Assembly: GCF_000600975.2 (NCBI RefSeq)
Contig: NZ_KK088649.1
Location: forward strand, 456,702 to 520,701
Direction of reading: 5' to 3'
Source of the DNA: Limimaricola hongkongensis DSM 17492
GTDB lineage: Bacteria > Pseudomonadota > Alphaproteobacteria > Rhodobacterales > Rhodobacteraceae
DNA length: 64,000 nt
Part shown: one piece after another, positions 1-64,000 of the stretch
Layout: every line of letters starts with the position of its first letter
How positions within the stretch are numbered: the first letter of the stretch is position 1
Made by a program: the position numbers and the translations under genes
Notes under the pieces: model-generated
Database searches by the model: none
What the model saw: only the letters and a program-made list of their open reading frames with translations
Told to the model about the DNA's origin: nothing

Positions 1-70
1 AAGATCGTTGCTGAAAGCCGGGTGGCCCGCGCGCGTGCATGCGCGGCGGCGCGTCGTGCCGAACGCAGGT

Positions 71-583
71 TCATGCCGGGCGAATCGCCGAGACCACCAG
101 CGGAGCGGCGCAGTCTGGCGAAACCGGCTCAGGTCCCGCATGCAGCGGCGTCTGCCACGGAATCGTCGATTCGGTGACGAACCGCCCATCGACGCAGACA
201 TCCTGACCGCCATTGCCCGCGTTGAAGCCGAAGCCCGGATTCCCGCAATCGGCGACGCCGCCATCGGCGTTCCACGCCTGGAACACGCCGATGCCGGACA
301 TCGGAAAGCGCCTCTCGCGCGGATCGAAGGTCAAAAGCCACGATGTGCCGGGCGTCAGCGCATCAAGGCGCCACGCCCCGATCCGCGCGCCATGCCGCCA
401 GCCGGTGATCTCGAATCGGGTCACATCGCCTTGGGTGACGAGCGGCGCATCCATCAGCGCGTCGGGAAACGCCATCGTCCCGGTCATCGTGTAGCCCGCG
501 CCGCCGCGCCAGCAGAAATGCAGCTCCACCGCCTGCGCGGGCCCGGCGGCCAGCGCCGCGAGAAGCGCGGGCCAGAGCCTCAT
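71..583 (-). CDS. Hypothetical secreted protein (170 aa)
   Basis: I do not recognise a family. The first ~18 residues ([18 protein letters not shown]) form a typical Sec signal peptide with an A-x-A cleavage site, so the product is probably periplasmic. The mature part contains several Cys residues (C24 region, GGVADCGNPGF, GGQDVCVDG, SPDCAAP), compatible with disulfides in the periplasm. It is the last gene of a minus-strand run: its ATG overlaps the folC stop by 4 bp (ATGA at 580-583), so it is probably co-translated with folC and accD. Nothing links it to folate chemistry beyond position. Confidence 0.7.
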   Translation of the reverse strand: MRLWPALLAALAAGPAQAVELHFCWRGGAGYTMTGTMAFPDALMDAPLVTQGDVTRFEITGWRHGARIGAWRLDALTPGTSWLLTFDPRERRFPMSGIGVFQAWNADGGVADCGNPGFGFNAGNGGQDVCVDGRFVTESTIPWQTPLHAGPEPVSPDCAAPLVVSAIRPA

Positions 584-1857
584 CCGTTGTCGCGCAGCAC
601 CTGCCCCGCGAGATAGAGCGAGCCGCAGATCAGGATCCGCGCCGCCGGGTCGCGGGCAGTGATGTCGCGAACGGCCTGCGCCACGTCATCCGCCTCGGCC
701 ACCGGGTCGAACCCTGCGGCACGGGCCGCGTGCGCGGTGTCGGCGGCGGGGATGGTGTTGGCCTCGCCGGGGATCGAGACGGCGTGCAGGCCTTGGGCCA
801 CCTGCGCAAGCGGGCGCAGGTAGCCCGCGATGTCCTTGGTGTTGAGCATGCCGCAGATCAGCTGCGCGGGCCGCCCAGGCATGTCGCGCAGGCTGCGCGC
901 CAGAGCGGCGCCCGCCGCCGGGTTGTGCCCGCCATCGAGCCACAGCTCGGCCCCGCCCGCGAGATCGACCAGAGGCCCGCGCGACAGGCGCTGCATCCGG
1001 GCGGGCCAGTCGGCGCGCAGCGCCGCCTCGGCCGCCGCCTCGTTTCGGCCCAGCGCGCGCAGGCTCGCGATGGCGGTGCCCGCGTTGACGATCTGGTGCG
1101 GCCCGCGCAGCCGTGGCAGCGGCAGGTCCAAAAGGCCGCGCTCGTCCTGATAGACCAGCCGCCCGGCTTCGGTGGTCACGTGCCAGTGCTGGCCATGCGC
1201 CATCAGCGGCACGCCGAGCCGCGCCGCCTTCGCCTCGATCACCTCGAGCGCGGCCTCGTGCTGGGGGGCGACCACGCATGGGACGCCGCGCTTGAGAATG
1301 CCCGCCTTCTCGCCCGCGATCTCCTCGATCGTCTCGCCCAGATATTGCTGGTGGTCGAGATCGATGGGCGTAATGACGGTGAGCGCGGGGCGCTCCACCA
1401 CGTTGGTCGCGTCGAGCCTGCCACCCAGCCCGGTTTCCAGAAGCGTCCATTCGGCGGGCGTTTCGGCAAAGGCCAGAAGTGCGGCGGCGGTGGTGATTTC
1501 GAAATAGGTGATGGAATCGGGACCGTTCGCCGCATGGGTGCGGTCGAGCAGCTTTGTCAGCGCCTCTTCGGAGATCAGCTCCCCCGCGAGGCGGATGCGT
1601 TCGTGAAACCGCGCCAGATGCGGCGAGGTATAGGCATGGACCCGGTCGCCCGACGCCTCCAGCCCGGCGCGGATCATCGCCTGGGTCGACCCCTTGCCGT
1701 TGGTGCCGGCAAGGTGAATGACCGGGGGCAGTCGCCGCTCGGGGTGATCCAGCGCCGCCAGAAGCCGCCACACCCGGTCGAGCGTCAGGTCGATGACCTT
1801 GGGGTGCAGCGACATCATCCGCGCGAGAATCGCGTCGGAGCCGGGTGCGGGCGTCAT
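580..1857 (-). CDS. folC: Bifunctional folylpolyglutamate synthase / dihydrofolate synthase
   Basis: FolC adds L-glutamate to dihydropteroate and then to reduced folates, using ATP. The 425-residue protein has the family's P-loop GTNGKGST near residue 50, the [12 protein letters not shown] segment near residue 145, and [13 protein letters not shown] followed by [11 protein letters not shown], which are Mur-ligase-like ATP and Mg binding motifs. The C-terminal ligase domain contains [12 protein letters not shown]. Length is normal. The start overlaps the accD stop by 4 bp (1854-1857), and accD-folC is a common alphaproteobacterial pair. It is cytoplasmic. Confidence 0.95.
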
Positions 1858-2849
1858 TTCTTGGGCGTCTCCGCCTTTTTCGCCGCCGGAGCGGGCTTGG
1901 CCGCCGGGGTTTCGGCGGGCTTGTCCTTGGCGGCCTCGGCTTCGCGGGCGGCGGCGGGCTCGGGCGTCTCGGGCGCGGGCAGGTCGGCCATGACGGCTTC
2001 GGGCAGGCCCATCAGCATGCGGATCACCTGAATCAGCTCCTCGCGCATCTTTCCGCGCGGCGTCACCCGGTCGAGCATGCCGTGATCGAGCAGGTATTCC
2101 GCGCGCTGGAACCCCTCGGGCAGCTTTTCGCGGATCGTCTGCTCGATCACGCGCGGGCCCGCAAAGCAGATCAGCGCGTTCGGCTCGGCGATCTGCACGT
2201 CGCCCAGCATCGCGTAGGAGGCGGTGACGCCGCCCGTGGTCGGGTGCGTCAGCACCACAATATAGGGCAGCCCTGCCTCTTTCAGCATCTCGACCGCGAC
2301 GGTGGTGCGCGGCATCTGCATCAGCGACAGGATGCCTTCCTGCATCCGCGCGCCCCCGGCGGCGGAGAACAGCACCAGCGGGGCCTTGATCTCCACGGCA
2401 CGTTCGGCGGCGGCGATGATCGCGTTGCCGACATACATGCCCATAGAGCCCGCCATGAACGAAAAGTCCTGACCGGCGGTGACGACCTTGGTGCGGCCGA
2501 TCTCGCCCTCGGCCACCAGCATCGCCTCTTTTTCAGAGGTCTTGCGGCGGGCTTCCTTGATCCGGTCGGAATATTTCTTCTGGTCGCGGAAGTTGAGCGG
2601 ATCGGCGATCGGCTCGGGCACCTTCACCTCGGTGAAGGCGCCGCCGTCGAACAGCGCCTTGAACCGGTCGCGCGGCGTGATCGCCATGTGGTGATCGCAA
2701 TTGGTGCAGACGTTGAGATTGTCCGCGAGTTCGCGGTGGAACAGCATCGTTCCGCATTCGTCGCACTTGGTCCACAGGTTCTCGGGCACCTCGCGGCGCG
2801 AGAAGATCGAGTTGATCCGCGGACGGACGTAGTTGGAAATCCAGTTCAT
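1854..2849 (-). CDS. accD: Acetyl-CoA carboxylase carboxyltransferase subunit beta
   Basis: AccD is the beta half of the carboxyltransferase that transfers CO2 from biotin-BCCP to acetyl-CoA to make malonyl-CoA, the first step of fatty acid synthesis. The start [10 protein letters not shown] was chosen because it is the family N-terminus; the frame stays open far upstream but that part has no homology-like features. A zinc ribbon is visible at C29-x2-C32 and C48-x2-C51, followed by the carboxyltransferase fold ([22 protein letters not shown]). The protein is 331 residues. The last ~45 are Pro/Ala/Glu/Lys-rich (ending [11 protein letters not shown]), a low-complexity tail outside the catalytic domain. 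Confidence 0.96.
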
Positions 2850-3170
2850 CTTGCTGCTCCGGGCGCGCGTCGGGTCGGGCCCGAGATACGCCCCGGCGCG
2901 ACGGATTGCAATTCGGGCGGTGGATCGCACCGCACGGGGCGCGCGACCCGGTGCGACAGGGAAGCGTTGCCGCGCGCCTATGGAGCCCGAGGCGGCGCCG
3001 GGGTTTCGCAATCTATCCTGCCGGGGTGCCCGCGCGGTCGTTCCTTGCGCCCGGCGGGTCGTCCGGCGCCGGAATCTGCGCGATCGGGCGATGCCGATGC
3101 GCCATCCCGCCTTGCCGTCGGGGCGGGGCCTGTCTATCCCTGCCGCAGCCAACTCCGGAAGGGACAGCCC
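2850..3170. other. Divergent intergenic region accD / ilvD
   Basis: This 321-bp gap lies between the divergent starts of accD and ilvD and must carry both promoters. I see a good ribosome binding site (GGAAGGGAC) just before ilvD, but no clear sigma-70 elements, no leader peptide with runs of branched-chain codons, and no riboswitch. The open frames across it are GC-driven extensions of the flanking genes. Confidence 0.5.
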
Positions 3171-4904
3171 ATGACCAACGCCCGTTTCGACAAGACGAAA
3201 CTGCCCAGCCGCCACGTGACCGAAGGGCCCGAGCGTGCCCCGCACCGGAGCTATTTCTATGCCATGGGCATCTCCGAAGAGGAGATTCACCAGCCCTGGG
3301 TCGGCGTCGCCACCTGCTGGAACGAGGCCGCGCCCTGCAACATCGCGCTCAACCGGCAGGCGCAGTCGGTGAAGATGGGCGTGAAGAAGGGCGGCGGCAC
3401 GCCGCGCGAGTTCACCACCATCACCGTCACCGACGGCATCGCCATGGGCCATGAGGGCATGCGCTCCTCGCTCGCCTCGCGCGATGCGATCGCCGACACG
3501 GTGGAACTCACCATGCGCGGCCATTGCTACGACGCGCTGGTCGGCCTCGCGGGCTGCGACAAGTCGCTGCCGGGGATGATGATGGCGATGGTCCGGCTCA
3601 ACGTGCCGTCGGTGTTCATCTATGGCGGCTCGATCCTGCCGGGCAAGCTCAACGGCCGCGACGTCGTGGTGCAGGACGTGTTCGAGGCGGTGGGCCAGCA
3701 CGCCGCCGGAAACATGAGCGACGCCGAGCTTGCGATCCTCGAACGCGTGGCCTGCCCCTCGGCGGGTGCCTGCGGCGGGCAATACACCGCCAACACCATG
3801 GCCTGCGTGTCGGAGGCCGTGGGCCTCGCGCTCCTGAATTCCTCGGGCGCGCCCGCGCCCTATGAAAGCCGCGACCAGTATGGCGATTTCTCCGGTCAGG
3901 CGGTGATGAACCTGATCGAGAAGAACATCCGCGCCCGCGACATCGTCACGCGCAAGAGCCTCGAGAACGCGGCCCGCGTGGTGGCCTGCACCGGCGGGTC
4001 GACCAATGCGGGCCTGCATCTTCCGGCCATCGCGCATGAGGCGGGGATCGATTTCGACCTGCTCGACGTCTGCAACATCTTCCTCGACACGCCGTATTTC
4101 GTGAACCTGCGGCCGGGCGGCGAATACGTCGCCAAGGACCTGCACGAGGTCGGCGGCGTGCCGGTGGTGATGAAGGAGCTGCGCAAGGCGGGGCTGCTGC
4201 ACGAGGATTGCATCACGGCCTCGGGCAAATCGCTTGGCGAGGAGCTGGACCTGATCGACCGCGAGGCGGACGGCAAGGTCATCCACACCGTCGCCAACCC
4301 GATCACCAAGACCGGCGGCGTGGTCGGGCTCAAGGGCAACCTCGCCCCCGACGGCGCGATCGTGAAGGTCGCCGGCATGAAGGCCGAGGATCAGGTCTTC
4401 ACCGGCCCGGCGCGGGTGTTCGAATGCGAGGAAGAGGCCTTCGAGGCGGTCCGCCGCCGCGAATACGCCGAGGGCGACGTGATCGTCATCCGCAACGAAG
4501 GCCCGGCGGGCGGGCCCGGCATGCGCGAGATGCTGTCGACCACCGCCGCGCTGTCGGGGCAGGGCATGGGCAAGAAGGTGGCGTTGATCACCGATGGCCG
4601 TTTCTCGGGCGCGACCCGCGGCTTCTGCGTCGGCCATGTCGGGCCCGAGGCCGCGCATGGCGGGCCGATCGCGCTTTTGCAGACCGGCGACATGATCACC
4701 ATCGACGCAACCCGCGGTGAGATCTCGGTTGACCTGTCGGATGCCGAGCTGGCTGAGCGCAAGGACGCGTGGACCGGCGCGCGCACCAATGACTACACCG
4801 CCGGCGCGCTGTGGAAATACGCGCAGCTGGTGGGCTCGGCCCGCAAGGGCGCGGTGACCCATCCCGGTGCGACCGGCGAAAGCCACGTCTACATGGACCA
4901 GTGA
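3171..4904 (+). CDS. ilvD: Dihydroxy-acid dehydratase
   Basis: IlvD dehydrates 2,3-dihydroxy-isovalerate and 2,3-dihydroxy-3-methylvalerate in valine, leucine and isoleucine synthesis, using an Fe-S cluster. The start [10 protein letters not shown] follows the sequence GGAAGGGAC and gives 577 residues, within the normal range. Cluster and active-site motifs are visible: [45 protein letters not shown] and, near the C-terminus, [19 protein letters not shown]. The open frame begins much further upstream (from 1845), but that part lies antisense to accD. The stop codon is shared with the GTG of the next gene (GTGA), which suggests translational coupling. Confidence 0.97.
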
Positions 4905-5524
4905 GACGCGCCGCGGCGCGCCTGGCCCGGCTGTGGCGCGCGCCTGCCACGGGCGCCGGGCCGGCGGCGGCGCCGCTGCGCCTGCCCGGCGCGGATTGGG
5001 CGTGGCGCCCCGGCCCCTGGGCCGGGGGCGGGCCCGAAAACGGGGCGCGACTGGCCCCGGCGGGCTGCGATCTCGGGGACGGGGTGCGGCTGTTTCACGA
5101 TGCGGAGTCGCCCGACATCCAGGCGGCGCGGCGTGTGGGCGGTAGCGGGGCGGGGCGGCCTCTGGGCATCGAGCTGCCCCGCTTCGATGGCGGCTTTCTC
5201 AGTCTTGCCATCGCCCTGCCCGCCGCGGCGCGGGCCGGGCTGGGACGGCACCACCTGATCGGCATCGACGTGGCGTTCGGCGAAGCCCGCCCAGCGCGCG
5301 TCTTTGCCCGGCTCAACCTGCGGCAGGGGCCCAACGCCGAGGCGCTGCTGCGCGACCTTCCCGAAACCGACCTGACCGGCACAGAGTTCGACCTCTGGCC
5401 GATCGAGACCGATCCGGCACGCGTGGACGAAGGCTGGATCGACCTGATCTTCGAGGCGCCGCTGCCCGCTCGGATGGAAATTCGCGATCTCGTTATCGCC
5501 CGGAGATTGCGCGCCGCGCTCTGA
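4901..5524 (+). CDS. Conserved hypothetical protein coupled to ilvD (possibly DUF6478)
   Basis: A 207-residue protein of unknown function. I chose the GTG at 4901 because it overlaps the ilvD stop (GTGA) and gives the N-terminus [12 protein letters not shown]; a longer start inside ilvD has no support. The protein has an Arg/Ala-rich N-terminus and a C-terminal half with beta-rich character ([51 protein letters not shown]). No signal peptide or membrane segment is seen. From memory, roseobacters carry a DUF6478 protein in this position; I cannot verify that here. The tight coupling to ilvD is the only functional hint. Confidence 0.75.
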
Positions 5525-5602
5525 GCCGGCGCGGTTGACGCGGCGTCGAAGGTGACGTGCTGGTCAAGCCCGGTCAATCTCCCGCCCTGAGGGAGGCCCG
5601 TC

Positions 5603-7618
5603 ATGTCCGAATATCCGAATCTTCTGTCGCCGATCACGCTCGGTCCCGTGAGCCTGCCCAACCGGGTGATGATGGGCTCGATGCATACCGGGCTGGAGGA
5701 GACCGGCGACTGGGACCGGGTCGCCGCCTTCTACGCCGCGCGCGCCCGTGGCGGCGCCGGGCTGATCGTGACGGGGGGCATGGCGCCCAACCGCGAAGGC
5801 GGCGTCTATCCGGGTGCTGCGGGGCTGTTCACCGAAGACGACATCGCCAACCACGCTCGCGTCACGCGCGCGGTGCATGACGCGGGCGGGCGCATCGCGA
5901 TGCAGATCCTGCATGCCGGGCGCTACGCCTATTCCAAGCATTGCGTCGCGCCTTCGGCGATCCGCTCCCCGATCAGCGCCTTCACCCCGACCGCGCTCGA
6001 CGAGGACGGGATCGAGAAACAGATCGCCGACATCGCCACCTCTGCGGCGCGCTCGGCCGAGGCGGGCTATGACGGGGTCGAGGTGATGGGGTCCGAGGGA
6101 TATTTCCTCAACCAGTTCCTCGCCCCGCGCACCAATCGCCGCGAGGATCGCTGGGGCGGTTCGTTGGAAAACCGGATGCGGCTGCCGGTCGAGGTGGTGC
6201 GCCGGGTGCGCGCGGCGCTGGGCCCTGACAAGCTGTTGATCTACCGCATTTCGCTCATTGATCTCGTGCCCGAGGGGCAGGACTGGTCCGAGATCGTGAC
6301 GTTGGCCCGCGCGGTGACGCAGGCCGGGGCCGATGTGCTCAATACCGGCATCGGCTGGCACGAGGCGCGGGTGCCGACCATCGTGACATCGGTGCCGCGC
6401 GCCGCCTTCGCGGATCTCACCGCCAAGCTGCGGCCCGAGGTGTCGGTGCCGGTGATCGCCTCGAACCGGATCAACGCGCCGCAGCTCGCAGAGGAGATCC
6501 TGGACACCGGTCAGGCCGACATGATCTCCATGGCGCGGCCCTTTCTCGCCGATGCCGATTTCGTCGCCAAGGCGGCGCGCGGCGCGGCGGCGCGAATCGC
6601 GCCCTGCATCGCCTGCAACCAGGCCTGTCTCGACCACACCTTCTCGGGCAAGCTGACCTCCTGTCTCGTCAATCCGCGCGCCTGCCACGAGACCGAGCTG
6701 GTGCTGGAGCCTGTGGCCGCGCCGCGCCGTCTCGCGGTGGTCGGCGCCGGGCCCGCCGGGCTGTCGGCGGCTCTGGCGGCGGCCGAGCGCGGCCACGCGG
6801 TCACGCTGTTCGACCGCGCCGACCGCATCGGCGGGCAGCTGCACTACGCCGCAGCCATCCCCGGCAAGGAAGAGTTCCGCGGGCTGATCGACTGGTTCGA
6901 GGCCGAAGTCGCGGCGAGCGCGGTGGAGCTGCGGCTGGGCGAGACGCCCGATGCCGATAGCCTCGCGCAATTCGACGCGGTGATCGTCGCGACCGGCGTG
7001 CGCCCGCGCGATCCCGCCATTCCGGGGCAGGAGGGGGAGAACGTCATCTCCTATGCCGAACTGCTGTCGGGCCGGTCGCAGGCGGGGGGCCGCGTCGCCG
7101 TGGTCGGCGCGGGCGGCATCGGCTTCGACGTGGCCGAGTATCTCGTGACCGATCACAGCATCACCATCGACCCGCCCGCATGGCGCGCCGAATGGGGGGT
7201 GGCGCCGCCATGGCAGGCGCGCGGCGGGCTCGCCCCCGACGGCCCGCGCCCCGACCCGGCGGCGCGCCGCGTGACGCTGTTGCAGCGCAAGGCCGAAAAG
7301 CTGGGCAAGCGGCTGGGCAAGACGACGGGCTGGGTGCATCGCGCCGGGCTTCAGATGCGCGCCGTCGAGATGCTGGGCGGGGTGCGCTACGAGCGGATCG
7401 ACGCGCAGGGGCTGCACGTGACCACCGCCGACGGGCCGCGGCTGATCGAGGCCGACACGATCGTGCTCTGCGCCGGGCAGGAAAGCGAACGGACACTGGC
7501 CGATGCACTGATCGCGCAGGGGGTGGAGACGCATGTGATCGGCGGCGCGGATGTGGCCGCCGAGCTCGACGCCAAGCGCGCCATCGATCAGGGCACGCGG
7601 CTTGCGGCGCGGCTATAG
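5603..7618 (+). CDS. fadH: NADPH-dependent 2,4-dienoyl-CoA reductase
   Basis: A 671-residue flavo-iron-sulfur enzyme that reduces 2,4-dienoyl-CoA intermediates so that polyunsaturated fatty acids can enter beta-oxidation. The N-terminal ~330 residues are an Old-Yellow-Enzyme TIM barrel (PNRVMMGSMHTGLE near residue 20). Next come the 4Fe-4S cysteines in the spacing C-x2-C-x3-C-x11-C (CIACNQACLD...SC). An FAD-binding motif (VVGAGPAGLSAA) and a second Rossmann motif for NADPH (VVGAGGIGFDVAEY) complete the expected order. The RBS GGGAGG sits 6-8 bases before the ATG. It stands alone, followed after 121 bp by a LysR gene in the same direction. Confidence 0.95.
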   Translation: MSEYPNLLSPITLGPVSLPNRVMMGSMHTGLEETGDWDRVAAFYAARARGGAGLIVTGGMAPNREGGVYPGAAGLFTEDDIANHARVTRAVHDAGGRIAMQILHAGRYAYSKHCVAPSAIRSPISAFTPTALDEDGIEKQIADIATSAARSAEAGYDGVEVMGSEGYFLNQFLAPRTNRREDRWGGSLENRMRLPVEVVRRVRAALGPDKLLIYRISLIDLVPEGQDWSEIVTLARAVTQAGADVLNTGIGWHEARVPTIVTSVPRAAFADLTAKLRPEVSVPVIASNRINAPQLAEEILDTGQADMISMARPFLADADFVAKAARGAAARIAPCIACNQACLDHTFSGKLTSCLVNPRACHETELVLEPVAAPRRLAVVGAGPAGLSAALAAAERGHAVTLFDRADRIGGQLHYAAAIPGKEEFRGLIDWFEAEVAASAVELRLGETPDADSLAQFDAVIVATGVRPRDPAIPGQEGENVISYAELLSGRSQAGGRVAVVGAGGIGFDVAEYLVTDHSITIDPPAWRAEWGVAPPWQARGGLAPDGPRPDPAARRVTLLQRKAEKLGKRLGKTTGWVHRAGLQMRAVEMLGGVRYERIDAQGLHVTTADGPRLIEADTIVLCAGQESERTLADALIAQGVETHVIGGADVAAELDAKRAIDQGTRLAARL

Positions 7619-7739
7619 CTGTTTCCGTCTGCGCATCGGTCGCCTCTGAACCGCTTTATTGTCAGGGCGGCGACCCAATCATGCCCGAATCCGGCGTCAC
7701 ACAGGGAGACAACCGAAACGACAAGCGTGGAGAACGGCC

Positions 7740-8645
7740 ATGGACCGGCTGACCGAAATGGAGGCCTTTGCCACGGTGGTGGATCAGGGCGGGTTCACCG
7801 ATGCGGCGCGCAAGATGGGCATTTCCAAGTCCGCCGTCTCCAAGCATGTCTCCTCGCTCGAGGCGCGGCTGGGCGCGCGGCTTTTGAACCGCACCACCCG
7901 GCGGGTATCGCCGACCGAGATCGGGCTGGCCTATTACGACCGGGCGCGGCGCGTGCTCAACGATGCGGGCGAGGCCGACGCGCTGGTCACCTCGATGCAG
8001 TCCGCGCCCTCGGGGCTTTTGCGGATCTCGGTCGCGACCGATTTCGGGGTCAATCACCTGAGCCCGGTCCTGGGCGATTTCCTGCAGGAATTCCCCGACA
8101 TCACCGTCAACATGGTGCTCAACAACCGTTTCGTGGAGCTGATCTCCGAAGGCTTCGACATGGCGGTGCGGATCGGCGAGCTGGAGGACAGCACGCTGCG
8201 CGCGCGCAAGCTGACCGAAACCTCCAAGAAGATGATCGCCTCGCCCGCCTATTTCGAACGCTATGGCCGGCCCGCGCGGATCGACGATCTGAACGAGCAC
8301 AAGCTTCTGCATTACTCCAACGCCTCGAACGGCGCGGTGTGGAAGCTCACGGCGCCCTCGGGCGAGAAGCGGCAGGTGCGCACCGCCGGATGGCTCACCG
8401 TCAATGACGGGCAGTCGCTGCTCAACGCCTGCATCGGAGGGCTGGGCATCGCGTATCTGCCGTCCTTTCTCTATGCCGACGCGCTCAAGAAGGGGCTGGT
8501 GGAAGAGGCGATCCCGAACCTGCCCGGGGAGACGCAGGGCATCTACGCGGTCTATCCGCCGGGCCGCTTCACCCAGCCCAAGGTGCGCGCCTTCATCGAT
8601 TTCCTCGTCGAGGCCTTCGCCGAGAAGGGCCCCGACATCTGGTAG
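7740..8645 (+). CDS. LysR family transcriptional regulator
   Basis: A 301-residue LysR regulator. The N-terminal winged helix-turn-helix (MDRLTEMEAFATVVDQGGFT, then KMGISKSAVSKHVSSLEARLG) is followed by the periplasmic-binding-protein-like effector domain from about residue 90 (LRISVATDFGVNHLSPVL) to the end. The subtype resembles the CrgA/DsdC-like group that often controls neighbouring oxidoreductases or transporters. The start follows GGAGAACGGCC; the longer in-frame start at 7659 adds residues unlike any LysR N-terminus. It is followed by a strong intrinsic terminator. Target and inducer are unknown; fadH upstream is the nearest candidate. Confidence 0.92.
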   Translation: MDRLTEMEAFATVVDQGGFTDAARKMGISKSAVSKHVSSLEARLGARLLNRTTRRVSPTEIGLAYYDRARRVLNDAGEADALVTSMQSAPSGLLRISVATDFGVNHLSPVLGDFLQEFPDITVNMVLNNRFVELISEGFDMAVRIGELEDSTLRARKLTETSKKMIASPAYFERYGRPARIDDLNEHKLLHYSNASNGAVWKLTAPSGEKRQVRTAGWLTVNDGQSLLNACIGGLGIAYLPSFLYADALKKGLVEEAIPNLPGETQGIYAVYPPGRFTQPKVRAFIDFLVEAFAEKGPDIW

Positions 8646-8684
8646 CCCCGAAAGCGGTTTTCTGCATCCCGCTTTCGACCTTGG

Positions 8685-8708
8685 CGGCCCTTCGGGGCCG
8701 TCTTTTTT
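8685..8708 (+). terminator. Rho-independent terminator after the LysR gene
   Basis: A perfect 6-bp stem CGGCCC/GGGCCG closed by a TTCG tetraloop is followed directly by TCTTTTTT. It ends the transcript of the LysR gene before the convergent CDF transporter gene. Confidence 0.9.
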
Positions 8709-8724
8709 GGCGCCAATGGCCGGC

Positions 8725-9663
8725 CTAACCGTGGCCGATCGCGGCGGCGCCCTCGCAGGCATGCGCCGCGCATTCCATTTCCAGCGTCACGTGGCCGATG
8801 CCGAACCGCTCGCCGAGCGCCGCCTTGATCCGCGACTTGATGCCGTCGGCCTCGGACCAGCGCCCTTCATGCACCGCGACATGCGCGTCGAGCGCGGGGG
8901 TGTTTTCCTGCATCTGCCACAAATGCACGTGGTGGACCGAGGCCACGCCATCCATGCCGCGCAGGTGGTCGAGCACGGCGGCGGTGTCGAGATCGGGCGG
9001 CGCGCCGAGCATCAGGATGCGGATTACCCCGCCGATCTGGGCGACCGACATCCACAGGATGTAGCCCGCGATGGCGAGCGTCACCAAAGGGTCGACCCAG
9101 GCCCAGCCGAAGACCAGCACCGCGATCCCGGCCAGGATCACCGCGACCGATCCCAAAGCGTCGGCGAGGTTGTGCAAAAAGGCCGCGCGGATGTTCACGC
9201 TGTCCTTCGACATGGAATAGGTGAGCGCGGCGGTGATCAGGTCGACGAGCAGCGCCAGCCCCGCCACCCAGACCATGATCCAGCCCATGACCGGCTCGGG
9301 CGCAAAGATCCGCGCGATCGCCTCGGACCCTAGGTAGAGCCCGATCAGGATCAGCGAGGTGTAGTTCACCAGCGCCGCCACCACTTCGGCCCGGCCATAG
9401 CCGAAGGTCATCGCCGCGTCCGCCGGGCGCCGCGCGATCCGGCGCGCGGCAAAGGCGATGATCAGCGACATCGCGTCCGACAGGTTGTGCAGCGCATCCG
9501 CGATCAGCGCGAGGCTGCCCGAGACGAGCCCGCCCACGATCTGGACGAGGGTGAGCGCGAGATTGACCGCGATCGCGCCCGCGACCCGCCGGTCGCCCGC
9601 ATTCGGGTCGATATGGTGGTGGTGATGGCCGCCATGGGCGTGCCCGTGCCGATGCTCCGTCAT
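8725..9663 (-). CDS. Cation diffusion facilitator (Zn/Co/Cd efflux) transporter
   Basis: A 312-residue CDF exporter of the CzcD/ZitB type that exchanges divalent metal for protons at the inner membrane. The N-terminus carries a His-rich metal-binding stretch (HRHGHAHGGHHHHH). Six transmembrane segments follow, with the two conserved HNLSD (TM2) and HNLAD (TM5) metal-site motifs, and then a cytoplasmic ferredoxin-like domain containing VHHVHLWQM. Length is normal. It is transcribed toward the LysR gene and seems monocistronic. Substrate is most likely Zn2+, but the sequence alone does not exclude Cd2+ or Co2+. Confidence 0.93.
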   Translation of the reverse strand: MTEHRHGHAHGGHHHHHIDPNAGDRRVAGAIAVNLALTLVQIVGGLVSGSLALIADALHNLSDAMSLIIAFAARRIARRPADAAMTFGYGRAEVVAALVNYTSLILIGLYLGSEAIARIFAPEPVMGWIMVWVAGLALLVDLITAALTYSMSKDSVNIRAAFLHNLADALGSVAVILAGIAVLVFGWAWVDPLVTLAIAGYILWMSVAQIGGVIRILMLGAPPDLDTAAVLDHLRGMDGVASVHHVHLWQMQENTPALDAHVAVHEGRWSEADGIKSRIKAALGERFGIGHVTLEMECAAHACEGAAAIGHG

Positions 9664-9705
9664 GCGCCCTCCTGTCCCCGAATGGAGAGCGGCGGGGCGG
9701 CGAAA

Positions 9706-10629
9706 TCAACCCCCCGAGACCACCGCCTCGACCCGGCGATTGGCGGCGCGGCCCGCGGCATCGGCATTCGAGGCGCGCGGCGCGAGCCAGCCCGCGCCCT
9801 CGGCCCCGAGCCGGTCCGGCGCGATGCCGGTGTCCAGCAGGCGTTGCCGCACCGCCTGCGCCCGCCTGCGCGACAACGCGATATTGGCGTCGAGCGCGCC
9901 GGTCATGTCGGTGTGCCCCACCAGCACGAGCCTGCGATTGGGATCGGCGTCGAGCCAGCGCGCGAGCGCGTCGAGCGCCGGGATATCCCGCCCCCCGAGC
10001 GCGGCGCGCCCCGGTGCGAAGTCGAGCCCGTCGAGAACCGCGTGACCGTCGCGTTCGAGCAAATCGGCGATATCACCCGTGGCGGCGGGCACGGTAGGCG
10101 GCGGGACGATCGTGGGCGCCGCGCGGGCGCCGTCCGGCGTGACGGTGACGATCTGCAGATGCGCGGTCGTGCCGGTCCGGCTTGCCAGGACGCCGACCGC
10201 GGCGGGGCCGTCCCGGCCCGGGCTGCGACGCGCCGACAAGGCGTGGAACCGGCCCAGATCGACATGCATCTCGGGCGGTGGCAGCACCTCGATCCCGAAG
10301 CGGAAATCAAAACCGCCACAGGCCCTGGCGGTGCAATCGAGCACGATCCCGAAGCCCGCTTGTTCCAGCGCCGCGCGGATCGGCGCGACGATCCGTGACG
10401 GATCCGTGCCGCTCTCGATGCGCCAGCCGCGCAGTCGCACCTCTCCTTCCTGCCGGATCACCGGGGGCGGACCGTTTCGGGCCGGGCCCGTCGGCAGATC
10501 GTATGTGCCCGTCTCGCGCGTGGTTTCGACGACGAGCTCGGCGCCCGCCGGAACAGGCAGCTCTTGCGGCAGGGCTGGGCCGGGGGCGAGACCGGCGGAC
10601 AGCGCGGCAAGAAACAGGCGGCCTTTCAT
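9706..10629 (-). CDS. OmpA family outer-membrane-associated protein
   Basis: A 307-residue protein with an N-terminal signal peptide (MKGRLFLAALSAGLAPG...ALPQE). The C-terminal OmpA/MotB peptidoglycan-binding domain covers about residues 200-305, with LDFAPGRAALGG, LVLVGHTDMTGALDANIALSRRRA and ANRRVEAVV matching the family pattern. The N-terminal ~190 residues are not recognised: they are not an OmpA-type barrel and contain one Cys pair (CTARACGG). It probably sits in the periplasm holding the envelope to peptidoglycan. It lies between the CDF transporter and the CinA-like gene without overlap. Confidence 0.88.
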   Translation of the reverse strand: MKGRLFLAALSAGLAPGPALPQELPVPAGAELVVETTRETGTYDLPTGPARNGPPPVIRQEGEVRLRGWRIESGTDPSRIVAPIRAALEQAGFGIVLDCTARACGGFDFRFGIEVLPPPEMHVDLGRFHALSARRSPGRDGPAAVGVLASRTGTTAHLQIVTVTPDGARAAPTIVPPPTVPAATGDIADLLERDGHAVLDGLDFAPGRAALGGRDIPALDALARWLDADPNRRLVLVGHTDMTGALDANIALSRRRAQAVRQRLLDTGIAPDRLGAEGAGWLAPRASNADAAGRAANRRVEAVVSGG

Positions 10630-10738
10630 GCGGGACCGCGGCTGCCGCCTGCACCACCGCGCCGCCGGAACGGACCGAAATCGCGCGGAAGGGCGGCGGC
10701 CCAGGTGATGGCGCGCGCCGCGAAGCCCGCCCGCGGCG

Positions 10739-11461
10739 TCACGCGCCGAACCGCTCTGAAAGCTGCACGAGCGCGGCCTCGATCTCGGCGCCCTCGGCGC
10801 CGCGGATCACGATATTGGTGCCGGTGACGCCGTTTTCCGAAAACGGGTAGGAGCCGATCGAAAGCGCCGGATGCGCCTTGGCCAGATCTGCCAGCGGCTC
10901 GGCCACGTCGCCTTCGCCACGCTCGACCCGGACGCTTTGCGACAGCACCGGCCGACCGCCGGGGATCGACGGCAAAAGCCCCGCCAGCATTGCTTCGAAG
11001 ATGCGCGGCACGCCGGCCATGACATGCACGTTGCGTAGGGAAAACCCCGGCGCGGCGCTGACCGGGTTGTCGATCAGCGTGGCGCCGTCGGGAATGCGCG
11101 CCATGCGCAGCCTCGCGGCGTTGAGCTCGACCCCGCGCGCCTCGTAATGGGCGGCGAGGATGCCGCGCGCGTCGTCGCGCACGCCGATCGGGGTGTCCAT
11201 CGCGGCGGCGACCGCCTCGGCGGTGATGTCGTCATGCGTCGGGCCGATGCCGCCCGAGGTGAAGACGTGGTCATGCGCCGCGGCCAGCGCCCGCACCGCA
11301 GCGACGATGCCGTCGTGATCGTCGGACACCACGCGGCTTTCGCGCAGGTCGATGCCGCGCAGCGTCAATTCGCGGGCGAGGTGGTGCATGTTGCTGTCGC
11401 GGGTGCGTCCCGAGAGGATCTCGTCCCCGATGACGAGCATGGCGGCGGTCGGGTTGGTCAT
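10739..11461 (-). CDS. CinA-like molybdopterin-binding domain protein
   Basis: A 240-residue protein of the MoaB/Mog fold, annotated in this group as competence/damage-inducible protein A (CinA N-terminal type). It lacks the C-terminal nicotinamide-nucleotide amidase domain of full-length CinA. Visible motifs are LVIGDEILSGRTRDSN at the N-terminus and TSGGIGPTHDDITAEAV near residue 70, which form the nucleotide/pterin site. The start at MTNPTAAM is preferred because GGAG lies about 8 bases upstream; an in-frame ATG at 11485 is possible but has a worse context. Its biochemical role (nucleotide pyrophosphatase or molybdopterin related) cannot be settled from sequence. Confidence 0.88.
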   Translation of the reverse strand: MTNPTAAMLVIGDEILSGRTRDSNMHHLARELTLRGIDLRESRVVSDDHDGIVAAVRALAAAHDHVFTSGGIGPTHDDITAEAVAAAMDTPIGVRDDARGILAAHYEARGVELNAARLRMARIPDGATLIDNPVSAAPGFSLRNVHVMAGVPRIFEAMLAGLLPSIPGGRPVLSQSVRVERGEGDVAEPLADLAKAHPALSIGSYPFSENGVTGTNIVIRGAEGAEIEAALVQLSERFGA

Positions 11462-11576
11462 GGGCGGGCTCCGGTTGGCTGTCACAAGGTATAGGCCGGG
11501 GCGGGGGGCATTTCCACGCGGGCGGGTGGATTCCCGTGGCCCGAGGGCCTATTTCATGGGGAAAGGAACAGAGGTG

Positions 11577-12410
11577 ATGACTTTGGACGAGACCGCCGCC
11601 GACGAACGCAAGGGCCGCCTGACACGGGACGGCATCCGCATCCACGAGCTCGAGGATTTCGCGGGGATGAACCGCGCGGGCCGGCTTGCCGCGACGATCC
11701 TCGACGACATCGCCGAGCATGTCGTCGTGGGCCAGCGCACCTCCGAGATCGACCGGGTCATCACCGACCTGATCGAACAGGCCAACGCCAAGAGCGCCAC
11801 GATCGGCTACAAGGGCTACCAGCACGCGAGCTGCATCTCGGTCAACCACGTGGTCTGCCACGGCATTCCGGGCGACAAGAAGCTCAAGGATGGCGATATC
11901 CTCAATGTCGACGTGACCGTCATCGTCGACGGCTTCTACGGCGACACCAGCCGGATGTACGTGGCCGGCAAGCTGCCGCGCAAGGCCGAGCGGCTGATCC
12001 AGGTGACGCATGACGCGCTCATGAAGGGGATCGAGGCGGCGCGGCCCGGCAACACCTTCGGCGATATCGGCCACGCGATCCAGAGCTTCGTCGAGGAAAA
12101 CCGGATGTCGGTGGTGCGCGATTTCTGCGGCCACGGCATCGGCCGCGTGTTTCACGCGCCGCCCAACGTGCTGCATTACGGCCGCCCCGGCACCGGCCCG
12201 GTGCTCGAGGAGGGGATGTTCTTCACCATCGAGCCGATGGTCAATCTGGGCCGCCCGGAAACCAAGGTGCTGGCCGATGACTGGACCGCCGTGACCCGCG
12301 ACAAGTCGCTTTCGGCGCAGTTCGAGCACACGATCGGCATCACCGCGCAGGGCAACGAGATCTTCACCCTCTCGCCCGCCGACCGGTTTCATCCCACTTG
12401 GGACATCTGA
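11577..12410 (+). CDS. map: Type I methionine aminopeptidase
   Basis: MAP removes the initiator methionine from nascent proteins. The 277-residue product has all five metal ligands in recognisable motifs: NVDVTVIVDGFYGDTSRMY (two Asp), CGHGIGRVFHAPPNVLHY (His), FFTIEPMV (Glu) and QFEHTIGI (Glu), plus the substrate histidine in SVNHVVCHGIP. The ATG at 11577 follows GGAACAGAGG; an alternative ATG at 11556 would add 7 residues. The C-terminus ends FHPTWDI. The gene converges with rsmD, leaving only 3 bp between the two stops. Confidence 0.95.
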   Translation: MTLDETAADERKGRLTRDGIRIHELEDFAGMNRAGRLAATILDDIAEHVVVGQRTSEIDRVITDLIEQANAKSATIGYKGYQHASCISVNHVVCHGIPGDKKLKDGDILNVDVTVIVDGFYGDTSRMYVAGKLPRKAERLIQVTHDALMKGIEAARPGNTFGDIGHAIQSFVEENRMSVVRDFCGHGIGRVFHAPPNVLHYGRPGTGPVLEEGMFFTIEPMVNLGRPETKVLADDWTAVTRDKSLSAQFEHTIGITAQGNEIFTLSPADRFHPTWDI

Positions 12411-12413
12411 CGC

Positions 12414-12974
12414 TCAGCCGTCGCGCTCCATGAGCGTGACATGGGTGTCGCCGTAGCGCCGCGCATCGAGCGGGGAGAACCCCTCGGGCGCGGGCTGCGG
12501 CGCGCTTTCCTCCCAGACGATCAGCGCGCCGGGCGCGATCCAGCCGCCCGCGACGGCCGAGGCCAGCGCCCGCGGGCCGAGACCCTTGCCATAGGGCGGA
12601 TCGAGAAAGACGAGATCCGCGGGTGCCTCTGCCGCGGGCAGGCGGGTGGCGTCGCATTTGAGATGCGTCACCCGGTCGACCACGCGCATCTTGGCCACGT
12701 TCTCGCGGATCAGCCGTCCCGACACCCGCCCGTCATCGACGAGCGTGACGTGTGACGCGCCGCGCGACAGCGCCTCGAGCCCCAGCGCGCCGGTGCCCGC
12801 GAAGAGGTCGAGCACGCGCGCGCCGTCGACCGGATCGCCGTAGCGCCCGCCCATCAACGCGTTGAACAGGCTTTCGCGCACCCGGTCGGCGGTCGGGCGC
12901 AGATGCGCGCCCGCATCCCCCTTGCCGACCGAGGCGAGCGCGAGGCCGCGATGGCTTCCGGCGATGATCCTCAT
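12414..12974 (-). CDS. rsmD: 16S rRNA (guanine966-N2)-methyltransferase
   Basis: RsmD methylates G966 of 16S rRNA. The 186-residue protein begins MRIIAGSHRG and shows the family order: RPTADRVRESLFNAL, the SAM-binding VLDLFAGTGALGLEALSRGA, and the catalytic LVFLDPPYGKGL. Its ATG overlaps the stop of the upstream ferredoxin reductase gene by 4 bp (12971-12974), so the two are co-translated. The frame is open upstream through that gene, but only the MRIIAG start fits the family. Confidence 0.94.
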   Translation of the reverse strand: MRIIAGSHRGLALASVGKGDAGAHLRPTADRVRESLFNALMGGRYGDPVDGARVLDLFAGTGALGLEALSRGASHVTLVDDGRVSGRLIRENVAKMRVVDRVTHLKCDATRLPAAEAPADLVFLDPPYGKGLGPRALASAVAGGWIAPGALIVWEESAPQPAPEGFSPLDARRYGDTHVTLMERDG

Positions 12975-14182
12975 GCCAGAAGCGCCTTGAGATCGGTGTC
13001 CGGGTCGGCCACGCGGGCGGGGTCGGGCGATTTGCCCGCATCGATGAGCCGCTTGCCGACCATGTAGGCGCGGCTGTCGTTCATCGCGTCGACCGCGATC
13101 AGCTTGGCGCCGCGGTAATACCAGTGCGAGGCCTGCGCGGGCGTGGCGCCCGCCCGCACATGCACTGCGTCCCAGCCGGCATTGAGCCCGGCGATCTGCA
13201 GTTTCACGTCGTACTGGTCGGACCAGAACCACGGCTTGGGCCGGTATTCGACCCCGCGCCCCAGCATGTTGAGCGCCGCCGTTTCGGCCATGTCGATGGC
13301 GTTGCCGACGCTTTCGAGCCGGATCCGCATGTCGGTCCACAAGAGCGAGGCGCAGTCCCCCGCCGCCCAGATGTGTTCATCCGAGCTGCGGCAGTGGATG
13401 TCGCAGCGGATGCCGTTCTCGATGGCGAGCCCCGCGCCTTCGGCAAGATCGGTGGCGGGGTCGACGCCGACCCCCGCGATGGCGAAATCCACCTCGATCC
13501 GCGTGCCGTCCGACAGCCGCGCGCCGGTCACGCGATCTTCGCCCAAAAGCCGCTCCAGCCCGCAGCCTTCGCGGATGTCGACGCCGTGACGGGCGTGCAG
13601 GTCGCGGAAGTAATCCGAGGTCTGCGGCGCCGCGACCCGGCTCAGGATGCGGTCGGCGGTCTCGACGAGAATCACCTCCAGCCCGCGCTTGCGCGCCACC
13701 GCCGCCGCCTCCAGCCCGATATAGCCGCCCCCCACCACGAGCAGGCGGCGGCCCTCGACCATCTCGGGCGACAGCCGGTCGGCATCGGCGAGATCGCGCA
13801 TCGTGAGAACGCCGGGCAGATCGCCGCCGATCGCGCCCGGCAGGCGGCGCGGATGCGCGCCCGTGCACAGCGCCAGCCGGTCGTAGGAGAGCGTCTCGCC
13901 GCCCGACAGTGTCACGCTGCGCGCCTTCGCGTCGATGGCCTCGACCGGCGTGTCGAGACGCAGCTCGACGCCGTTCTCGGCATACCACGCCTCGGGGCGC
14001 AGGAAGAGCCGCTCGCGGGCCATTTCGCCCAGCAGGTAGGCCTTGGAGAGCGGCGGGCGCTGATAGGGCGGCGCGTCTTCGGCGCCGAGCAGCGTGATGT
14101 GCCCGTCAAAGCCCTGGCTGCGCAGCTTGGCCACGAGCGCGGCCCCGGCCTGTCCGGCCCCGATCACGACGAAATGGGACAT
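12971..14182 (-). CDS. FAD-dependent ferredoxin reductase (putidaredoxin reductase type)
   Basis: A 403-residue NAD(P)H:ferredoxin oxidoreductase of the BphA4/putidaredoxin reductase family. Motifs: N-terminal FAD site VVIGAGQAGAALVAKLR, PPYQRPPLSKAYL near residue 42, the central NAD site LLVVGGGYIGLEAAAVARK, and the second FAD contact IWAAGDCASL. Its C-terminal reductase domain contains RPKPWFWSDQYD, typical of this family. No dedicated ferredoxin, Rieske oxygenase or P450 lies nearby, so its electron acceptor is not known. It is the first gene of a two-gene unit with rsmD. Confidence 0.9.
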   Translation of the reverse strand: MSHFVVIGAGQAGAALVAKLRSQGFDGHITLLGAEDAPPYQRPPLSKAYLLGEMARERLFLRPEAWYAENGVELRLDTPVEAIDAKARSVTLSGGETLSYDRLALCTGAHPRRLPGAIGGDLPGVLTMRDLADADRLSPEMVEGRRLLVVGGGYIGLEAAAVARKRGLEVILVETADRILSRVAAPQTSDYFRDLHARHGVDIREGCGLERLLGEDRVTGARLSDGTRIEVDFAIAGVGVDPATDLAEGAGLAIENGIRCDIHCRSSDEHIWAAGDCASLLWTDMRIRLESVGNAIDMAETAALNMLGRGVEYRPKPWFWSDQYDVKLQIAGLNAGWDAVHVRAGATPAQASHWYYRGAKLIAVDAMNDSRAYMVGKRLIDAGKSPDPARVADPDTDLKALLA

Positions 14183-14270
14183 GGGCGGTCTCCTTGCTCG
14201 AGTGGCGCGGTTGCGGGCGGCAGACTATATCGCGTGGCGTAGACCGCAATCGCGAAAGGGATGGGCACAG

Positions 14271-14756
14271 ATGACGATTTCGACGGGAGACAGGCTGCCA
14301 GGCGCGGCGCTGATGCGGATGGGCGAGGACGGTCCCGAGACCGTGGCGCTGGAGGACATCCTGAAAGGCCGCCGCGTGGTGATCTTCGGCCTGCCGGGCG
14401 CCTTCACCGGCACCTGTTCGAGCGCGCATGTGCCGAGCTTCCTGCGCAGCATGGGCGCGCTGAAGGCCAAGGGCGTGGACGAGGTCGTCTGCATTGCCGT
14501 CAACGATCCCTTCGTGATGCGCGCCTGGGGCGAGGACACGGGCGCCACGGCGGCGGGGATCGCGATGCTGGCCGACCCAGAGGGCGCGTTCACCGCCGCG
14601 ATCGGCATGGTGTTCTCCAACCCCGCGCGCGGGCTGATCGGGCGCTCGAAGCGCTACGCGCTGATGGCCGAGGATGGCGTGGTGCGGGTCTGGCACCCCG
14701 AGGAGGGCACGGCCTGCGACATCTCGGGCGGCGAAAGCATGGTCGCGGCGCTCTGA
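14271..14756 (+). CDS. Peroxiredoxin (Prx5/AhpE-like atypical 2-Cys or 1-Cys)
   Basis: A 161-residue thiol peroxidase of the Prx5 class, reducing peroxides in the cytoplasm. The peroxidatic site is PGAFTGTCSSAHVPSF with Cys49; the more usual PGAFTPTCS has Pro where this protein has Gly. A later CDISGGES Cys near the C-terminus could resolve the disulfide, although glutaredoxin or glutathione may do so instead. The start MTISTGDRLPGA fits the family. An upstream in-frame ATG at 14094 lies antisense to the ferredoxin reductase and is rejected. Confidence 0.92.
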   Translation: MTISTGDRLPGAALMRMGEDGPETVALEDILKGRRVVIFGLPGAFTGTCSSAHVPSFLRSMGALKAKGVDEVVCIAVNDPFVMRAWGEDTGATAAGIAMLADPEGAFTAAIGMVFSNPARGLIGRSKRYALMAEDGVVRVWHPEEGTACDISGGESMVAAL

Positions 14757-14780
14757 GCTTCGGGCGGAGGGCCATGGCCC

Positions 14781-14810
14781 TTCACCATTCCCAAAAATAC
14801 GTATGGCGCG
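14781..14810 (+). repeat. Dispersed short repeat, copy 1 (type ending in TATGGCGC)
   Basis: This copy reads TTCACCATTCCCAAAAATAC and continues GTATGGCGCG, in the short gap between the convergent peroxiredoxin and pterin dehydratase genes. It matches three other places in the window (31213-31235 on the minus strand, 31254-31276, and 44369-44393 on the minus strand). Shared core: TTCAYCAYTCNNMAAATACG. Confidence 0.75.
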
Positions 14811-14835
14811 AGCTGTCGGCCCGTCCGAGGGCCGG

Positions 14836-15123
14836 TCAGCCGCCCGCCAGCTTGTCCATCTTCGCCGCGAGCTTCGCGTCGAGCGCCGTCAGGCCGCCGG
14901 TGTCGTGGGTGGTGAGCGTGACGGTGACGGTCTTGTAGACGTTGGACCATTCCGGGTGGTGGTTGAGCTTTTCGGCCCAGATCGCGGCGCGGGTCATGAA
15001 GCCGAAGGCTTCGACGAAGTTCGCGAAGCGGTATGTCTTGGTGACGGCATCGCGCGCTTCGACGGCCTGCCACCCCGCCGCCTTCAACGTCTCTCGCGCA
15101 GCATCGTCCAACGGTTCGTTCAT
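14836..15123 (-). CDS. phhB: 4a-hydroxytetrahydrobiopterin dehydratase (pterin carbinolamine dehydratase)
   Basis: A 95-residue PCD/DCoH-family enzyme that recycles the pterin carbinolamine formed by aromatic amino acid hydroxylases. The catalytic segment [18 protein letters not shown] with paired His, and the [13 protein letters not shown] tail, are diagnostic. The start [10 protein letters not shown] is chosen because the ATG overlaps the stop of the upstream acyltransferase by 4 bp (15120-15123). No phenylalanine hydroxylase is in the window, so the partner pterin pathway is not visible here; some bacterial PCDs act in molybdopterin or other pterin metabolism. Confidence 0.93.
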
Positions 15124-16322
15124 TCCTGGTCCTCCATCCGCACCCGCCGGAACGGACCATAGCCCGTCAGCACCTCGATCTCCTCGTCCACCGCCGTGCG
15201 CTCGGCGTCGAGATAGCGCGCGACCGCATCGCGAAACCCCGCATCCGCGATCCAGTGCAGCGACTGCGTCGGCACCGGAAGATAGCCGCGCGCGAGCTTG
15301 TGCTCGCCCTGCGCGCCCGCCTCGACGCGGGTGAACCCCTGCGCCAGCGCCCAGTCGATGGCGCGATAGTAGCACAGTTCGAAATGCAAAAAGGGGTGGT
15401 GTTCGAGCGCCCCCCAGTAGCGGCCGTAAAGCGTGTCGCGCCCGATCAGGTTGAGCGCGCCCGCGACGGGCCGGTCGCCATCCGAGGCGAGGATCAGCAG
15501 CATGTCGTCGCGCAGCCGCTCATGCGCGATCTCGAAGAACTCGCGGGTGAGATAGGGTGAGCCCCATTTGCGGCGCCCGGTGTCTTGGTAGAAGGCCCAG
15601 ACCGCGTCCCAGTGATGCGGCTCGATCTCATCGCCGGTGAGAAAGGCGATGTCGAGACCGCTCTCGGCCGCGCCGCGCCGTTCGCGGCGGATGGTCTTGC
15701 GCTTGCGCGAGGAGAGCGCCGCGAGAAAGCCGTCGAAATCGCCGTAGCCCTCGTCGATCCAGTGGAACTGCTGGTTCACGCGGCGCATCAGCCCCATCTG
15801 TTCACCGGCGATGGCCTCGGCCTGCGAACAGAAGGTGGCGTGCAGCGAGGACAGCCCGTTATTGGCCGCAAGCTGCACCGCGCCCTGCACGAGCGCCGAC
15901 AGACCCTCGGCCTCGTGGCCGGGTTTCGCGAGGAAGCGCCGCCCGGTGACGGGCGTGAACGGCACCGCGACCTGCAGCTTGGGGTAATATTCGCCGCCCG
16001 CGCGCTCATAGGCGTCGGCCCAGGCGTGATCGAAGACGTATTCGCCCTGGCTGTGGCCCTTGGCGTAGAGCGGCGCGCAGGCGATCAGATCGCCTGCGCG
16101 TCGCGCCGCGAGGTAGTGCGGCTGCCAGCCGGTGCCGGGGCCGACCGAGCCGCTTTCCTCCAGCGCCGAAAGGAAGCGGTGCGTGGTGAAGGGATCTCGT
16201 GGCCGGCCGTCCTTGGCCTCGGGGCAGGCGCAGGCGTCCCACGCCGCCGCGGGGATGTCGTGCAGGCTGGAATGGGCGGTGATCTCGACCACCGCGTCGG
16301 GGTCCGTGTCTGTCTGGCTCAT
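15120..16322 (-). CDS. COG3146 / FemAB-like GNAT acyltransferase
   Basis: A 400-residue cytoplasmic protein of the COG3146 (DUF482) family, described as predicted N-acyltransferase or peptidoglycan biosynthesis protein with a FemAB-like double GNAT fold. Characteristic stretches are [15 protein letters not shown] at the N-terminus, [33 protein letters not shown] and [21 protein letters not shown]. The real substrate is unknown. It is co-translated with phhB downstream (4-bp overlap) and starts 31 bp from the stop of the GDPD gene, all in the same direction. Confidence 0.88.
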
Positions 16323-16353
16323 GCGCGCAGAACTGGGCTCGCGGGCCGCCGGG

Positions 16354-17130
16354 TCAAGAAGACCCGGGGGCCGCGAGATAGCCTTCGAAGGTCACGTTGT
16401 CGGCAATGGCACGGGCGCGCGCCTCTTCCTCGGGCGAACGGACGGTCCAGCACAAAAGCGCCGCGCCCTGCGCCTTCAGCTCGGCGAGGCGCGGCCTGTC
16501 GAGATCCCTTGCGTCATGGCTGACGAAGCTCGCGCCGAGATTGTCGTAATCGGGGATCTCGCGCAGCCGGTCGGCGATGCGCGGCGACAGGTCGGGCCAG
16601 TCCTGCGCATCGAAGCCGCATGTGACGAGCCCGCGCGGCAGGTCGGGCGCGAGCCGGGCCATTTCGGAGACGGAATGCGGATTGAACGACATCACCGCCA
16701 CCGGCCCCTCATAGCCTTCGAGATCGCGCGCCACGGCGGCCTCGATCGCGCCGACATTGGGGCCGAGCGAATAGTCGTGATCCTTGGTCTCGATCAGTAG
16801 CGGCGCCCGCCCCGCCACGAGATCGAGCACCTCGCGCAGCGTCGGGATGGTGTCGGCGCTGCCGATCAACTGGATCTGGCGCAGCGCTTCGGCCCCGCGC
16901 GCCGAAACCGGACCGCGTTCGAGCGTCAGCCGCTCCAGCGTGGCGTCGTGGAAGGCCATCGCCTCGCCGTCCTGCGAGACGCGCACGTCGATCTCGATGC
17001 CGTAGCCCGCCTCGATGGCGGCGCGTACCGCCGAGAGCGCGTTCTCGGGCCGACCGGCGCCGTGGAAGGCGCGATGGGCGATGGGCCGGTCGAGAAACGC
17101 GGCCGGCAGGGCCGGGGCCGGGCGGCTCAT
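16354..17130 (-). CDS. Glycerophosphodiester phosphodiesterase
   Basis: A 258-residue GDPD that hydrolyses glycerophosphodiesters from phospholipid turnover to glycerol-3-phosphate and an alcohol. Catalytic motifs are clear: IAHRAFHGAGRPENAL (HR..EN), GIEIDVRVSQDG (E-x-D metal ligands), MAFHDATLERLT (catalytic HD) and LLIETKDHD. There is no signal peptide, so it is predicted cytoplasmic. The ATG overlaps the RidA stop by 4 bp, an arrangement I recall as conserved in Rhodobacteraceae. Confidence 0.93.
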   Translation of the reverse strand: MSRPAPALPAAFLDRPIAHRAFHGAGRPENALSAVRAAIEAGYGIEIDVRVSQDGEAMAFHDATLERLTLERGPVSARGAEALRQIQLIGSADTIPTLREVLDLVAGRAPLLIETKDHDYSLGPNVGAIEAAVARDLEGYEGPVAVMSFNPHSVSEMARLAPDLPRGLVTCGFDAQDWPDLSPRIADRLREIPDYDNLGASFVSHDARDLDRPRLAELKAQGAALLCWTVRSPEEEARARAIADNVTFEGYLAAPGSS

Positions 17131-17600
17131 GCGAGCGCGAAGACGGCTTCGATCTCGACCGCCACGCCGAGCGGCAGCGCCGCCACGCCCACGGCGGCGC
17201 GGGCATGGCGCCCGACTTCGCCGAGCAGCTCGGCCATGAGATCGGAGGCGCCGTTGATCACCTTGGGCTGGTCGGTGAAGTCGGGCGTGCAGGCGACGAA
17301 ACCGGTCAGCTTCACCAGCCGCGCGATCCGGCCCAGATCGCCATCGCAGGCGGCGCGGGCCTGCGCCAGAAGGCTCAGGGCGCAGGCGCGCGCGGCCTCG
17401 GCGCCCTCTTCGGTGGACATGCCGTCGCCGAGGCGGCCCTTGATCAGCCCGTCCGGCCCGGCCGAGATCTGTCCCGAAACATAAAGCAGCCCGTCATGCA
17501 CGACGAAAGATTCGTAATTGGCGGCGGGCTTGGGCGCGTCGGGCAGCGACAGCCCCTTCTGCGCCAGCTTGCTCTCGATCTGTTCGGACGTGATGCCCAT
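17127..17600 (-). CDS. RidA family protein (reactive imine/enamine deaminase)
   Basis: A 157-residue YjgF/YER057c/UK114 protein, probably trimeric, that hydrolyses reactive enamine/imine intermediates to carbonyl plus ammonia. It is longer than canonical RidA (~130) and fits the subgroup with an N-terminal extension (SEQIESKLAQKGLSLP). Family segments: GLLYVSGQISAGPDG, LVKLTGFVACTPDF and a C-terminal VGVAALPLGVAVEIEAVFAL. The canonical catalytic Arg appears shifted (RHARAAVGVAALP), so activity should not be assumed. The ATG at 17600 follows GGAGGCGCACC; the longer frame to 17696 is rejected. Confidence 0.9.
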   Translation of the reverse strand: MGITSEQIESKLAQKGLSLPDAPKPAANYESFVVHDGLLYVSGQISAGPDGLIKGRLGDGMSTEEGAEAARACALSLLAQARAACDGDLGRIARLVKLTGFVACTPDFTDQPKVINGASDLMAELLGEVGRHARAAVGVAALPLGVAVEIEAVFALA

Positions 17601-17670
17601 GGTGCGCCTCCGCTGTATTGTCCCGGCGCAAGCTAGCCCGCGCCGGGCAGGGGGGCAACGCCGCGCCGCG

Positions 17671-18993
17671 TCAGCCCTCGCGGAAGGCCTTGGCAAAGTA
17701 GTCCGAGAGCGGCTTGACCAGATAGGCCAGCGGCGTGCGCGCGCCGGTGCGGATGAAGGCTTCGACCGGCATGCCGGGGATCAGGGTCATGTCCGCGGGC
17801 ATGCGCTCGATCTCGCCTTCCGACAGCTGGATCTCGGTGCGGTAATAGGACACGGCGCGGCCTTCGTCCTGAAAGGCGTCGGCGGAGATCTGCACGACCT
17901 GCCCGGTCAGCTCCGGGGTGCGGCGCTGGTCGAAGGCGGGCAGGCGCAGGATCACCTCCTGACCGAGATGCAGCTGGTCGATATCGGTCGGCTGCACCTG
18001 CGTGGCGATCACCAGGGGCCGGTCCTGCGGCACGATGTAGAGCACCGGGTCGGCGGGCCGGATCACCGAGCGCGGCGTGTACACGGTGAGCCCGTAGACG
18101 ATGCCGCCCACGGGCGCGCGGATGTCGAGCCGGTCGAGCTGCGTCAGCAGCGCGCGGCGGCGGTTCGACAGCTCGATCTCGTTGAACTGCAGGTCGCGCA
18201 GCTGGCGGATCGCGTCCTGCCGCCGGGTCGAGGAGAGACGCAGGATCTCGATCTCGATCTCGGCGAGACGCCCGCCCGCCTGCGCGGCGGAGGCGCGCAG
18301 CTCGCCCTGTCGGCCAAGCAGCTCGGCCTGCTGGCGTTGCAGCCCGAGCACGCGCGTCGCCTGCGCGAGCCCCCGATCGAGCAGCGATTGCTGGTCGCCC
18401 AGCTCCTCCTCGATCAATTCGAGCTGACGGGCGGTGGACTCCTGCTGGGACTCGATGCCGACGACCTGGTCCTCGATCTGCTCGCGCTGGCGCGCGAGCT
18501 GGTCGGCCTGCTGCTGTTCGCTTTCGAACTGCGCCTCGAGCAGGCGGCGCTGGCCTTCCATCAGCTCGGGCGCGACCGGGTTGTCGGTTTCGAGCAGCAG
18601 CGGGGCGAAGACCAGCTCGTCCGTGTCGTCGCGTTCTGCTTCGAGCCGGGCCCGGCGGGCCAGCACCTCGAGAAGCTGGCCTTCGACCACGGCCAGCTCC
18701 GAGCGCAGCTCCTCGGGGTCGAGCCGGATCAGCATCTGGCCGGCCTCGACCTCGTCGCCCTCGTCGACGAGGATCTCGTCGACGACGCCGCCATCGGGGT
18801 GCTGGACGACCTGTCGGTTCTGGTCGACCTCGATCCGGCCCGACGCCACCACGGCGCCGGAGATCTCGCTCGTCGTGGCCCAGACGCCGAAGCCGCCGAG
18901 CAGCACGATCAGCGCGCCGAAGCCCAGGACGAGCGGGCGCGCCGCCGACCAGGCCGAGGGCGCGTCATCGGGGGAAACGGGGGGGCGGCTCAC
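17671..18993 (-). CDS. HlyD family type I secretion membrane fusion protein
   Basis: A 440-residue periplasmic adaptor linking an inner-membrane ABC exporter to an outer-membrane TolC channel. One N-terminal transmembrane helix (residues ~22-42, LVLGFGALIVLLGGFGVWAT) is followed by the biotinyl-lipoyl half-domain (GGVVDEILVDEGDEVEAGQ). A long Gln/Glu-rich alpha-hairpin coiled coil runs from about residue 110 to 290. The second lipoyl half (IRAPVGGIVYGLTV) and the beta-barrel end follow. It overlaps the ABC gene by 4 bp. No TolC gene or RTX-type substrate is in the window. Confidence 0.94.
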   Translation of the reverse strand: MSRPPVSPDDAPSAWSAARPLVLGFGALIVLLGGFGVWATTSEISGAVVASGRIEVDQNRQVVQHPDGGVVDEILVDEGDEVEAGQMLIRLDPEELRSELAVVEGQLLEVLARRARLEAERDDTDELVFAPLLLETDNPVAPELMEGQRRLLEAQFESEQQQADQLARQREQIEDQVVGIESQQESTARQLELIEEELGDQQSLLDRGLAQATRVLGLQRQQAELLGRQGELRASAAQAGGRLAEIEIEILRLSSTRRQDAIRQLRDLQFNEIELSNRRRALLTQLDRLDIRAPVGGIVYGLTVYTPRSVIRPADPVLYIVPQDRPLVIATQVQPTDIDQLHLGQEVILRLPAFDQRRTPELTGQVVQISADAFQDEGRAVSYYRTEIQLSEGEIERMPADMTLIPGMPVEAFIRTGARTPLAYLVKPLSDYFAKAFREG

Positions 18994-20732
18994 GACACGC
19001 CTCCGCCCTTGCCGCCCGAGGCGGCGATTTCACGGTGGTTCTGCACGGTTTCGCGCAAGACGTCCTCCTTGGGGCCAAAGGCGCGGCGCCCGCCGCCCTC
19101 GATCATCAGGATCATGTCGCATTCGACGATGGCGGCGGGGCGGTGGGCCATGACCAGCACGCATTTCTTCGCCGCCTTGGCGTCGCGGATCGCCTGGTTG
19201 AGCGCGGTGCTGCCGGTGTTGTCGAGATTGGAGTTCGGCTCGTCGAGCACCAGCATCACCGGGTCGCCATACAGCGCGCGCGCAAGGCCGATGCGCTGGA
19301 TCTGGCCGCCCGACAGCCGCCCGCCCTGCGAGGAGACGACCGTGTCGTAGCCATCGGGAAGCTTGAGAATCATGTCATGCGCCGCCGCCGCCTTGGCGGC
19401 GCGGACCACCTCGGCATCATCGGCCTGGGTCGACATCCGGGCGATGTTCTCCTTGATGGTGCCGTCGAACAGCGTGACCTGTTGCGGCAGGTAGCCGATA
19501 TAGCTGCCCAGAACGTCGGGATCGTACTGGTCGAGGCTGGCGCCATCGAGGCGGATCTTGCCCGCCGCCGGGCGCCACAGCCCGGTCAGCGCCCGCGCCA
19601 GCGTCGACTTGCCCGCCCCCGAGGGGCCGATCACCCCGACCGCCTGGCCCGGTTCGACCCGGAAGCTGATCATCCGCAGCGACGCCTGGCTTTCGCCGGG
19701 CGGCAGCACGGTGACCTGTTCGCAGGTCAGCTGCGCACGGGGCCTGGGCAGGTTGGTGCGGCGCTCTTCGGGCGGGATCTCGCCCAGGAGCACCGACAGC
19801 CGCTGCCAGCCTTCGCGGGCGCGCTGGAAGGAGGGCCACTGGTTCACGATCATCTCGATCGGGGCCAGCGCCCGGCCCAGCAGGATCGAGCCGGCGATCA
19901 TCGCGCCGGGCGTGATCGCGCCCTGCAGCACGAGATAGGCGCCAAGGCCGAGCATGCCCGATTGCAGCGCCAGCCGGAACGCCTTGATGATGGCGGAAAA
20001 GCCGCCGCCGGTATCGGTCGCGCCGATCGAGGCGGTGAGCGAGCGCGCCCGCGCTTCGTTCCAGCGCCCGAAGGCCGCGCCGCGCATGCCCAGCGCCTGC
20101 ACCATGTCCGAATCCTGCCGGATCTGCGCGCCGATCTGCTCGGAGCGGAAGGTGGCGGCGTTGCTTTCTTCGAGCTGCTTGCGCGACATCAGCTGGTTGG
20201 CCACCGCCAGCACGATCAGCACCGCCGCCCCGGCCAGGCCGAGAAAGCCCAGGAACGGGTGGAACAGGAAGATCCCGAAGAAGAAGAGCGGCGCGAAGGG
20301 CAGGTCGAAGCTCGATATCAGCGCCGGCGAGGCGATCAGCCGCTGCACGGATTCGAGGTCGCGCTGCGCGGTCGCGGCCTCGGCCCGCGCCTTCTGGCCC
20401 GAGCTGGCGCGCAGCGCCGCGGCAAACACCCGCCGGTCGAGCCGGGCCTGGAACCGCGCCGCGATCCGGCTCATCACCCGGCCCCGCACGAGGTCCAGAA
20501 GACCCATCATCGCGTAGAGAAACACCACCAGCACCGACAGCGCCACCAGCGTCGCCAGCGACCGCGAGCCGAGCACCCGGTCATAGACGTTCAGCATGTA
20601 GAGCGGGCCGGTCAGCATCAGCAGGTTGACGATCAGGCTGAAAATCCCGACGGCCCAGAACAGCCATCGGCTCTGGCTGCGCGCCTCGCGCAACTCCTCG
20701 GCGCCAAGCGCGCTTGCATCGCGTGTCATCAT
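18990..20732 (-). CDS. Type I secretion system permease/ATPase (PrtD-like)
   Basis: A 580-residue fused ABC exporter. The N-terminal ~300 residues hold about six transmembrane helices (WLFWAVGIFSLIVNLLMLTG is the first). The nucleotide-binding domain shows Walker A GPSGAGKSTLARAL, Q-loop GYLPQQVTLFDG, signature LSGGQIQRIGLARAL and Walker B VMLVLDEPNSNLD. There is no C39 peptidase or CLD domain, so it belongs to the PrtD/TIGR01842 group that exports substrates with C-terminal signals. Start MMTRDASAL was chosen; the frame extends to 20858 without family resemblance. It is the first gene of an operon with hlyD. Confidence 0.94.
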   Translation of the reverse strand: MMTRDASALGAEELREARSQSRWLFWAVGIFSLIVNLLMLTGPLYMLNVYDRVLGSRSLATLVALSVLVVFLYAMMGLLDLVRGRVMSRIAARFQARLDRRVFAAALRASSGQKARAEAATAQRDLESVQRLIASPALISSFDLPFAPLFFFGIFLFHPFLGFLGLAGAAVLIVLAVANQLMSRKQLEESNAATFRSEQIGAQIRQDSDMVQALGMRGAAFGRWNEARARSLTASIGATDTGGGFSAIIKAFRLALQSGMLGLGAYLVLQGAITPGAMIAGSILLGRALAPIEMIVNQWPSFQRAREGWQRLSVLLGEIPPEERRTNLPRPRAQLTCEQVTVLPPGESQASLRMISFRVEPGQAVGVIGPSGAGKSTLARALTGLWRPAAGKIRLDGASLDQYDPDVLGSYIGYLPQQVTLFDGTIKENIARMSTQADDAEVVRAAKAAAAHDMILKLPDGYDTVVSSQGGRLSGGQIQRIGLARALYGDPVMLVLDEPNSNLDNTGSTALNQAIRDAKAAKKCVLVMAHRPAAIVECDMILMIEGGGRRAFGPKEDVLRETVQNHREIAASGGKGGGVS

Positions 20733-20894
20733 GTCCTCGTCTTCCACCGGTGACGGGGCCGCTGATTGTTCGTCACCCTCCGTTCCTCTTGAATAAAGCA
20801 ATCCGCGCAATCTGGGTAGCAGCTTGCATGGCGCCGCCGGGTGAATCCGGGGAGGCATCTGGACCGGCGGCGTGGCGCTGCTAGCTTGAAGGTC

Positions 20895-21563
20895 ATGATG
20901 TCTGGAATGTCGTTCATAACCAACCGGCTCACCCTGGCGGTCGCGACGGGGGCGCTGTCCGCCGGGGCGGCCATGGCCACGCCTTACGACGGCACCTACC
21001 GGCCCAGCGCGGACAGCGACTGCAGCCGGGTCGGGGTCGAGGGCGGGGCGCTTCGGATCGAGGACGGGCTGTTCGAGGGAATCGCAAGCGAATGCCGGAT
21101 GACCCGGCCGGTCGACGTGGTCGACATGGACGCCACGCTCTACACGATGGAATGCAGCGCCGGGGAAACCCGCTGGACCGAGCGGGCGCTGCTGATGCAG
21201 GCGGCCGGCGATGACGGGCTGATCATGCTGTGGAACGGCTATGCCTTCCGCTACGCGCGCTGTTCGGCCGAGGCCATCGCAGGCGAGACGCCGCCAGCCA
21301 ACCAGAGCGACGCGGCCGCGCCGGACGACGAACCCGCGCCGGTGGCCGGACCGCCGCCGCGCGTGCTGCTGCCGCGCATCCTGCTGCCCGGGGATGCCGG
21401 CCCGGCGGTTGAGATCGGGGACGATCCTGCCCCGATGCCGGAGGAGGAGCCCCCCGGGGCGGACGCGCCGAAAGAGAGGCCAGAGGACGACACGCCCGAG
21501 GATGCGCCCGACGCCAGCGCCGGCACCTCGGCCCGCGCCTCCGGCGCGGGCGGGGCGGGCTAG
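20895..21563 (+). CDS. Hypothetical secreted protein with acidic/proline-rich tail
   Basis: A 222-residue protein of no family I recognise. Residues after the third Met (MSFITNRLTLAVATGALSAG) form a signal peptide ending near AAMA. A compact globular part of about 100 residues with four Cys (SDCSRVG, ASECRMT, TMECSAGE, RYARCSAE) follows. The last ~85 residues are low-complexity, rich in Pro, Ala, Asp and Glu. Three in-frame ATGs (20895, 20898, 20907) are possible starts. It is divergent from the type I exporter operon, but the Sec signal argues against it being the exporter's substrate. Downstream it converges with the PBP gene, one base apart. Confidence 0.72.
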   Translation: MMSGMSFITNRLTLAVATGALSAGAAMATPYDGTYRPSADSDCSRVGVEGGALRIEDGLFEGIASECRMTRPVDVVDMDATLYTMECSAGETRWTERALLMQAAGDDGLIMLWNGYAFRYARCSAEAIAGETPPANQSDAAAPDDEPAPVAGPPPRVLLPRILLPGDAGPAVEIGDDPAPMPEEEPPGADAPKERPEDDTPEDAPDASAGTSARASGAGGAG

Positions 21564-21564
21564 C

Positions 21565-23874
21565 TCAGTTCGTCGCCGCGCCGAGGATGTTGTTCAGCAC
21601 GTCGAGAATCATCCGCTCGGGCTCGGGCTGCCGCTGAGGTTGCGGCTGTTGCTGCGCCGAGGGCTGCGGCTGGGATTCGGGGGTACCGAGCATTTCGCGC
21701 AGCAGCCGGTCGGTTTCGGGGTCGCTGGCCTGGCCGCCGGAAGGCGACACCTCGCCGGCGGCGATCGCGCCGGGCGCCTGCGGTTCGGGCACCCGCATCG
21801 GCAGCGGTTTCACCTGTTGGCCGTCGAGCACGCCCACCATCGTTTCGCGCCAGATCGTGGCGGGCAACCCGCCGCCGGTGACGCCGGTGAGCGGGCGGTT
21901 GTCGTCGTACCCCATCCAGACACCGGCCACGTAGTCGCCCGCGAAGCCGACGAACCACGCGTCGCGCGCGCCCTGGGTCGTGCCGGTCTTGCCCGCCACC
22001 TCCCAGCCGTCGATCTGCGCCCGCCCGCCGGTGCCGCCGGCCACGACGCGGCTCATCATGTAGGTGAGTTCCTCGGCGGCCTGCTGCGAGATCACCCGCT
22101 CGCCGATGCCACCGCCGGTGCCCATCAGCGGCGTGTCATCGCCCTTGAGCCGCAGCTCCATCAGCCCGTAGGGCGTCACCGACGAGCCGCCATTGAGGAT
22201 GCCGGCATAAGCGCCGGTCATCTCGAGCAGCGTGCTTTCGGACACGCCCAGCGCCAGCGCCGGCCCGGCGGCGAGGTCGCTGTCGATGCCGAACATCGAG
22301 GCCACGGTGCGCACGTTCTCGCGGCCCACCTGTTCGGACACCCGCACCGCGGGGATGTTGCGGCTCTGGGCCAGCGCTTCGGTCAGGGTCACCATCCCGG
22401 CGTATTTGCGGTCGTAATTCTCGGGCGACCACGGCCCCGAGCCGGGGATGTTCATGGTCAGCGGGCTGTCCTCGACGATGTCGAAGGGCTGCATCCCGAG
22501 ATCGAGCGCGGCGGCATAGATGAATGGCTTGAAGGCCGATCCGGTCTGGCGCAGCGCCTGGGTGGCGCGGTTGAAGGCGCCCGAGGCCGAGACGTTGCGC
22601 CCGCCGACCATGGCGCGCACCGCGCCGTCGGCGCTCATCACCACGATCGCGGCCTGCGCCTCGGAGCCGGGGCTGACCCGCTCCTTGAACACCCGCAAGA
22701 GCGCGGTTTCGGCGGCGGTCTGGATGCGCGGGTCGAGCGTGGTGCGGATCACCACGTCCTCGGTGGTGTCGCGGGTGAAGAATTCCGGCCCGGTATCCAT
22801 CACCCAGTCGGCGAAATAGCCGCCCTGATCCTGCTGCGCGGTGGCCGACAGCGTGGCGGGGGCGGCGCGGGCCGCCTCGGCCTGCGCGGCGGTGAGATAG
22901 CCCTGCTCCTCCATCAGCCCGACGATGACGCGCGCCCGGTCCTGGCTGCGCCCGAGATTGTTGGTCGGCGCATAGGTGGTCGGCGCCTTCAGAAGCCCCG
23001 CCAGCATCGCCGCCTCGGCCGGGTCCACCTGTGCCGCGGGCTTGCCGAAATAGCGCTGCGACGCGGCCTCGAAGCCGCGCGTGCCGGCGCCGAGATAGGC
23101 GCGGTTGAGGTAGATCGTCAGGATCTCGTCCTTGGAATAGCGCGCCTCCATCGCCATCGCGTAGGTCGCTTCCTGCACCTTGCGCCACAGCGTGGTGCGG
23201 CGGCAGTCGGCCTCGTATTCGGTCTCGTTCTTCCAGACCTCCGGGTCGAACGGCTTGCCAAGGCACAGAAGCTTGGCGGTCTGCTGGGTGATGGTCGAGC
23301 CGCCATTGCCCGACAAGGGCCCGCGCCCCTCGGAGATGTTGATGCGCATGGCCGAGGCGATGCCCTGCGGATCGACGCCCGGATGCCACCAGAAGCGCCG
23401 GTCCTCGGTGGCGACCACCGCGTTGCGCAGATGCGGGCTGATCGTATCGGCCGTGACCATGCCGCCGAACTGGTCGCCGCGCCATGCGAAGGTGGCGCCG
23501 TCGCGGTCCAGAAGCGTCACCGAGCCCCGCGCACGCCCGTCGACGAGATCGGTCACATCGGGCAGCTGCGCGGCATAATAGGCGACGCCGAGCCCGGTCA
23601 CGAGCCCCAGCGCCACGGCGACACGCCAGCCCACGCCCCAGACCAGGCGCAGCACGAAGCGCAGCACACCGCGCACCAGCGCCGCGGCGACACCCAGCGG
23701 GCCGCGGGGCGTGCGCTCTGCCGCGCGGGGCGCCGCGCGGCGCGTCCGCGTCGTTTTCTTCCCGGCCGGTTTCGCCGGGCCCTTGCCGCCGCCGCCCTTG
23801 CCGCCCTGTCCGGGGGCCGCGCCGTAACGCCGCTCCGCGGTGAGGGGCGGTGTCCTGCCTTTGCTCGCGCTCAT
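21565..23874 (-). CDS. Class A penicillin-binding protein (bifunctional transglycosylase/transpeptidase)
   Basis: A 769-residue peptidoglycan synthase. A Gly/Lys/Arg-rich cytoplasmic N-terminus (residues 1-60) precedes one transmembrane helix (~65-100). The GT51 domain has the catalytic Glu in VVATEDRRFWWHPGVD (E157) and GGSTITQQTAK (193-198). The transpeptidase domain has TGSAFKPFIY (SxxK), SRN in AQSRNIPAVRV and the VAGKTGTTQG triad. The tail is Gln/Pro-rich. Start MSASKGRTPP was chosen since the longer frame runs antisense through glnK. It is probably a PBP1A/1C-type paralogue; which one cannot be fixed from this window. Confidence 0.94.
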   Translation of the reverse strand: MSASKGRTPPLTAERRYGAAPGQGGKGGGGKGPAKPAGKKTTRTRRAAPRAAERTPRGPLGVAAALVRGVLRFVLRLVWGVGWRVAVALGLVTGLGVAYYAAQLPDVTDLVDGRARGSVTLLDRDGATFAWRGDQFGGMVTADTISPHLRNAVVATEDRRFWWHPGVDPQGIASAMRINISEGRGPLSGNGGSTITQQTAKLLCLGKPFDPEVWKNETEYEADCRRTTLWRKVQEATYAMAMEARYSKDEILTIYLNRAYLGAGTRGFEAASQRYFGKPAAQVDPAEAAMLAGLLKAPTTYAPTNNLGRSQDRARVIVGLMEEQGYLTAAQAEAARAAPATLSATAQQDQGGYFADWVMDTGPEFFTRDTTEDVVIRTTLDPRIQTAAETALLRVFKERVSPGSEAQAAIVVMSADGAVRAMVGGRNVSASGAFNRATQALRQTGSAFKPFIYAAALDLGMQPFDIVEDSPLTMNIPGSGPWSPENYDRKYAGMVTLTEALAQSRNIPAVRVSEQVGRENVRTVASMFGIDSDLAAGPALALGVSESTLLEMTGAYAGILNGGSSVTPYGLMELRLKGDDTPLMGTGGGIGERVISQQAAEELTYMMSRVVAGGTGGRAQIDGWEVAGKTGTTQGARDAWFVGFAGDYVAGVWMGYDDNRPLTGVTGGGLPATIWRETMVGVLDGQQVKPLPMRVPEPQAPGAIAAGEVSPSGGQASDPETDRLLREMLGTPESQPQPSAQQQPQPQRQPEPERMILDVLNNILGAATN

Positions 23875-24141
23875 CTGCCGATGCCTGTCCGTTTGGATTG
23901 ACGGCCACCATAGCTGCATCGCGGCGGAATGTTGAGCAGCCGGGTTTTGTCCTGTCGGCTTTTTTATGCCGCCCATGAATCGGGCAGTTCCATGGCAAAG
24001 TGCAAAGATTGTGCATCTCGCCCGGTCCGGGGCGGGTTCGGGGTCGCGCCCCGCTTGCCTGTGGGGCAGGAACGGGCGTTTTTGAGGCAGCCACGGCCCG
24101 CAGCCGGGGCCGTGCCGAACCGACGCCACAAGGGGACCGAC

Positions 24142-24480
24142 GTGAAACTCATCATCGCAACGATCAAGCCGTTCAAGCTTGAGGAGGTGCGCGAGGCGCT
24201 GACCTCCCAGGGCGTCCGCGGCATGATGGTGACCGAGATCAAGGGCTTCGGCTCGCAATCCGGTCATACGGAGATCTATCGTGGCGCCGAATACGCCGTG
24301 AATTTCGTGCCCAAGGTCAAGCTCGAGATCGTGGTGCCCGAAGCCATGGCCGAAACCGTGGTTTCGACCATCGCGCGGGCCGCGCGCACCGACAAGATCG
24401 GCGACGGCAAGATCTTCGTGCTCGATGTCGAAAGCGCCCTGCGGGTGCGCACCGGCGAAACCGACGACGACGCGCTCTGA
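24142..24480 (+). CDS. glnK: Nitrogen regulatory protein P-II (GlnK type)
   Basis: A 112-residue PII signal protein that binds ATP/ADP and 2-oxoglutarate and gates the ammonium channel encoded next. The GTG start at 24142 gives VKLIIATIKPFKLEEVREAL, the family N-terminus, after AGGGGACC. The T-loop has the uridylylation site Tyr51 (RGAEYAVNF) and the C-loop reads ARAARTDKIGDGKIFV. Placement 28 bp upstream of amt marks it as GlnK rather than GlnB. It is expected to be nitrogen controlled (NtrBC), but I could not find a convincing sigma-54 promoter upstream. Confidence 0.95.
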   Translation: MKLIIATIKPFKLEEVREALTSQGVRGMMVTEIKGFGSQSGHTEIYRGAEYAVNFVPKVKLEIVVPEAMAETVVSTIARAARTDKIGDGKIFVLDVESALRVRTGETDDDAL

Positions 24481-24508
24481 GCGTTCCTCCGCAGGAGACC
24501 TGAACAAG

Positions 24509-25879
24509 ATGACCCATTGGAAAACCCCGTTTCGCGGGCTGCTGCCGCTCGCCTGCCTGATGGCCGGACCGGCCTTCGCGCAGGAGGCGCCGCAGGCCGC
24601 CGACCCCGCGGCGGGAATCGCCGCCGCGACCGACACCGCCTTCATCCTCAACTCGCTGCTGTTCCTGATCGGCGGCTTTCTGGTGTTCTGGATGGCGGCC
24701 GGCTTCGCGATGCTCGAAGCCGGGCTGGTGCGCTCCAAGAACGTCGCCATGCAGTGCATGAAGAACGTCTCGCTCTTTTCCTTCGCGGGGATCATGTACT
24801 ACCTGGTCGGCTACAATTTGATGTATCCGCTGGGCAGCTGGTCGATCGGCTCTGACGAGACCGGCGGCTATCTGGGCGCCTTCGGCGTCGCGGTGCTGGA
24901 GGCCGTGGGCATCGGCCGCGACGGGGCCGATGATTACGGCTATGCCGCGACCTCGGGCGATTTCTTCTTCCAGCTGATGTTCGCCGCGACCACCGCCTCG
25001 ATCGTCTCGGGCACGCTGGCTGAGCGGATCAAGCTCTGGCCCTTCCTGATCTTCACCATCGTCCTGACCGGCCTGATCTACCCGATCCAGGCGAGCTGGA
25101 AGTGGGGCGGCGGATTTCTCGACAGCCAGTGGGGCTTTCTCGACTTCGCGGGCTCCACGGTGGTGCATTCGGTCGGCGGCTGGGCGGCGCTGGCGGGGGT
25201 GCTGGTGCTCGGCGCGCGCTCGGGCAAGTTCAAGGATGGCCGGGTGATCCCGATGCCCGGCTCGAACCTCGCGCTGGCCACGCTCGGCACCTTCATCCTG
25301 TGGATGGGCTGGTTCGGCTTCAACGGCGCGTCGCAGCTGGCGATGGGCACGGTGGGCGACGTGGCCGATATCGGCCGGATCTTCGCCAACACCAATGCCG
25401 CCGCCGCCGGTGGCGCGGTCGCCGCGCTGATCCTGACGCAGGTGCTCTACAAGAAGCCCGACATCACCATGGTGCTGAACGGCGCGCTGGCCGGTCTCGT
25501 CTCGATCACCGCCGAGCCGCTGACCCCCTCGCTCGGGGCCGCGACGCTGATCGGCGCGCTGGGCGGGGTGATCGTGGTCTTCGCGATCCCGATGCTCGAC
25601 CGGATGAAGATCGACGACGTGGTCGGCGCCATTCCCGTGCACCTGTTCTGCGGCATCTGGGGCACCATCGCGGTGCTGTTCACCAACCCCGACGCCACCT
25701 TCGCGGGCCAGATCGTCCCGATCGTCATCGTCGGCGCCTTCACCTTCACGGTCAGCCTCGTGGTCTGGATGACGCTCAAGGCGGTGATGGGCATCCGGGT
25801 CGACGAAGAGGTCGAGATGGCGGGGCTCGACATGGCCGAGCTGGGCATGGAGGCCTATCCCGACTTCACCCCGAGCTGA
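24509..25879 (+). CDS. amtB: Ammonium transporter (Amt family)
   Basis: A 456-residue inner-membrane ammonium channel. An N-terminal signal sequence (LLPLACLMAGPAFAQE) precedes ~11 transmembrane helices, as in other Gram-negative Amt proteins. Family segments include AGFAMLEAGLVRSKN, VHSVGGWAALAGVLVLGARSG (first pore His region), ILWMGWFGFNGAS and the second pore His in GAIPVHLFCGIWG. The ATG at 24509 follows AGGAGACC. It forms an operon with glnK, whose product blocks the pore when nitrogen is sufficient. A strong terminator follows. Confidence 0.96.
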   Translation: MTHWKTPFRGLLPLACLMAGPAFAQEAPQAADPAAGIAAATDTAFILNSLLFLIGGFLVFWMAAGFAMLEAGLVRSKNVAMQCMKNVSLFSFAGIMYYLVGYNLMYPLGSWSIGSDETGGYLGAFGVAVLEAVGIGRDGADDYGYAATSGDFFFQLMFAATTASIVSGTLAERIKLWPFLIFTIVLTGLIYPIQASWKWGGGFLDSQWGFLDFAGSTVVHSVGGWAALAGVLVLGARSGKFKDGRVIPMPGSNLALATLGTFILWMGWFGFNGASQLAMGTVGDVADIGRIFANTNAAAAGGAVAALILTQVLYKKPDITMVLNGALAGLVSITAEPLTPSLGAATLIGALGGVIVVFAIPMLDRMKIDDVVGAIPVHLFCGIWGTIAVLFTNPDATFAGQIVPIVIVGAFTFTVSLVVWMTLKAVMGIRVDEEVEMAGLDMAELGMEAYPDFTPS

Positions 25880-25899
25880 CGGGCGAAGCAGGAACATGG

Positions 25900-25925
25900 A
25901 AAAGGCGCCCCTCGGGGCGCCTTTT
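25900..25925. terminator. Bidirectional intrinsic terminator between amtB and the DUF3618 gene
   Basis: The stem GGCGCCC/GGGCGCC with loop CTCG is flanked by AAAA on the left and TTTT on the right. The same hairpin can therefore stop transcription of amtB (plus) and of the convergent DUF3618 operon (minus). Confidence 0.9.
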
Positions 25926-25948
25926 CTCGTTTGTCGAAGAGGCGGCGA

Positions 25949-27052
25949 TCAGTGGCCGCCCGCCTTCTGCTTGGCCTTTTCGGCCTCGGCCTGCGCCGTG
26001 GCGCCGACATCCTTCTTCTCGGCTTCGGATTTCGCGGTGTCGGCGACGTGGTTGGCGGCCTCGCGAGCGCGGCCCTGCACGTCGGCGGCGGCGTCCTTGA
26101 GATCGTCCTGCACGGTCCGGGCAAGACCTTCGGCCTGCTCACGGGCGTCCTCGGCGGTGGCGCGGGCCACGTCGGTCAGCCGGGCGCGCTCCTCCTCGTA
26201 GACATGCCACGCCTCGTCCATCAGGTCGTCGCGATAGGCGCCGAACGCCTCGTCCTCGCGCTGGGTGCGCGGCAGCATCGCGGCCACGGCGGCACCGGCG
26301 GCCATCGCCAGCAGGCCACCCAGGAGCGGCTGCTGCTCGTAGAGACCCTTGGCGCTGTCGCGGCCCTGGCGGGCGTAGTACTCGGCCTTCACCTGCGCTT
26401 CGTAGGCGCGGGTGCGGGCGGCGATGACGCGCTTCTTGCCCTCTTCGGACATGCCATGCGTGCCGTCGGCGATCCGGTCGCGCAGGCTGCGGGCCGAGGC
26501 GCCGGCCGCAACGCCGCGGGCGCGGGCCCGGTCACGGTATTCGCCGAACTTGCCGCGTGCGCCGCCGACCTTGCCGCGCAGGCGGTCCTTCAGGGCGCCG
26601 CCGCGCGACCGCGTCTCGTTCCACGGCGAATCGCCGTGATCCTCGGGCGTGGCGTGGACCGGGCCGCGCGGCTCGTCCATCTTGTCGGTGCCGTATTTGC
26701 GCGACAGGTACGGATCGGCGCCGAGACGGCCCGAGCGGGCATAGTCGCGCTGGTCGCGGTAATCGACCTCGCCAGCATAGCGCGCATCGTCGTCGCGGCC
26801 GCGGGCATTGGACACGGCGAGCCAGGCGAGACCCGCGCCGACCAGCGCGATCGGCACCGGGTTGCGCTGCACCGTGGTGGAGATGGTGCGGCCGATATCG
26901 GAGGCGTTGTCGGTGACGCCGTCGGTCACGGAGCGCATGATTCCGTCGAGCGACAGGCGCTCCTGCAGGTCGTCGATCGTGCGCTGGAGGTCGGAGCGTT
27001 CGGTCTCGATCTCGCGTTCGATCTCTTCGGGGGTGCGGGTCTGGTCAGTCAT
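25949..27052 (-). CDS. DUF3618 domain-containing membrane protein
   Basis: A 367-residue protein whose N-terminus (TPEEIEREIETERSDLQRTI) is the DUF3618 motif, an acidic amphipathic helix that starts a coiled coil. A hydrophobic segment around residue 75 (VPIALVGAGLAWLAV) and another near residue 265 (LLGGLLAMAAGAAVAAML) suggest inner-membrane anchoring. The middle is rich in Arg, Gly and Asp. The C-terminal ~110 residues are Ala/Glu/Lys-rich repeats (AREQAEGLARTVQDDLKDAA), like LEA/apolipoprotein-type stress proteins. It is the last gene of a three-gene operon and overlaps the holin-X gene by 8 bp. Biochemical function is unknown. Confidence 0.85.
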   Translation of the reverse strand: MTDQTRTPEEIEREIETERSDLQRTIDDLQERLSLDGIMRSVTDGVTDNASDIGRTISTTVQRNPVPIALVGAGLAWLAVSNARGRDDDARYAGEVDYRDQRDYARSGRLGADPYLSRKYGTDKMDEPRGPVHATPEDHGDSPWNETRSRGGALKDRLRGKVGGARGKFGEYRDRARARGVAAGASARSLRDRIADGTHGMSEEGKKRVIAARTRAYEAQVKAEYYARQGRDSAKGLYEQQPLLGGLLAMAAGAAVAAMLPRTQREDEAFGAYRDDLMDEAWHVYEEERARLTDVARATAEDAREQAEGLARTVQDDLKDAAADVQGRAREAANHVADTAKSEAEKKDVGATAQAEAEKAKQKAGGH

Positions 27053-27482
27053 TGATGGCTCCTTTGACGGCAGCGGCGTCCTTGCGGAGGCTCTCGGCGC
27101 TGCGCTTGGGTGCATTGGTCACGGCTTTGACGCGGTTGAGGCCGACTTTCACGAGGATCGCGGCAATCACGAGGATCACCACGCCGACGATCAGGGCCGA
27201 CAGGCCGGCCCCGAGGCCGGTTTCCGCGAGCCATGCGACGAAGGCGGCGGCGAGCACGTCGAGCGCGGTCAGGCTCAGGATCACCGCGCCGACGATGAGG
27301 CCGATGCCCATCCCGGCGCGGTTCGCGGCGCGCGACATCTCGGCGCGGGCGAGATCGACTTCCTTGCGCACGAGACCGCTCACATGGTTGAGCGCCTCGG
27401 ACAGCAGCGATGCGGTGCTCCTGCTGTCGGCCCGGGCGCCCGCGCCGGGCGCGGGGTCATGATGCGGGTCGGTTTGGGTCAT
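27045..27482 (-). CDS. Phage holin family (holin-X / DUF1469, YqjE-like) protein
   Basis: A 145-residue membrane protein of the putative holin superfamily III group. A cytoplasmic amphipathic N-terminus (SLLSEALNHVSGLVRKEVDL) precedes two transmembrane helices (about residues 57-80 and 90-112). A basic C-terminus (VKAVTNAPKRSAESLRKDAA) follows. Despite the name, this is a housekeeping protein found beside DUF3618 and DUF883-like proteins, similar to E. coli yqjD-yqjE-yqjK, and no phage genes are nearby. It is linked to its neighbours by 4-bp and 8-bp overlaps. Confidence 0.88.
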   Translation of the reverse strand: MTQTDPHHDPAPGAGARADSRSTASLLSEALNHVSGLVRKEVDLARAEMSRAANRAGMGIGLIVGAVILSLTALDVLAAAFVAWLAETGLGAGLSALIVGVVILVIAAILVKVGLNRVKAVTNAPKRSAESLRKDAAAVKGAIND

Positions 27483-28255
27483 TTTTTCACCGCCCCCGTG
27501 GTGCCGGGCTGCGGCGCGCCGGGGATCTCGGGCTTCTCATCGGGCTTGTCGATGCCGCCGACATGATCGGTCTTGCCGCCCGTGGTCGTGGTGGTGGTCG
27601 TGGCCGCGGTCGTGCCCGCGGTGCCGGTGGCGGCCCCGGCCGTCGCCGGACGCGCGGCGGGCTGTGTCGTGGTGGTCGGCGCGGGCCGCGGCGCGGCGCT
27701 GGTCACCGGCTCGGAGGTCGGGACCGGGCGCGACACGCGGTCATCCTCGTCATAGTCGTTGGGCGTCACGTCGGGGGCGGTGCGGCCGCCCCGGCCATAG
27801 CCGCCGGCGCTGCCGATGCGGGGGGCGTCATGCCGGGCCGACGCCTTCATGAAGCGCGCCGCCACGAAGCCCAGAAGCGCCGCGCCGCCGAGAAAGGCCG
27901 CCGAGTTGCGGCGGGCGAAATCGTTGACGGCATAGGCCATCTCGTCGATCTCCATCTCGCGCATGCCATCGGCGGTATCGGCGACGGTATCGGCGAGCTT
28001 GGCGAAGACACGCTCCTGCGGCGAGCCGTCATGCAGGTCGTCGGCGGCCTTGCGCAGGGCGTCGGCGATCTTCGAGGTCTCGCTCGCGGCCTCGTCCTTG
28101 TAGCCGCGCCCGTATTCATAGGCGCGATCGCGGGCTTCGCTCGCCATGTCGCGGGCCCGGTCGCGGGCGGTTTCGGCAAACTCGGCGGCGCCGCTCTTGG
28201 CGTCGGCGGCCGCGCGCTTTGCTTTCTCGTCCATCGTCTCGCCAGTGCTGGCCAT
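27479..28255 (-). CDS. Envelope/stress protein with LEA-like helices and Thr-rich tail (YqjD/DUF883-like)
   Basis: A 258-residue protein and first gene of the operon, preceded by a very strong RBS (AAGGAGG, 5 bases before ATG at 28255). Residues 1-60 are Ala/Lys/Asp/Arg amphipathic repeats (KAKRAAADAKSGAAEFAETA), like LEA or DUF883 helices. One transmembrane segment lies near residue 120 (SAAFLGGAALLGFVAARFM). The distal ~100 residues are low-complexity Pro/Thr/Ala, including a run of seven Thr. By analogy with YqjD/ElaB it may be a membrane-associated stress protein; this is inference. The frame is open into the next gene upstream, but only this start has an RBS. Confidence 0.8.
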   Translation of the reverse strand: MASTGETMDEKAKRAAADAKSGAAEFAETARDRARDMASEARDRAYEYGRGYKDEAASETSKIADALRKAADDLHDGSPQERVFAKLADTVADTADGMREMEIDEMAYAVNDFARRNSAAFLGGAALLGFVAARFMKASARHDAPRIGSAGGYGRGGRTAPDVTPNDYDEDDRVSRPVPTSEPVTSAAPRPAPTTTTQPAARPATAGAATGTAGTTAATTTTTTTGGKTDHVGGIDKPDEKPEIPGAPQPGTTGAVKK

Positions 28256-28464
28256 GTCGACCTCCTTGGGTTGCGGTGCCGGGCCACCGGACGCGGGGTG
28301 CGTCGGGCCCGTTTCGCAGCCAAAACCACCAAGGCGGAGCAAAAGTTTCGCCCGATCGGGCGCAGTGGCGGGGATTCCGAGAAAAACGTCGAAATCGGCG
28401 CGAAAAATGCGAAACGCCGCCCGAAGCGGGCGGCGTTCTGTACGATAGGGAACGGATTGTGGCG

Positions 28465-29649
28465 TCAGACGCCGGCGTCGACGATCGCTTGTGCCAGCAC
28501 CGGGATGGTGCGGTCGTTGAGCCCGGCGATGTTCATGCGGCTGTCGCCGACCATGTAGATGCCGTTGTCGTCGCGCAGCTTGGCCACCTGCTCGGGCGTG
28601 GCGCCGAGCCGCGAGAACATGCCGCGATGCTGGGCGAGGAAATCGAAGCGGTCCGAGTTCGACAGCCGCTTGAGCTCGGCGGCGAGCGCCTCGCGCAGCC
28701 GCAGCATGCCGGTGCGCACCTCTTCCAGCTCGGCCTGCCAGTCGGCGCGCAGTTCGGCATCGGTGAGGATGGTGGTGACCACCCGCGCGCCGTGATCGGG
28801 CGGGAAGGAATAGTTCTGGCGGTTCAGATAGGCCAGCGTGCCCTGCGCCTTCTGGGTCTGCGGCACGTCGCGGCCGATCGCCATCAGGATGCCGGTGCGC
28901 TCGCGGTAGATGCCGAAATTCTTCGAGCAGCTCGCGGCGATGATCACCTCGTCGAGCGCGCCCGCGATCAGCCGTGTCGCGGCGGCGTCGGCGTCGAGCC
29001 CGTCGCCGAAGCCCTGATAGGCGAGGTCGATCATCGGCACGAGATGGCGCGCCTTGAGCGTGGCGACGATCTCGTCCCACTGCTCGGGGCTGGGGTTGGC
29101 GCCGGTCGGGTTGTGGCAGCAGCCATGCAGCAGCACCACGTCGCCGGGCTGCGCCTCGGCCAGATCGGCCATCATCCCGGCCATGTCGACCGAGCGCGTC
29201 TCGCTGTCGAAATAGCGGTAGCTGCGGGTTTTCGCGTCGAGATGCTTGAGGATCGACAGGTGGTTCGGCCAGGTCGGGTCCGACACCCAGATCGTCGCCT
29301 CGGGCGAGGCCATGCCGATCATCTCGAAGGCCTGCCGCACGGCACCGGTGCCGCCGGGCGTCGCCACGGCGGCGACCCGGTCGCGCGGCAGCGTGTCGGC
29401 CAGCACCAGGTCGATCATCGCGTCGGCAAACCCCGGATCGCCGGCGAGCGCGGTGTAGCTCTTGGTGGTCTGGGACTCGAGCAGGCGGGCTTCGGCGGCC
29501 TTGACCGCGCGCATGATCGGGGTGTTGCCATCGGCGTCCTTGTAGACGCCGACGCCGAGATCGATCTTCTGCTCACGCGGATCGGCCTTGTAGGCGCTCA
29601 TCAGCGCCAGGATCTTGTCGGCGGGCTGGTCTGTCAGGTGCTCGAACAT
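28465..29649 (-). CDS. Aromatic/aspartate aminotransferase (class I, TyrB/AspC type)
   Basis: A 394-residue PLP enzyme transferring amino groups between aspartate or aromatic amino acids and 2-oxo acids. The family-typical N-terminus is KIDLGVGVYKDADGNTPIM. Then come the PLP-contact region LLHGCCHNPTGANP, the Schiff-base lysine in AASCSKNFGIYRERTG, and a C-terminal substrate Arg region (GDSRMNIAGLN). The start is set at MFEHLTDQPADKIL, 2 bp after the sulfurtransferase stop, so the two genes are likely co-transcribed. Whether aspartate or tyrosine/phenylalanine is preferred cannot be told from sequence. Confidence 0.94.
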   Translation of the reverse strand: MFEHLTDQPADKILALMSAYKADPREQKIDLGVGVYKDADGNTPIMRAVKAAEARLLESQTTKSYTALAGDPGFADAMIDLVLADTLPRDRVAAVATPGGTGAVRQAFEMIGMASPEATIWVSDPTWPNHLSILKHLDAKTRSYRYFDSETRSVDMAGMMADLAEAQPGDVVLLHGCCHNPTGANPSPEQWDEIVATLKARHLVPMIDLAYQGFGDGLDADAAATRLIAGALDEVIIAASCSKNFGIYRERTGILMAIGRDVPQTQKAQGTLAYLNRQNYSFPPDHGARVVTTILTDAELRADWQAELEEVRTGMLRLREALAAELKRLSNSDRFDFLAQHRGMFSRLGATPEQVAKLRDDNGIYMVGDSRMNIAGLNDRTIPVLAQAIVDAGV

Positions 29650-29651
29650 GT

Positions 29652-30551
29652 CTATCCTTCGGGATTGTCTTTGGCGGGTCCGGGGGTCGGCGCGGGGCCG
29701 GTTTCCACCGGCAGGTCGGGGAACATGCCCCATTCGGACCACGAGCCGTCATAGAGCAGGTGGTCGGATGTCCCGAGGCGTTCGAGCGCGAGCGACAGCA
29801 CCGCCGCCGTCACGCCGGAACCGCAGCTGGTGATGACGGGACGGTCGAGATCGACGCCCGCCGCCGCGAAGGCGGCGCGAAGACCGGCCTCGTCCAGCAT
29901 CGTGCCGTCGGGGCGCAGCAGGTCTCGGAAGAACAGGTTGCGCGCGCCGGGGATATGCCCCGAGCGCAGCCCGGCGCGCGGCTCGGGCGCGCCGCCTTCG
30001 AAACGGGCGGGGGCGCGGGCGTCGACGATGACATGGCTGCCGAGCTTGACGGCACGGGCCACCTCGGTGGCATCCACCACCATGTCGCGGCGCGGGCTCA
30101 CCGTCAGGTGCCGGTCGCGCAGCACCGTCGCCTCGGCGGTGAGCGGGCGGCCCTCGGCGCGCCATTTCGGCAGGCCGCCATCGAGCACGGCGACATCGTC
30201 CTTGCCCATCAGCTTGAACAGCCAGCGCACCCGCGCGGCGGAAAAGATCCCCGCGCCGTCATAGACCACGACCCGGTGCCCGTCGCCGACGCCCATGGCG
30301 CGCAGCTTGGAGACGAATTTCTCGGGCGGCGGCGCCATGTGAGGCAGGCCGCTGCGGTGGTCCGAGATTTCGTCGATGTCGAAGAATCGGGCGCCGGGGA
30401 TATGCGCGGTCTCGTATTCGGCCCGCCCGTCGCGCCCGGTGTCCGGCAGATACCACGAGGCATCGAGAATCCGCAGGTCGGGGTCCTTCAGCCGCTCGGC
30501 CAGCCAGCGGGTGGAGACGAGCGTGCGGGGATCGTCGGCGGTCTCGGGCAT
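29652..30551 (-). CDS. sseA: 3-mercaptopyruvate / thiosulfate sulfurtransferase
   Basis: A 299-residue tandem-rhodanese enzyme moving sulfane sulfur from 3-mercaptopyruvate to an acceptor such as cyanide or thioredoxin. Domain 1 (residues 1-140) contains WLAERLKDPDLRILDASWYL and AHIPGARFFDIDEI. Catalytic domain 2 holds GHIPGARNLFFRDLL and the active-site loop TSCGSGVTAA with Cys243. CGSGVTA is the mercaptopyruvate-type loop rather than the thiosulfate-type CRKGVTA. The Pro-rich C-terminus is short. It lies immediately upstream of the aminotransferase; an operon linking cysteine transamination to sulfur transfer is plausible but inferred. Confidence 0.94.
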   Translation of the reverse strand: MPETADDPRTLVSTRWLAERLKDPDLRILDASWYLPDTGRDGRAEYETAHIPGARFFDIDEISDHRSGLPHMAPPPEKFVSKLRAMGVGDGHRVVVYDGAGIFSAARVRWLFKLMGKDDVAVLDGGLPKWRAEGRPLTAEATVLRDRHLTVSPRRDMVVDATEVARAVKLGSHVIVDARAPARFEGGAPEPRAGLRSGHIPGARNLFFRDLLRPDGTMLDEAGLRAAFAAAGVDLDRPVITSCGSGVTAAVLSLALERLGTSDHLLYDGSWSEWGMFPDLPVETGPAPTPGPAKDNPEG

Positions 30552-30615
30552 GCATGACCTCGGGTCGGTTCCGTCGGGCGAGGAGTAGACCCGCCGCCCG
30601 CCGGGCGCAAGCCGC

Positions 30616-31092
30616 CTAGACGCTGGAGCGCAGCAGCCGCTGTTTCTGGCGGCCCCAGTCGCGCTTGGCCTCGGTGGCGCGCTTGTCGTGGTTCTTCTTG
30701 CCCTTGCCGGTGGCGATCTTGAGCTTCACCAGCCCGCGGTCGTTGAAATACATCACCAGCGGCACGATGGTCATGCCCTCGCGCTGGGTGGCGTTCCACA
30801 GCCGGACGATTTCCTTCTGCTTGACCAGAAGCTTGCGCTTGCGCCGTTCCTCGTGGCCGAAGGTGCGGCCCGCGTCATAGGGCGCGATATAGGCATTGGT
30901 GAGCCACAGCTCGCCATCCTCGACAGAGGCATAGCTCTCGGCGATGTTGGACTGCCCGGTGCGCAGGCTTTTCACCTCCGACCCCATCAGGATGATCCCG
31001 CATTCGAGATCGTCCTCGATGGCATAATCGTAGCGCGCCCGCCGGTTCTCGGCGATCACCTTGTAGTTCTTGTTCTGCTCTTTCTTGGCCAT
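30616..31092 (-). CDS. smpB: SsrA-binding protein SmpB
   Basis: A 158-residue partner of tmRNA in trans-translation, delivering tmRNA to stalled ribosomes. The start [20 protein letters not shown] and the segments [38 protein letters not shown] and [16 protein letters not shown] are diagnostic. The basic C-terminal tail ([15 protein letters not shown]) is the part that folds in the mRNA channel. Length is normal. The tmRNA gene (ssrA) is not in this window. Confidence 0.96.
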
Positions 31093-31212
31093 GCGCCCGA
31101 TCTAGGGATGCGGGCCGCGCAAGTCCAGCGCGCCGCCCGTCCTTTCGGCATTTCGTCGAAGAGGCCGAGCGCGCCATCGCCGCCGCGGCGCGCGGCATTC
31201 CAGGCTGCGCCA

Positions 31213-31276
31213 TGCGTATTTGTGGAATGGTGAAACAGAGGCACGCCGCTCCCTTTCACCATTCTTCAAATACGCA
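31213..31276. repeat. Dispersed repeat copies 2 and 3 forming a 23-bp inverted repeat
   Basis: Left arm 31213-31235 and right arm 31254-31276 are reverse complements over 23 bases with two mismatches, around an 18-base loop. The arms are two variants of the repeat also found at 14781-14810 and inside cobN. The left arm continues into CATGGCGC on its minus strand like copy 1; the right arm continues into GATCC like the cobN copy. The dapA transcript, running toward smpB, would fold it into a long hairpin; there is no U-tract, so it is not a standard terminator. Confidence 0.85.
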
Positions 31277-31312
31277 GATCCCGCCGTCGCCCCGAAGCGC
31301 GGCGGGGCGGGG

Positions 31313-32188
31313 TCAGTGCCCGATCAGCCCCGCGTGGCGCAGCGCGTCCTTGATCGCGAGCCGCGTGCCTTCGAGCGGCGTGGTCAGCGGCGAGCGCACC
31401 TCGTCGCGGCATAGCCCCAGCACGCTCATCGCGTATTTCGCGCCCGCGACGCCCGGTTCGAGGAAGATCGCCTCGTGCAGCGGCATCAGCCGGTCCAGCA
31501 AGTCGAGCGCCACGTCGTAGCGCCCCTTGAGCGTCGCTGCCTGGAACTCGGCGCACAGCTTGGGCGCGACATTGGCGGTGACCGAAATGCAGCCCCGCCC
31601 GCCATGGGCGTTGAACCCGAGCGCGGTCGCGTCCTCGCCCGAAAGCTGCAGGAAATCGGCGCCGCAATGGATGCGCTGCTTGGGCACGCGGGAGAGGTCG
31701 CCGGTCGCGTCCTTCACGCCGACGATCATCGGGTGGCGTGCCAGCTCGCCCATGGTCTGCGGGCTCATGTCGACGACCGAGCGGCCGGGGATGTTGTAGA
31801 TCACGATCGGCAGGCCGCATTCGGCGGTGGCCATGAAATGCGCGATCAGGCCGCGCTGGGTCGGCTTGTTGTAATAGGGCGTCACCACCAGCGCGGCATC
31901 GGCGCCGGCAGCCTTCGCCGCCTCGACCAGCCGCACCGCCTCGATCGTGTTGTTCGAGCCCGCGCCGGCGATCACCGGAATGCGCCCGCGGGCGGTCTTC
32001 ACCACGGTCTCGACGACGAGATCGTGCTCTTCGTGGGTGAGCGTCGGGCTTTCGCCGGTGGTGCCGACCGGCACGAGCCCCTCGCTGCCCTGCTCGATGT
32101 GCCATTCGACCAGTTTTTTCAGCGTCACGAGGTCCACCTGGCCATCTGCGAAGGGGGTGACGAGGGCCGGGAGAGATCCCTTGAACAT
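31313..32188 (-). CDS. dapA: 4-hydroxy-tetrahydrodipicolinate synthase
   Basis: DapA condenses pyruvate with aspartate semialdehyde, the first committed step toward diaminopimelate and lysine. The 291-residue product begins [13 protein letters not shown]. It has GTTGES at residues 42-47, the catalytic Tyr in [11 protein letters not shown] (Y131) and the Schiff-base lysine in [11 protein letters not shown] (K159). Length and motifs are canonical. The longer frame to 32794 runs antisense to the transglycosylase gene and is rejected. A 23-bp inverted repeat lies just downstream of the stop codon. Confidence 0.96.
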
Positions 32189-32336
32189 GTGAAGCGTCCT
32201 GAGTCCGTGGGGTGAAAATCGGGCGGACCCTAGACCTCTTTCCCCGGCTTGCCAAGTTTGTGAGTTGCGCCTTAACCATGTACTTCTAGGTTGGCGGTTC
32301 ATGCCGAGAGTCACCGAAATCCCGGAGCAGCCACGC

Positions 32337-34448
32337 ATGACGACATCGACCCGATTCTCCACCGCCCTCGCGGCCGTGCTGGCGCTGGGCCTGCCCGCAT
32401 TGCCTGCCAAGGCCGGGATCGAGCAGGCGCTCGATGCCGCGGCACGCCAGGACTGGGCCGAGGCGCGGGCGCTGGCCGCGCCCCTGGGCGCCGTGGCGCT
32501 CGACCTCGTCGCTTGGGAAAAGCTGCAGGCCGGCGATGGCGACTGGCAGGAATACGTCGCCTTCGTCGCCGCCCATTCCGACTGGCCGCGGCTCGACCGG
32601 GTGCGCGCCGAGGGCGAGCGCGACATGCCCAAGGGGCTGCCGCCCGAACAGGTGATGGCGTGGTTCGGCGACACCACCCCCGAAACCGGCGAAGGCGCGG
32701 TGCGGCTGGCCGAGGCGCTGATGGCGCAGGGCCGGGTCGATGCCGCCCGCGAGATGCTGGTCGACAGCTGGCTGACGCTGGGCCTCGACGGCACCGGTCA
32801 CGCGGCGATGGTCGATGCTTTCGGCGACATCCTCGCGCCGCATCACGCGGCGCGGGTCGACGCGATGCTCTGGCGCTGGCGCATCACCGATGCGCAGCGG
32901 CTGTTCGACACGCTATCGGCCGACGAACGCCGCGTGGCCGAGGCGCGCGTGGCGCTGATCCGCGACAACCGCGCGGCGCAGGCGCTGGGCCGCGTGCCCG
33001 ATCGGCTGCGCGACACGCCCGGTCTCGCCAATGCGCGGTTCAACCGCTTTGCCGACAAGGGCGACTACACCGAGGCGCTTCAGATCATCGAGCGCCACAC
33101 CGGCAGCGCGGAGAGCCTTGGCGAGCCGTTCCGCTGGGCATCGTGGCGCGCCTCTCTGGCACGCTGGCTGATGCGCGAGGGCGAGCCCGAGCGCGCCTAC
33201 AAGCTCGCCAGCCGGCATTTCCTGACCGAGGGCAGCTTCTACGCCGATCTCGAATGGCTGTCGGGCTATCTGGCGCTGACCTATCTCGACGATCCGGCCC
33301 GCGCGCTGGCGCATTTCAAGAAGCTCGAAGGCGATGTCGAAAGCCCGATCTCGCTGGCCCGCGCCGGGTATTGGCAGGGCCGGGCGCGCGAGGCATCGGG
33401 CGCCTATGACCAGGCCGCGCTCGATTACGCGCGCGCGGCGCTGCACCAGACCGCGTTCTACGGGCTGCTCTCTGCCGAAAAGCTCGGCCTGTCGCTCGAC
33501 CCCGCGCTCACCGGCCACGAGTCGGTGGCCGATTGGCGGCAGGGCGATTTCCTCAAGGATGACCGGACGCAGGCCGTGACCTATCTGCTCGACGCGGGCG
33601 AATACCGCGACGCGCTGCGCTTCGTGATCGAGCTGGGCCGCACGCTCGACCGCGAGGGGTTGGCGCAGCTCGGGCGGATGCTGATGGAGCGCGACGAGAC
33701 GCATCTGGCGCTGACGCTCGGCAAGGCCGCGGCCTACAGGCAGATCGTGATCCCCGAGATCTACTTTCCGCTGCACGCGCTGGCCGAAACCGAGATGCCG
33801 GTCGCGCCGGAGCTGGCGATGTCGATCGCGCGCCGCGAGAGCGAGTTCAACATCGGCGTCGGCAGCCCGGTGGGCGCGCTGGGCCTGATGCAGCTGATGC
33901 CGGCCACCGCCGAGGAGGTGTCGGGCTGGCTCGGCCTGCCCTATAGCCGCGCCAAGCTGACCACCGACTGGCGCTACAACGCCAGGCTTGGTTCGCGCTA
34001 TCTCCAGTATCTCGAAGAGACCTTTGGCCAGAGCCCGGTGATGATCTCGGCGGGCTACAACGCGGGCGCCTCGCGGCCGCGCACATGGATGGCCGAGCGC
34101 GGCGATCCGCGGATCGGGCAGGCGGATGTCGTCGACTGGATCGAGCACATCCCCTTTACCGAAACCCGCAACTACGTGATGCGGGTGAGCGAATCGATTC
34201 CGGTCTACCGCGCGCGGCTGACCGGGGAGACGGGGCCGGTGCGGTTTTCGGACCTTCTCGACGGCAGGCCGCCCTTCGTGCGCCCCCGGGCGCGCAGCGG
34301 CGAAACCGTTCTGGCCGAAACCGCGCCCGCCCCGGTGCCGCCCGCCGTGGACGTGACGCCCGAAGGCCGGGCCTCGTCGATGTCGCTGTCGATCCTCGCG
34401 CCGATGTCGATCGGCGGGATGCGCCCGCCGCAGCGTCCGGTCGACTGA
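32337..34448 (+). CDS. Soluble lytic murein transglycosylase (Slt70-like)
   Basis: A 703-residue periplasmic enzyme cleaving peptidoglycan glycan strands to 1,6-anhydro-muropeptides. The signal peptide ([20 protein letters not shown]) follows the ATG at 32337, which is preceded by GGAG. A long alpha-superhelical U-domain covers roughly residues 30-480. The GH23 domain starts near residue 485 with the catalytic Glu in [20 protein letters not shown], then [12 protein letters not shown], and [15 protein letters not shown]. The last ~60 residues are Pro/Ala-rich. Length fits Slt of roseobacters. It converges with the DMT transporter gene. Confidence 0.93.
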
Positions 34449-34464
34449 ACCCGGCGCGACCGGC

Positions 34465-35331
34465 CTAGGCGGGTCTGCGGTGGGACCGGATCAGCGTGAA
34501 CACGCCCGCGCCCACCACGATCGCCGCCCCCAGCGCCACGTTGGGGGCGAGCGTTTCGCCGAACGCCAGAAGCCCGAGCGCCGCCGCGAAGGGCAGTTGC
34601 AGGTAGGCAAAGGGCTGCACCGCCCCGGCCTCGGCCACCTCGTAGGTCTTGATCAGCAGGAAATGCCCGCCCGCGCCCGAGACGCACAAAAGCGCCATGA
34701 CGCCCCAGTCCCAGCCCTGCATCGGCTGCCAGTAGGGCAGGCCGATCGCGGTGGTCAGCACCGCGCCCGTCACGCCGGTCCAGAAAAAGCTGGTGGCGGC
34801 GGAATCGCGGCGCGCCGCAAAGCGCGTGAGCAGCCCGTAAAGCGCGAACATCATCGCCGCGGTCAGCGGGAACAGCGCGGCGGGCGCGAAGACGCCGAAG
34901 CCGGGCTGCAGGATCACCAGTACGCCGGCAAAGCCGATGCCGATGGCGGCCCAGCGCCGCCAGCCGACAGTCTCGCCCAGAACCGGTCCAGACAGCGCCG
35001 CGATCAGCAACGGGTAAGCCGCGAAGATCGCGTGGCTCTCGATCAGCCCCAGATGCACGAAACCGATCACCATCACGCAGATCTCGCCGGCCAGCAGCAG
35101 CCCGCGCGCCATCTGCAACAGCGGCTGGGTGGTGTGCGCCGCGGCACGGACCGACCCCTGCTGCCGCCGCGCGATGGCGATCACGAAAGCGGCGAAGAAC
35201 CAGTAGCGGACCATCACCACCATGAAGACGTTGTACTCCGCCGCGAGATAGCGCGAGATGCCGTCCTGCATGGCGAAGACGAAGGTGGTGACGGTCATCA
35301 GAAGGATGCCGAGGCGGTTGTCGCTGCGCAT
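34465..35331 (-). CDS. DMT family (EamA) transporter
   Basis: A 288-residue inner-membrane protein with about ten hydrophobic segments arranged as two EamA repeats. The first begins ILLMTVTTFVFAMQDGISRY and the second around ALFPLTAAMMFALYGLLTRF. A characteristic LLAFGETLAPNVALGAAIVV lies near the C-terminus. Substrate is unknown; members export amino acids, nucleosides or other metabolites. The ATG overlaps the mnmD stop by one base (TGATG at 35329-35333), so the two are translationally linked. Confidence 0.9.
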   Translation of the reverse strand: MRSDNRLGILLMTVTTFVFAMQDGISRYLAAEYNVFMVVMVRYWFFAAFVIAIARRQQGSVRAAAHTTQPLLQMARGLLLAGEICVMVIGFVHLGLIESHAIFAAYPLLIAALSGPVLGETVGWRRWAAIGIGFAGVLVILQPGFGVFAPAALFPLTAAMMFALYGLLTRFAARRDSAATSFFWTGVTGAVLTTAIGLPYWQPMQGWDWGVMALLCVSGAGGHFLLIKTYEVAEAGAVQPFAYLQLPFAAALGLLAFGETLAPNVALGAAIVVGAGVFTLIRSHRRPA

Positions 35332-36008
35332 CAGCCGGGCCTGCGGGCGATGGTCATGTGGCGCTTGCGGCCAAAGCCCGGCGCGCGCGCGACCTCGAGC
35401 CCCGCGGCGGCCAGCGCGCGGCGCACATGGCCCGCGGCGGTATAGCTCGCAGCCGTGCCGCCCGGCGCGGTATGCGCCGCGATCTCGGCCATCAGCGCAT
35501 CGCCCCACAGCTCGGGGTTCTTGGCGGGCGCGAACCCGTCGAGAAACCACGCATCCGCGCGGCCTTCATGCGCGGGTAGGGTCTGCCGCGCATCGCCGAT
35601 GACGATCTCGAGCGTCACCGCGCCGTCGAACACATGCGGACCCGGCCCCGCCCGCAGCGCCGCGACCAGCCGGGCCGCGCGCGGCGCGAGCACGGGAAAG
35701 GCGTCGAGCGCGCGGGCCGTGTCGGCGGCGGACATGGGAAAGGCCTCGAAGCTGGTAAAGCGCAGCGTGCCTTGCGCGCCGGCCATCTCCCATGCCTCCC
35801 ACGCGGTCAGGAAATTGAGCCCGGTGCCGAAGCCCGTCTCCATGATCCGAAAATCGCCGCCGAACCGCTCGGGCAGGCCATTGCCCGCAAGAAACACGTG
35901 GCGCGTCTCCGCCAGCCCGTCCTGGATCGAGAAATAGGGATCGTCGAAGCGGGCCGAGACCGGCACGCGGTCGTCCCGCCAGTCGATTTGCGCGCGCTGG
36001 TCGTCCAT
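35331..36008 (-). CDS. mnmD: tRNA (5-methylaminomethyl-2-thiouridine)(34)-methyltransferase MnmD
   Basis: A 225-residue SAM-dependent methyltransferase that converts nm5s2U34 to mnm5s2U34 in tRNA anticodons. It is the stand-alone version of the N-terminal half of E. coli MnmC. Diagnostic segments: PYFSIQDGLAETRHVFLAGN, FRIMETGFGTGLNFLTAWEA (SAM site) and ADAWFLDGFAPAKNPELW (catalytic DGF.P..NP). It lacks the FAD oxidase half of MnmC. A DAO-family oxidase gene starts 48 bp away in the opposite direction and is a candidate for the missing half. The frame is open far upstream but antisense to that gene. Confidence 0.94.
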   Translation of the reverse strand: MDDQRAQIDWRDDRVPVSARFDDPYFSIQDGLAETRHVFLAGNGLPERFGGDFRIMETGFGTGLNFLTAWEAWEMAGAQGTLRFTSFEAFPMSAADTARALDAFPVLAPRAARLVAALRAGPGPHVFDGAVTLEIVIGDARQTLPAHEGRADAWFLDGFAPAKNPELWGDALMAEIAAHTAPGGTAASYTAAGHVRRALAAAGLEVARAPGFGRKRHMTIARRPG

Positions 36009-36056
36009 CTGCCCATGCCTTAGGTTGCATGCTCGTGATGACGGGGACGAGGAACG

Positions 36057-37103
36057 ATGGCAAGCGTGGATCTGACGGTGATGGGCGCGGGGGCCTGGGG
36101 GCTTGCGGTCGCGGTGGCCTGCGCGCGGCGCGGCGCGCATGTGCGGGTGATCGATCCCGCCGGTCCCGCCGCCGGGGCCTCCGGCGGCATCGTCGGCGCG
36201 CTGGCGCCGCATGTGCCCGAGCAGTGGAACGAAAAGAAGGCGTTCCAGCTCGAGGCGCTGCTCATGGCCGAAAGCTACTGGGCCGATATCGCCCGGCTGT
36301 CGGGCGAGGATCCGGGCTATGCGCGCACGGGGCGGCTGCAACCGCTCGCCGACGAGGCGGCGGTCGCGCGGGCCGAAGGCCGGGCGCAGGGCGCCGCCGA
36401 TCTGTGGCAGGGCCGGGCCGAATGGCGGGTGATCGACGCGGAGGGCGGCGACTGGTCGCCCGACAGTCCGTCGGGGCGGCTGGTGCACGACACGCTCACC
36501 GCGCGGCTGCATCCGCGCCGCGCGACGCTGGCGCTGGCCCGCGCGCTGGAGGTGCTGGGCGGCGAAACCCTGCGCGACGGCCTGCCCGAGGGGCCGGTGG
36601 TCTGGGCCACCGGTGTCGCCGGGCTCGAAGAGATCTCGGCGCAGGCGGGCAGAACCGCCGGAACCGGCGTGAAGGGGCAGGCGGCGCTGCTGCGCCCGCG
36701 CGGCTTCGATCCCTCCGCCGCGCCGCAATTGTTCGTCGACGGGCTCCACGCGGTGCCGCATGCCGACGGCACGGTGGGCATCGGCTCCACCTCCGAGCGC
36801 GATTACGAGGATGGCGCGGCCACCGACGGTCAGCTCGATGCGCTGATCGACAAGGCGCGGGCGATCTGTCCGGCGCTGCGCGAGGCGGAGGTGATCGCGC
36901 GCTGGGCCGGGGTGCGGCCCCGCGCCAGAAGCCGGGCGCCGATGCTGGGCGCGCATCCGTTCCGCGAAAACGCGTGGATCGCCAATGGTGGGTTCAAGAT
37001 CGGCTTCGGCCTCGCGCCGCTGGTGGGCGAGGTGATGGCCGACCTGGTGCTGGAGGGGCGCGACCGGGTGCCCGAAGGGTTTCGCCCCGACGCCAGCCTG
37101 TAG
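36057..37103 (+). CDS. FAD-dependent oxidoreductase (DAO/ThiO family), candidate MnmC oxidase half
   Basis: A 348-residue flavoprotein with a dinucleotide-binding N-terminus (LTVMGAGAWGLAVAVACARR) and the DAO fold. Next come AGASGGIVGALAPHVPEQWN, a central VVWATGVAGLEEIS and a C-terminal WIANGGFKIGFGLAPLVGEV. The segment SGGIVGALAPHVP resembles the ASGNxxGxxxP-type motif of the MnmC oxidase domain and of glycine oxidase ThiO. Divergent pairing with mnmD favours a cmnm5U oxidase role, but ThiO-like or other amine oxidase activity cannot be excluded. No thiamine genes are nearby. Confidence 0.85.
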   Translation: MASVDLTVMGAGAWGLAVAVACARRGAHVRVIDPAGPAAGASGGIVGALAPHVPEQWNEKKAFQLEALLMAESYWADIARLSGEDPGYARTGRLQPLADEAAVARAEGRAQGAADLWQGRAEWRVIDAEGGDWSPDSPSGRLVHDTLTARLHPRRATLALARALEVLGGETLRDGLPEGPVVWATGVAGLEEISAQAGRTAGTGVKGQAALLRPRGFDPSAAPQLFVDGLHAVPHADGTVGIGSTSERDYEDGAATDGQLDALIDKARAICPALREAEVIARWAGVRPRARSRAPMLGAHPFRENAWIANGGFKIGFGLAPLVGEVMADLVLEGRDRVPEGFRPDASL

Positions 37104-37191
37104 CCGCGCCCCTGCGCAGGCCCGTCTCCGGCGCGTCTTGCCCGCGGCGTCGCGGGCCGCCATGCTCGTCGCGGCAACAGGGGAGACGATG

Positions 37192-38841
37192 ATGCGGCAC
37201 GGCGGACGGATATTGGTGGACCAGCTGACGCGGCTCGGGGTCGAGCGGGTGTTCTCGGTGCCCGGCGAAAGCTTTCTCGCCGTGCTCGACGGGCTGCATG
37301 ACAGCGCCATCGCCAACGTGGTCTGCCGCCACGAGGGCGGGGCCGCGATGATGGCCGAGGCGCATGGCAAGCTTTCGGGCCGACCCGGCGTGGCCTTCGT
37401 CACGCGCGGGCCGGGGGCGACGAATGCCTCCGCGGGGGTGCATGTGGCGCGGCAGGACAGCACGCCGATGGTGTTGTTCGTCGGCCAGATCGCGCGCGGC
37501 GACCGCGACCGCGAGGCGTTCCAGGAGGTGGATTACCGCGCCATGTTCGGCGGGCTCGCCAAATGGGTGGCCGAGATCGACGATGCCGCGCGCATCCCCG
37601 AATATGTCGGCCGCGCCTTCGAGGTCGCGATGTCGGGCCGCCCCGGCCCGGTGGTGCTGGCGCTGCCCGAGGACGTGCTGTCGGGGCTGGCCGAGGCGCC
37701 CGATCTCGCCCCCGCGCCCGAACGGCTCGTGCCCGACCTGACCGGCCCGGCGGCGCGGATCATGGCGCGGCTGGCGCGCGCCGAACGCCCTCTGGTGGTC
37801 GTGGGGGGGGCGCACTGGTCGGCAGAGGCCGCCGCCGATCTCGCCCGCTTTGCCCAAGCGCAGGGCCTCGCCGTCGCGGCGGGATTCCGACGGCAGGATT
37901 ACATGGACAACCGGCACCCGAACTACGTGGGCGACCTGAATGTCGGCGTGAACCCCCGGCTCGCCGAGCGGGTGCGCGCCGCCGACGCGCTTCTGGTGAT
38001 CGGATCGCGGCTCGGCGATATCGAGACGCAGGGATTTTCGCTGCTCGATCCGGCGGGGCATGACAAGACGCTCATCCACGTCCATGCCGATGCGGACGAG
38101 ATCGGCCGGGTCTGGCGGCCCGAACTGGCGGCGGTGGCCGAGGCGCCCGCGATGATCGCGGCGCTGGCCGCGCAGCCCGCCTGCGGCGCCGACTGGTCCG
38201 GCTGGACCCATGCGGCGCGCGACGATTACGAAAGCTGGCTCGCCCCCCGCGAGACCCCCGGCGCGGTCAAGCTGGAGCGGGTCATAGGCTGGCTGTCGGA
38301 CAACCTGCCCGAGGATGCGATCCTGACCAACGGGGCGGGCAATTACGCCGGCTGGCTGCACCGCTATTTCCGGTTCAAGGGGTTCCGCACGCAGCTTGCG
38401 CCCACCTCGGGCTCCATGGGCTACGGCTTTCCGGCGGCGATCTCGGCGGCGCTGGCGCATCCCGATCGCACGGTCGTCTGCCTCGCGGGGGATGGCTGTT
38501 TCCAGATGACGCTGAACGAGATGTCGACGGCCGCGCAGCACGGGGCCGCGCCGATCGTGATCGTGGTCAATAATGGCCACTACGGCACGATCCGCATGCA
38601 TCAGGAAAAGCACTATCCGGGCCGGGTGTCGGGCACCGCGCTGGCCAATCCCGATTTCGCGGCGCTGGCGCGCGCCTATGGCGGCCATGGCGAGGTGGTC
38701 GAACGCGACGCCGCGTTCCCCGAGGCGTTTGCCCGCGCGAAAGCGAGCGGGCGGGTCGCGGTGATCGAGCTGCGGGTCGATCCGGCGGCGCTGTCGACCG
38801 GGCAGGTTCTGACGCAAGGCGAGGTACGAACCCGTACGTAA
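37192..38841 (+). CDS. Thiamine-pyrophosphate enzyme (acetolactate synthase large-subunit-like)
   Basis: A 549-residue TPP enzyme of the acetolactate synthase/benzoylformate decarboxylase superfamily. The N-terminal pyrimidine domain contains the catalytic Glu in CRHEGGAAMMAEAHGKLSG, then GPGATNASAGVHVARQD. The PP domain has the cofactor motif CLAGDGCFQMTLNEM ending in VVNNGHYGTI. No small regulatory subunit gene follows, so a role in branched-chain synthesis is unlikely; relatives act as oxalyl-CoA, sulfopyruvate or glyoxylate-type decarboxylases or ligases. The second ATG (37192) is preferred to 37189 because GGGGAG then lies 6 bases upstream. Confidence 0.88.
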   Translation: MRHGGRILVDQLTRLGVERVFSVPGESFLAVLDGLHDSAIANVVCRHEGGAAMMAEAHGKLSGRPGVAFVTRGPGATNASAGVHVARQDSTPMVLFVGQIARGDRDREAFQEVDYRAMFGGLAKWVAEIDDAARIPEYVGRAFEVAMSGRPGPVVLALPEDVLSGLAEAPDLAPAPERLVPDLTGPAARIMARLARAERPLVVVGGAHWSAEAAADLARFAQAQGLAVAAGFRRQDYMDNRHPNYVGDLNVGVNPRLAERVRAADALLVIGSRLGDIETQGFSLLDPAGHDKTLIHVHADADEIGRVWRPELAAVAEAPAMIAALAAQPACGADWSGWTHAARDDYESWLAPRETPGAVKLERVIGWLSDNLPEDAILTNGAGNYAGWLHRYFRFKGFRTQLAPTSGSMGYGFPAAISAALAHPDRTVVCLAGDGCFQMTLNEMSTAAQHGAAPIVIVVNNGHYGTIRMHQEKHYPGRVSGTALANPDFAALARAYGGHGEVVERDAAFPEAFARAKASGRVAVIELRVDPAALSTGQVLTQGEVRTRT

Positions 38842-38918
38842 AGGGGGCGCGGCACGCGCAACTGTTCAAACCGGAGGGGCGAACCTGTAGCTCACCCCTA
38901 GGGACAACGGAAGTGCGA

Positions 38919-40295
38919 ATGGAAGATCTGACGGAACTGGAACGCGGAGCGGAACATCTCAGGCTTGTGCTGGCCGTGGGAGAGATCGGTGTCTGGGATC
39001 TCGACACGGCGACCGGCAAGGCCTGGCGCAGCCTGCGTCACGACCAGATCTTCGGCTATGAGGCGCTGCTGCCGTCATGGAGCTACGAGGATTTCCTGCG
39101 CCACGTGGTGGATGAGGATCGCGCCGCCGTCGACGAGGCCTATGGCGCGGCGCTGGCGGCCAAGCAGGGCTGGTCCTTCGAATGCCGCATCCTGCGCGCC
39201 GATGGCAAGCTGCGCTGGATCGCGGCGACGGGGCGCTTCATGACCGATTCCGACACCGGCCATGCCCGGATCATCGGCCATGTCATGGACATCACCGACC
39301 GCAAGGAGGCCGAGGACCGGCTGCGGCTTCTCACCTCAGAGTTGAATCACCGCACCCGCAACATGCTGTCGGTGCTGCAGGGCATGGTGCGCATGTCGGC
39401 GCGCCGCGCGGACAGCGTCGCCGATCTGGAGCGCAGCCTGCTGGGCCGGATGGAGGCGCTGTCGCGCAGCCACGCGCTGACCGTGCAGCTTTCCGAAAGT
39501 GCGCTGAGGGTCTGGGACGTGGTCGACAGCGCCGTCTCGCCCTTTGCGCCGGACCCCGAACGTTTCGTCGTCACCGGTGCGACGGGGGCGACGCTGGAGC
39601 CCAAGATCGCCGAAAGCCTGTCGCTGGCGCTCTACGAGCTGACCACCAATGCCATCAAGTACGGCGCGCTGAGCAACGAGCAGGGCCGGGTGTCGGTCGA
39701 GGTGAGCCGCCTCGCGCCGGGCCGGGCGCAGGTGGTCTGGCGCGAAAGCGGCGGGCCGCGGGTCGCGCCGCCCGAACGGTCGGGCTTTGGCTCGACGCTG
39801 CTGCGGTCGATCCTGCGCGCCGATGAGGGCGATGTGCGGATCGATTACGCCGAGACCGGCGTGACCTGCATCATCGAGCTGCCGGTGGGCCATGACGTCG
39901 CCGAAAGCGCGCGCGCCACCCGCGGCGAGGCGCGGCTCGAAGGGCGGCGCGTGATGGTGGTCGAGGACGAATTCCTGATCGCGATCTCTCTGGAAATGGC
40001 GCTGGGCGAACAGGGGGCGCTGGTCGAGGGCCCCTATACCAAGCTCGCCGAGGCGCGGCAGGCGGTGTCGACCCGGCCCGATGCCGCCGTGCTCGACGTG
40101 CGGCTCGGCACCGAATCGAGCCTGCCCCTGGCGCGCGATCTCACGGCGCTTGGCGTGCCGTTGCTGTTCGTTACCGGCAATGTCGATGGCGAGAAGCTCA
40201 AGCAGGAGTTCCCCGACAGCGAGGTGCTGTCCAAGCCGGTGAGCGAAGACCGCGTGGTGGCCGAGCTGAAGCGGCTGATCGAACGGCGCGGCTGA
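38919..40295 (+). CDS. HWE family sensor histidine kinase with PAS and C-terminal receiver domain
   Basis: A 458-residue cytoplasmic hybrid kinase. A PAS domain spans residues ~12-135 (LVLAVGEIGVWDLDTATGKA to HVMDITDRKEAEDRL). The HWE kinase core has the phospho-His region SELNHRTRNMLSVLQG, N-box ALYELTTNAIKYGAL and the WRE signature (VVWRESGGP). A receiver domain (~325-455) has MVVEDEFLIA, the phospho-acceptor Asp in AVLDVRLGTE and the conserved Lys in LSKPVS. The PAS lacks the LOV GxNCRFLQ motif, so it is not a flavin photosensor of that type. HWE kinases often feed the general stress response (PhyR/NepR) in alphaproteobacteria; that link is inferred. A GTG at 38913 is an alternative start. 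Confidence 0.92.
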   Translation: MEDLTELERGAEHLRLVLAVGEIGVWDLDTATGKAWRSLRHDQIFGYEALLPSWSYEDFLRHVVDEDRAAVDEAYGAALAAKQGWSFECRILRADGKLRWIAATGRFMTDSDTGHARIIGHVMDITDRKEAEDRLRLLTSELNHRTRNMLSVLQGMVRMSARRADSVADLERSLLGRMEALSRSHALTVQLSESALRVWDVVDSAVSPFAPDPERFVVTGATGATLEPKIAESLSLALYELTTNAIKYGALSNEQGRVSVEVSRLAPGRAQVVWRESGGPRVAPPERSGFGSTLLRSILRADEGDVRIDYAETGVTCIIELPVGHDVAESARATRGEARLEGRRVMVVEDEFLIAISLEMALGEQGALVEGPYTKLAEARQAVSTRPDAAVLDVRLGTESSLPLARDLTALGVPLLFVTGNVDGEKLKQEFPDSEVLSKPVSEDRVVAELKRLIERRG

Positions 40296-40316
40296 CGCCG
40301 CGCCGCCGGGGCCGGT

Positions 40317-40925
40317 TCAGAATTCGACGCCGATCTGCGCCTTGATGCCGGCGCGGAACGGGTGCTTCACGAGCTCCATCTCGGTCACCAGATCGGCGGT
40401 CTCGATCAGGTCCTCATGCGCGTTGCGCCCGGTCAGCACCACATGGGTCATCTCGGGCTTTTCCTCGCGCAGGAAGGTCACGACCTCGTTGATGTCGAGA
40501 TACTCGTAGCGCAGCGCGATGTTGATCTCGTCGAGCAGCACCATGCGGTTGGCAGGATCGCGGATCAGCTCGCGGGCCTTGTCCCACGCCGCCTGCGCCA
40601 TTTCCGTGTCGCGCGAGCGGTCCTGCGTCTCCCAGGTGAAGCCTTCGCCCATGGTGTGGAACTGACAGACATCCGCGAACCGCTCAAGGATCAGGTCGCG
40701 CTCGCCGGTGGACATGCCGCCCTTGATGAACTGCACCACCGCGCAGGGCATCTCGTGGGCGATGCAGCGGAAGATCATACCGAAGGCGGCCGAGGATTTG
40801 CCCTTGCCCTTGCCGGTATGGACGATGACGAGGCCCTTTTCGTCGGTCTTGGTGGCCATGATCTTGTCGCGCGCGGCCTTCTTCTTGGCCATCTTCATCG
40901 CGTGGCGGTCGGTGTCGTCGGTCAT
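40317..40925 (-). CDS. cobO: Cob(I)yrinic acid a,c-diamide adenosyltransferase
   Basis: CobO/BtuR attaches the 5'-deoxyadenosyl ligand to cobalt in the aerobic cobalamin pathway. The 202-residue protein has a Lys-rich N-terminus, the P-loop VHTGKGKGKSSAAFGM, AVVQFIKGGMSTGERD, LLDEINIALRYEYLD and the family C-terminus HPFRAGIKAQIGVEF. Length is normal. In the usual order it lies near cobN; here the cidA/lrgB pair separates them. It converges with the HWE kinase gene. Confidence 0.95.
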   Translation of the reverse strand: MTDDTDRHAMKMAKKKAARDKIMATKTDEKGLVIVHTGKGKGKSSAAFGMIFRCIAHEMPCAVVQFIKGGMSTGERDLILERFADVCQFHTMGEGFTWETQDRSRDTEMAQAAWDKARELIRDPANRMVLLDEINIALRYEYLDINEVVTFLREEKPEMTHVVLTGRNAHEDLIETADLVTEMELVKHPFRAGIKAQIGVEF

Positions 40926-40982
40926 GGCATGGCTCCTTTTCGGGGCGCCAGACTGCGCCGGACCGCGCCGCTGCGCAACCCG

Positions 40983-41720
40983 TCAGCCGGTCAGAAGCGC
41001 CACCAGCCACGGCGCCAGCAAGGGCGCGATCAGCGCCGTCAGCAGCGCGTTGAGCCCCATGCCGATCCCGGCGAACGCCCCCGCCGTCTCGTTGACCTGA
41101 AACGCCCGCGCCGTGCCGATGCCATGCGCGGCCACCCCCACCGCGAGACCGCGCGCGCGCCAGTCGCGGATGCGAAAGAGATTGAGAAGCGGCGTCGCGA
41201 CCACCGCGCCGGTGATGCCGGTGATGATGACCAGCACCGCCGTCAGGTTGGGCGCGCCGCCGATCGTCTCCGACACGCCGAGCGCCACCGGCGCGGTCAC
41301 CGATTTGGGCGCCAGCGACAACAGCGTCTCGCCCCTGAGCCCGAAGGCCGCGCCGATGCCCACCGCCGTGACCAGCGCCGTGACCGATCCCGCCGCCAGC
41401 GCCGCCAGCATCGGCCAGAAGGCCGAGCGGATCAGCCGCAGATTGGCGTAAAGCGGCACGGCCAGCGCCACGGTGGCCGGGCCGAGCATGAAATGCACGA
41501 ACTGCGCGCCGTCGAAATACCGCTCATACGGCGTGCCGGTGACGCGCAAGAGCACCGCCAGAAGCGCCACGGCGACCAGCACCGGGTTCACCAGCGGCCT
41601 GCGCCCCGAGCGGCGAAAGGCGAGATCGCCCAGGCTGTAGGCCACCAGCGTTGCGGTGAGCCACAGCAAGGGATCCTGGCGCAGATAGGTCCAGATCTCG
41701 GCGGGATCGGCGGGGGTCAT
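40983..41720 (-). CDS. lrgB: LrgB/CidB family membrane protein
   Basis: A 245-residue polytopic protein of the LrgB family, partner of CidA/LrgA. About seven hydrophobic segments are visible. Characteristic motifs: YFDGAQFVHFMLGPATVALAV, SLAPKSVTAPVALGVSETIG and VGVAAHGIGTARAFQVNETA. Family members have been linked to murein hydrolase export/autolysis in Staphylococcus and to glycolate or pyruvate transport in other organisms; neither can be assigned here. It overlaps its partner gene by 4 bp. Confidence 0.92.
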   Translation of the reverse strand: MTPADPAEIWTYLRQDPLLWLTATLVAYSLGDLAFRRSGRRPLVNPVLVAVALLAVLLRVTGTPYERYFDGAQFVHFMLGPATVALAVPLYANLRLIRSAFWPMLAALAAGSVTALVTAVGIGAAFGLRGETLLSLAPKSVTAPVALGVSETIGGAPNLTAVLVIITGITGAVVATPLLNLFRIRDWRARGLAVGVAAHGIGTARAFQVNETAGAFAGIGMGLNALLTALIAPLLAPWLVALLTG

Positions 41721-42067
41721 TCCGAGGCCCCCGTCAACCGCGCCACGGCGAGAAACACCCAGACCCCGGCGAGGATCGCCGCGACCGTCGACAGCAGCAG
41801 CGCCGCGATCAACGCCACCCCGTCGCGGCCCAGCGTGTCGAGATGGCCGACCACCCCGACCCCCGCCGGCACGAACAGAAGCGACAGATGCGCCAGCAGC
41901 CCGGAGGTGGTCGGCGCGATCCGCTCGGCCAGCTTGGGGCGCAGGACCAGCGCGGCGAACAGCAGCGCCATGCCGATCACCGGGCCGGGCACCGGCAGGC
42001 CGAGGCCACGCGCGGCGACTTCGCCTGAAAGCTGGCAGGCGAGAAGGACGACGAGATTGACGATCAT
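41717..42067 (-). CDS. CidA/LrgA family holin-like protein
   Basis: A 116-residue membrane protein with four hydrophobic segments. The start MIVNLVVLLACQLSGEVAA and the family signature PVPGPVIGMALLFAALV, followed by LLAHLSLLFVPAGVGVV, identify CidA/LrgA. These proteins form oligomers with holin-like properties. The upstream in-frame ATG at 42139 adds a charged stretch with no family match. The GGAGGCCCC sequence supports the chosen start. Co-translated with lrgB. Confidence 0.91.
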   Translation of the reverse strand: MIVNLVVLLACQLSGEVAARGLGLPVPGPVIGMALLFAALVLRPKLAERIAPTTSGLLAHLSLLFVPAGVGVVGHLDTLGRDGVALIAALLLSTVAAILAGVWVFLAVARLTGASE

Positions 42068-42158
42068 GGGGCCTCCGGTCTGCGGTGCCCTCACTCTGGG
42101 GCCGGCACGCGCGCCGTCAAGCGCGCGCGCCTTTGCCACCGGGCAACCGCCGGCGCCG

Positions 42159-45100
42159 TCACGCCTGCCGCAGCGCCTCGATCCGCGCGCGGGCCGAGTT
42201 CGAACGCGGCTGCCACAGCCCGCGGTCGATCGCCTCCTGAAGCCGCTCGGCGATCTCGCGCAGCGCGGGGGCGTTGTGCTCGGCGATGAAATCGCGCGTG
42301 TCCTCGTCGGCCAGAACCGCCTCTTCCACGAGATCGAAATGGTGGGTCTTCACCGCCCGCGTCGTGGCGGCGAAGGCAAAGAGGTAATCGACCGTCGCCG
42401 CGATCTCGAACGCGCCCTTGTAGCCGTGGCGCTTCACGCCATCGATCCATTTGGGGTTCACGACGCGGCTGCGCACCACGCGGGCGATCTCCTCGTCGAG
42501 GCTGCGGATCACGGGGCGCTCGGGGCGGGAATGGTCATTGTGGTAGATCGGGCGATCCCGGCCCTGAAGGCTCGCCACCGCCGCCGCGGCGCCGCCCTCG
42601 AACTGGTAGTAGTCGTCGCTGTCGAGAATGTCGTGCTCGCGGTTGTCCTGGTTCTGGACGATCGCCTCGACCTGTCCCAGCCGCGCGGCAAAGCCGTCGC
42701 GGTCGGCCTCGCCCTCCTGTCCCGCGCCATAGGCATAACCGCCCCAGTCGAGATAGGCCGCCCCGAGATCGGCGCGCTCGGTCCAGATCCGCTCGTCGAT
42801 CAGCGCCTGAAGACCGGCGCCGTACGCGCCGGGCTTGGAGCCATAGACCCGCGCCTCGCTCTCGCCCGCGCGCACCCGCGCCGCCGCCGGGTTGATCTCC
42901 TCGGGCTCGTCGAGCGCCTGCACCGCGCGCGCCGCCGAATCCACCAGCGCCACGAGCTGCGGGAAGGCATCGCGGAAAAAGCCCGAGATGCGCAGCGTGA
43001 CGTCGACGCGCGGGCGGCCCAGAACGCCCTCGGGCAGCACCTCGAACCCGGTGACGCGGCGGTTGGCGCTGTCCCATGTCGGCTTCACGCCCATCAGCGC
43101 CAGAGCCTGCGCGATGTCGTCGCCCCCCGTGCGCATGTTGGCCGTGCCCCAGGCGGTGACGAGCATGCTGCGCGGCCAGTCGCCGTGATCCTGCAGGTGC
43201 TTCTCGATCAACAGGTTCGCGGATTTCCAGCCGAGCGCCCAGGCGGTCGGCGTCGGCACCGCGCGCGCATCGACCGAAAAGAAGTTGCGCCCCGTCGGCA
43301 ACACGTCGGGCCGCCCGCGCGTCGGCGCGCCCGAGGGGCCGGGAGCGACGGCGCGGCCGTCGAGACCGGTCAGCAGGCCCGCGCCCTCGGCCGGGCCGCA
43401 GGCGGCGATGGCGGGGCGGAGCCGCGTCTCGATTTCCTCCAGAACCGCCGCCGAGGCGGGGCCGGGGGCCGGAGCCTGCCCATCGAGCAGCCGCTGGCAC
43501 AGCTCCTCCAGCCGCTCCACCGTGTCGCCGGCGCTGCGCCATTTTCCGGGGCCGTCCAGGGCCTCGGGACGCGGGCCGGTCCAGGTTTCGGCCATATCGC
43601 AGTCGAGCGGGTCGAAGCCGAGCTCCAGATCTTCGGCCAGCGCCCGCAAAATCGAGGCCGCGCCGGTCCCGCGCGGCACCCGCGCCAGCGCAATGGCGAG
43701 GTCGCGCTCCTGCCGCCCCTCGGGGCTCTGCCCGAACACGTGCAGCCCGTCGCGGATCTGCGCCTCCTTCAGCTCGCACAGCCACGCGTCGAGCTTGGCC
43801 AGGTCGGTGTCGGCCTGCCCCTCGAACCCGGCATCCGAGGCGAGGCCGGTGGTTTCCGCAAGGCTCAGGATCTCGCGCCGCAGATGGGTGATGCGGCGCG
43901 GATCGACCCCCGCCGCCTCGTAATACTCGTCCACCAGCGCCTCCAGATCGCGCATCGGGCCATAGCTCTCGGCACGGGTCAGAGGCGGGGTCAGGTGGTC
44001 GATCACCACCGCCTGCGCCCGGCGCTTGGCCTGCGTGCCCTCGCCGGGATCGTTGACGATGAAGGGATAAAGATGCGGGGTCGCGCCCAGAGCGATCTCG
44101 GGCCAGCAGCCCTCCGACAGCGCCACCGCCTTGCCGGGCAGCCATTCGAGATTGCCGTGCTTGCCCATATGCACCACCGCATCCGCGCCCCAGTGGTGCC
44201 GGAGCCAGAAATGAAAGGCGAGGTAGTGATGCGGGGGCACGAGATCGGGCGAATGATAGGTGTCGGTGGGGTCGATGTTGTAGCCGCGCGCGGGTTGCAG
44301 GCCGACAACCGCATTGCCGAAACGGTGCAGCGACAGGGCAAAGCCGCGCCCGGACCCAGCCTCGGATCTGCGTATTTGGGGAGTGATGAAAGGATCGTCG
44401 CCCGGAGGCCCCCAGCGATCAAGAACCTGGCTCTTGGCCGCCCAGGGAAGATCCGCGAAATGACGCTCGTACTCTTCGAGCGACAGAACCTCGCCGCCTT
44501 CGCGCGCGGCCCGGTCGGTGAGCCAGTTGGTCGGACCCGCCATCAGCCGGTCCATCAGCGCCTGCGCATCCTCGGGAATGTTCTCGACGCCATACGCAGC
44601 ACCCTGCATCAGCCGCAGCGCATGGAGCGTGGCGGCGGGGGTGTCGAGACCGACGCCATTGGCGAGACGACCGTCCTTGTTGGGGTAATTGGCGAGGATC
44701 AGCGCCACCTTGCGGTCGGGCGCGGGCGTGGCGCGCAGCCGCGCCCAGGCCGCGGCCAGCTCGGCCACGAAGGTGATCCGGTCGGCGCGGGGCTGGTAGG
44801 TGGCGACGCGGCACTGCGTCGCCTCGTCGAAGAAGGCCTCGCCCTTGAAACCGATGGCGCGGCTCAGGATGCGCCCATCGACCTCGGGCAGCGCCACGTT
44901 CATCGCGATGTCGCGCGCCGAGAGGCCGGTCAGGCCTTCTTCCCACGTCTCCTCGCTGCTGGCCGAGAGCACGATCTGGAACACCGGGGCCTCGTTGGCC
45001 TCCGGCCCGGCCAGCGGGTTGGGCGAGGCGGCGTCGCCCGCCACCGCGCCGCCGGTCGCGAAGCTGGTGGCGTTGAGGATCACCGCTGGCGGCGCCTCGG

Positions 45101-45860
45101 CCATCAGCCCCGCCAGCGTATCGCGCGACACCGGGTCCTTGAGCGAGGCCGCGAAGACCGGCATCGGGTTGAGCCCCTGCCGCAGAAGCGCCCGCACCAG
45201 ACGGTCGATCGGCGCCAGCTGCGCGCCCTGCAACAGCGCGCGGTAGAACACGATCGGCACGACCGGGGCATCGGGCGTCCATGCCGCCTGCAGCCGGTCG
45301 AGATCGGCGATGCCGAGACCGGGCCAGTACAGACCGGCGCGCAGCAACGGTCGGGCGGCCTGCGGGGCCTCCGTACCGTCGAGCATGTGGCGGGCATGGG
45401 CGAGAAAGGCGCTCGCGTTCTCTGGCCCGCCCTCGACGAGGTAGGACCAGAGCGCGTCGTAATCCCGCGCCGCCACGGTCGACAGCTCGCGCAGCTCCGC
45501 GTCGGGCTTGTCGTCGCCGGGCAGGGCGGCGAAGGGCACGCCGGCCTCGGCCAGCCGCGCCGCGTATTGCACCAGCCCGTATTTCCAGTAGCCCGAGCCA
45601 CCGAGCACCCGGGCCACGACGAGGCGCGATTTCGTGGCGCAGTCGTCGAGATGCAGATCCACCGACATCGGGTGCTGCAGGTGCATGAGGCTCGCCAGCC
45701 GCAGGTCGGGCGCGTCCGGCATCTGCGCCCGCGCCGCGCTCAGCGCGGCGAGTTCCGTGTCGGCGGCGGAGATGACGACGAGATCGCCGGGGCTCTGGCC
45801 GAGATCGACGGCCTCGGTGCCGTCGGAGACGGTGCCCGGCGTGGCGGCGAGAAGATGCAT
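42159..45860 (-). CDS. cobN: Cobaltochelatase subunit CobN
   Basis: CobN is the large subunit of the ATP-dependent CobNST chelatase that inserts Co2+ into hydrogenobyrinic acid a,c-diamide. The 1233-residue product has family segments including [10 protein letters not shown] near residue 105, [20 protein letters not shown] near residue 515, [20 protein letters not shown] near 560, [39 protein letters not shown] and [20 protein letters not shown]. At about residues 488-498 the sequence [11 protein letters not shown] is encoded by a copy of the dispersed repeat. The chelatase partners CobS and CobT are not in this window. Confidence 0.96.
   Translation of the reverse strand: [1233 protein letters not shown]
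44369..44393 (-). repeat. Dispersed short repeat, copy 4, embedded in the cobN reading frame
   Basis: Read on the minus strand, this stretch begins CCTTTCATCACTCC and continues CCAAATACGCAGATCC. It matches the copy at 31254-31276 in the shared core and in the GATCC flank. It lies in frame in cobN and encodes approximately [10 protein letters not shown], just before the conserved [17 protein letters not shown] block. Confidence 0.7.
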
Positions 45861-45938
45861 GGCGGCCCTTTCGTGAACGCTTGCGCAGGTCTGCGCGTTG
45901 GGGCAGGGAGCGGCACCCCCCAGTTACAGGAGCGGATG

Positions 45939-46121
45939 ATGGATTACAGCAAGTCGGGCGGGCCGAAACAGACCCGCAACGCGCCCAAGCACAGCGAGCA
46001 CAACGCGCGCGGCACCGAAAAGACCCCGTATGACAAGCGCGAGGACAAGGCCGACCTGCTGCGCCGCATGAGGGACGCCGCGAAAAAGGCCGCCGAGAAA
46101 GCGCCAGAGCCCAAGGGCTGA
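45939..46121 (+). CDS. Small basic hypothetical protein (60 aa)
   Basis: A short, strongly charged protein (MDYSKSGGPKQTRNAPKHSE at the N-terminus, then DKADLLRRMRDAAKKAAEKA) with no hydrophobic segment, probably disordered or helical. AGGAG lies 6 bases before the ATG at 45939; the adjacent in-frame ATG at 45936 is closer (3 bases). It is divergent from cobN and convergent with the GNAT gene, with 2 bp between stops. I do not know a function. The huge frame that includes it (opening at 40362) runs antisense through cobN and is an artefact. Confidence 0.75.
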   Translation: MDYSKSGGPKQTRNAPKHSEHNARGTEKTPYDKREDKADLLRRMRDAAKKAAEKAPEPKG

Positions 46122-46123
46122 GC

Positions 46124-46576
46124 TCACAGCCGCTTTTCCATGAAGACGCTGCAGCCGTTCTCGACGTAGTCGCCGAACCGCCCGCGCCGCGCATAGCCGT
46201 GGCGCGCGTAAAGCCGGCAGGCGGCGGCCAGCTCTTCCGCCGTCTCGAGCCGAAGCAGCGTCAGCCCCTCGGCCCGCGCCGCCGTCTCGAGCGCGCCGAT
46301 GAGCGCGGCGCCGACGCCGCGCCCGCGCGCCGCGTCGCGCACGAAAACCGATTTCAGCTCGCCATAGCCCGATTTCACCTGCAGCGCGCCACAGCCCAGA
46401 AGCGCGGCCCCGTCGCGGGCCACGACAAAGCGGATGTCGGGGGCGTCGAGCGCCTCGATCGGCAGGAAATGGTTCTGATCGGGCCGGAACATCGCCCGCA
46501 TCAGGTCCTGGCTCGCCTCGATCAGCGCGCGCGGACCGGGATCGGTCGCGCGCGCCGCCATGATCTCGACGCTCAT
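46124..46576 (-). CDS. GNAT family N-acetyltransferase
   Basis: A 150-residue single-domain acetyltransferase. The acetyl-CoA binding motif A appears as LKSVFVRDAARGRGVGAALI (residues ~72-91), preceded by GCGALQVKSGYGELK, and followed by LRLETAEELAAACRLYARHG. It is most like the small-molecule GNATs. It overlaps the cobW stop by 4 bp and is probably co-translated with it, which might hint at a cobalamin- or metal-linked role but is not evidence of one. Confidence 0.9.
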   Translation of the reverse strand: MSVEIMAARATDPGPRALIEASQDLMRAMFRPDQNHFLPIEALDAPDIRFVVARDGAALLGCGALQVKSGYGELKSVFVRDAARGRGVGAALIGALETAARAEGLTLLRLETAEELAAACRLYARHGYARRGRFGDYVENGCSVFMEKRL

Positions 46577-47637
46577 GCCGCGAGCGCGGCCTCGATCGCG
46601 GCGCGGTCGAGCCCCGCCTCGCCGATCACCACCAGCCGGGTTTCGCGCGGATCGGCGCCGAAGGGCCGGTCGAAATGCGTGTCGACGCGCGGGCCCACCG
46701 CCTGAAGCGTCAGCCGCATCGGCTTGCCCGCCACCGCGACGAACCCCTTGAGCCGCAGGATGTCATGCGCGCGGATCACCTCCGAAACCTGCGCGGCAAA
46801 GGCCTTGGGGTCGGTCACCTCGGGCCGGGTGACGACAAAGCTTTCGAACTCGTCATGGCCGTGGTGGTGTTCGGCGTCGTGATGGTCGCCGTCCTCGTCG
46901 TCGTGATCATGGTGGTGATGCACCTCGTGGCGCGCCTCCATGTCGGTCTCGGCGGCGGCACCCTGGCCGAGCAGCACCTCCACGGGCAGCGCGCCCATCG
47001 TCGCGCGCACGACCTGCACGCCGTCGCGGGCTTCGGATTTGAGCTTGGCGGCCAGCGTCTCGGCGGCGCCCGGCTCCATCAGGTCGGTCTTGTTGACGAC
47101 GATCATGTCGGCGGCGGCGATCTGGTCCTCGAACAATTCCGACAGCGGCGTCTCGTGGTCGAGACCGTCATCCGCGGCGCGCTGGGCGTCGATCGCGGCG
47201 ATGTCATGCGCGAAACGGCCCTCGGCGACCGCCTTGCCGTCGACCACGGTGACGACCCCGTCCACGGTCACGCGGGTCGAGATGCCGGGCCAGTTGAAGG
47301 CGCGGATCAGCGGCTGCGGCAGCGCCAGCCCCGAGGTCTCGATCACGATGTGATCGGGCCGGTCCTCGCGGTCGAGGAGCTTCTCCATCGTCGGGATGAA
47401 ATCGTCCGCGACGGTGCAGCAGATGCAGCCATTCGACAGCTCGACCACGTCCTCGTCGCGGCAATTCTCGATGCCGCAGCCCTTGAGGATGCCGCCATCG
47501 ACGCCGAGATCGCCGAATTCGTTGATGATGAGCGCGATCCGCTTGCCGCCCGCATTGTCGAGCATGTGGCGGATCAGCGTGGTCTTTCCGGCACCGAGAA
47601 AGCCGGTGACGACGGTGGCGGGGATCTTGGCGGGCAT
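46573..47637 (-). CDS. cobW: Cobalamin biosynthesis GTPase CobW (COG0523 metallochaperone)
   Basis: A 354-residue G3E-family GTPase thought to deliver cobalt for the CobN chelatase. N-terminal Walker A reads VTGFLGAGKTTLIRHML. The metal-binding CxCC motif is GCICCTVADDF, and the guanine-specificity motif VVNKTDL follows. A His/Asp-rich linker near residue 240 (HEVHHHHDHDDEDGDHHDAE) precedes the C-terminal CobW_C domain (LKGFVAVAGKPMRLTLQAVG). Start MPAKIPATVVTGFL is canonical. It is divergent from a DUF1636 gene. Confidence 0.95.
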   Translation of the reverse strand: MPAKIPATVVTGFLGAGKTTLIRHMLDNAGGKRIALIINEFGDLGVDGGILKGCGIENCRDEDVVELSNGCICCTVADDFIPTMEKLLDREDRPDHIVIETSGLALPQPLIRAFNWPGISTRVTVDGVVTVVDGKAVAEGRFAHDIAAIDAQRAADDGLDHETPLSELFEDQIAAADMIVVNKTDLMEPGAAETLAAKLKSEARDGVQVVRATMGALPVEVLLGQGAAAETDMEARHEVHHHHDHDDEDGDHHDAEHHHGHDEFESFVVTRPEVTDPKAFAAQVSEVIRAHDILRLKGFVAVAGKPMRLTLQAVGPRVDTHFDRPFGADPRETRLVVIGEAGLDRAAIEAALAA

Positions 47638-47683
47638 GGTGCGTTTCCGTTACTGGTCGGCGCGACTGGCGCCGGGGGTGGAT

Positions 47684-48016
47684 ATGGACTGCATCACGAT
47701 CTGCGCGAGCTGCGCGGCACCGGGGCAGGCGCCCGAAGGAACGAGGCTGGCCGAAGCGGTGCGCGACGGGCTGCGCGAGGGATGCGTGGTGCGCCTCGCG
47801 GGTTGTCTCAATGTCTGCCATTCGCCCGTCGCCCTGTCGATCCGGGGGGCGGGCAAGACGGCCTATCTCTTTGCCGGGGTGGACCCGGCCGCGCAGGCGG
47901 CCGAGATCCGTGTGCTTGCCGATCTCTACGCGGCGGCGCCGGGCGGTGACATCACCGACGCGCGGCCCCTTGGTGGGCTCAGGCACCGGCTTCTGGGCCG
48001 CATCCCGGCCGCCTGA
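47684..48016 (+). CDS. DUF1636 family (putative metal-binding) protein
   Basis: A 110-residue protein with the DUF1636 pattern: an N-terminal CITICASC pair and a downstream LAGCLNVCHSPVALSIRG pair. These four Cys could bind a 2Fe-2S cluster or a metal. The ATG at 47684 starts MDCITICASC. It is divergent from cobW (46 bp apart), so the two probably share a control region. A paralogue lies at 57049-57432 beside cobC. Members often sit in B12-related loci; the function is unknown. Confidence 0.85.
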   Translation: MDCITICASCAAPGQAPEGTRLAEAVRDGLREGCVVRLAGCLNVCHSPVALSIRGAGKTAYLFAGVDPAAQAAEIRVLADLYAAAPGGDITDARPLGGLRHRLLGRIPAA

Positions 48017-48020
48017 CCGC

Positions 48021-48702
48021 TCAGGCGGTCTCGCGCGACCAGATCCAGCCGCCCATGACGCCCAAGAGCGCCCATGCCACCGCCGACACGCCCAGTGCGC
48101 GGGTCGAGAACAGCGCCGCAAGCTCGGGCGCCGCGGTGCCGAAATAGCGGTCGAGATGCGGCGCGCCGATCAGGTGCGGCGCCGCGATCAGCACCGCCCC
48201 CAGCCCCGAGCCAGAGCGGCCCGCGACCGAACGCCATGACGCCCAGCCCGGCGGCGGTGGCGATCACGCAAAAGCCCCACCAGACCTGACGCACCGACAC
48301 CTCGGCGGCGATCGTGCCGGGCAGCTCGGGCGGCAGCCCGAAGGACGGCGCGAGCGCCAGCGCGGTGAAGCCGCCAAGGCCCCACAAGAGCCCGGTGCGC
48401 GCGTCGGTCCGAACCCCGCGCCGATGCGCGAGCGCGAAGCCCGCCGCCATCACGAGGCCGAAGCCGATCCAGGCGACGACGTTCATCGCCAGCGTGCCCG
48501 CATGGCGCGCCAGCGCATCGCCCAGGGGCGGCGTGCCCGCGTCCGAGCCGATATAGCCGTCGGTGAAATGCGATCGCGCGCCGGACTCGTAAAGCTCGGC
48601 CTCCATCAGGAGCGGCACGACGAACCAGAATTGCAGGAGCGCGGCAAGCACGCCTGCGGCGAGTCCAGCGAAGAGCGCGCTGGCGCCAATCTGTCTGATC
48701 AT
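48021..48702 (-). pseudogene. cbtA: CbtA family cobalt transporter subunit, frameshifted
   Basis: CbtA is a five-helix membrane protein predicted to bring in cobalt with CbtB. The first ~160 residues (MIRQIGASALFAGLAAGVLA, AELYESGARSHF, APSFGLPPELPGTIAAEV, VRQVWWGFCVIATAAG) are in one frame. The expected C-terminus (LGAVLIAAPHLIGAPHLDRY to GGWIWSRETA, stop at 48021) is in the next frame. Removing one G near 48218-48219 restores a single 226-codon gene. The uninterrupted first frame runs to 47926 with a meaningless tail. Either a sequencing error or a real lesion; see findings. It starts 10 bp after cbtB and is under the same riboswitch. Confidence 0.85.
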
Positions 48703-48712
48703 GTCGAGAGGA

Positions 48713-48883
48713 TCAGTGGCAGGGAAAGCCGGTGGCGTGGCGCGAATCATGGGCCACGTCGTGCATCGCGCCCGCCTGGCTGAAACCGGCGGCAAAGATG
48801 AGGCCGAGGCCGAGGATCGCGGCAAAGGCGATGGTCATGATGTCGGTCGAAGCGCCGGTCGCGGCGAAGGTCCTGGTCGTCAT
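48713..48883 (-). CDS. cbtB: CbtB cobalt transporter subunit
   Basis: A 56-residue single-helix membrane protein. The helix is IMTIAFAAILGLGLIFAAGF. The C-terminus carries the CbtB His-rich metal site, MHDVAHDSRHATGFPCH, ending at the stop codon. It is preceded by AGGAGACACGAC. It lies between a cobalamin riboswitch and cbtA, the arrangement described for B12-regulated cobalt uptake in alphaproteobacteria. Longer frames upstream run through the riboswitch and are rejected. Confidence 0.92.
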   Translation of the reverse strand: MTTRTFAATGASTDIMTIAFAAILGLGLIFAAGFSQAGAMHDVAHDSRHATGFPCH

Positions 48884-48919
48884 GTCGTGTCTCCTGTCCC
48901 GTCCACCCGACGGGGATTG

Positions 48920-49125
48920 GGTTGCGTCACGCAGGGCCGGTCTCCTGGCTCGCGGGTCGTGACGTGCCCCCACCTTCCCGGGATCGCTCCCAGTGGTTTC
49001 GGGGGGACGCTCGCCGCTCACAGTCGCGGGGGCGGCTGCGGCCACGGGCCTCCTGACTGGATCGGCCCCTTCCGCATTCCCGATTTCCTCCCCTCGGGCG
49101 CTTCGCGCCGCATCGGGGAACCTTG
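48920..49125 (-). promoter_or_regulatory. Cobalamin (AdoCbl) riboswitch upstream of cbtB
   Basis: On the minus strand the leader contains, in order, GGTTCCCCGATG, GGGAATGCGG, a CGCGACTGTGAGCGGCGAG segment, CCACTGGGAGCGATCCCGGG, AAGGTGGGGGCACGTCACGA and the B12 box AGCCAGGAGACCGGCC (48935-48950). This is the standard order of the cobalamin riboswitch core. The element ends about 40 bases before the cbtB start, so it likely represses cbtB-cbtA when cobalamin is plentiful, by hiding the RBS or by termination. The rest of the 422-bp gap, between the riboswitch and smc, shows nothing further. Confidence 0.95.
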
Positions 49126-49305
49126 CTCCTCCGTTCTGCGCCGCTCTGCCGGGCCGCGTCAAGCGCGAAGGCCACGGGCCCGGTCGCGGCCCGCAGCGCG
49201 TCCAAACGCGGCGGAAGCCCGCGTTCCAAGGGCCGCGCGCGTTGACTCCAAGCCCCCCCGTCGCGCATAGGCGCGCGGACAAGAGCGCGAATGAGGGCGG
49301 CTTTC

Positions 49306-52300
49306 ATGCGATTCTCCCGGCTGCGGCTGAACGGCTTCAAGAGCTTCGTGGACCCGACCGATCTGGTGATCGAGGACGGGCTCACCGGCGTGGTGGGCCC
49401 CAATGGCTGCGGCAAGTCGAACCTTCTGGAGGCGCTGCGCTGGGTGATGGGCGAAAATCGCCCCACCGCGATGCGCGGCGGCGGCATGGAGGACGTGATC
49501 TTCGCCGGTGCCGCGACCCGTCCCGCGCGCAACCACGCCGAGGTGACGCTGTCGATCGACAATGCCGAGCGGCTGGCGCCCGCGGCCTTCAACGATGCCG
49601 ATGCGCTGGAGATCGTGCGCCGCATCACCCGCGATCTCGGTTCGGCCTACCGGCTCAACGGCAAGGATGTCCGGGCCCGCGACGTGCAGATGCTTTTCGC
49701 CGACGCCTCGACCGGCTCGCAATCGCCCGCGCTGGTGCGGCAGGGCCAGATCGCCGAGCTGATCAACGCCAAGCCGACCTCGCGGCGGCGCATCCTCGAA
49801 GAGGCGGCGGGCATTTCCGGGCTTTACCAGCGGCGCCACGAGGCGGAGCTGAAGCTGCGCGGCGCCGAGCAGAACCTGTCCCGCGTCGATGACGTGGTCG
49901 AACAACAGGCCGCGCAGCTCGCGACGCTGGCGCGGCAGGCCCGCACGGCGGCGCGCTACCGCGAGATCGGCGAGGCGCTGCGCGGGGCCGAGGGGCTGCT
50001 CTTGTGGCTGCGCTGGAACGCGGCGGAGACGATGCGCGGCGCCGCCGAGGAAGAGCTGCGCGAGATGGCGCAGGCCGCGGCCCGCGCCGACGGGGGCGCG
50101 GCCAAGGCGGTCGAGACGCGCACGGCCTGCGAAGCCGCGTTGCCGCCGCTGCGCGAGGAGGCGACCGTCGCCAACGCCGTGCTGAACCGGCAGGAGACCG
50201 AGCGCGACCGGCTGCTCGATCAGGAAAAACGCGCGCGCGGCGCGATCCGGGCGCTGGGCGCGCGGATCGAGCAGCTCGACCGCGACATGGAGCGCGAGAG
50301 CGTGCTCGACCGTGACGCGGGCGAGACGATGCGCGCGCTCGAAGCCGAGGCCGACGAGCTGGCGCAGGCCGGGCAGGGCCATGAGGCGCGGCTCGCGCAG
50401 ATCGAGGAGACGGCGCGCGAGGCGGGCGAGATCCTCAGCGAGGCCGAGCGCGCCCAAGGGCAGCGCACCGAGGACACCGCGCGGCTGGCCGCGCGGCACC
50501 AATCGGCGCAGCGGCTCGTGGCCGAGGCGAAAAACGCGCATCGCGTCGAGCGCCGAGGCCGCCGAACAGGCCAAGGCCCAGCTCGACGCCGCCCATGCCG
50601 CGAGCGCCGAGGCCGAAACCGGCCTGACGGAGGCCGCGGAGGCCGACACGCAGGCGCGCGCGCGCGCCGAGGCCGCCGAGGCCGATCTCGCGCAGGCCGA
50701 AACCGCGCGCGCCGAAGCGCAGGGCGCCGAAGCCGATGCGCGCGCCATCCGGTCGAGCGTCGAAGGCGAGGCCAAGGCGCTGCGCGCCGAGGTGGCGGGG
50801 CTGGCGCGGCTGGTCGAGCGCAGCGACGACACGGGCCGGCAGCTCATCGACCTGCTCAAGGTCGAGCCGGGCTTCGAAAAGGCGCTGGGCGCGGCGCTGG
50901 GCGACGATCTCAAGGCGCCGCTGGTGGAGGCGCGCGGCGCGACCGGCTGGGCCGAGCTGCCGGGCTACGATGCCGATCAGCCGCTGCCCGAGGGGGCCGC
51001 GCCGCTGGCATCGGCCGTCGCGGCGCCGGGGCTTCTGGGCCGCCGCATCGCGCAGGTCGGCGTGGTCGCGCGCGATCAGGGCGCCGCGCTGCAGGCCCGG
51101 CTCATGCCCGGACAGCGTCTGGTCAGCCGCGAGGGCGACCTGTGGCGCTGGGACGGCTATCGCGCGGGCGCCGAGGATGCGCCCTCCGCCGCGGCGCTTC
51201 GGCTCGAACAGGTCAACCGGCTCGCCGCGTTGCGCGCGGAGCTGGAGGTGATCGAGGCCCGGCTCGACGATTTGAGCGATCTGCATGCAGAGGCCGCCGC
51301 CACGCTGGAGCAGGCGCGCGAGGCCGAAACCCGCGCCCGCGCCGCGCGCCGCGCCGCCGAGGCCGCGCTGTCGGAGGCGGCGAGGGGGCTCAGCCGTGCC
51401 GAGGGCGAAAAGGGCCGTGCCCAGACCCGGCGCGAGGCCGCGACCGAGGCGATGGATCGCCACGAGGCCGAAGGCCGCGCCGGGCGCGAGGCGCTGGTCG
51501 AGGCCGAAGCCGCCGCCCGTGATCTCGACGATCTCGACGCCGCGCGCGACGCGGTCGAACAGGGCCGCCAATTGGTCGAGGCGGCGCGGATCACCATGAT
51601 CACCCGCCGTTCGGAGGCCGACGAGCTGCGCCGGAACGGCGAGGCGCGCGCGCGGCGCTCTGACACCGTGGCGCGCGAACTCGACGGCTGGCGCCAGCGC
51701 GCCGAGACGGCGCGGGGCCGGGTCGGCGAGCTGACGGCGCGGCGCGCCGAGACCGAGGCCGAACTGGAGCGGGCGCGCAGCCGCCCCGAGGCGATCTTTG
51801 CCGAACGGCGCACGCTGGATGCGGGCATCAGCGAGGCCGAGGCGCGGCGCGATGCGGCCACGGAGGCCCTGCGCGCCGCCGAGGGCGCGCTTGCGGATGC
51901 GCAGGCCGCCGAGCGCGCCGCCGAGCGGGCGGCCTCCGAGGCGCGCGAGCGCCGCGCCGCCTCGGAGGCGCGCGCCGAAGCCGCCCGGGCCGCCGTCACG
52001 CAGGCCGCCGAGCGGATCGCCGAGGTGCTTGAAACCACGCCCGAGGCGCTGTTCGAGACGCTCGATATCGGCGCGCTGGCCTTGCCGCCCACCGACGAGG
52101 TCGTATGGCCCGCGTCGCCAAGCTCAAGCGCCAGCGCGACGGGCTTGGCTCGGTCAATCTGCGCGCCGAAGAAGACGCCGCCGCGATCCGCGAGGAGCAT
52201 GACGGGCTGGTCGGCGAAAAGGCCGATCTCGAAGAGGCGATCCGCACCCTGCGCACCGGCATCAACAGCCTCAACCGCGAAGGGCGCGAGCGGCTGCTTG

Positions 52301-52764
52301 CCGCCTTCGCGCAGGTGAACGAGAATTTCGGCACGCTGTTCACGCATCTGTTCGGCGGCGGCGAGGCGCGGCTGACGCTGGTCGAGAGCGACGACCCGCT
52401 CGAGGCGGGCCTCGAGATCCTGTGCCAGCCGCCGGGCAAGAAGCTCTCGGTGCTGTCGCTGCTGTCGGGCGGCGAGCAGACGCTGACCGCGCTGGCGCTG
52501 ATCTTCGCGGTGTTCCTCGCCAACCCGGCGCCGATCTGCGTGCTCGACGAGGTCGACGCGCCGCTCGACGATGCCAACGTGACGCGGTTCTGCGACCTTC
52601 TGGACGAGATGGCCCGCCGCACCGACACCCGTTTCCTGATCATCACCCATCACGCGGTGACAATGGCGCGGATGGACCGGCTCTACGGCGTCACCATGGG
52701 CGAGCAGGGGGTGAGCCAGCTGGTTTCCGTCGATCTGCGCCGCGCCGAGCAGATGGTAGCCTAA
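49306..52764 (+). pseudogene. smc: Chromosome segregation protein SMC, with two compensating frameshifts
   Basis: SMC is the condensin ATPase that organises chromosomes with ScpA and ScpB. MRFSRLRLNGFKSFVDPTDL starts the protein (GAGGG 8 bases upstream). Walker A is GPNGCGKSNLL near residue 32. The middle is Ala/Glu/Arg-rich coiled coil with a hinge around ELPGYDADQPLPEGA. The end has the signature [15 protein letters not shown], Walker [15 protein letters not shown] and IITHHAVTM. It is read in three pieces: frame 1 to ~50530, frame 2 to ~52100, frame 1 again to the stop. One extra A in the AAAAA run at 50530-50534 and one missing base near 52100-52104 explain this. Corrected length is ~1152 aa, normal for SMC. 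Sequence error is likely, as smc is rarely lost. Confidence 0.88.
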
Positions 52765-52809
52765 CGCCTTGTCTTCTGGGCTTTTCTTTCAGCCCGAAGC
52801 AAGTCGTGA

Positions 52810-52829
52810 TATAAGAACATAAAGAGAAC
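52810..52829 (+). promoter_or_regulatory. Candidate LexA (SOS) operator overlapping a -10 element
   Basis: GAAC-N7-GAAC occurs at 52815-52829 (spacer ATAAAGA), the reverse complement of the GTTC-N7-GTTC box bound by LexA in alphaproteobacteria. It abuts TATAAG at 52810-52815, which with TTTCAG 17 bases upstream could be a sigma-70 promoter, so LexA binding would cover the start of transcription. A chance match is expected roughly once in a window of this size; its position before a small ORF raises its weight. Confidence 0.5.
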
Positions 52830-52868
52830 ACTTGAGGGGTGGTCTCTTATTTGGCAAGACTTCCCCCT

Positions 52869-52892
52869 GCCGCGACACTTCGCGGCGAGGGG
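52869..52892 (+). promoter_or_regulatory. Hairpin sequestering the RBS of the 29-codon ORF
   Basis: GCCGCGA (52869-52875) and TCGCGGC (52880-52886) pair around the loop CACT. The stem can extend with CCCCT (52864-52868) pairing to AGGGG (52888-52892) across a one-base bulge. The second strand includes part of the Shine-Dalgarno sequence GGGGAGG (52889-52895) of the following TTG-started ORF, so folding could limit its translation. Confidence 0.5.
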
Positions 52893-52904
52893 AGGTGATA
52901 TGCA

Positions 52905-52994
52905 TTGACCGAAGCCAGCTACCGTAAGTGGATGGTGGGGATCGCAGTGGCGACGCTCGTGATGACCGCCATCCGTCTCTGGGTCGGAAAGTAA
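52905..52994 (+). CDS. Putative small single-pass membrane peptide (29 aa), possibly SOS-regulated
   Basis: A 29-codon ORF with TTG start, preceded by GGGGAGG at a 9-base distance. After a polar N-terminus (TEASYRKW) comes one hydrophobic helix (MVGIAVATLVMTAIRLWVG) and a terminal Lys. The nearest ATG (52900) reads only Met-His-stop and cannot encode it; an internal ATG at 52932 would give a 20-residue version. A candidate LexA box sits about 75 bases upstream. Size, topology and possible SOS control resemble the 29-residue Caulobacter division inhibitor SidA and hydrophobic SOS toxins such as TisB; no sequence homology is claimed. The 355-bp gap after smc otherwise holds only hairpins. Confidence 0.45.
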   Translation: MTEASYRKWMVGIAVATLVMTAIRLWVGK

Positions 52995-53011
52995 GTCCCG
53001 GCCAAGAGAAA

Positions 53012-53037
53012 CCCCGCAGAGCGGCCACTCTGCGGGG
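53012..53037 (-). terminator. Intrinsic terminator of the glutaredoxin/MauE gene
   Basis: A perfect 10-bp stem CCCCGCAGAG/CTCTGCGGGG closes a 6-base loop. On the minus strand it is followed by TTTCTCTT, so it ends the transcript of the gene at 53120-53857. On the plus strand there is no U-tract, but the hairpin could still protect the 3' end of the small-peptide transcript. Confidence 0.75.
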
Positions 53038-53119
53038 TCCAGATCAGGGATGAGACATCATCGACCGATCACTACCGTATGGCCGGTATAATGTGCATCG
53101 GCTGAGAAATTGTAAAGCC

Positions 53120-53857
53120 TCAGGCCACGAGCCGCACCAGCATCCACAGCCCCATCCCGGCCATCATCAGGTTCTCGGTGAGCGAGATGAACCCCAGCGG
53201 CACGTTGCTGTCGCCGCCGACGCAGGCGCATTTCAGCTCCCGCCTGTCGATCCAGACCGCCTTGATCACCGACACCGCGCCCACCGTGCCGATGAACAGC
53301 GCCAGCGGCGCCGAGACCCATGTGAGCAGCAGCGCGGTCATCAGCACCCCCGCCACCGCTTCGGCCCAGGGGTAGACATAGGCGTAGGGCACCCATTTCT
53401 GCGCCAAGAGGTCGTAGTTCAGAAAACCGTTGGTGAACCCCTCCACGTCGCGCAGCTTCTGCAGCGCCAGCAGGCACATCGAGATCGAGATGAACCAGCC
53501 GATGGTCTGCCAGGCGAGAAAGCTGCCCAGCGCCACCCATGTCACCGCGATGGCGAGCGCCAGCCCCATGCCGAAGATGGCGATCACCGGCGCATAGGTC
53601 GTGCCCTCGGGCTTGGCCGGGCGCATGTCGAAATGCGCGCGCAGATCGTCATAGCCGCCGATGCGCTTGCCATCGATGAAGGTCTGCGGCGTGGTCTTCA
53701 CCCCGTGCTCGCGCATGAAGGCGTCGGTCGCCTCGCGCGTGGTGAGCGGGTGATCCTCGACCTCGAACCCCCTGGATTTCAGCAAATGAAGCGACTTCTG
53801 CCCGAACGGGCAGAGGTGCTTGGGCATCGACATGCGGTAGAGCTTGGCTTCGGCCAT
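53120..53857 (-). CDS. Glutaredoxin domain fused to MauE/DoxX-like membrane domain
   Basis: A 245-residue redox membrane protein. Residues 1-75 are a glutaredoxin fold with LYRMSMPKHLCPFGQKSLHL (CPFG: a single active-site Cys rather than CPxC), then TTPQTFIDGKRIGGYDDL (cis-Pro and GGxDD glutathione site). The remainder has about four transmembrane helices of the MauE/DoxX type (WFISISMCLLALQKLRDVEG, YVYPWAEAVAGVLMTALLLT). A CACVGGDSNVPLGF loop near the C-terminus carries two more Cys. It may pass electrons or disulfides between cytoplasm and membrane. AGGAG lies 10 bases before the chosen start; the longer frame to 53929 is less likely. Confidence 0.88.
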   Translation of the reverse strand: MAEAKLYRMSMPKHLCPFGQKSLHLLKSRGFEVEDHPLTTREATDAFMREHGVKTTPQTFIDGKRIGGYDDLRAHFDMRPAKPEGTTYAPVIAIFGMGLALAIAVTWVALGSFLAWQTIGWFISISMCLLALQKLRDVEGFTNGFLNYDLLAQKWVPYAYVYPWAEAVAGVLMTALLLTWVSAPLALFIGTVGAVSVIKAVWIDRRELKCACVGGDSNVPLGFISLTENLMMAGMGLWMLVRLVA

Positions 53858-53935
53858 GGCGGGGGCTCCTCTCGACTGGGCTTGCCCCCGCAACGCCCCT
53901 CCAGCGCGGGAAGGTTCCCCGCGCGTCACATCGCG

Positions 53936-55150
53936 TCAGAGCGCGCCGAGCAGCGCCGGCGTGGGCCATGCGTCGGCGGGCATGCCGAGCCGCTGCTGTT
54001 CGGCCTGCACCGCCTGCCGGGTCATTTCGCCGAGGATGCCGTCGGCGCCGCCGACATCGTAGCCGCGCGCCTGCAGCTTTTCCTGCAGTCGCACCATTTC
54101 GTTGCCCGACAGCCCCGGCGCGGCGTTGCCCGCGTCATAGACCGGCGCGCCGCTCAGCCGGTTGGCGAAATAGGCGGCGGTGGTGACGTAGACGAGGCTC
54201 TGGTTCCATTCGAAATAGACCCGGAAGTTCGGGTAGGCGAGAAAGGCCGGGCCGTCCTTGCCCATCGGCAGCAGCACCGAGGCGGGCAGGTCGGCGCGGC
54301 CCAGATCGCCCGAGCGCCCGGCGATACCCAGCGCCTGCCATTCGGAGACGGGCTTTTGCGTGTCGAGCCCGGTCTGGCTCCAGTCGAGCCCCTCGGGCAC
54401 CACGATCTCCTGCAGCCACGGCTCGTTGGCGCGCCAGCCCAGATGCGCCAGCATCTTGCCGCCCGACAAAAGCGCGTCGCGCGGCGAGTTCTTGAGATCG
54501 ACGCGCCCGTCGCCATCGCCATCGACGCCGTTCACGAGGATGTCCTCGGGCAGCATCTGCACCTGCCCGATCTCGCCGGCCCAGGCGCCGGTGGTCGAGG
54601 CCGGGTCGAGGCCGCCTTTCGCGTAAAGCTCGATGGCGGCGATGAGCTGCGGGCGGAACAGCTCGGGGCGGCGGCAGTCATGCGCCAGCGTGGCGAGCGC
54701 GTCGGCGGTGTTGAAATCGCCCTGCACCGCGCCGTAATCGGTCTCGAACGCCCAGAAGGCCAGAAGCACGCCGCGCGGCACGCCGTATTCGGCCTCGATC
54801 CGGTCGAAGGTCGCGTCGTATCTTTCGGCGTTGGCGCGGCCATTGGCGATCCGGTTCTCGGAGATCAGGCGGCGCGAGAAATCGACGAAATCGCGTTGGA
54901 ACACGCCCTGCGCGCGGTCGGCCTTGAGCACCGCCGGATCGGTGCGGATGCCGGAGAAGAAGGCGTCGACGGTCTCTGGCGCGTGGCCCAGCGCCGTGGC
55001 CTCGGCCTTCACGCCATCGACCCATGCGCCGAAATCGCCGCCGCAGGGCGGCTTGGGGCCGGTGGCCTCCTGCGCCTGCGTGAGGGCGGGGGCGAAGGCG
55101 GGGAGGGCCGCGAGAATCAGCGGGGCGAGAAGACGGGCCTTGGGGCGCAT
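53936..55150 (-). CDS. Membrane-bound lytic murein transglycosylase B-like protein
   Basis: A 404-residue periplasmic enzyme cleaving peptidoglycan. A signal peptide (LLAPLILAALPAFAPALTQA) is followed by the MltB/SLT_2 domain, with the catalytic Glu in LLAFWAFETDYGAVQGDF, then IGQVQMLPEDILVNGVDGDG, a typical SLT_2 segment. From about residue 340 a PG_binding_1 domain appears (LQEKLQARGYDVGGADGILG, then TRQAVQAEQQRLGM). Length and layout match the family. It ends 78 bp upstream of the start of the glutaredoxin/MauE gene, in the same direction. Confidence 0.93.
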   Translation of the reverse strand: MRPKARLLAPLILAALPAFAPALTQAQEATGPKPPCGGDFGAWVDGVKAEATALGHAPETVDAFFSGIRTDPAVLKADRAQGVFQRDFVDFSRRLISENRIANGRANAERYDATFDRIEAEYGVPRGVLLAFWAFETDYGAVQGDFNTADALATLAHDCRRPELFRPQLIAAIELYAKGGLDPASTTGAWAGEIGQVQMLPEDILVNGVDGDGDGRVDLKNSPRDALLSGGKMLAHLGWRANEPWLQEIVVPEGLDWSQTGLDTQKPVSEWQALGIAGRSGDLGRADLPASVLLPMGKDGPAFLAYPNFRVYFEWNQSLVYVTTAAYFANRLSGAPVYDAGNAAPGLSGNEMVRLQEKLQARGYDVGGADGILGEMTRQAVQAEQQRLGMPADAWPTPALLGAL

Positions 55151-55214
55151 GTGTGAATGTCCTGTCCGTTGCGGGTCGCGGCGGAGCCTGCCAGCCGCAC
55201 CGGGCATGGGCAAC

Positions 55215-56120
55215 TCACGTCCACGCCAGAACGATCACCACGCAAAACCCCGCCGCCCAAGCCTTCCACAGCATCGCGCAGGCGGCCTCGATCGCCGCCG
55301 GGCCGATGTCGCGAAAGCCCTGCGGGTTCACCCATGGAAAGTCCTGCATTCGCCCGTGATAGGCGCGCGGCCCCGACAGCGCCACGCCGAGCGCGCGCGC
55401 CATCGCCGCCTCGGGCCATCCGGCATTGGGCGAGCGGTGCAGCCGGGCCTCGGCGGCGATCTCGCGCCAGGGGGCGGGGCGGCCCGCGACGAGCCAGATC
55501 AGCAGCGCGGTGAGCCGGGCCGGGATCCAGTTCATCGCGTCGTCGAGCTTCGCGCTGGCCCAGCCGAAGCCTTCGTGGCGCGGCGTGCGGTAACCGATCA
55601 TCGAATCGGCGGTGTTGACGATCTTGTAGACCAAGAGGCCCGGCAGCCCGCCGATCAGGAACCAGAAGGCGGGCGCGGTGACGCCGTCGGAGAGGTTCTC
55701 GGCGGCGCTTTCGATCGCGGCGCGGGCGATGGCGGGCTCGTCCATTTCGCCGGTGTCACGCCCGACGATCATGGAAACCGCGCGGCGGCCTTCGGCGAGC
55801 GAATGGCGCAGTCCCCGCGCCACGGCGCGGACGTGATCGACGAGGCTGCGCTGCGCGAGCAGGATCGCGGCGACGAGAATTTCGGCAAAGGGGCCGGGCA
55901 GGGCGGCCAGCGCCTCGCCGAGCGAGAAGGCGGCGAAGACCAGCGCGGCGCAGGCGAGGATGCCGCGCCCGCGCGCCGTGCCGCCGATATTGAGCGTCCG
56001 GTCGAACCAGCCCACCGCCCGGCCCATCAGCACGGCGGGATGGGGGGCGCGGGACCAGATTTCGTCGGGCTCGCCGAAGGCGGCGTCGAGCGCCATGGCG
56101 ATGGCGAGCCAGAGGCTCAC
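55215..56120 (-). CDS. cobD: Adenosylcobinamide-phosphate synthase
   Basis: CobD (CbiB) is the integral membrane enzyme that joins the aminopropanol arm to cobyric acid. The GTG at 56120 gives [20 protein letters not shown] and overlaps the cobC stop (GTGA), so the two are coupled. Motifs: [57 protein letters not shown] and [20 protein letters not shown]. The 301-residue length and ~5 transmembrane segments fit. An internal ATG at 56096 is possible but would trim the first helix. Confidence 0.94.
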
Positions 56121-57052
56121 AGCGCCGCCTCGATCTGCCCCCAGCGGTCGGGCGCGGGCAGGCCGAGCCGCAGATGCGTGGCCGACCACGGGAAGACGCG
56201 GCTCCAGACGCCGCCCTGCGCCAGGCGGTCCTGCCACGCGGCGGCGTCGTCGACTTCGTAGAGACGGAACAGGTCGGTGCCGCCCGAGACGGTCGCGCCC
56301 TTGGCCGTCATCAGAGTGTCGAGCCGCGCCGCGTCGGATTTCAGCCGCTCGCGCGTGGTCCGGGCCCAGCCGTGATCCTCGAGCGCCCGCGCGCCGATGG
56401 CGAGCGCGGGGCCCGAAACCGGCCATGGCCCGAGGCTTTCGGCCAGCGCCTCGATCAATGCGGGTTCCGCGATGGCGAAGCCCAGGCGCAGACCGGCAAG
56501 ACCCCAGAACTTGCCAAAGCTTTTCAGCACCACCGTGCCGGGACGGCCCGCGAGCGCGATGAGCGAGGCATCGGGCCGGATGTCGCAGAAGCTTTCGTCG
56601 ATCACCGCGAATCCGGCGGTGATCTCGGAGGCCTGCCAGATCCGGCCATCGGGGTTGTTGGGATGCACCGCCACCTGCGCCTTGGCCGAGCGGGTGGAGA
56701 TCTTCCAGCCCGCGGCGGCAAAGGCGGCCTCGTGCTCGTTGTAGGTCGGCCCCGGAATCCGCACCGCGCCGGTCGGGGCAAGGCGAGGCAGCCGGGCGAT
56801 CAGCGCCGAGGCGCCGGGGGCGGCGAGGATCGCGGCGCCTTCGGGCACCCGCCAGAACCGCCGCGCGGCGGCGATCAGCCGGGCCTGGGCGCCCGCATCC
56901 GGCAGCGCGGTCCAGGCGTCGAAGGGCAGGGTGCCGACCGGGTAGGGCACGGGGTTGATGCCGGTCGACAGGTCGAGCCAGCCGTCGCGCGTGCCACCAT
57001 GGCGCGCGATCGCGGCGTCGAGCCCGCCGCCATGGTCGCGCGCGCCCGTCAT
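56117..57052 (-). CDS. cobC: Threonine-phosphate decarboxylase CobC (PLP-dependent)
   Basis: A 311-residue class II aminotransferase-fold enzyme making (R)-1-amino-2-propanol phosphate for the cobalamin nucleotide loop. N-terminal [16 protein letters not shown] is the family hallmark. PLP contacts include [25 protein letters not shown] and the Schiff-base lysine in [19 protein letters not shown]. It overlaps the DUF1636 gene upstream by 4 bp and cobD downstream by 4 bp, forming a tight three-gene unit. Confidence 0.93.
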
Positions 57053-57432
57053 TCGGCGTCGGGCAGCGGCGGGTGGCGGGTCACGAAGTGCCCTTTCACG
57101 GCCTGCGGCCATGTCCGGTAGGGCACCTGGCCCGTCGCGCTCTCGCCGTGCAGCACCGCCCAGTCGACGATGCCGCGCGCCGTTTCCTCCGAAACCTCGA
57201 ACCGGCCCAGCGTGTAGTTCAGCTTGCCCGCCGCCTGCACGGCGACGTTGCAGCCCTGCTGGCAGCCCATCAGGCAGGAAACGCGGCGGGTGCGCACCGG
57301 CATGTCCTTGGCCGCCGCCTCGACCAGCGCGGCGAGACGTTCGCCGTCGGTCGCGCCGGAGGCGGCGTCCCAGCCCTCGCGCTTGCAGGTGTCGCAGATG
57401 GTGATCCAGGTGGTGGGGCTTTGTGTGCTCAT
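57049..57432 (-). CDS. DUF1636 family (putative metal-binding) protein, second copy
   Basis: A 127-residue protein with two Cys pairs, [13 protein letters not shown] at the N-terminus and [20 protein letters not shown] near residue 55, the DUF1636 arrangement. It is the first gene of the DUF1636-cobC-cobD unit. It is longer than the paralogue at 47684-48016 and has three Cys in the second cluster. The consistent placement with cobalamin genes suggests a cobalt or Fe-S role, which is inference. Confidence 0.88.
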
Positions 57433-57452
57433 GGCGCCGGTTCAAACCGAAA

Positions 57453-57483
57453 ACCGCCCCGTCCACAAGCGGGACGGGGCGGT
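57453..57483 (-). terminator. Intrinsic terminator after the glutathionyl-hydroquinone reductase gene
   Basis: A 12-bp perfect stem, ACCGCCCCGTCC/GGACGGGGCGGT, encloses a 7-base loop. On the minus strand TTTTCGGTTT follows. It separates the reductase gene from the cobC operon in the same direction. Confidence 0.85.
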
Positions 57484-57511
57484 TTCGAAGCGTCGGCGCG
57501 GCGCGGTGCCG

Positions 57512-58510
57512 TCAGGCGGCGTCGCGTTGCCCGATTCCTTCGCGCCCATGCGGGGCCATCAGGTCGAGATCCGGCCCGATCGGCACGATGCGGTGCGGGT
57601 TAATCGTCTCGTGGCTGTAGTGGTAGTGATGGGTGATGTGGTCGAAATGTACCGTCGGCGCCACGCCCGGCCATTGGTACAGCTCGCGCGTGTAATTCCA
57701 GAGGTTCGGATATTCGACCAGCTTGGCGCGGTTGCACTTGAAGTGGCCGTGATAGACCGCGTCGAAACGGATCAACGTGGTAAAAAGCCGCCAGTCGGCC
57801 TCGGTGATCTCGTCGCCCATCAGGTAGCGCTTTTCGGACAGCCGCGCCTCGAGCCAGTCGAGGCTGTCGAACAGCTCGCCCACCGCCTCGTCATAGGCGT
57901 CTTGCGTGGTCGCGAAGCCCGCCTTGTACACGCCGTTGTTGACGCTGTGATAGACCCGCTCGTTGACCTCCTCGATGTCACTCCGCAGCGGCTCGGGCCA
58001 GTAATCGTCGCGGTTGCCGGTGAGGTCGTCGAAGGCCGAGTTCAGCATGCGGATGATCTCGGCGCTCTCGTTCGAGACGATGGTGCCGCGCTCGGTATCC
58101 CACAGCACCGGCACCGTGACGCGGCCCGAGATCTGAGGGTCGGCCTTGGTGTAGATGTCGCGCAGGAAGGGCAGGTCGAACAGGCGATCGCCCGTGGCGC
58201 CGTCGAAATCGGCGCGGAACTCCCAGCCCTCGGACAGCATCTCGGGGTGCACGACGCTGACGCCGATATGCGCCTCGAGGCCCTTCAGCGCGCGAAAGAT
58301 CAGGGCACGATGCGCCCAGGGGCAGGCATAGGAGACATAGAGGTGGTAGCGGCCCGACTGCGCCGGAAACCCGCCTTCGCCGGAGGGGCCCGGCGCCCCG
58401 TCGGGAGTGATCCAGTTGCGGAACGCCGTGGTGGAGCGTTCGAATTTCCCGCCGGTCGACTTGGTGTCGTACCAGACATCCTGCCATTCGCCGTTGTGCA
58501 AGCGTCCCAT
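57512..58510 (-). CDS. Glutathionyl-hydroquinone reductase (Xi-class GST)
   Basis: A 332-residue cytoplasmic enzyme removing glutathione from S-glutathionyl-hydroquinones (YqjG/PcpF type). The catalytic Cys63 lies in LYVSYACPWAHRALIF. Further family segments are VTVPVLWDTERGTIVSNESA, VYHSVNNGVYKAGFA, TEADWRLFTTLIRFDAVYHG and YQWPGVAPTVHFDHITHHYH. The second of two adjacent ATGs (58510) is chosen since GGAG then has a 6-base spacing; 58513 is the alternative. A terminator follows. Confidence 0.94.
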   Translation of the reverse strand: MGRLHNGEWQDVWYDTKSTGGKFERSTTAFRNWITPDGAPGPSGEGGFPAQSGRYHLYVSYACPWAHRALIFRALKGLEAHIGVSVVHPEMLSEGWEFRADFDGATGDRLFDLPFLRDIYTKADPQISGRVTVPVLWDTERGTIVSNESAEIIRMLNSAFDDLTGNRDDYWPEPLRSDIEEVNERVYHSVNNGVYKAGFATTQDAYDEAVGELFDSLDWLEARLSEKRYLMGDEITEADWRLFTTLIRFDAVYHGHFKCNRAKLVEYPNLWNYTRELYQWPGVAPTVHFDHITHHYHYSHETINPHRIVPIGPDLDLMAPHGREGIGQRDAA

Positions 58511-58513
58511 CAT

Positions 58514-58982
58514 CGGCTCCTCGGTTGTATCGGTTCCCCTCCTATCTAGGTCAGGACCGCCGCCGCGGGCAGGCCGCTGCGCGAACAGGAGTTGTGCGGT
58601 TCCCGCGCGGAACGGAGCATGGCGATCGGGGCGCGGCCAGACGCATTGAAAGGGGCGAACGGCACCGGACGCATCGGCTCAGGAGTTGTGCGGCCGGGCG
58701 CGGCCACGGCTTGCGGTATAGTTTGTGTTGCTTTTTTGACGCAGTTCTTTTTTGGCGTGGATATCGCCGCGTTCCCCTACGTCAATTTCGTTTGACGCCC
58801 CGTCCGACGGGCTCATATCTCGGAACGAAGAGGGCGAAGCGCGGTCCTGTTGCAAAAATGTCCCTCCTTTCAGCCATCGCTTGCGCTGGGGGACCGGATT
58901 TGAAAGGCCCGCGTTCAGCGACCATGGAACCCGCAACGGACCCCGGTGAACGGCCGGACTCTGGACCCGAAAGGACAATGAA
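58514..58982. promoter_or_regulatory. Regulatory region upstream of the DUF481 protein
   Basis: This 469-bp gap lies between divergent genes. It contains an exact 14-bp direct repeat CAGGAGTTGTGCGG at 58586-58599 and 58680-58693. A promoter-like TTGACG (58736-58741) with GATATC 18 bases later is followed by the inverted repeat CGTCAA-N6-TTGACG at 58780-58797. The RBS GAAAGGAC precedes the ATG at 58983. Open frames across the gap have no coding character that I can defend. Confidence 0.45.
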
Positions 58983-59828
58983 ATGACCGCCACTTACAAA
59001 CTCCTGATGGCCTCCACCATCCTCGGCCTGCTTGGCACCTCGGCCATCGCGCAGACCTTCGACGCCGCCGAGGGCCGCGTCTTCGGCACCGAGAACCGTC
59101 TCGACGACAACCTCGAGGATCTCGACGAGGACATCGAAGACGATTTCGAAGTCGAAGACCCGACCTTCGGCAACGAAGGCCGTGAGCTGGGCTTCACCGG
59201 CTCGATCTCGGCCCGCGGCACCGCGACCGACGGCAACACCGACGTCGCCACCATCGGTCTTGGCGCGCGCTTCGGCTTCTTCGACGGCATCAACGGCCAC
59301 GAGATGCGCCTGAGCTATTCCTATGCCGAGGAAGATGGCGACGAGCTGACCAACAACCTGCTCGCCGGCTACGACTATACCCGCGACTTCTCGGACACCT
59401 TCTACGGCTTCGCGACCGCCGTGCTCGCCTATGACGAGTTCGACAGCTTCGAAACCGATGCCTTCGTCGGCGTCGGCGTCGGCTACCGCGTGTTCGACAC
59501 CGCCGACGTGCAGTGGACCGTGCAGGCGGGCCCGGGCTACCGTTACCTCGAAGCCGACAGCGGCGAAGAGATCGACGAAGCCGCGCTTTCGGTGTCGTCG
59601 AACTACTACAACCGCATCAACGAGGACATGTTCATCACGAACGACACCGACGTCCTCGCTTCGGATCGCGACACCTATGTCACCAACGATTTCGGCGTGA
59701 CCGTCTCGATGAGCAACGCGCTGGCGCTGCGCACCAACCTGTTCACCGAGTACCGCACCGACCCGGAGCCCGGCTTCGACGACACCGACAACACCCTCGG
59801 CGTGTCGGTCGTCTACTCCTTCAACTGA
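58983..59828 (+). CDS. DUF481-like outer membrane beta-barrel protein
   Basis: A 281-residue outer-membrane protein. The signal peptide ends near TSAIAQ (MASTILGLLGTSAIAQTF). A very acidic linker (residues ~38-60, DDNLEDLDEDIEDDFEVEDP) is followed by alternating beta strands (LGFTGSISARGTATDGNTDV, HEMRLSYSYAEEDG, VQWTVQAGPGYRYLEADS, LALRTNLFTEYRT). It ends VSVVYSFN; a terminal aromatic near the end is typical of barrels. The pattern fits DUF481 (YdiY-like, salt-induced outer-membrane protein). The gene uses codons ending in C heavily and has its own strong terminator, suggesting high expression. Confidence 0.88.
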   Translation: MTATYKLLMASTILGLLGTSAIAQTFDAAEGRVFGTENRLDDNLEDLDEDIEDDFEVEDPTFGNEGRELGFTGSISARGTATDGNTDVATIGLGARFGFFDGINGHEMRLSYSYAEEDGDELTNNLLAGYDYTRDFSDTFYGFATAVLAYDEFDSFETDAFVGVGVGYRVFDTADVQWTVQAGPGYRYLEADSGEEIDEAALSVSSNYYNRINEDMFITNDTDVLASDRDTYVTNDFGVTVSMSNALALRTNLFTEYRTDPEPGFDDTDNTLGVSVVYSFN

Positions 59829-59855
59829 TCTTTCTCGATCGGTTGCATTCCGAGA

Positions 59856-59886
59856 GGGGAGGTGGGGCAACCCACCTCCCCTTTTT
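59856..59886 (+). terminator. Strong intrinsic terminator after the DUF481 gene
   Basis: An 11-bp perfect stem GGGGAGGTGGG/CCCACCTCCCC with a GCAA tetraloop is followed by TTTTT. Confidence 0.95.
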
Positions 59887-59984
59887 CGTGCGCGGGGGCC
59901 CGGCCGCGCAACGTGACGAAGTTGCTATTTGATGACGGCGGCCGACCGGGCCAATCTGGCCGCGACACAGGACGGAGGATCTGC

Positions 59985-61649
59985 ATGCGCCATTTGTTGA
60001 CGAGCACCGCTCTCTTCTTCTGGGCCGGCGCGGCGCTGGCGCAGGACGCGGCGCTGCTCCTGGGCACCGAGCGCTACGAGACGCTGGGCCGGCTGTCGCG
60101 CGGCACCGAGATCCTCGATGCGGCGGACGGGTTGCGGGAGCTGGGGTTCGAGGTGTTCTCCCTGCCCAATGGCCGGGCCGGGACCACCGCCGAAACCGCG
60201 CGCGGCTGGCTCGAACGGGTGCCGGAGGCGAACCGGCTGGTGGTGGCGCTGTCGGGGCGGTTCGCGACCGACGGGGCGCGCAGCTGGTTTCTGACCGCCG
60301 AGGCCGAGGGGCCGGGGCTTTTGACGCCGGGTGCCGCGGCGCTGCCGGTCGAGGGGGTGCTCAGGGCGCTGGCCGAGGCGCCGGGCCGGTCGCTGCTCTT
60401 GATCGCGGTGGAGCCGGACGGATCGGACAGCTTCGATCCTTGGGTCGGAGAGGGGCTCGGTGCGCTCGAGATCCCGCAGGGCGTCACGGTGCTGACCGGC
60501 AGCCCGCGCGCGGTGGCGCGTTTCATGGAAGGGCCCCTGGCCGAACCGCGCGGCGATCTCTCGCGCGCGATCCGCGAGGCCGACGGGCTGGAGGCGCAGG
60601 GCTACCTGCCGCGCGCGCGCGTGTTCATGCCCGACCGGGTCGAGACGCCGGAGGCGCCGGACGCCCCGGAGGAAGCCTCTGCCGCCGAGGCGGCGCTGTG
60701 GCGCGGCACCGTCGCGCTCGGCACGGTCGAGGCCTATCGCGATTATCTCGGGCGGTATCCGCGCGGCGTGCACGCCGACGAGGCCGAAACCGCCATCGCC
60801 GAAATCATCGCCGAACCCGACCGCGAGCAGCGGTTGGCCGAGGAGGCGCTCGATCTCGACCGCGAGCAGCGCCGGGATATCCAGCGCAGCCTGAGCCTGC
60901 TGGATTTCAACACCCGCGGCATCGACGGCATCTTCGGCCCCGGCACGCGGCAGGCGATCACCAACTGGCAGCAGCAGAACGGCTTTTCGCAGACCTCATA
61001 TCTTACGCCCGAGCAGATCAGCCGGATCGACGCGCAGGCCGCGCGCCGCGCCGCCGAGCTGGAGGCCGAGGCTGAGCGCCAGCGGCAGCAGGCGGCGCGG
61101 GCCGACCGCTCCTTCTGGGAGGAAACCGGGTCGCGCGGCGACGAGCCGGGGCTTCGGGCCTATCTCGACCGCTATCCCGACGGGTTGTTCGCCGAGACCG
61201 CCGCCGACCGGCTGGCGTTGATCGAGGACGAAAAGCGCCGCGCCGCGCAGGCCGAGGACCGCGCCGCATGGGACCGCGCGCGCGAGGCCGACACGATCGA
61301 GGCGTATCGCGATTACCGCCGGGCCTTTGCCCAGGGCAGCTTCGGCGAAGAGGCCGAGGCGCGAATCGCCGCGCTCCGGCAGGAGGCGGCGCAAAGCGAG
61401 ACGCGCGCACAGGCCGAGCAGGTCGAGCGCGACCTGGGGCTCAACGCGCTGACCGCGCGGCTGGTCGAGCAGCGGCTTGATGCGCAGGGGCTGGAACCCG
61501 GCGAGGTGGATGGCGAATTCGACAAGCAGACCCGTCGCGCGATTCGCCGCTACCAGCGCGACCGCGAGCTGGAGGCGTCGGGCTTTCTCGACGAGGCGAC
61601 CGTGGTGCGGCTGCTGGCCGATTCGGTCAGCGACATCGTCGATCCCTGA
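59985..61649 (+). CDS. Degenerate caspase-like protein with two peptidoglycan-binding domains
   Basis: A 554-residue secreted protein (signal peptide MRHLLTSTALFFWAGAALAQ) started by GGAGG 7 bases before ATG. Residues ~22-200 resemble a caspase/metacaspase fold (AALLLGTERYETLGRL, ADGLRELGFEVFSLPNG). The His of the usual GHG is replaced (VVALSGRFATDG), and no catalytic Cys is seen in LLLIAVEPDGSDSF, so it looks inactive. Two PG_binding_1 domains follow, near residues 300-345 (LLDFNTRGIDGIFGPGTRQA) and 490-545 (VDGEFDKQTRRAIRRYQRDR). Between them are Ala/Glu/Arg-rich coiled stretches with repeated EAYRDY-type motifs. Probably a periplasmic scaffold binding peptidoglycan. Confidence 0.82.
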   Translation: MRHLLTSTALFFWAGAALAQDAALLLGTERYETLGRLSRGTEILDAADGLRELGFEVFSLPNGRAGTTAETARGWLERVPEANRLVVALSGRFATDGARSWFLTAEAEGPGLLTPGAAALPVEGVLRALAEAPGRSLLLIAVEPDGSDSFDPWVGEGLGALEIPQGVTVLTGSPRAVARFMEGPLAEPRGDLSRAIREADGLEAQGYLPRARVFMPDRVETPEAPDAPEEASAAEAALWRGTVALGTVEAYRDYLGRYPRGVHADEAETAIAEIIAEPDREQRLAEEALDLDREQRRDIQRSLSLLDFNTRGIDGIFGPGTRQAITNWQQQNGFSQTSYLTPEQISRIDAQAARRAAELEAEAERQRQQAARADRSFWEETGSRGDEPGLRAYLDRYPDGLFAETAADRLALIEDEKRRAAQAEDRAAWDRAREADTIEAYRDYRRAFAQGSFGEEAEARIAALRQEAAQSETRAQAEQVERDLGLNALTARLVEQRLDAQGLEPGEVDGEFDKQTRRAIRRYQRDRELEASGFLDEATVVRLLADSVSDIVDP

Positions 61650-61656
61650 GCGTCCC

Positions 61657-61681
61657 GCCCCCGCCCGCGGAGGGCGGGGGC
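61657..61681 (+). terminator. GC-rich hairpin after the caspase-like gene
   Basis: GCCCCCGCCC and GGGCGGGGGC pair perfectly around GCGGA, 7 bases after the stop codon. There is no U-tract, so it may be a factor-assisted stop or an mRNA 3'-end stabiliser. Confidence 0.55.
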
Positions 61682-61733
61682 ATCGCCTAGAGGGGCGGGA
61701 ACATCGCACCAGGCGGGGCCGGGCAAACGGAAA

Positions 61734-61759
61734 GGGCCGCCTCCTTTCGGAGACGGCCC
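61734..61759 (-). terminator. Hairpin terminator of rpmJ
   Basis: GGGCCG-C-CTCC pairs with GGAG-A-CGGCCC around a TTTC loop (one mismatch). On the minus strand it is followed by TTTCCGTTT, a weak U-tract, about 40 bases past the rpmJ stop. Confidence 0.7.
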
Positions 61760-61797
61760 CTGATCCGTGGATCCACCGATGGGGTGGAAAGCCGGCT

Positions 61798-61923
61798 TCA
61801 GCCCTGGCGGGCCTTGAAGCGGCGCTGCGTCTTGTTGATGACGTAGACGCGGCCCTTGCGGCGCACGACGCGGCAATCGCGATGGCGCTGCTTGAGCGAA
61901 CGAAGCGAGTTGGCGACCTTCAT
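61798..61923 (-). CDS. rpmJ: 50S ribosomal protein L36
   Basis: A 41-residue ribosomal protein ([20 protein letters not shown] then [20 protein letters not shown]). It retains only one of the zinc-ribbon Cys residues, matching the zinc-independent C-minus form common in alphaproteobacteria. It is preceded by AAGGAGAGA and stands alone, between a terminator and a tRNA gene on the same strand. Confidence 0.96.
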
Positions 61924-62005
61924 GGTGCTCTCTCCTTGTCGCGGCGCGGCGATTGCGCCGTGGTTGCAAGATTCGGCCCCCAAAATTGGGGGCCGGTGAA
62001 ATCCG

Positions 62006-62080
62006 TGGTGGGCGGTACAAGGTTCGAACTTGTGACCCCTTCGATGTCAACGAAGTGCTCTACCGCTGAGCTAACCGCCC
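62006..62080 (-). tRNA. tRNA-Val (GAC anticodon)
   Basis: The minus strand folds as a full cloverleaf: acceptor GGGCGGT/ACCGCCC, D-stem GCTC/GAGC, anticodon stem CTTCG/CGAAG with loop TTGACAT (anticodon GAC), and T-arm ACAAG-TTCGAAC-CTTGT. The discriminator is A and the CCA end is encoded, total 75 bases. Confidence 0.97.
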
Positions 62081-62225
62081 TTTGCCGTTCAACGCCCCGT
62101 GTCCCTTTCAGGCTCACCGTTCGTCGTCGGGTGAGCGGTGCTATACGGGGAACGGCGGAGGGGTTCAAGGGGTTTTGGACGAAGAAGTTTCCAAGCTATC
62201 CTTTCCGTAGAGACGCCCGGAGTTC

Positions 62226-63089
62226 ATGCGCATGGCCGCCTTCGACCTGACCCGACCGGCGGCGCGCACGAGCTGCGTCGTCTTCGCCTCGCCCCATTCG
62301 GGCCGCGACTATCCCGAAACGCTTCTGGCGCGCACGCGGCTTGGTTCGCGGCAGATCCGATCCTCCGAGGATGCCTTCGTCGACCGGCTGTTCGCGGCGG
62401 CGCCCGAGCATGGCGCGCCGCTCATCGCGGCGCGGGTGCCGCGCGCCTGGATCGACCTCAACCGCGCCGCCGACGAGCTCGATCCCGCGTTGATCGAAGG
62501 GGTGACGCGGCGCAGCCACAACCCGCGCGTGGCCAGCGGGCTGGGGGTGATTCCGCGCGTCGTGGCGGGCGGACGGGCGATCTATACCGGCAAGATCGAT
62601 CTGGCGGAGGCGCGCGAGCGTCTCGCCACCGGCTGGGCGCCCTATCACGCCGCTTTGGACGCGCTTCTGGCCGAAAGCCACGCGCAGTTCGGCGAATCGA
62701 TTCTCATCGATTGCCACTCTATGCCGCACGAGGCGATCGACCTGGCGGGCGGGCCGGGCGGGCAGAGGCCGCAGGTGGTGCTGGGCGACCGTTACGGCGC
62801 GGCGGCGGCGCCGCGCATCGTGGCGCGGATCGAGGCCGCCTTTGCCGATGCCGGCTTCAAGGTGGCGCGCAACACGCCCTTTGCCGGGGCCTATGTCACG
62901 CAGGCCTATGGTCGTCCGGCGCGGCGCCAGCACGCCGTGCAGATCGAGATCGACCGCGCGCTCTACATGGATGAGGCGCGAATCGCGCCGCATGCGGGGT
63001 TCGAGCCGTTCCGGGCGCGGCTCGCGGCGGTGATCGCCGAGATCGCGGCCATCGGGCGGCCCGAGATCGAACGGCTCGCCGCCGAATAG
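62226..63089 (+). CDS. N-formylglutamate amidohydrolase
   Basis: A 287-residue zinc-dependent hydrolase releasing glutamate and formate from N-formylglutamate, or a related amidase. Signature segments are VVFASPHSGRDYPE (metal His), SSEDAFVDRLFAAAPEHGAP, RAWIDLNRAADELDP, ILIDCHSMPHEA (second metal site) and HAVQIEIDRALYMDE. No hut genes lie near, so histidine degradation is not established. Two starts are possible (62226 or 62232). Confidence 0.92.
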   Translation: MRMAAFDLTRPAARTSCVVFASPHSGRDYPETLLARTRLGSRQIRSSEDAFVDRLFAAAPEHGAPLIAARVPRAWIDLNRAADELDPALIEGVTRRSHNPRVASGLGVIPRVVAGGRAIYTGKIDLAEARERLATGWAPYHAALDALLAESHAQFGESILIDCHSMPHEAIDLAGGPGGQRPQVVLGDRYGAAAAPRIVARIEAAFADAGFKVARNTPFAGAYVTQAYGRPARRQHAVQIEIDRALYMDEARIAPHAGFEPFRARLAAVIAEIAAIGRPEIERLAAE

Positions 63090-63160
63090 CCGCGCGGATG
63101 CCGTGCCCGCCGCGCAGAGTTGATTTCCTCCGCCCCGCGGTTTCGATCAGACTGGTCGGC

Positions 63161-64000
63161 ATGTCCCGTATCGCGCTTTGCCTGTCGCTCGTTTTCACCT
63201 TCGCCGCGCCGCCCGCCATGGCCGAACCCGCCTCCGAGCGGCGCTGCGTGCCCGGCGGGCCCTGCATCGCGCTCGACAGCTACATCCCCGATGTCTGCGC
63301 CGCGATCGAAACGCTGGCCCTGCGCCACGCGCTCGACGTGGGGTTCTTCGCGCGGCTGGTCTGGCGCGAAAGCCTGTTCGATGCGGGCGCGGTCAGCCCG
63401 GCGGGCGCGCTCGGCATCGCGCAGTTCATGCCCGGCACCGCCAAGCTGCGCGGGCTGGCCGATCCGTTCGACCCGGCGCAGGCGCTGGCGGCCTCGGCCA
63501 GCTATCTGGCCGAGTTGGCCGAGCGCTATGGCTCGCTCGGGCTGGCCGCCGTGGCCTATAACGCGGGCGAGGCGCGGGCCGAGAAATTCCTCGCGGGCAA
63601 TGACTGGCTGCCCGGCGAGACCGAGGCCTATGTGCAGGCGATCACCGGGCGCGCGGCACTGGAATGGCGCGACCGCCCGCCGGAAAAGATCGACCTGGCG
63701 CTGGCGGCGGGGCGGCCCTTTCAGGAGGCCTGCACCGAACAGGCGGCGGGACGCAGCATTTCCCAGTTCCGGGTGACGGCGCCGGTGCTGCCATGGGGCG
63801 TGATTCTCGCTTCCGCGCCCGGACGCGGCGCGGTGGAGCGGCGGCTGGCGCAGATTCGCAGGCAGGTCGGCGGGGTGATCGGCGCCGAGCAGGTGGCCTT
63901 CACCCGGTCGCGGCTGCCCGGCCAGCCCGCGCGCCGTCACGTCGCCCAGATCGGCCGCGACAGCCGCACGGGGGCCGAGGCGCTGTGCCGGCGCCTGCGG
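63161..64000 (+). CDS. Lytic transglycosylase (GH23) with SPOR-like C-terminus, truncated by window end
   Basis: The first 280 residues are present and no stop is reached. The signal peptide (LCLSLVFTFAAPPAMAEPA) is followed by an SLT domain with the catalytic Glu in LVWRESLFDAGAVSPAGALG, then IAQFMPGTAKLRG and AAVAYNAGEARAEKF. From about residue 210, PWGVILASAPGRGAVERRLA and a later QIGRDSRTGAEALCRRLR look like a SPOR-type peptidoglycan-binding repeat. It is the third lytic transglycosylase in the window. Start ATG at 63161. Confidence 0.88.
   Translation, partial: MSRIALCLSLVFTFAAPPAMAEPASERRCVPGGPCIALDSYIPDVCAAIETLALRHALDVGFFARLVWRESLFDAGAVSPAGALGIAQFMPGTAKLRGLADPFDPAQALAASASYLAELAERYGSLGLAAVAYNAGEARAEKFLAGNDWLPGETEAYVQAITGRAALEWRDRPPEKIDLALAAGRPFQEACTEQAAGRSISQFRVTAPVLPWGVILASAPGRGAVERRLAQIRRQVGGVIGAEQVAFTRSRLPGQPARRHVAQIGRDSRTGAEALCRRLR

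Follow-up and report, generated by a model that had tools for sequence, protein, structure and literature searches.

In the alphaproteobacteria, promoters of the LexA (SOS) regulon are marked by GTTC-N7-GTTC/GAAC-N7-GAAC, and in Escherichia coli the hydrophobic peptide TisB is SOS-linked and controlled at the RNA level. DinQ, also an SOS-linked hydrophobic peptide of E. coli, is likewise reported to be under RNA-level control (PMC3567139). Two proteins of Caulobacter crescentus are relevant here (PMC4211646): SidA, with 29 residues, one membrane helix and LexA-type control, and DidA, with 71 residues, which is SOS-independent and activated by DriD. SidA is a division inhibitor that binds FtsW. 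The peptide that we describe resembles SidA in its 29 residues, its one predicted membrane helix and, in Limimaricola, its probable LexA-type control. It differs from SidA in its non-AUG start and in its upstream region outside Limimaricola, where the 105 nt that precede the Shine-Dalgarno (SD) sequence contain an exact LexA box in 0/74 copies. With DidA it would share the character of a small single-helix membrane protein tied to damage control, DidA differing in its 71 residues and its SOS-independent activation by DriD. From TisB and DinQ it is set apart by a conserved helix face and, again, by the lack of an exact box outside Limimaricola.

The locus lies in a stretch of 64,000 nucleotides from Limimaricola hongkongensis DSM 17492 (the window). 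A first-pass annotation had proposed there an SOS-controlled membrane peptide, composed of a GAAC-N7-GAAC box, a 5' hairpin, a TTG-started ORF of 29 codons and a strong 3' hairpin, and each of these parts is found where it had been placed. Neither the ORF nor the box is remarkable by chance: 29-codon ORFs are abundant in the window, so that ORF length alone says little, and the box occurs once in the window against 1.12 expected from shuffles and 44 times genome-wide against 42 for a reversed control pattern, with no excess. A box significant in itself is ruled out by this chance-level frequency, and the reality of both elements thus rests on their conservation.

In order to assess conservation of the gene (52905..52994, + strand), a protein search of 295 Rhodobacteraceae genomes was performed and a profile, A1, was built from 17 relatives. 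The profile matches the peptide of the window with an E-value of 1.1e-15, is matched in 8/8 Limimaricola genomes, and finds 18/295 genomes of the family at E <= 1.1e-8 (next best 8.7e-4), a patchy distribution. In a class-level sample of 385 genomes (E <= 0.001) the sole true match was the window's own genome, the match in G412 covering 15 residues inside a 592-aa frame and being no true relative. Scanning genomes with a DNA pattern returned 80 matches, spread over 78 stretches; of these matches 78 are relatives, which fall under 23 genus names. Because a match must have GGAGGYGA, 5-6 nt of spacing, a BTG start and TGGATG, the pattern-found set is biased towards these features. Six matches were dropped, two unrelated (L148, L177), three with a broken frame (L105, L114, L131) and one at a contig end (L174), and the 74 pattern-found copies kept were joined with 8 loci from additional genomes into a set of 82, which includes one copy with a stop at codon 26 (L109_2248); the N/S ratio was computed from the other 81.

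The peptide is exactly 29 aa long in 69/82 copies, and W9 and M10 are invariant in the 82 copies, forced by the pattern in the pattern-found ones, and also in the 17 members of A1. The uncorrected N/S ratio in frame is 0.35 for seven Limimaricola species, 0.45 for eight and 0.47 for the 81 copies, compared with 0.99-1.23 in the two shifted frames; purifying selection acts on the ORF in the TTG frame only. The first-pass annotation had named loss of the reading frame in close relatives as evidence against its proposal, and the frame is kept in 8/8 Limimaricola. We regard the peptide gene as almost certainly a real gene, judging from these sequence comparisons. It apparently belongs to a family of Rhodobacteraceae that was not previously described: none of the 17 members has a match at curated cut-offs (best E 0.0092 in Pfam and 0.032 in NCBIfam), no PDB chain matches the 17 scanned members up to E 10, and no title or abstract opening within the literature searched, which mostly excluded subscription journals, describes the peptide. 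The gene is widespread, of 29 codons and mostly with a CTG start, and ordinary gene callers likely miss genes of this kind.

Tandem units of the gene are present in L109 and L118 (a Roseovarius and Sinisalibacter), with starts 363 and 327 nt apart, and each unit has its own hairpin, SD and terminator-like hairpin, with one Roseovarius copy stopping at codon 26. This shortened copy and the broken frames of L105, L114 and L131 point either to sequence errors or to a gene that some strains can do without. A phage origin was rejected, one viral contig fitting the DNA pattern yet encoding no relative, as was a plasmid origin, with 0 plasmid matches at E <= 1.

Downstream of the gene, a computed fold gives a terminator-like hairpin, CCCCGCAGAG-CGGCCA-CTCTGCGGGG (53012..53037, +), which has no T-run on the + strand and is T-rich on the - strand; in other peptide loci inspected by eye, a similar hairpin comes after the stop codon. 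Convergent with the peptide gene is a gene (53120-53929, -) that joins a glutaredoxin domain to a MauE-like membrane domain, and the hairpin may be shared by the two genes. A leader peptide for a downstream gene was discarded as an explanation, as the terminator-like hairpin intervenes and the next gene in the window lies on the other strand.

The start codons were counted in the 24 protein-search loci only, because the pattern-found set forces BTG, and the start in each was placed from TGGATG: CTG occurs 14 times, TTG 8 times, GTG twice and ATG not at all. The eight Limimaricola loci are those with TTG, and there an in-frame TGA three codons 5' leaves the TTG as the sole available start. An extended SD, GGAGGTGA (52891..52898, + in the window), is present in 77/82 loci, and the start codon follows the SD at 5 nt in 68 copies, at 6 nt in 13 and at 4 nt in 1, with the spacing of 5-6 forced by the pattern in the pattern-found copies and GGAGGYGA likewise in 74/82. 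The maintenance of a strong SD and a weak start codon across many genera suggests a tuned dose.

The 5' leader hairpin (52868..52887, +; 8 bp with the 4-nt loop CACT) has pairs that form in 85-96% of the 82 loci, and its 3' end lies at a constant 3 nt before the SD. As for the promoter and CtrA counts below, positions were taken relative to the SD, with no alignment gaps. Two pairs covary: -20/-7 is CG in 56 copies, TA in 16 and GC in 5 (96% paired, against a shuffle mean of 70% and maximum of 78%), and -17/-10 is GC in 41, AT in 32 and CG in 4 (94% paired, against a shuffle mean of 64% and maximum of 72%), while the remaining six vary too little to clearly exceed the shuffles. The folding energy at the locus is low (z -5.17). 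Such a structure is what would be seen if the transcript were mainly a regulatory RNA and the peptide secondary; against this, the codon-level selection is clear and the peptide length fixed, and we consider this reading very improbable. Rfam gave 0 matches at gathering score at the peptide locus, the 4 found at E <= 5 all lying below gathering.

Judged from the position of the -10 element, the RNA 5' end should be at or near the leader hairpin. The claim that this hairpin traps part of the ribosome-binding site fares differently from the hairpin itself, which is borne out by covariation, since the outcome flips with the leader length assumed, and trapping was therefore set aside as an established feature. 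With a leader of 23 nt the computed SD openness is 0.40-0.60 in the eight Limimaricola (median 0.46 in the 74 others), and with 31 nt it is 0.01-0.19 in 7/8 Limimaricola, 0.62 in L. pyoseonensis, and in the 74 other copies has a median of 0.24, with 58% below 0.3. The same values bear on whether the peptide is an SOS-induced, TisB-like toxin, held down by its leader or by an antisense RNA and depolarising the membrane. The mostly closed SD of the longer leader would suit such a toxin, as would the small hydrophobic peptide, the structured leader, the non-AUG start and the tandem copies in L109 and L118, whereas the shorter leader leaves the SD about half open.

The peptide itself speaks more against a toxin. 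The single hydrophobic stretch seen in the first reading of the ORF holds up, with a median best 15-residue hydropathy of 2.58 in 81 peptides, and a membrane helix is predicted. Within this stretch, conservation peaks at 100 degrees in the 81 copies, a height reached in 0.38% of shuffles, in 0.8% when the pattern-forced M10 is left out, and in 2.7-4.4% in the 18 protein-found copies. The residues that stand out are V11, A14, L18, L25 and G28, and R24 is kept in 75/82 copies. Conservation on one face of the predicted helix suggests a specific membrane partner, and would favour such a partner over a toxin, as it is unlike what we would expect of a pore-former; we consider the toxin improbable.

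The LexA-type box of the window (GAACATAAAGAGAAC, 52815..52829, +) is found in exact form in 8/8 Limimaricola, so that the box too is conserved in close relatives, where its absence would have spoken against the first-pass proposal. It lies at -90 from the TTG in seven species and at -77 in L. pyoseonensis, whose first GAAC corresponds, by eye, to their second. Across the seven species that can be aligned, the half-sites are invariant in 8/8 columns, against 3/7 in the spacer and 31/53 in the rest, which is mildly unusual among close species (31/53 to the eighth power, about 1%) and suggestive, but not overwhelming. Upstream of the box, TCGTGAT (52804-52810) is also invariant in the seven alignable Limimaricola. 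In L. cinnabarinus LL-001 (L123) the box is GAACATAACAAGAAC, the reverse complement of GTTCttgttatGTTC, which is reported as the LexA box of ccna_01391/ccna_02355, SOS-/damage-induced genes of Caulobacter (PMC12700426).

In the window's own genome five repair-type genes carry the motif in the same sense, at their longest ORF start or ahead of it: recA, lexA, a radical-SAM repair gene (L017), a Y-family polymerase-like gene (L214) and a gene for a helicase of the PcrA/UvrD type (L218). They are the 5 repair-type genes among 11 proteins family-scanned from 30 + 14 loci near GAAC-N7-GAAC. The first three are above their model cut-offs; the polymerase-like gene gives a weak match (E 1.5e-12) that stays below its cut-off, as does the helicase, which is truncated where its stretch ends. 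All five have A as the first spacer base, and 6/8 Limimaricola peptide boxes have G or C there. A single region of the same genome (L029/L030, G000:C6:217872-218000) carries two GAAC-N7-GAAC sites 114 nt apart. A study of D. shibae distinguishes GTTC and GAAC classes of LexA site (PMC6473078).

It might be that the gene is real and the Limimaricola box a chance occurrence, merely inherited, or the site of another regulator, so that there is no SOS control. Chance alone would give one box per 64 kb, and 7/8 species have an alignable common upstream region; on the other side, the box is present in 8/8 species with fixed half-sites and a variable spacer, its place is shifted in L. pyoseonensis, and one species' box is identical to that of Caulobacter. 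We find this explanation unlikely, and LexA control of the peptide gene in Limimaricola likely. The promoter element TATAAG of the first-pass annotation fell away, as it is not kept in other Limimaricola species. A promoter candidate picked by eye is better kept and sits downstream of the box, with a predicted -35 element TTGAGG (52832..52837, +), of which TTGAG is common to all eight Limimaricola rows, a 17-nt spacing and a predicted -10 element CAAGAC (52855..52860, +).

Outside Limimaricola the upstream region is different. Of the 74 copies none has an exact LexA box in the 105 nt before the SD and 7/74 have one within one mismatch, so that SOS control, proposed for Rhodobacteraceae, is not a general property of the peptide in this family. 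Instead, TTAA lies at -61/-60 (30 times) or at -50/-49 (28 times), 11 nt apart, in 56/74 loci, with TTAA at both fixed sites in just 2/74, so that mostly one half is good and the other degenerate. The site of the cell-cycle regulator CtrA is given as TTAA-N7-TTAA, with half-sites also described, in two reports (PMC6180460, PMC9437464). The full motif is found within one mismatch in 40/74 copies, against 1.3 expected from GC-matched windows taken from the same loci and 2.4 from intergenic windows, and within two mismatches in 68/74, against 9.7 and 6.5, respectively, the intergenic windows being mutually overlapping and of G+C 0.60 compared with 0.52 in the peptide windows. Exact motifs number 3/74, against 0.9 expected. 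Genome-wide, TTAA-N7-TTAA shows no consistent excess in G000 (6 versus 8) and 8 further genomes (G178, 10 versus 22), and by eye no CtrA-like site was seen in the Limimaricola upstream regions.

A TAnnn[CT] element is present at -35/-34 from the SD in 44/74 copies, and the TTAA pair is about 13-15 nt upstream of this cluster, which makes it overlap the -35 region, the arrangement known from CtrA-activated promoters; the CAAGAC of Limimaricola is one base off the offset of the cluster. The likeness to such promoters consists in a TTAA-N7-TTAA or a TTAA half-site near -35, and the difference in that mostly one half is intact here. Roseovarius tolerans, Sulfitobacter and Celeribacter are among the relatives that have the CtrA-like site. 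We consider CtrA control of the peptide gene outside Limimaricola rather probable. Overlap of LexA and CtrA targets is described in several cases in D. shibae (PMC6473078).

When 57 smc ends are placed on a tree, Limimaricola with its LexA state forms one side of a branch, with support 100/100, and 46/49 of the non-Limimaricola entries have a CtrA-like site within two mismatches. The root was set at the midpoint for drawing, and the direction of change therefore rests on the wide spread of the CtrA-like state. SOS control looks genus-specific, laid on a gene that elsewhere is probably under CtrA. As both sites repeat with a period of 11 nt and have near-equal half-sites ((T)TAAC versus GAAC), a few mutations could interconvert them. 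The locus may present a natural regulatory switch, in which the peptide, the leader and the start layout are constant and a cell-cycle-type site is exchanged for a damage-response site. It is a doubtful proposition, taken as a whole, that the gene, with its non-AUG and mostly CUG start, encodes a cell-cycle brake and underwent promoter rewiring between CtrA and LexA in Limimaricola; if true, one brake would answer to the cell cycle in most genera and to DNA damage in one.

We envisage an independent small gene, equipped with a promoter, a structured leader and a terminator of its own, that would yield a 29-residue single-pass peptide of the inner membrane. In Limimaricola, LexA bound at the -35 region or immediately 5' of it would repress the promoter until its damage-triggered cleavage, and in other genera the gene would most likely be driven by CtrA through the TTAA-N7-TTAA-like sites at the -35 region. 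Non-AUG initiation after a very strong SD probably sets a modest dose, and the peptide would pack its conserved helix face onto a membrane partner. The likeliest partner would belong to the divisome or to a cell-cycle signalling chain, since LexA and CtrA alike come into play when the cell cycle has to be held or timed, and the peptide would be a SidA-like brake. A division or cell-cycle target, taken by itself, is possible on the strength of this analogy, which points to the divisome only indirectly, although we would not presume it. The overall reading, in which a peptide driven by SOS or CtrA restrains division or the cell cycle from within the membrane in the manner of SidA, is tentative, with nearly even chances, and makes the peptide a candidate for the SulA/SidA job in these Rhodobacteraceae.

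Small membrane proteins such as KdpF, CydX and AcrZ act as accessory subunits, and the peptide could similarly serve a transporter, an enzyme or a sensor kinase of the membrane, as accessory subunit or as modulator, with the gene and its regulation unchanged, in which case damage and cell-cycle control would adjust envelope physiology or motility. The conserved helix face and R24, which suggest a specific partner, fit this, as does the presence of the gene at varied sites, next to smc, next to a FabI-type gene or in an rplS-trmD neighbourhood, so that no neighbour names the peptide's partner. However, joint SOS and CtrA control would be more usual for cell-cycle functions, and no transporter gene is present among the 10 neighbours scanned at loci without smc; we take an accessory role as unlikely, if worth keeping in mind beside the SidA-like brake.

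The position of the locus beside smc was part of the original proposal and is borne out in 65/78 pattern-found copies, which have smc in the same stretch, but is not required. The 13/78 copies without smc in the stretch examined, some of which end close by, include loci with other neighbours, and together with the FabI-type neighbours they weaken a functional linkage to smc. In L104, L128, L154 and L042 the downstream, convergent neighbour is a FabI-type enoyl-ACP reductase gene, with strong matches to FabI models that are yet below the curated cut-offs, and the L106 copy is near rplS-trmD.

In the window, the usual upstream neighbour is the 3' part of smc (C-terminal 219 codons; 52105..52764, +), which matches TIGR02168 with an E-value of 3.1e-96 and a score below the model's full-length cut-off, because the sequence is a fragment. 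The window's smc as a whole (49188-52764) is broken, with 49188-49307, 49303-50532 and 50702-52102 in different frames, followed by 52105-52764. Elsewhere the frame is of 1155 aa in L. pyoseonensis and above 1150 aa in most listed relatives, and the completeness of the window's genome is 92.85; assembly indels are the likeliest cause of the breaks. Just upstream of smc, on the opposite strand, lies a Cobalamin riboswitch (48918-49140, -; 84.6 bits).
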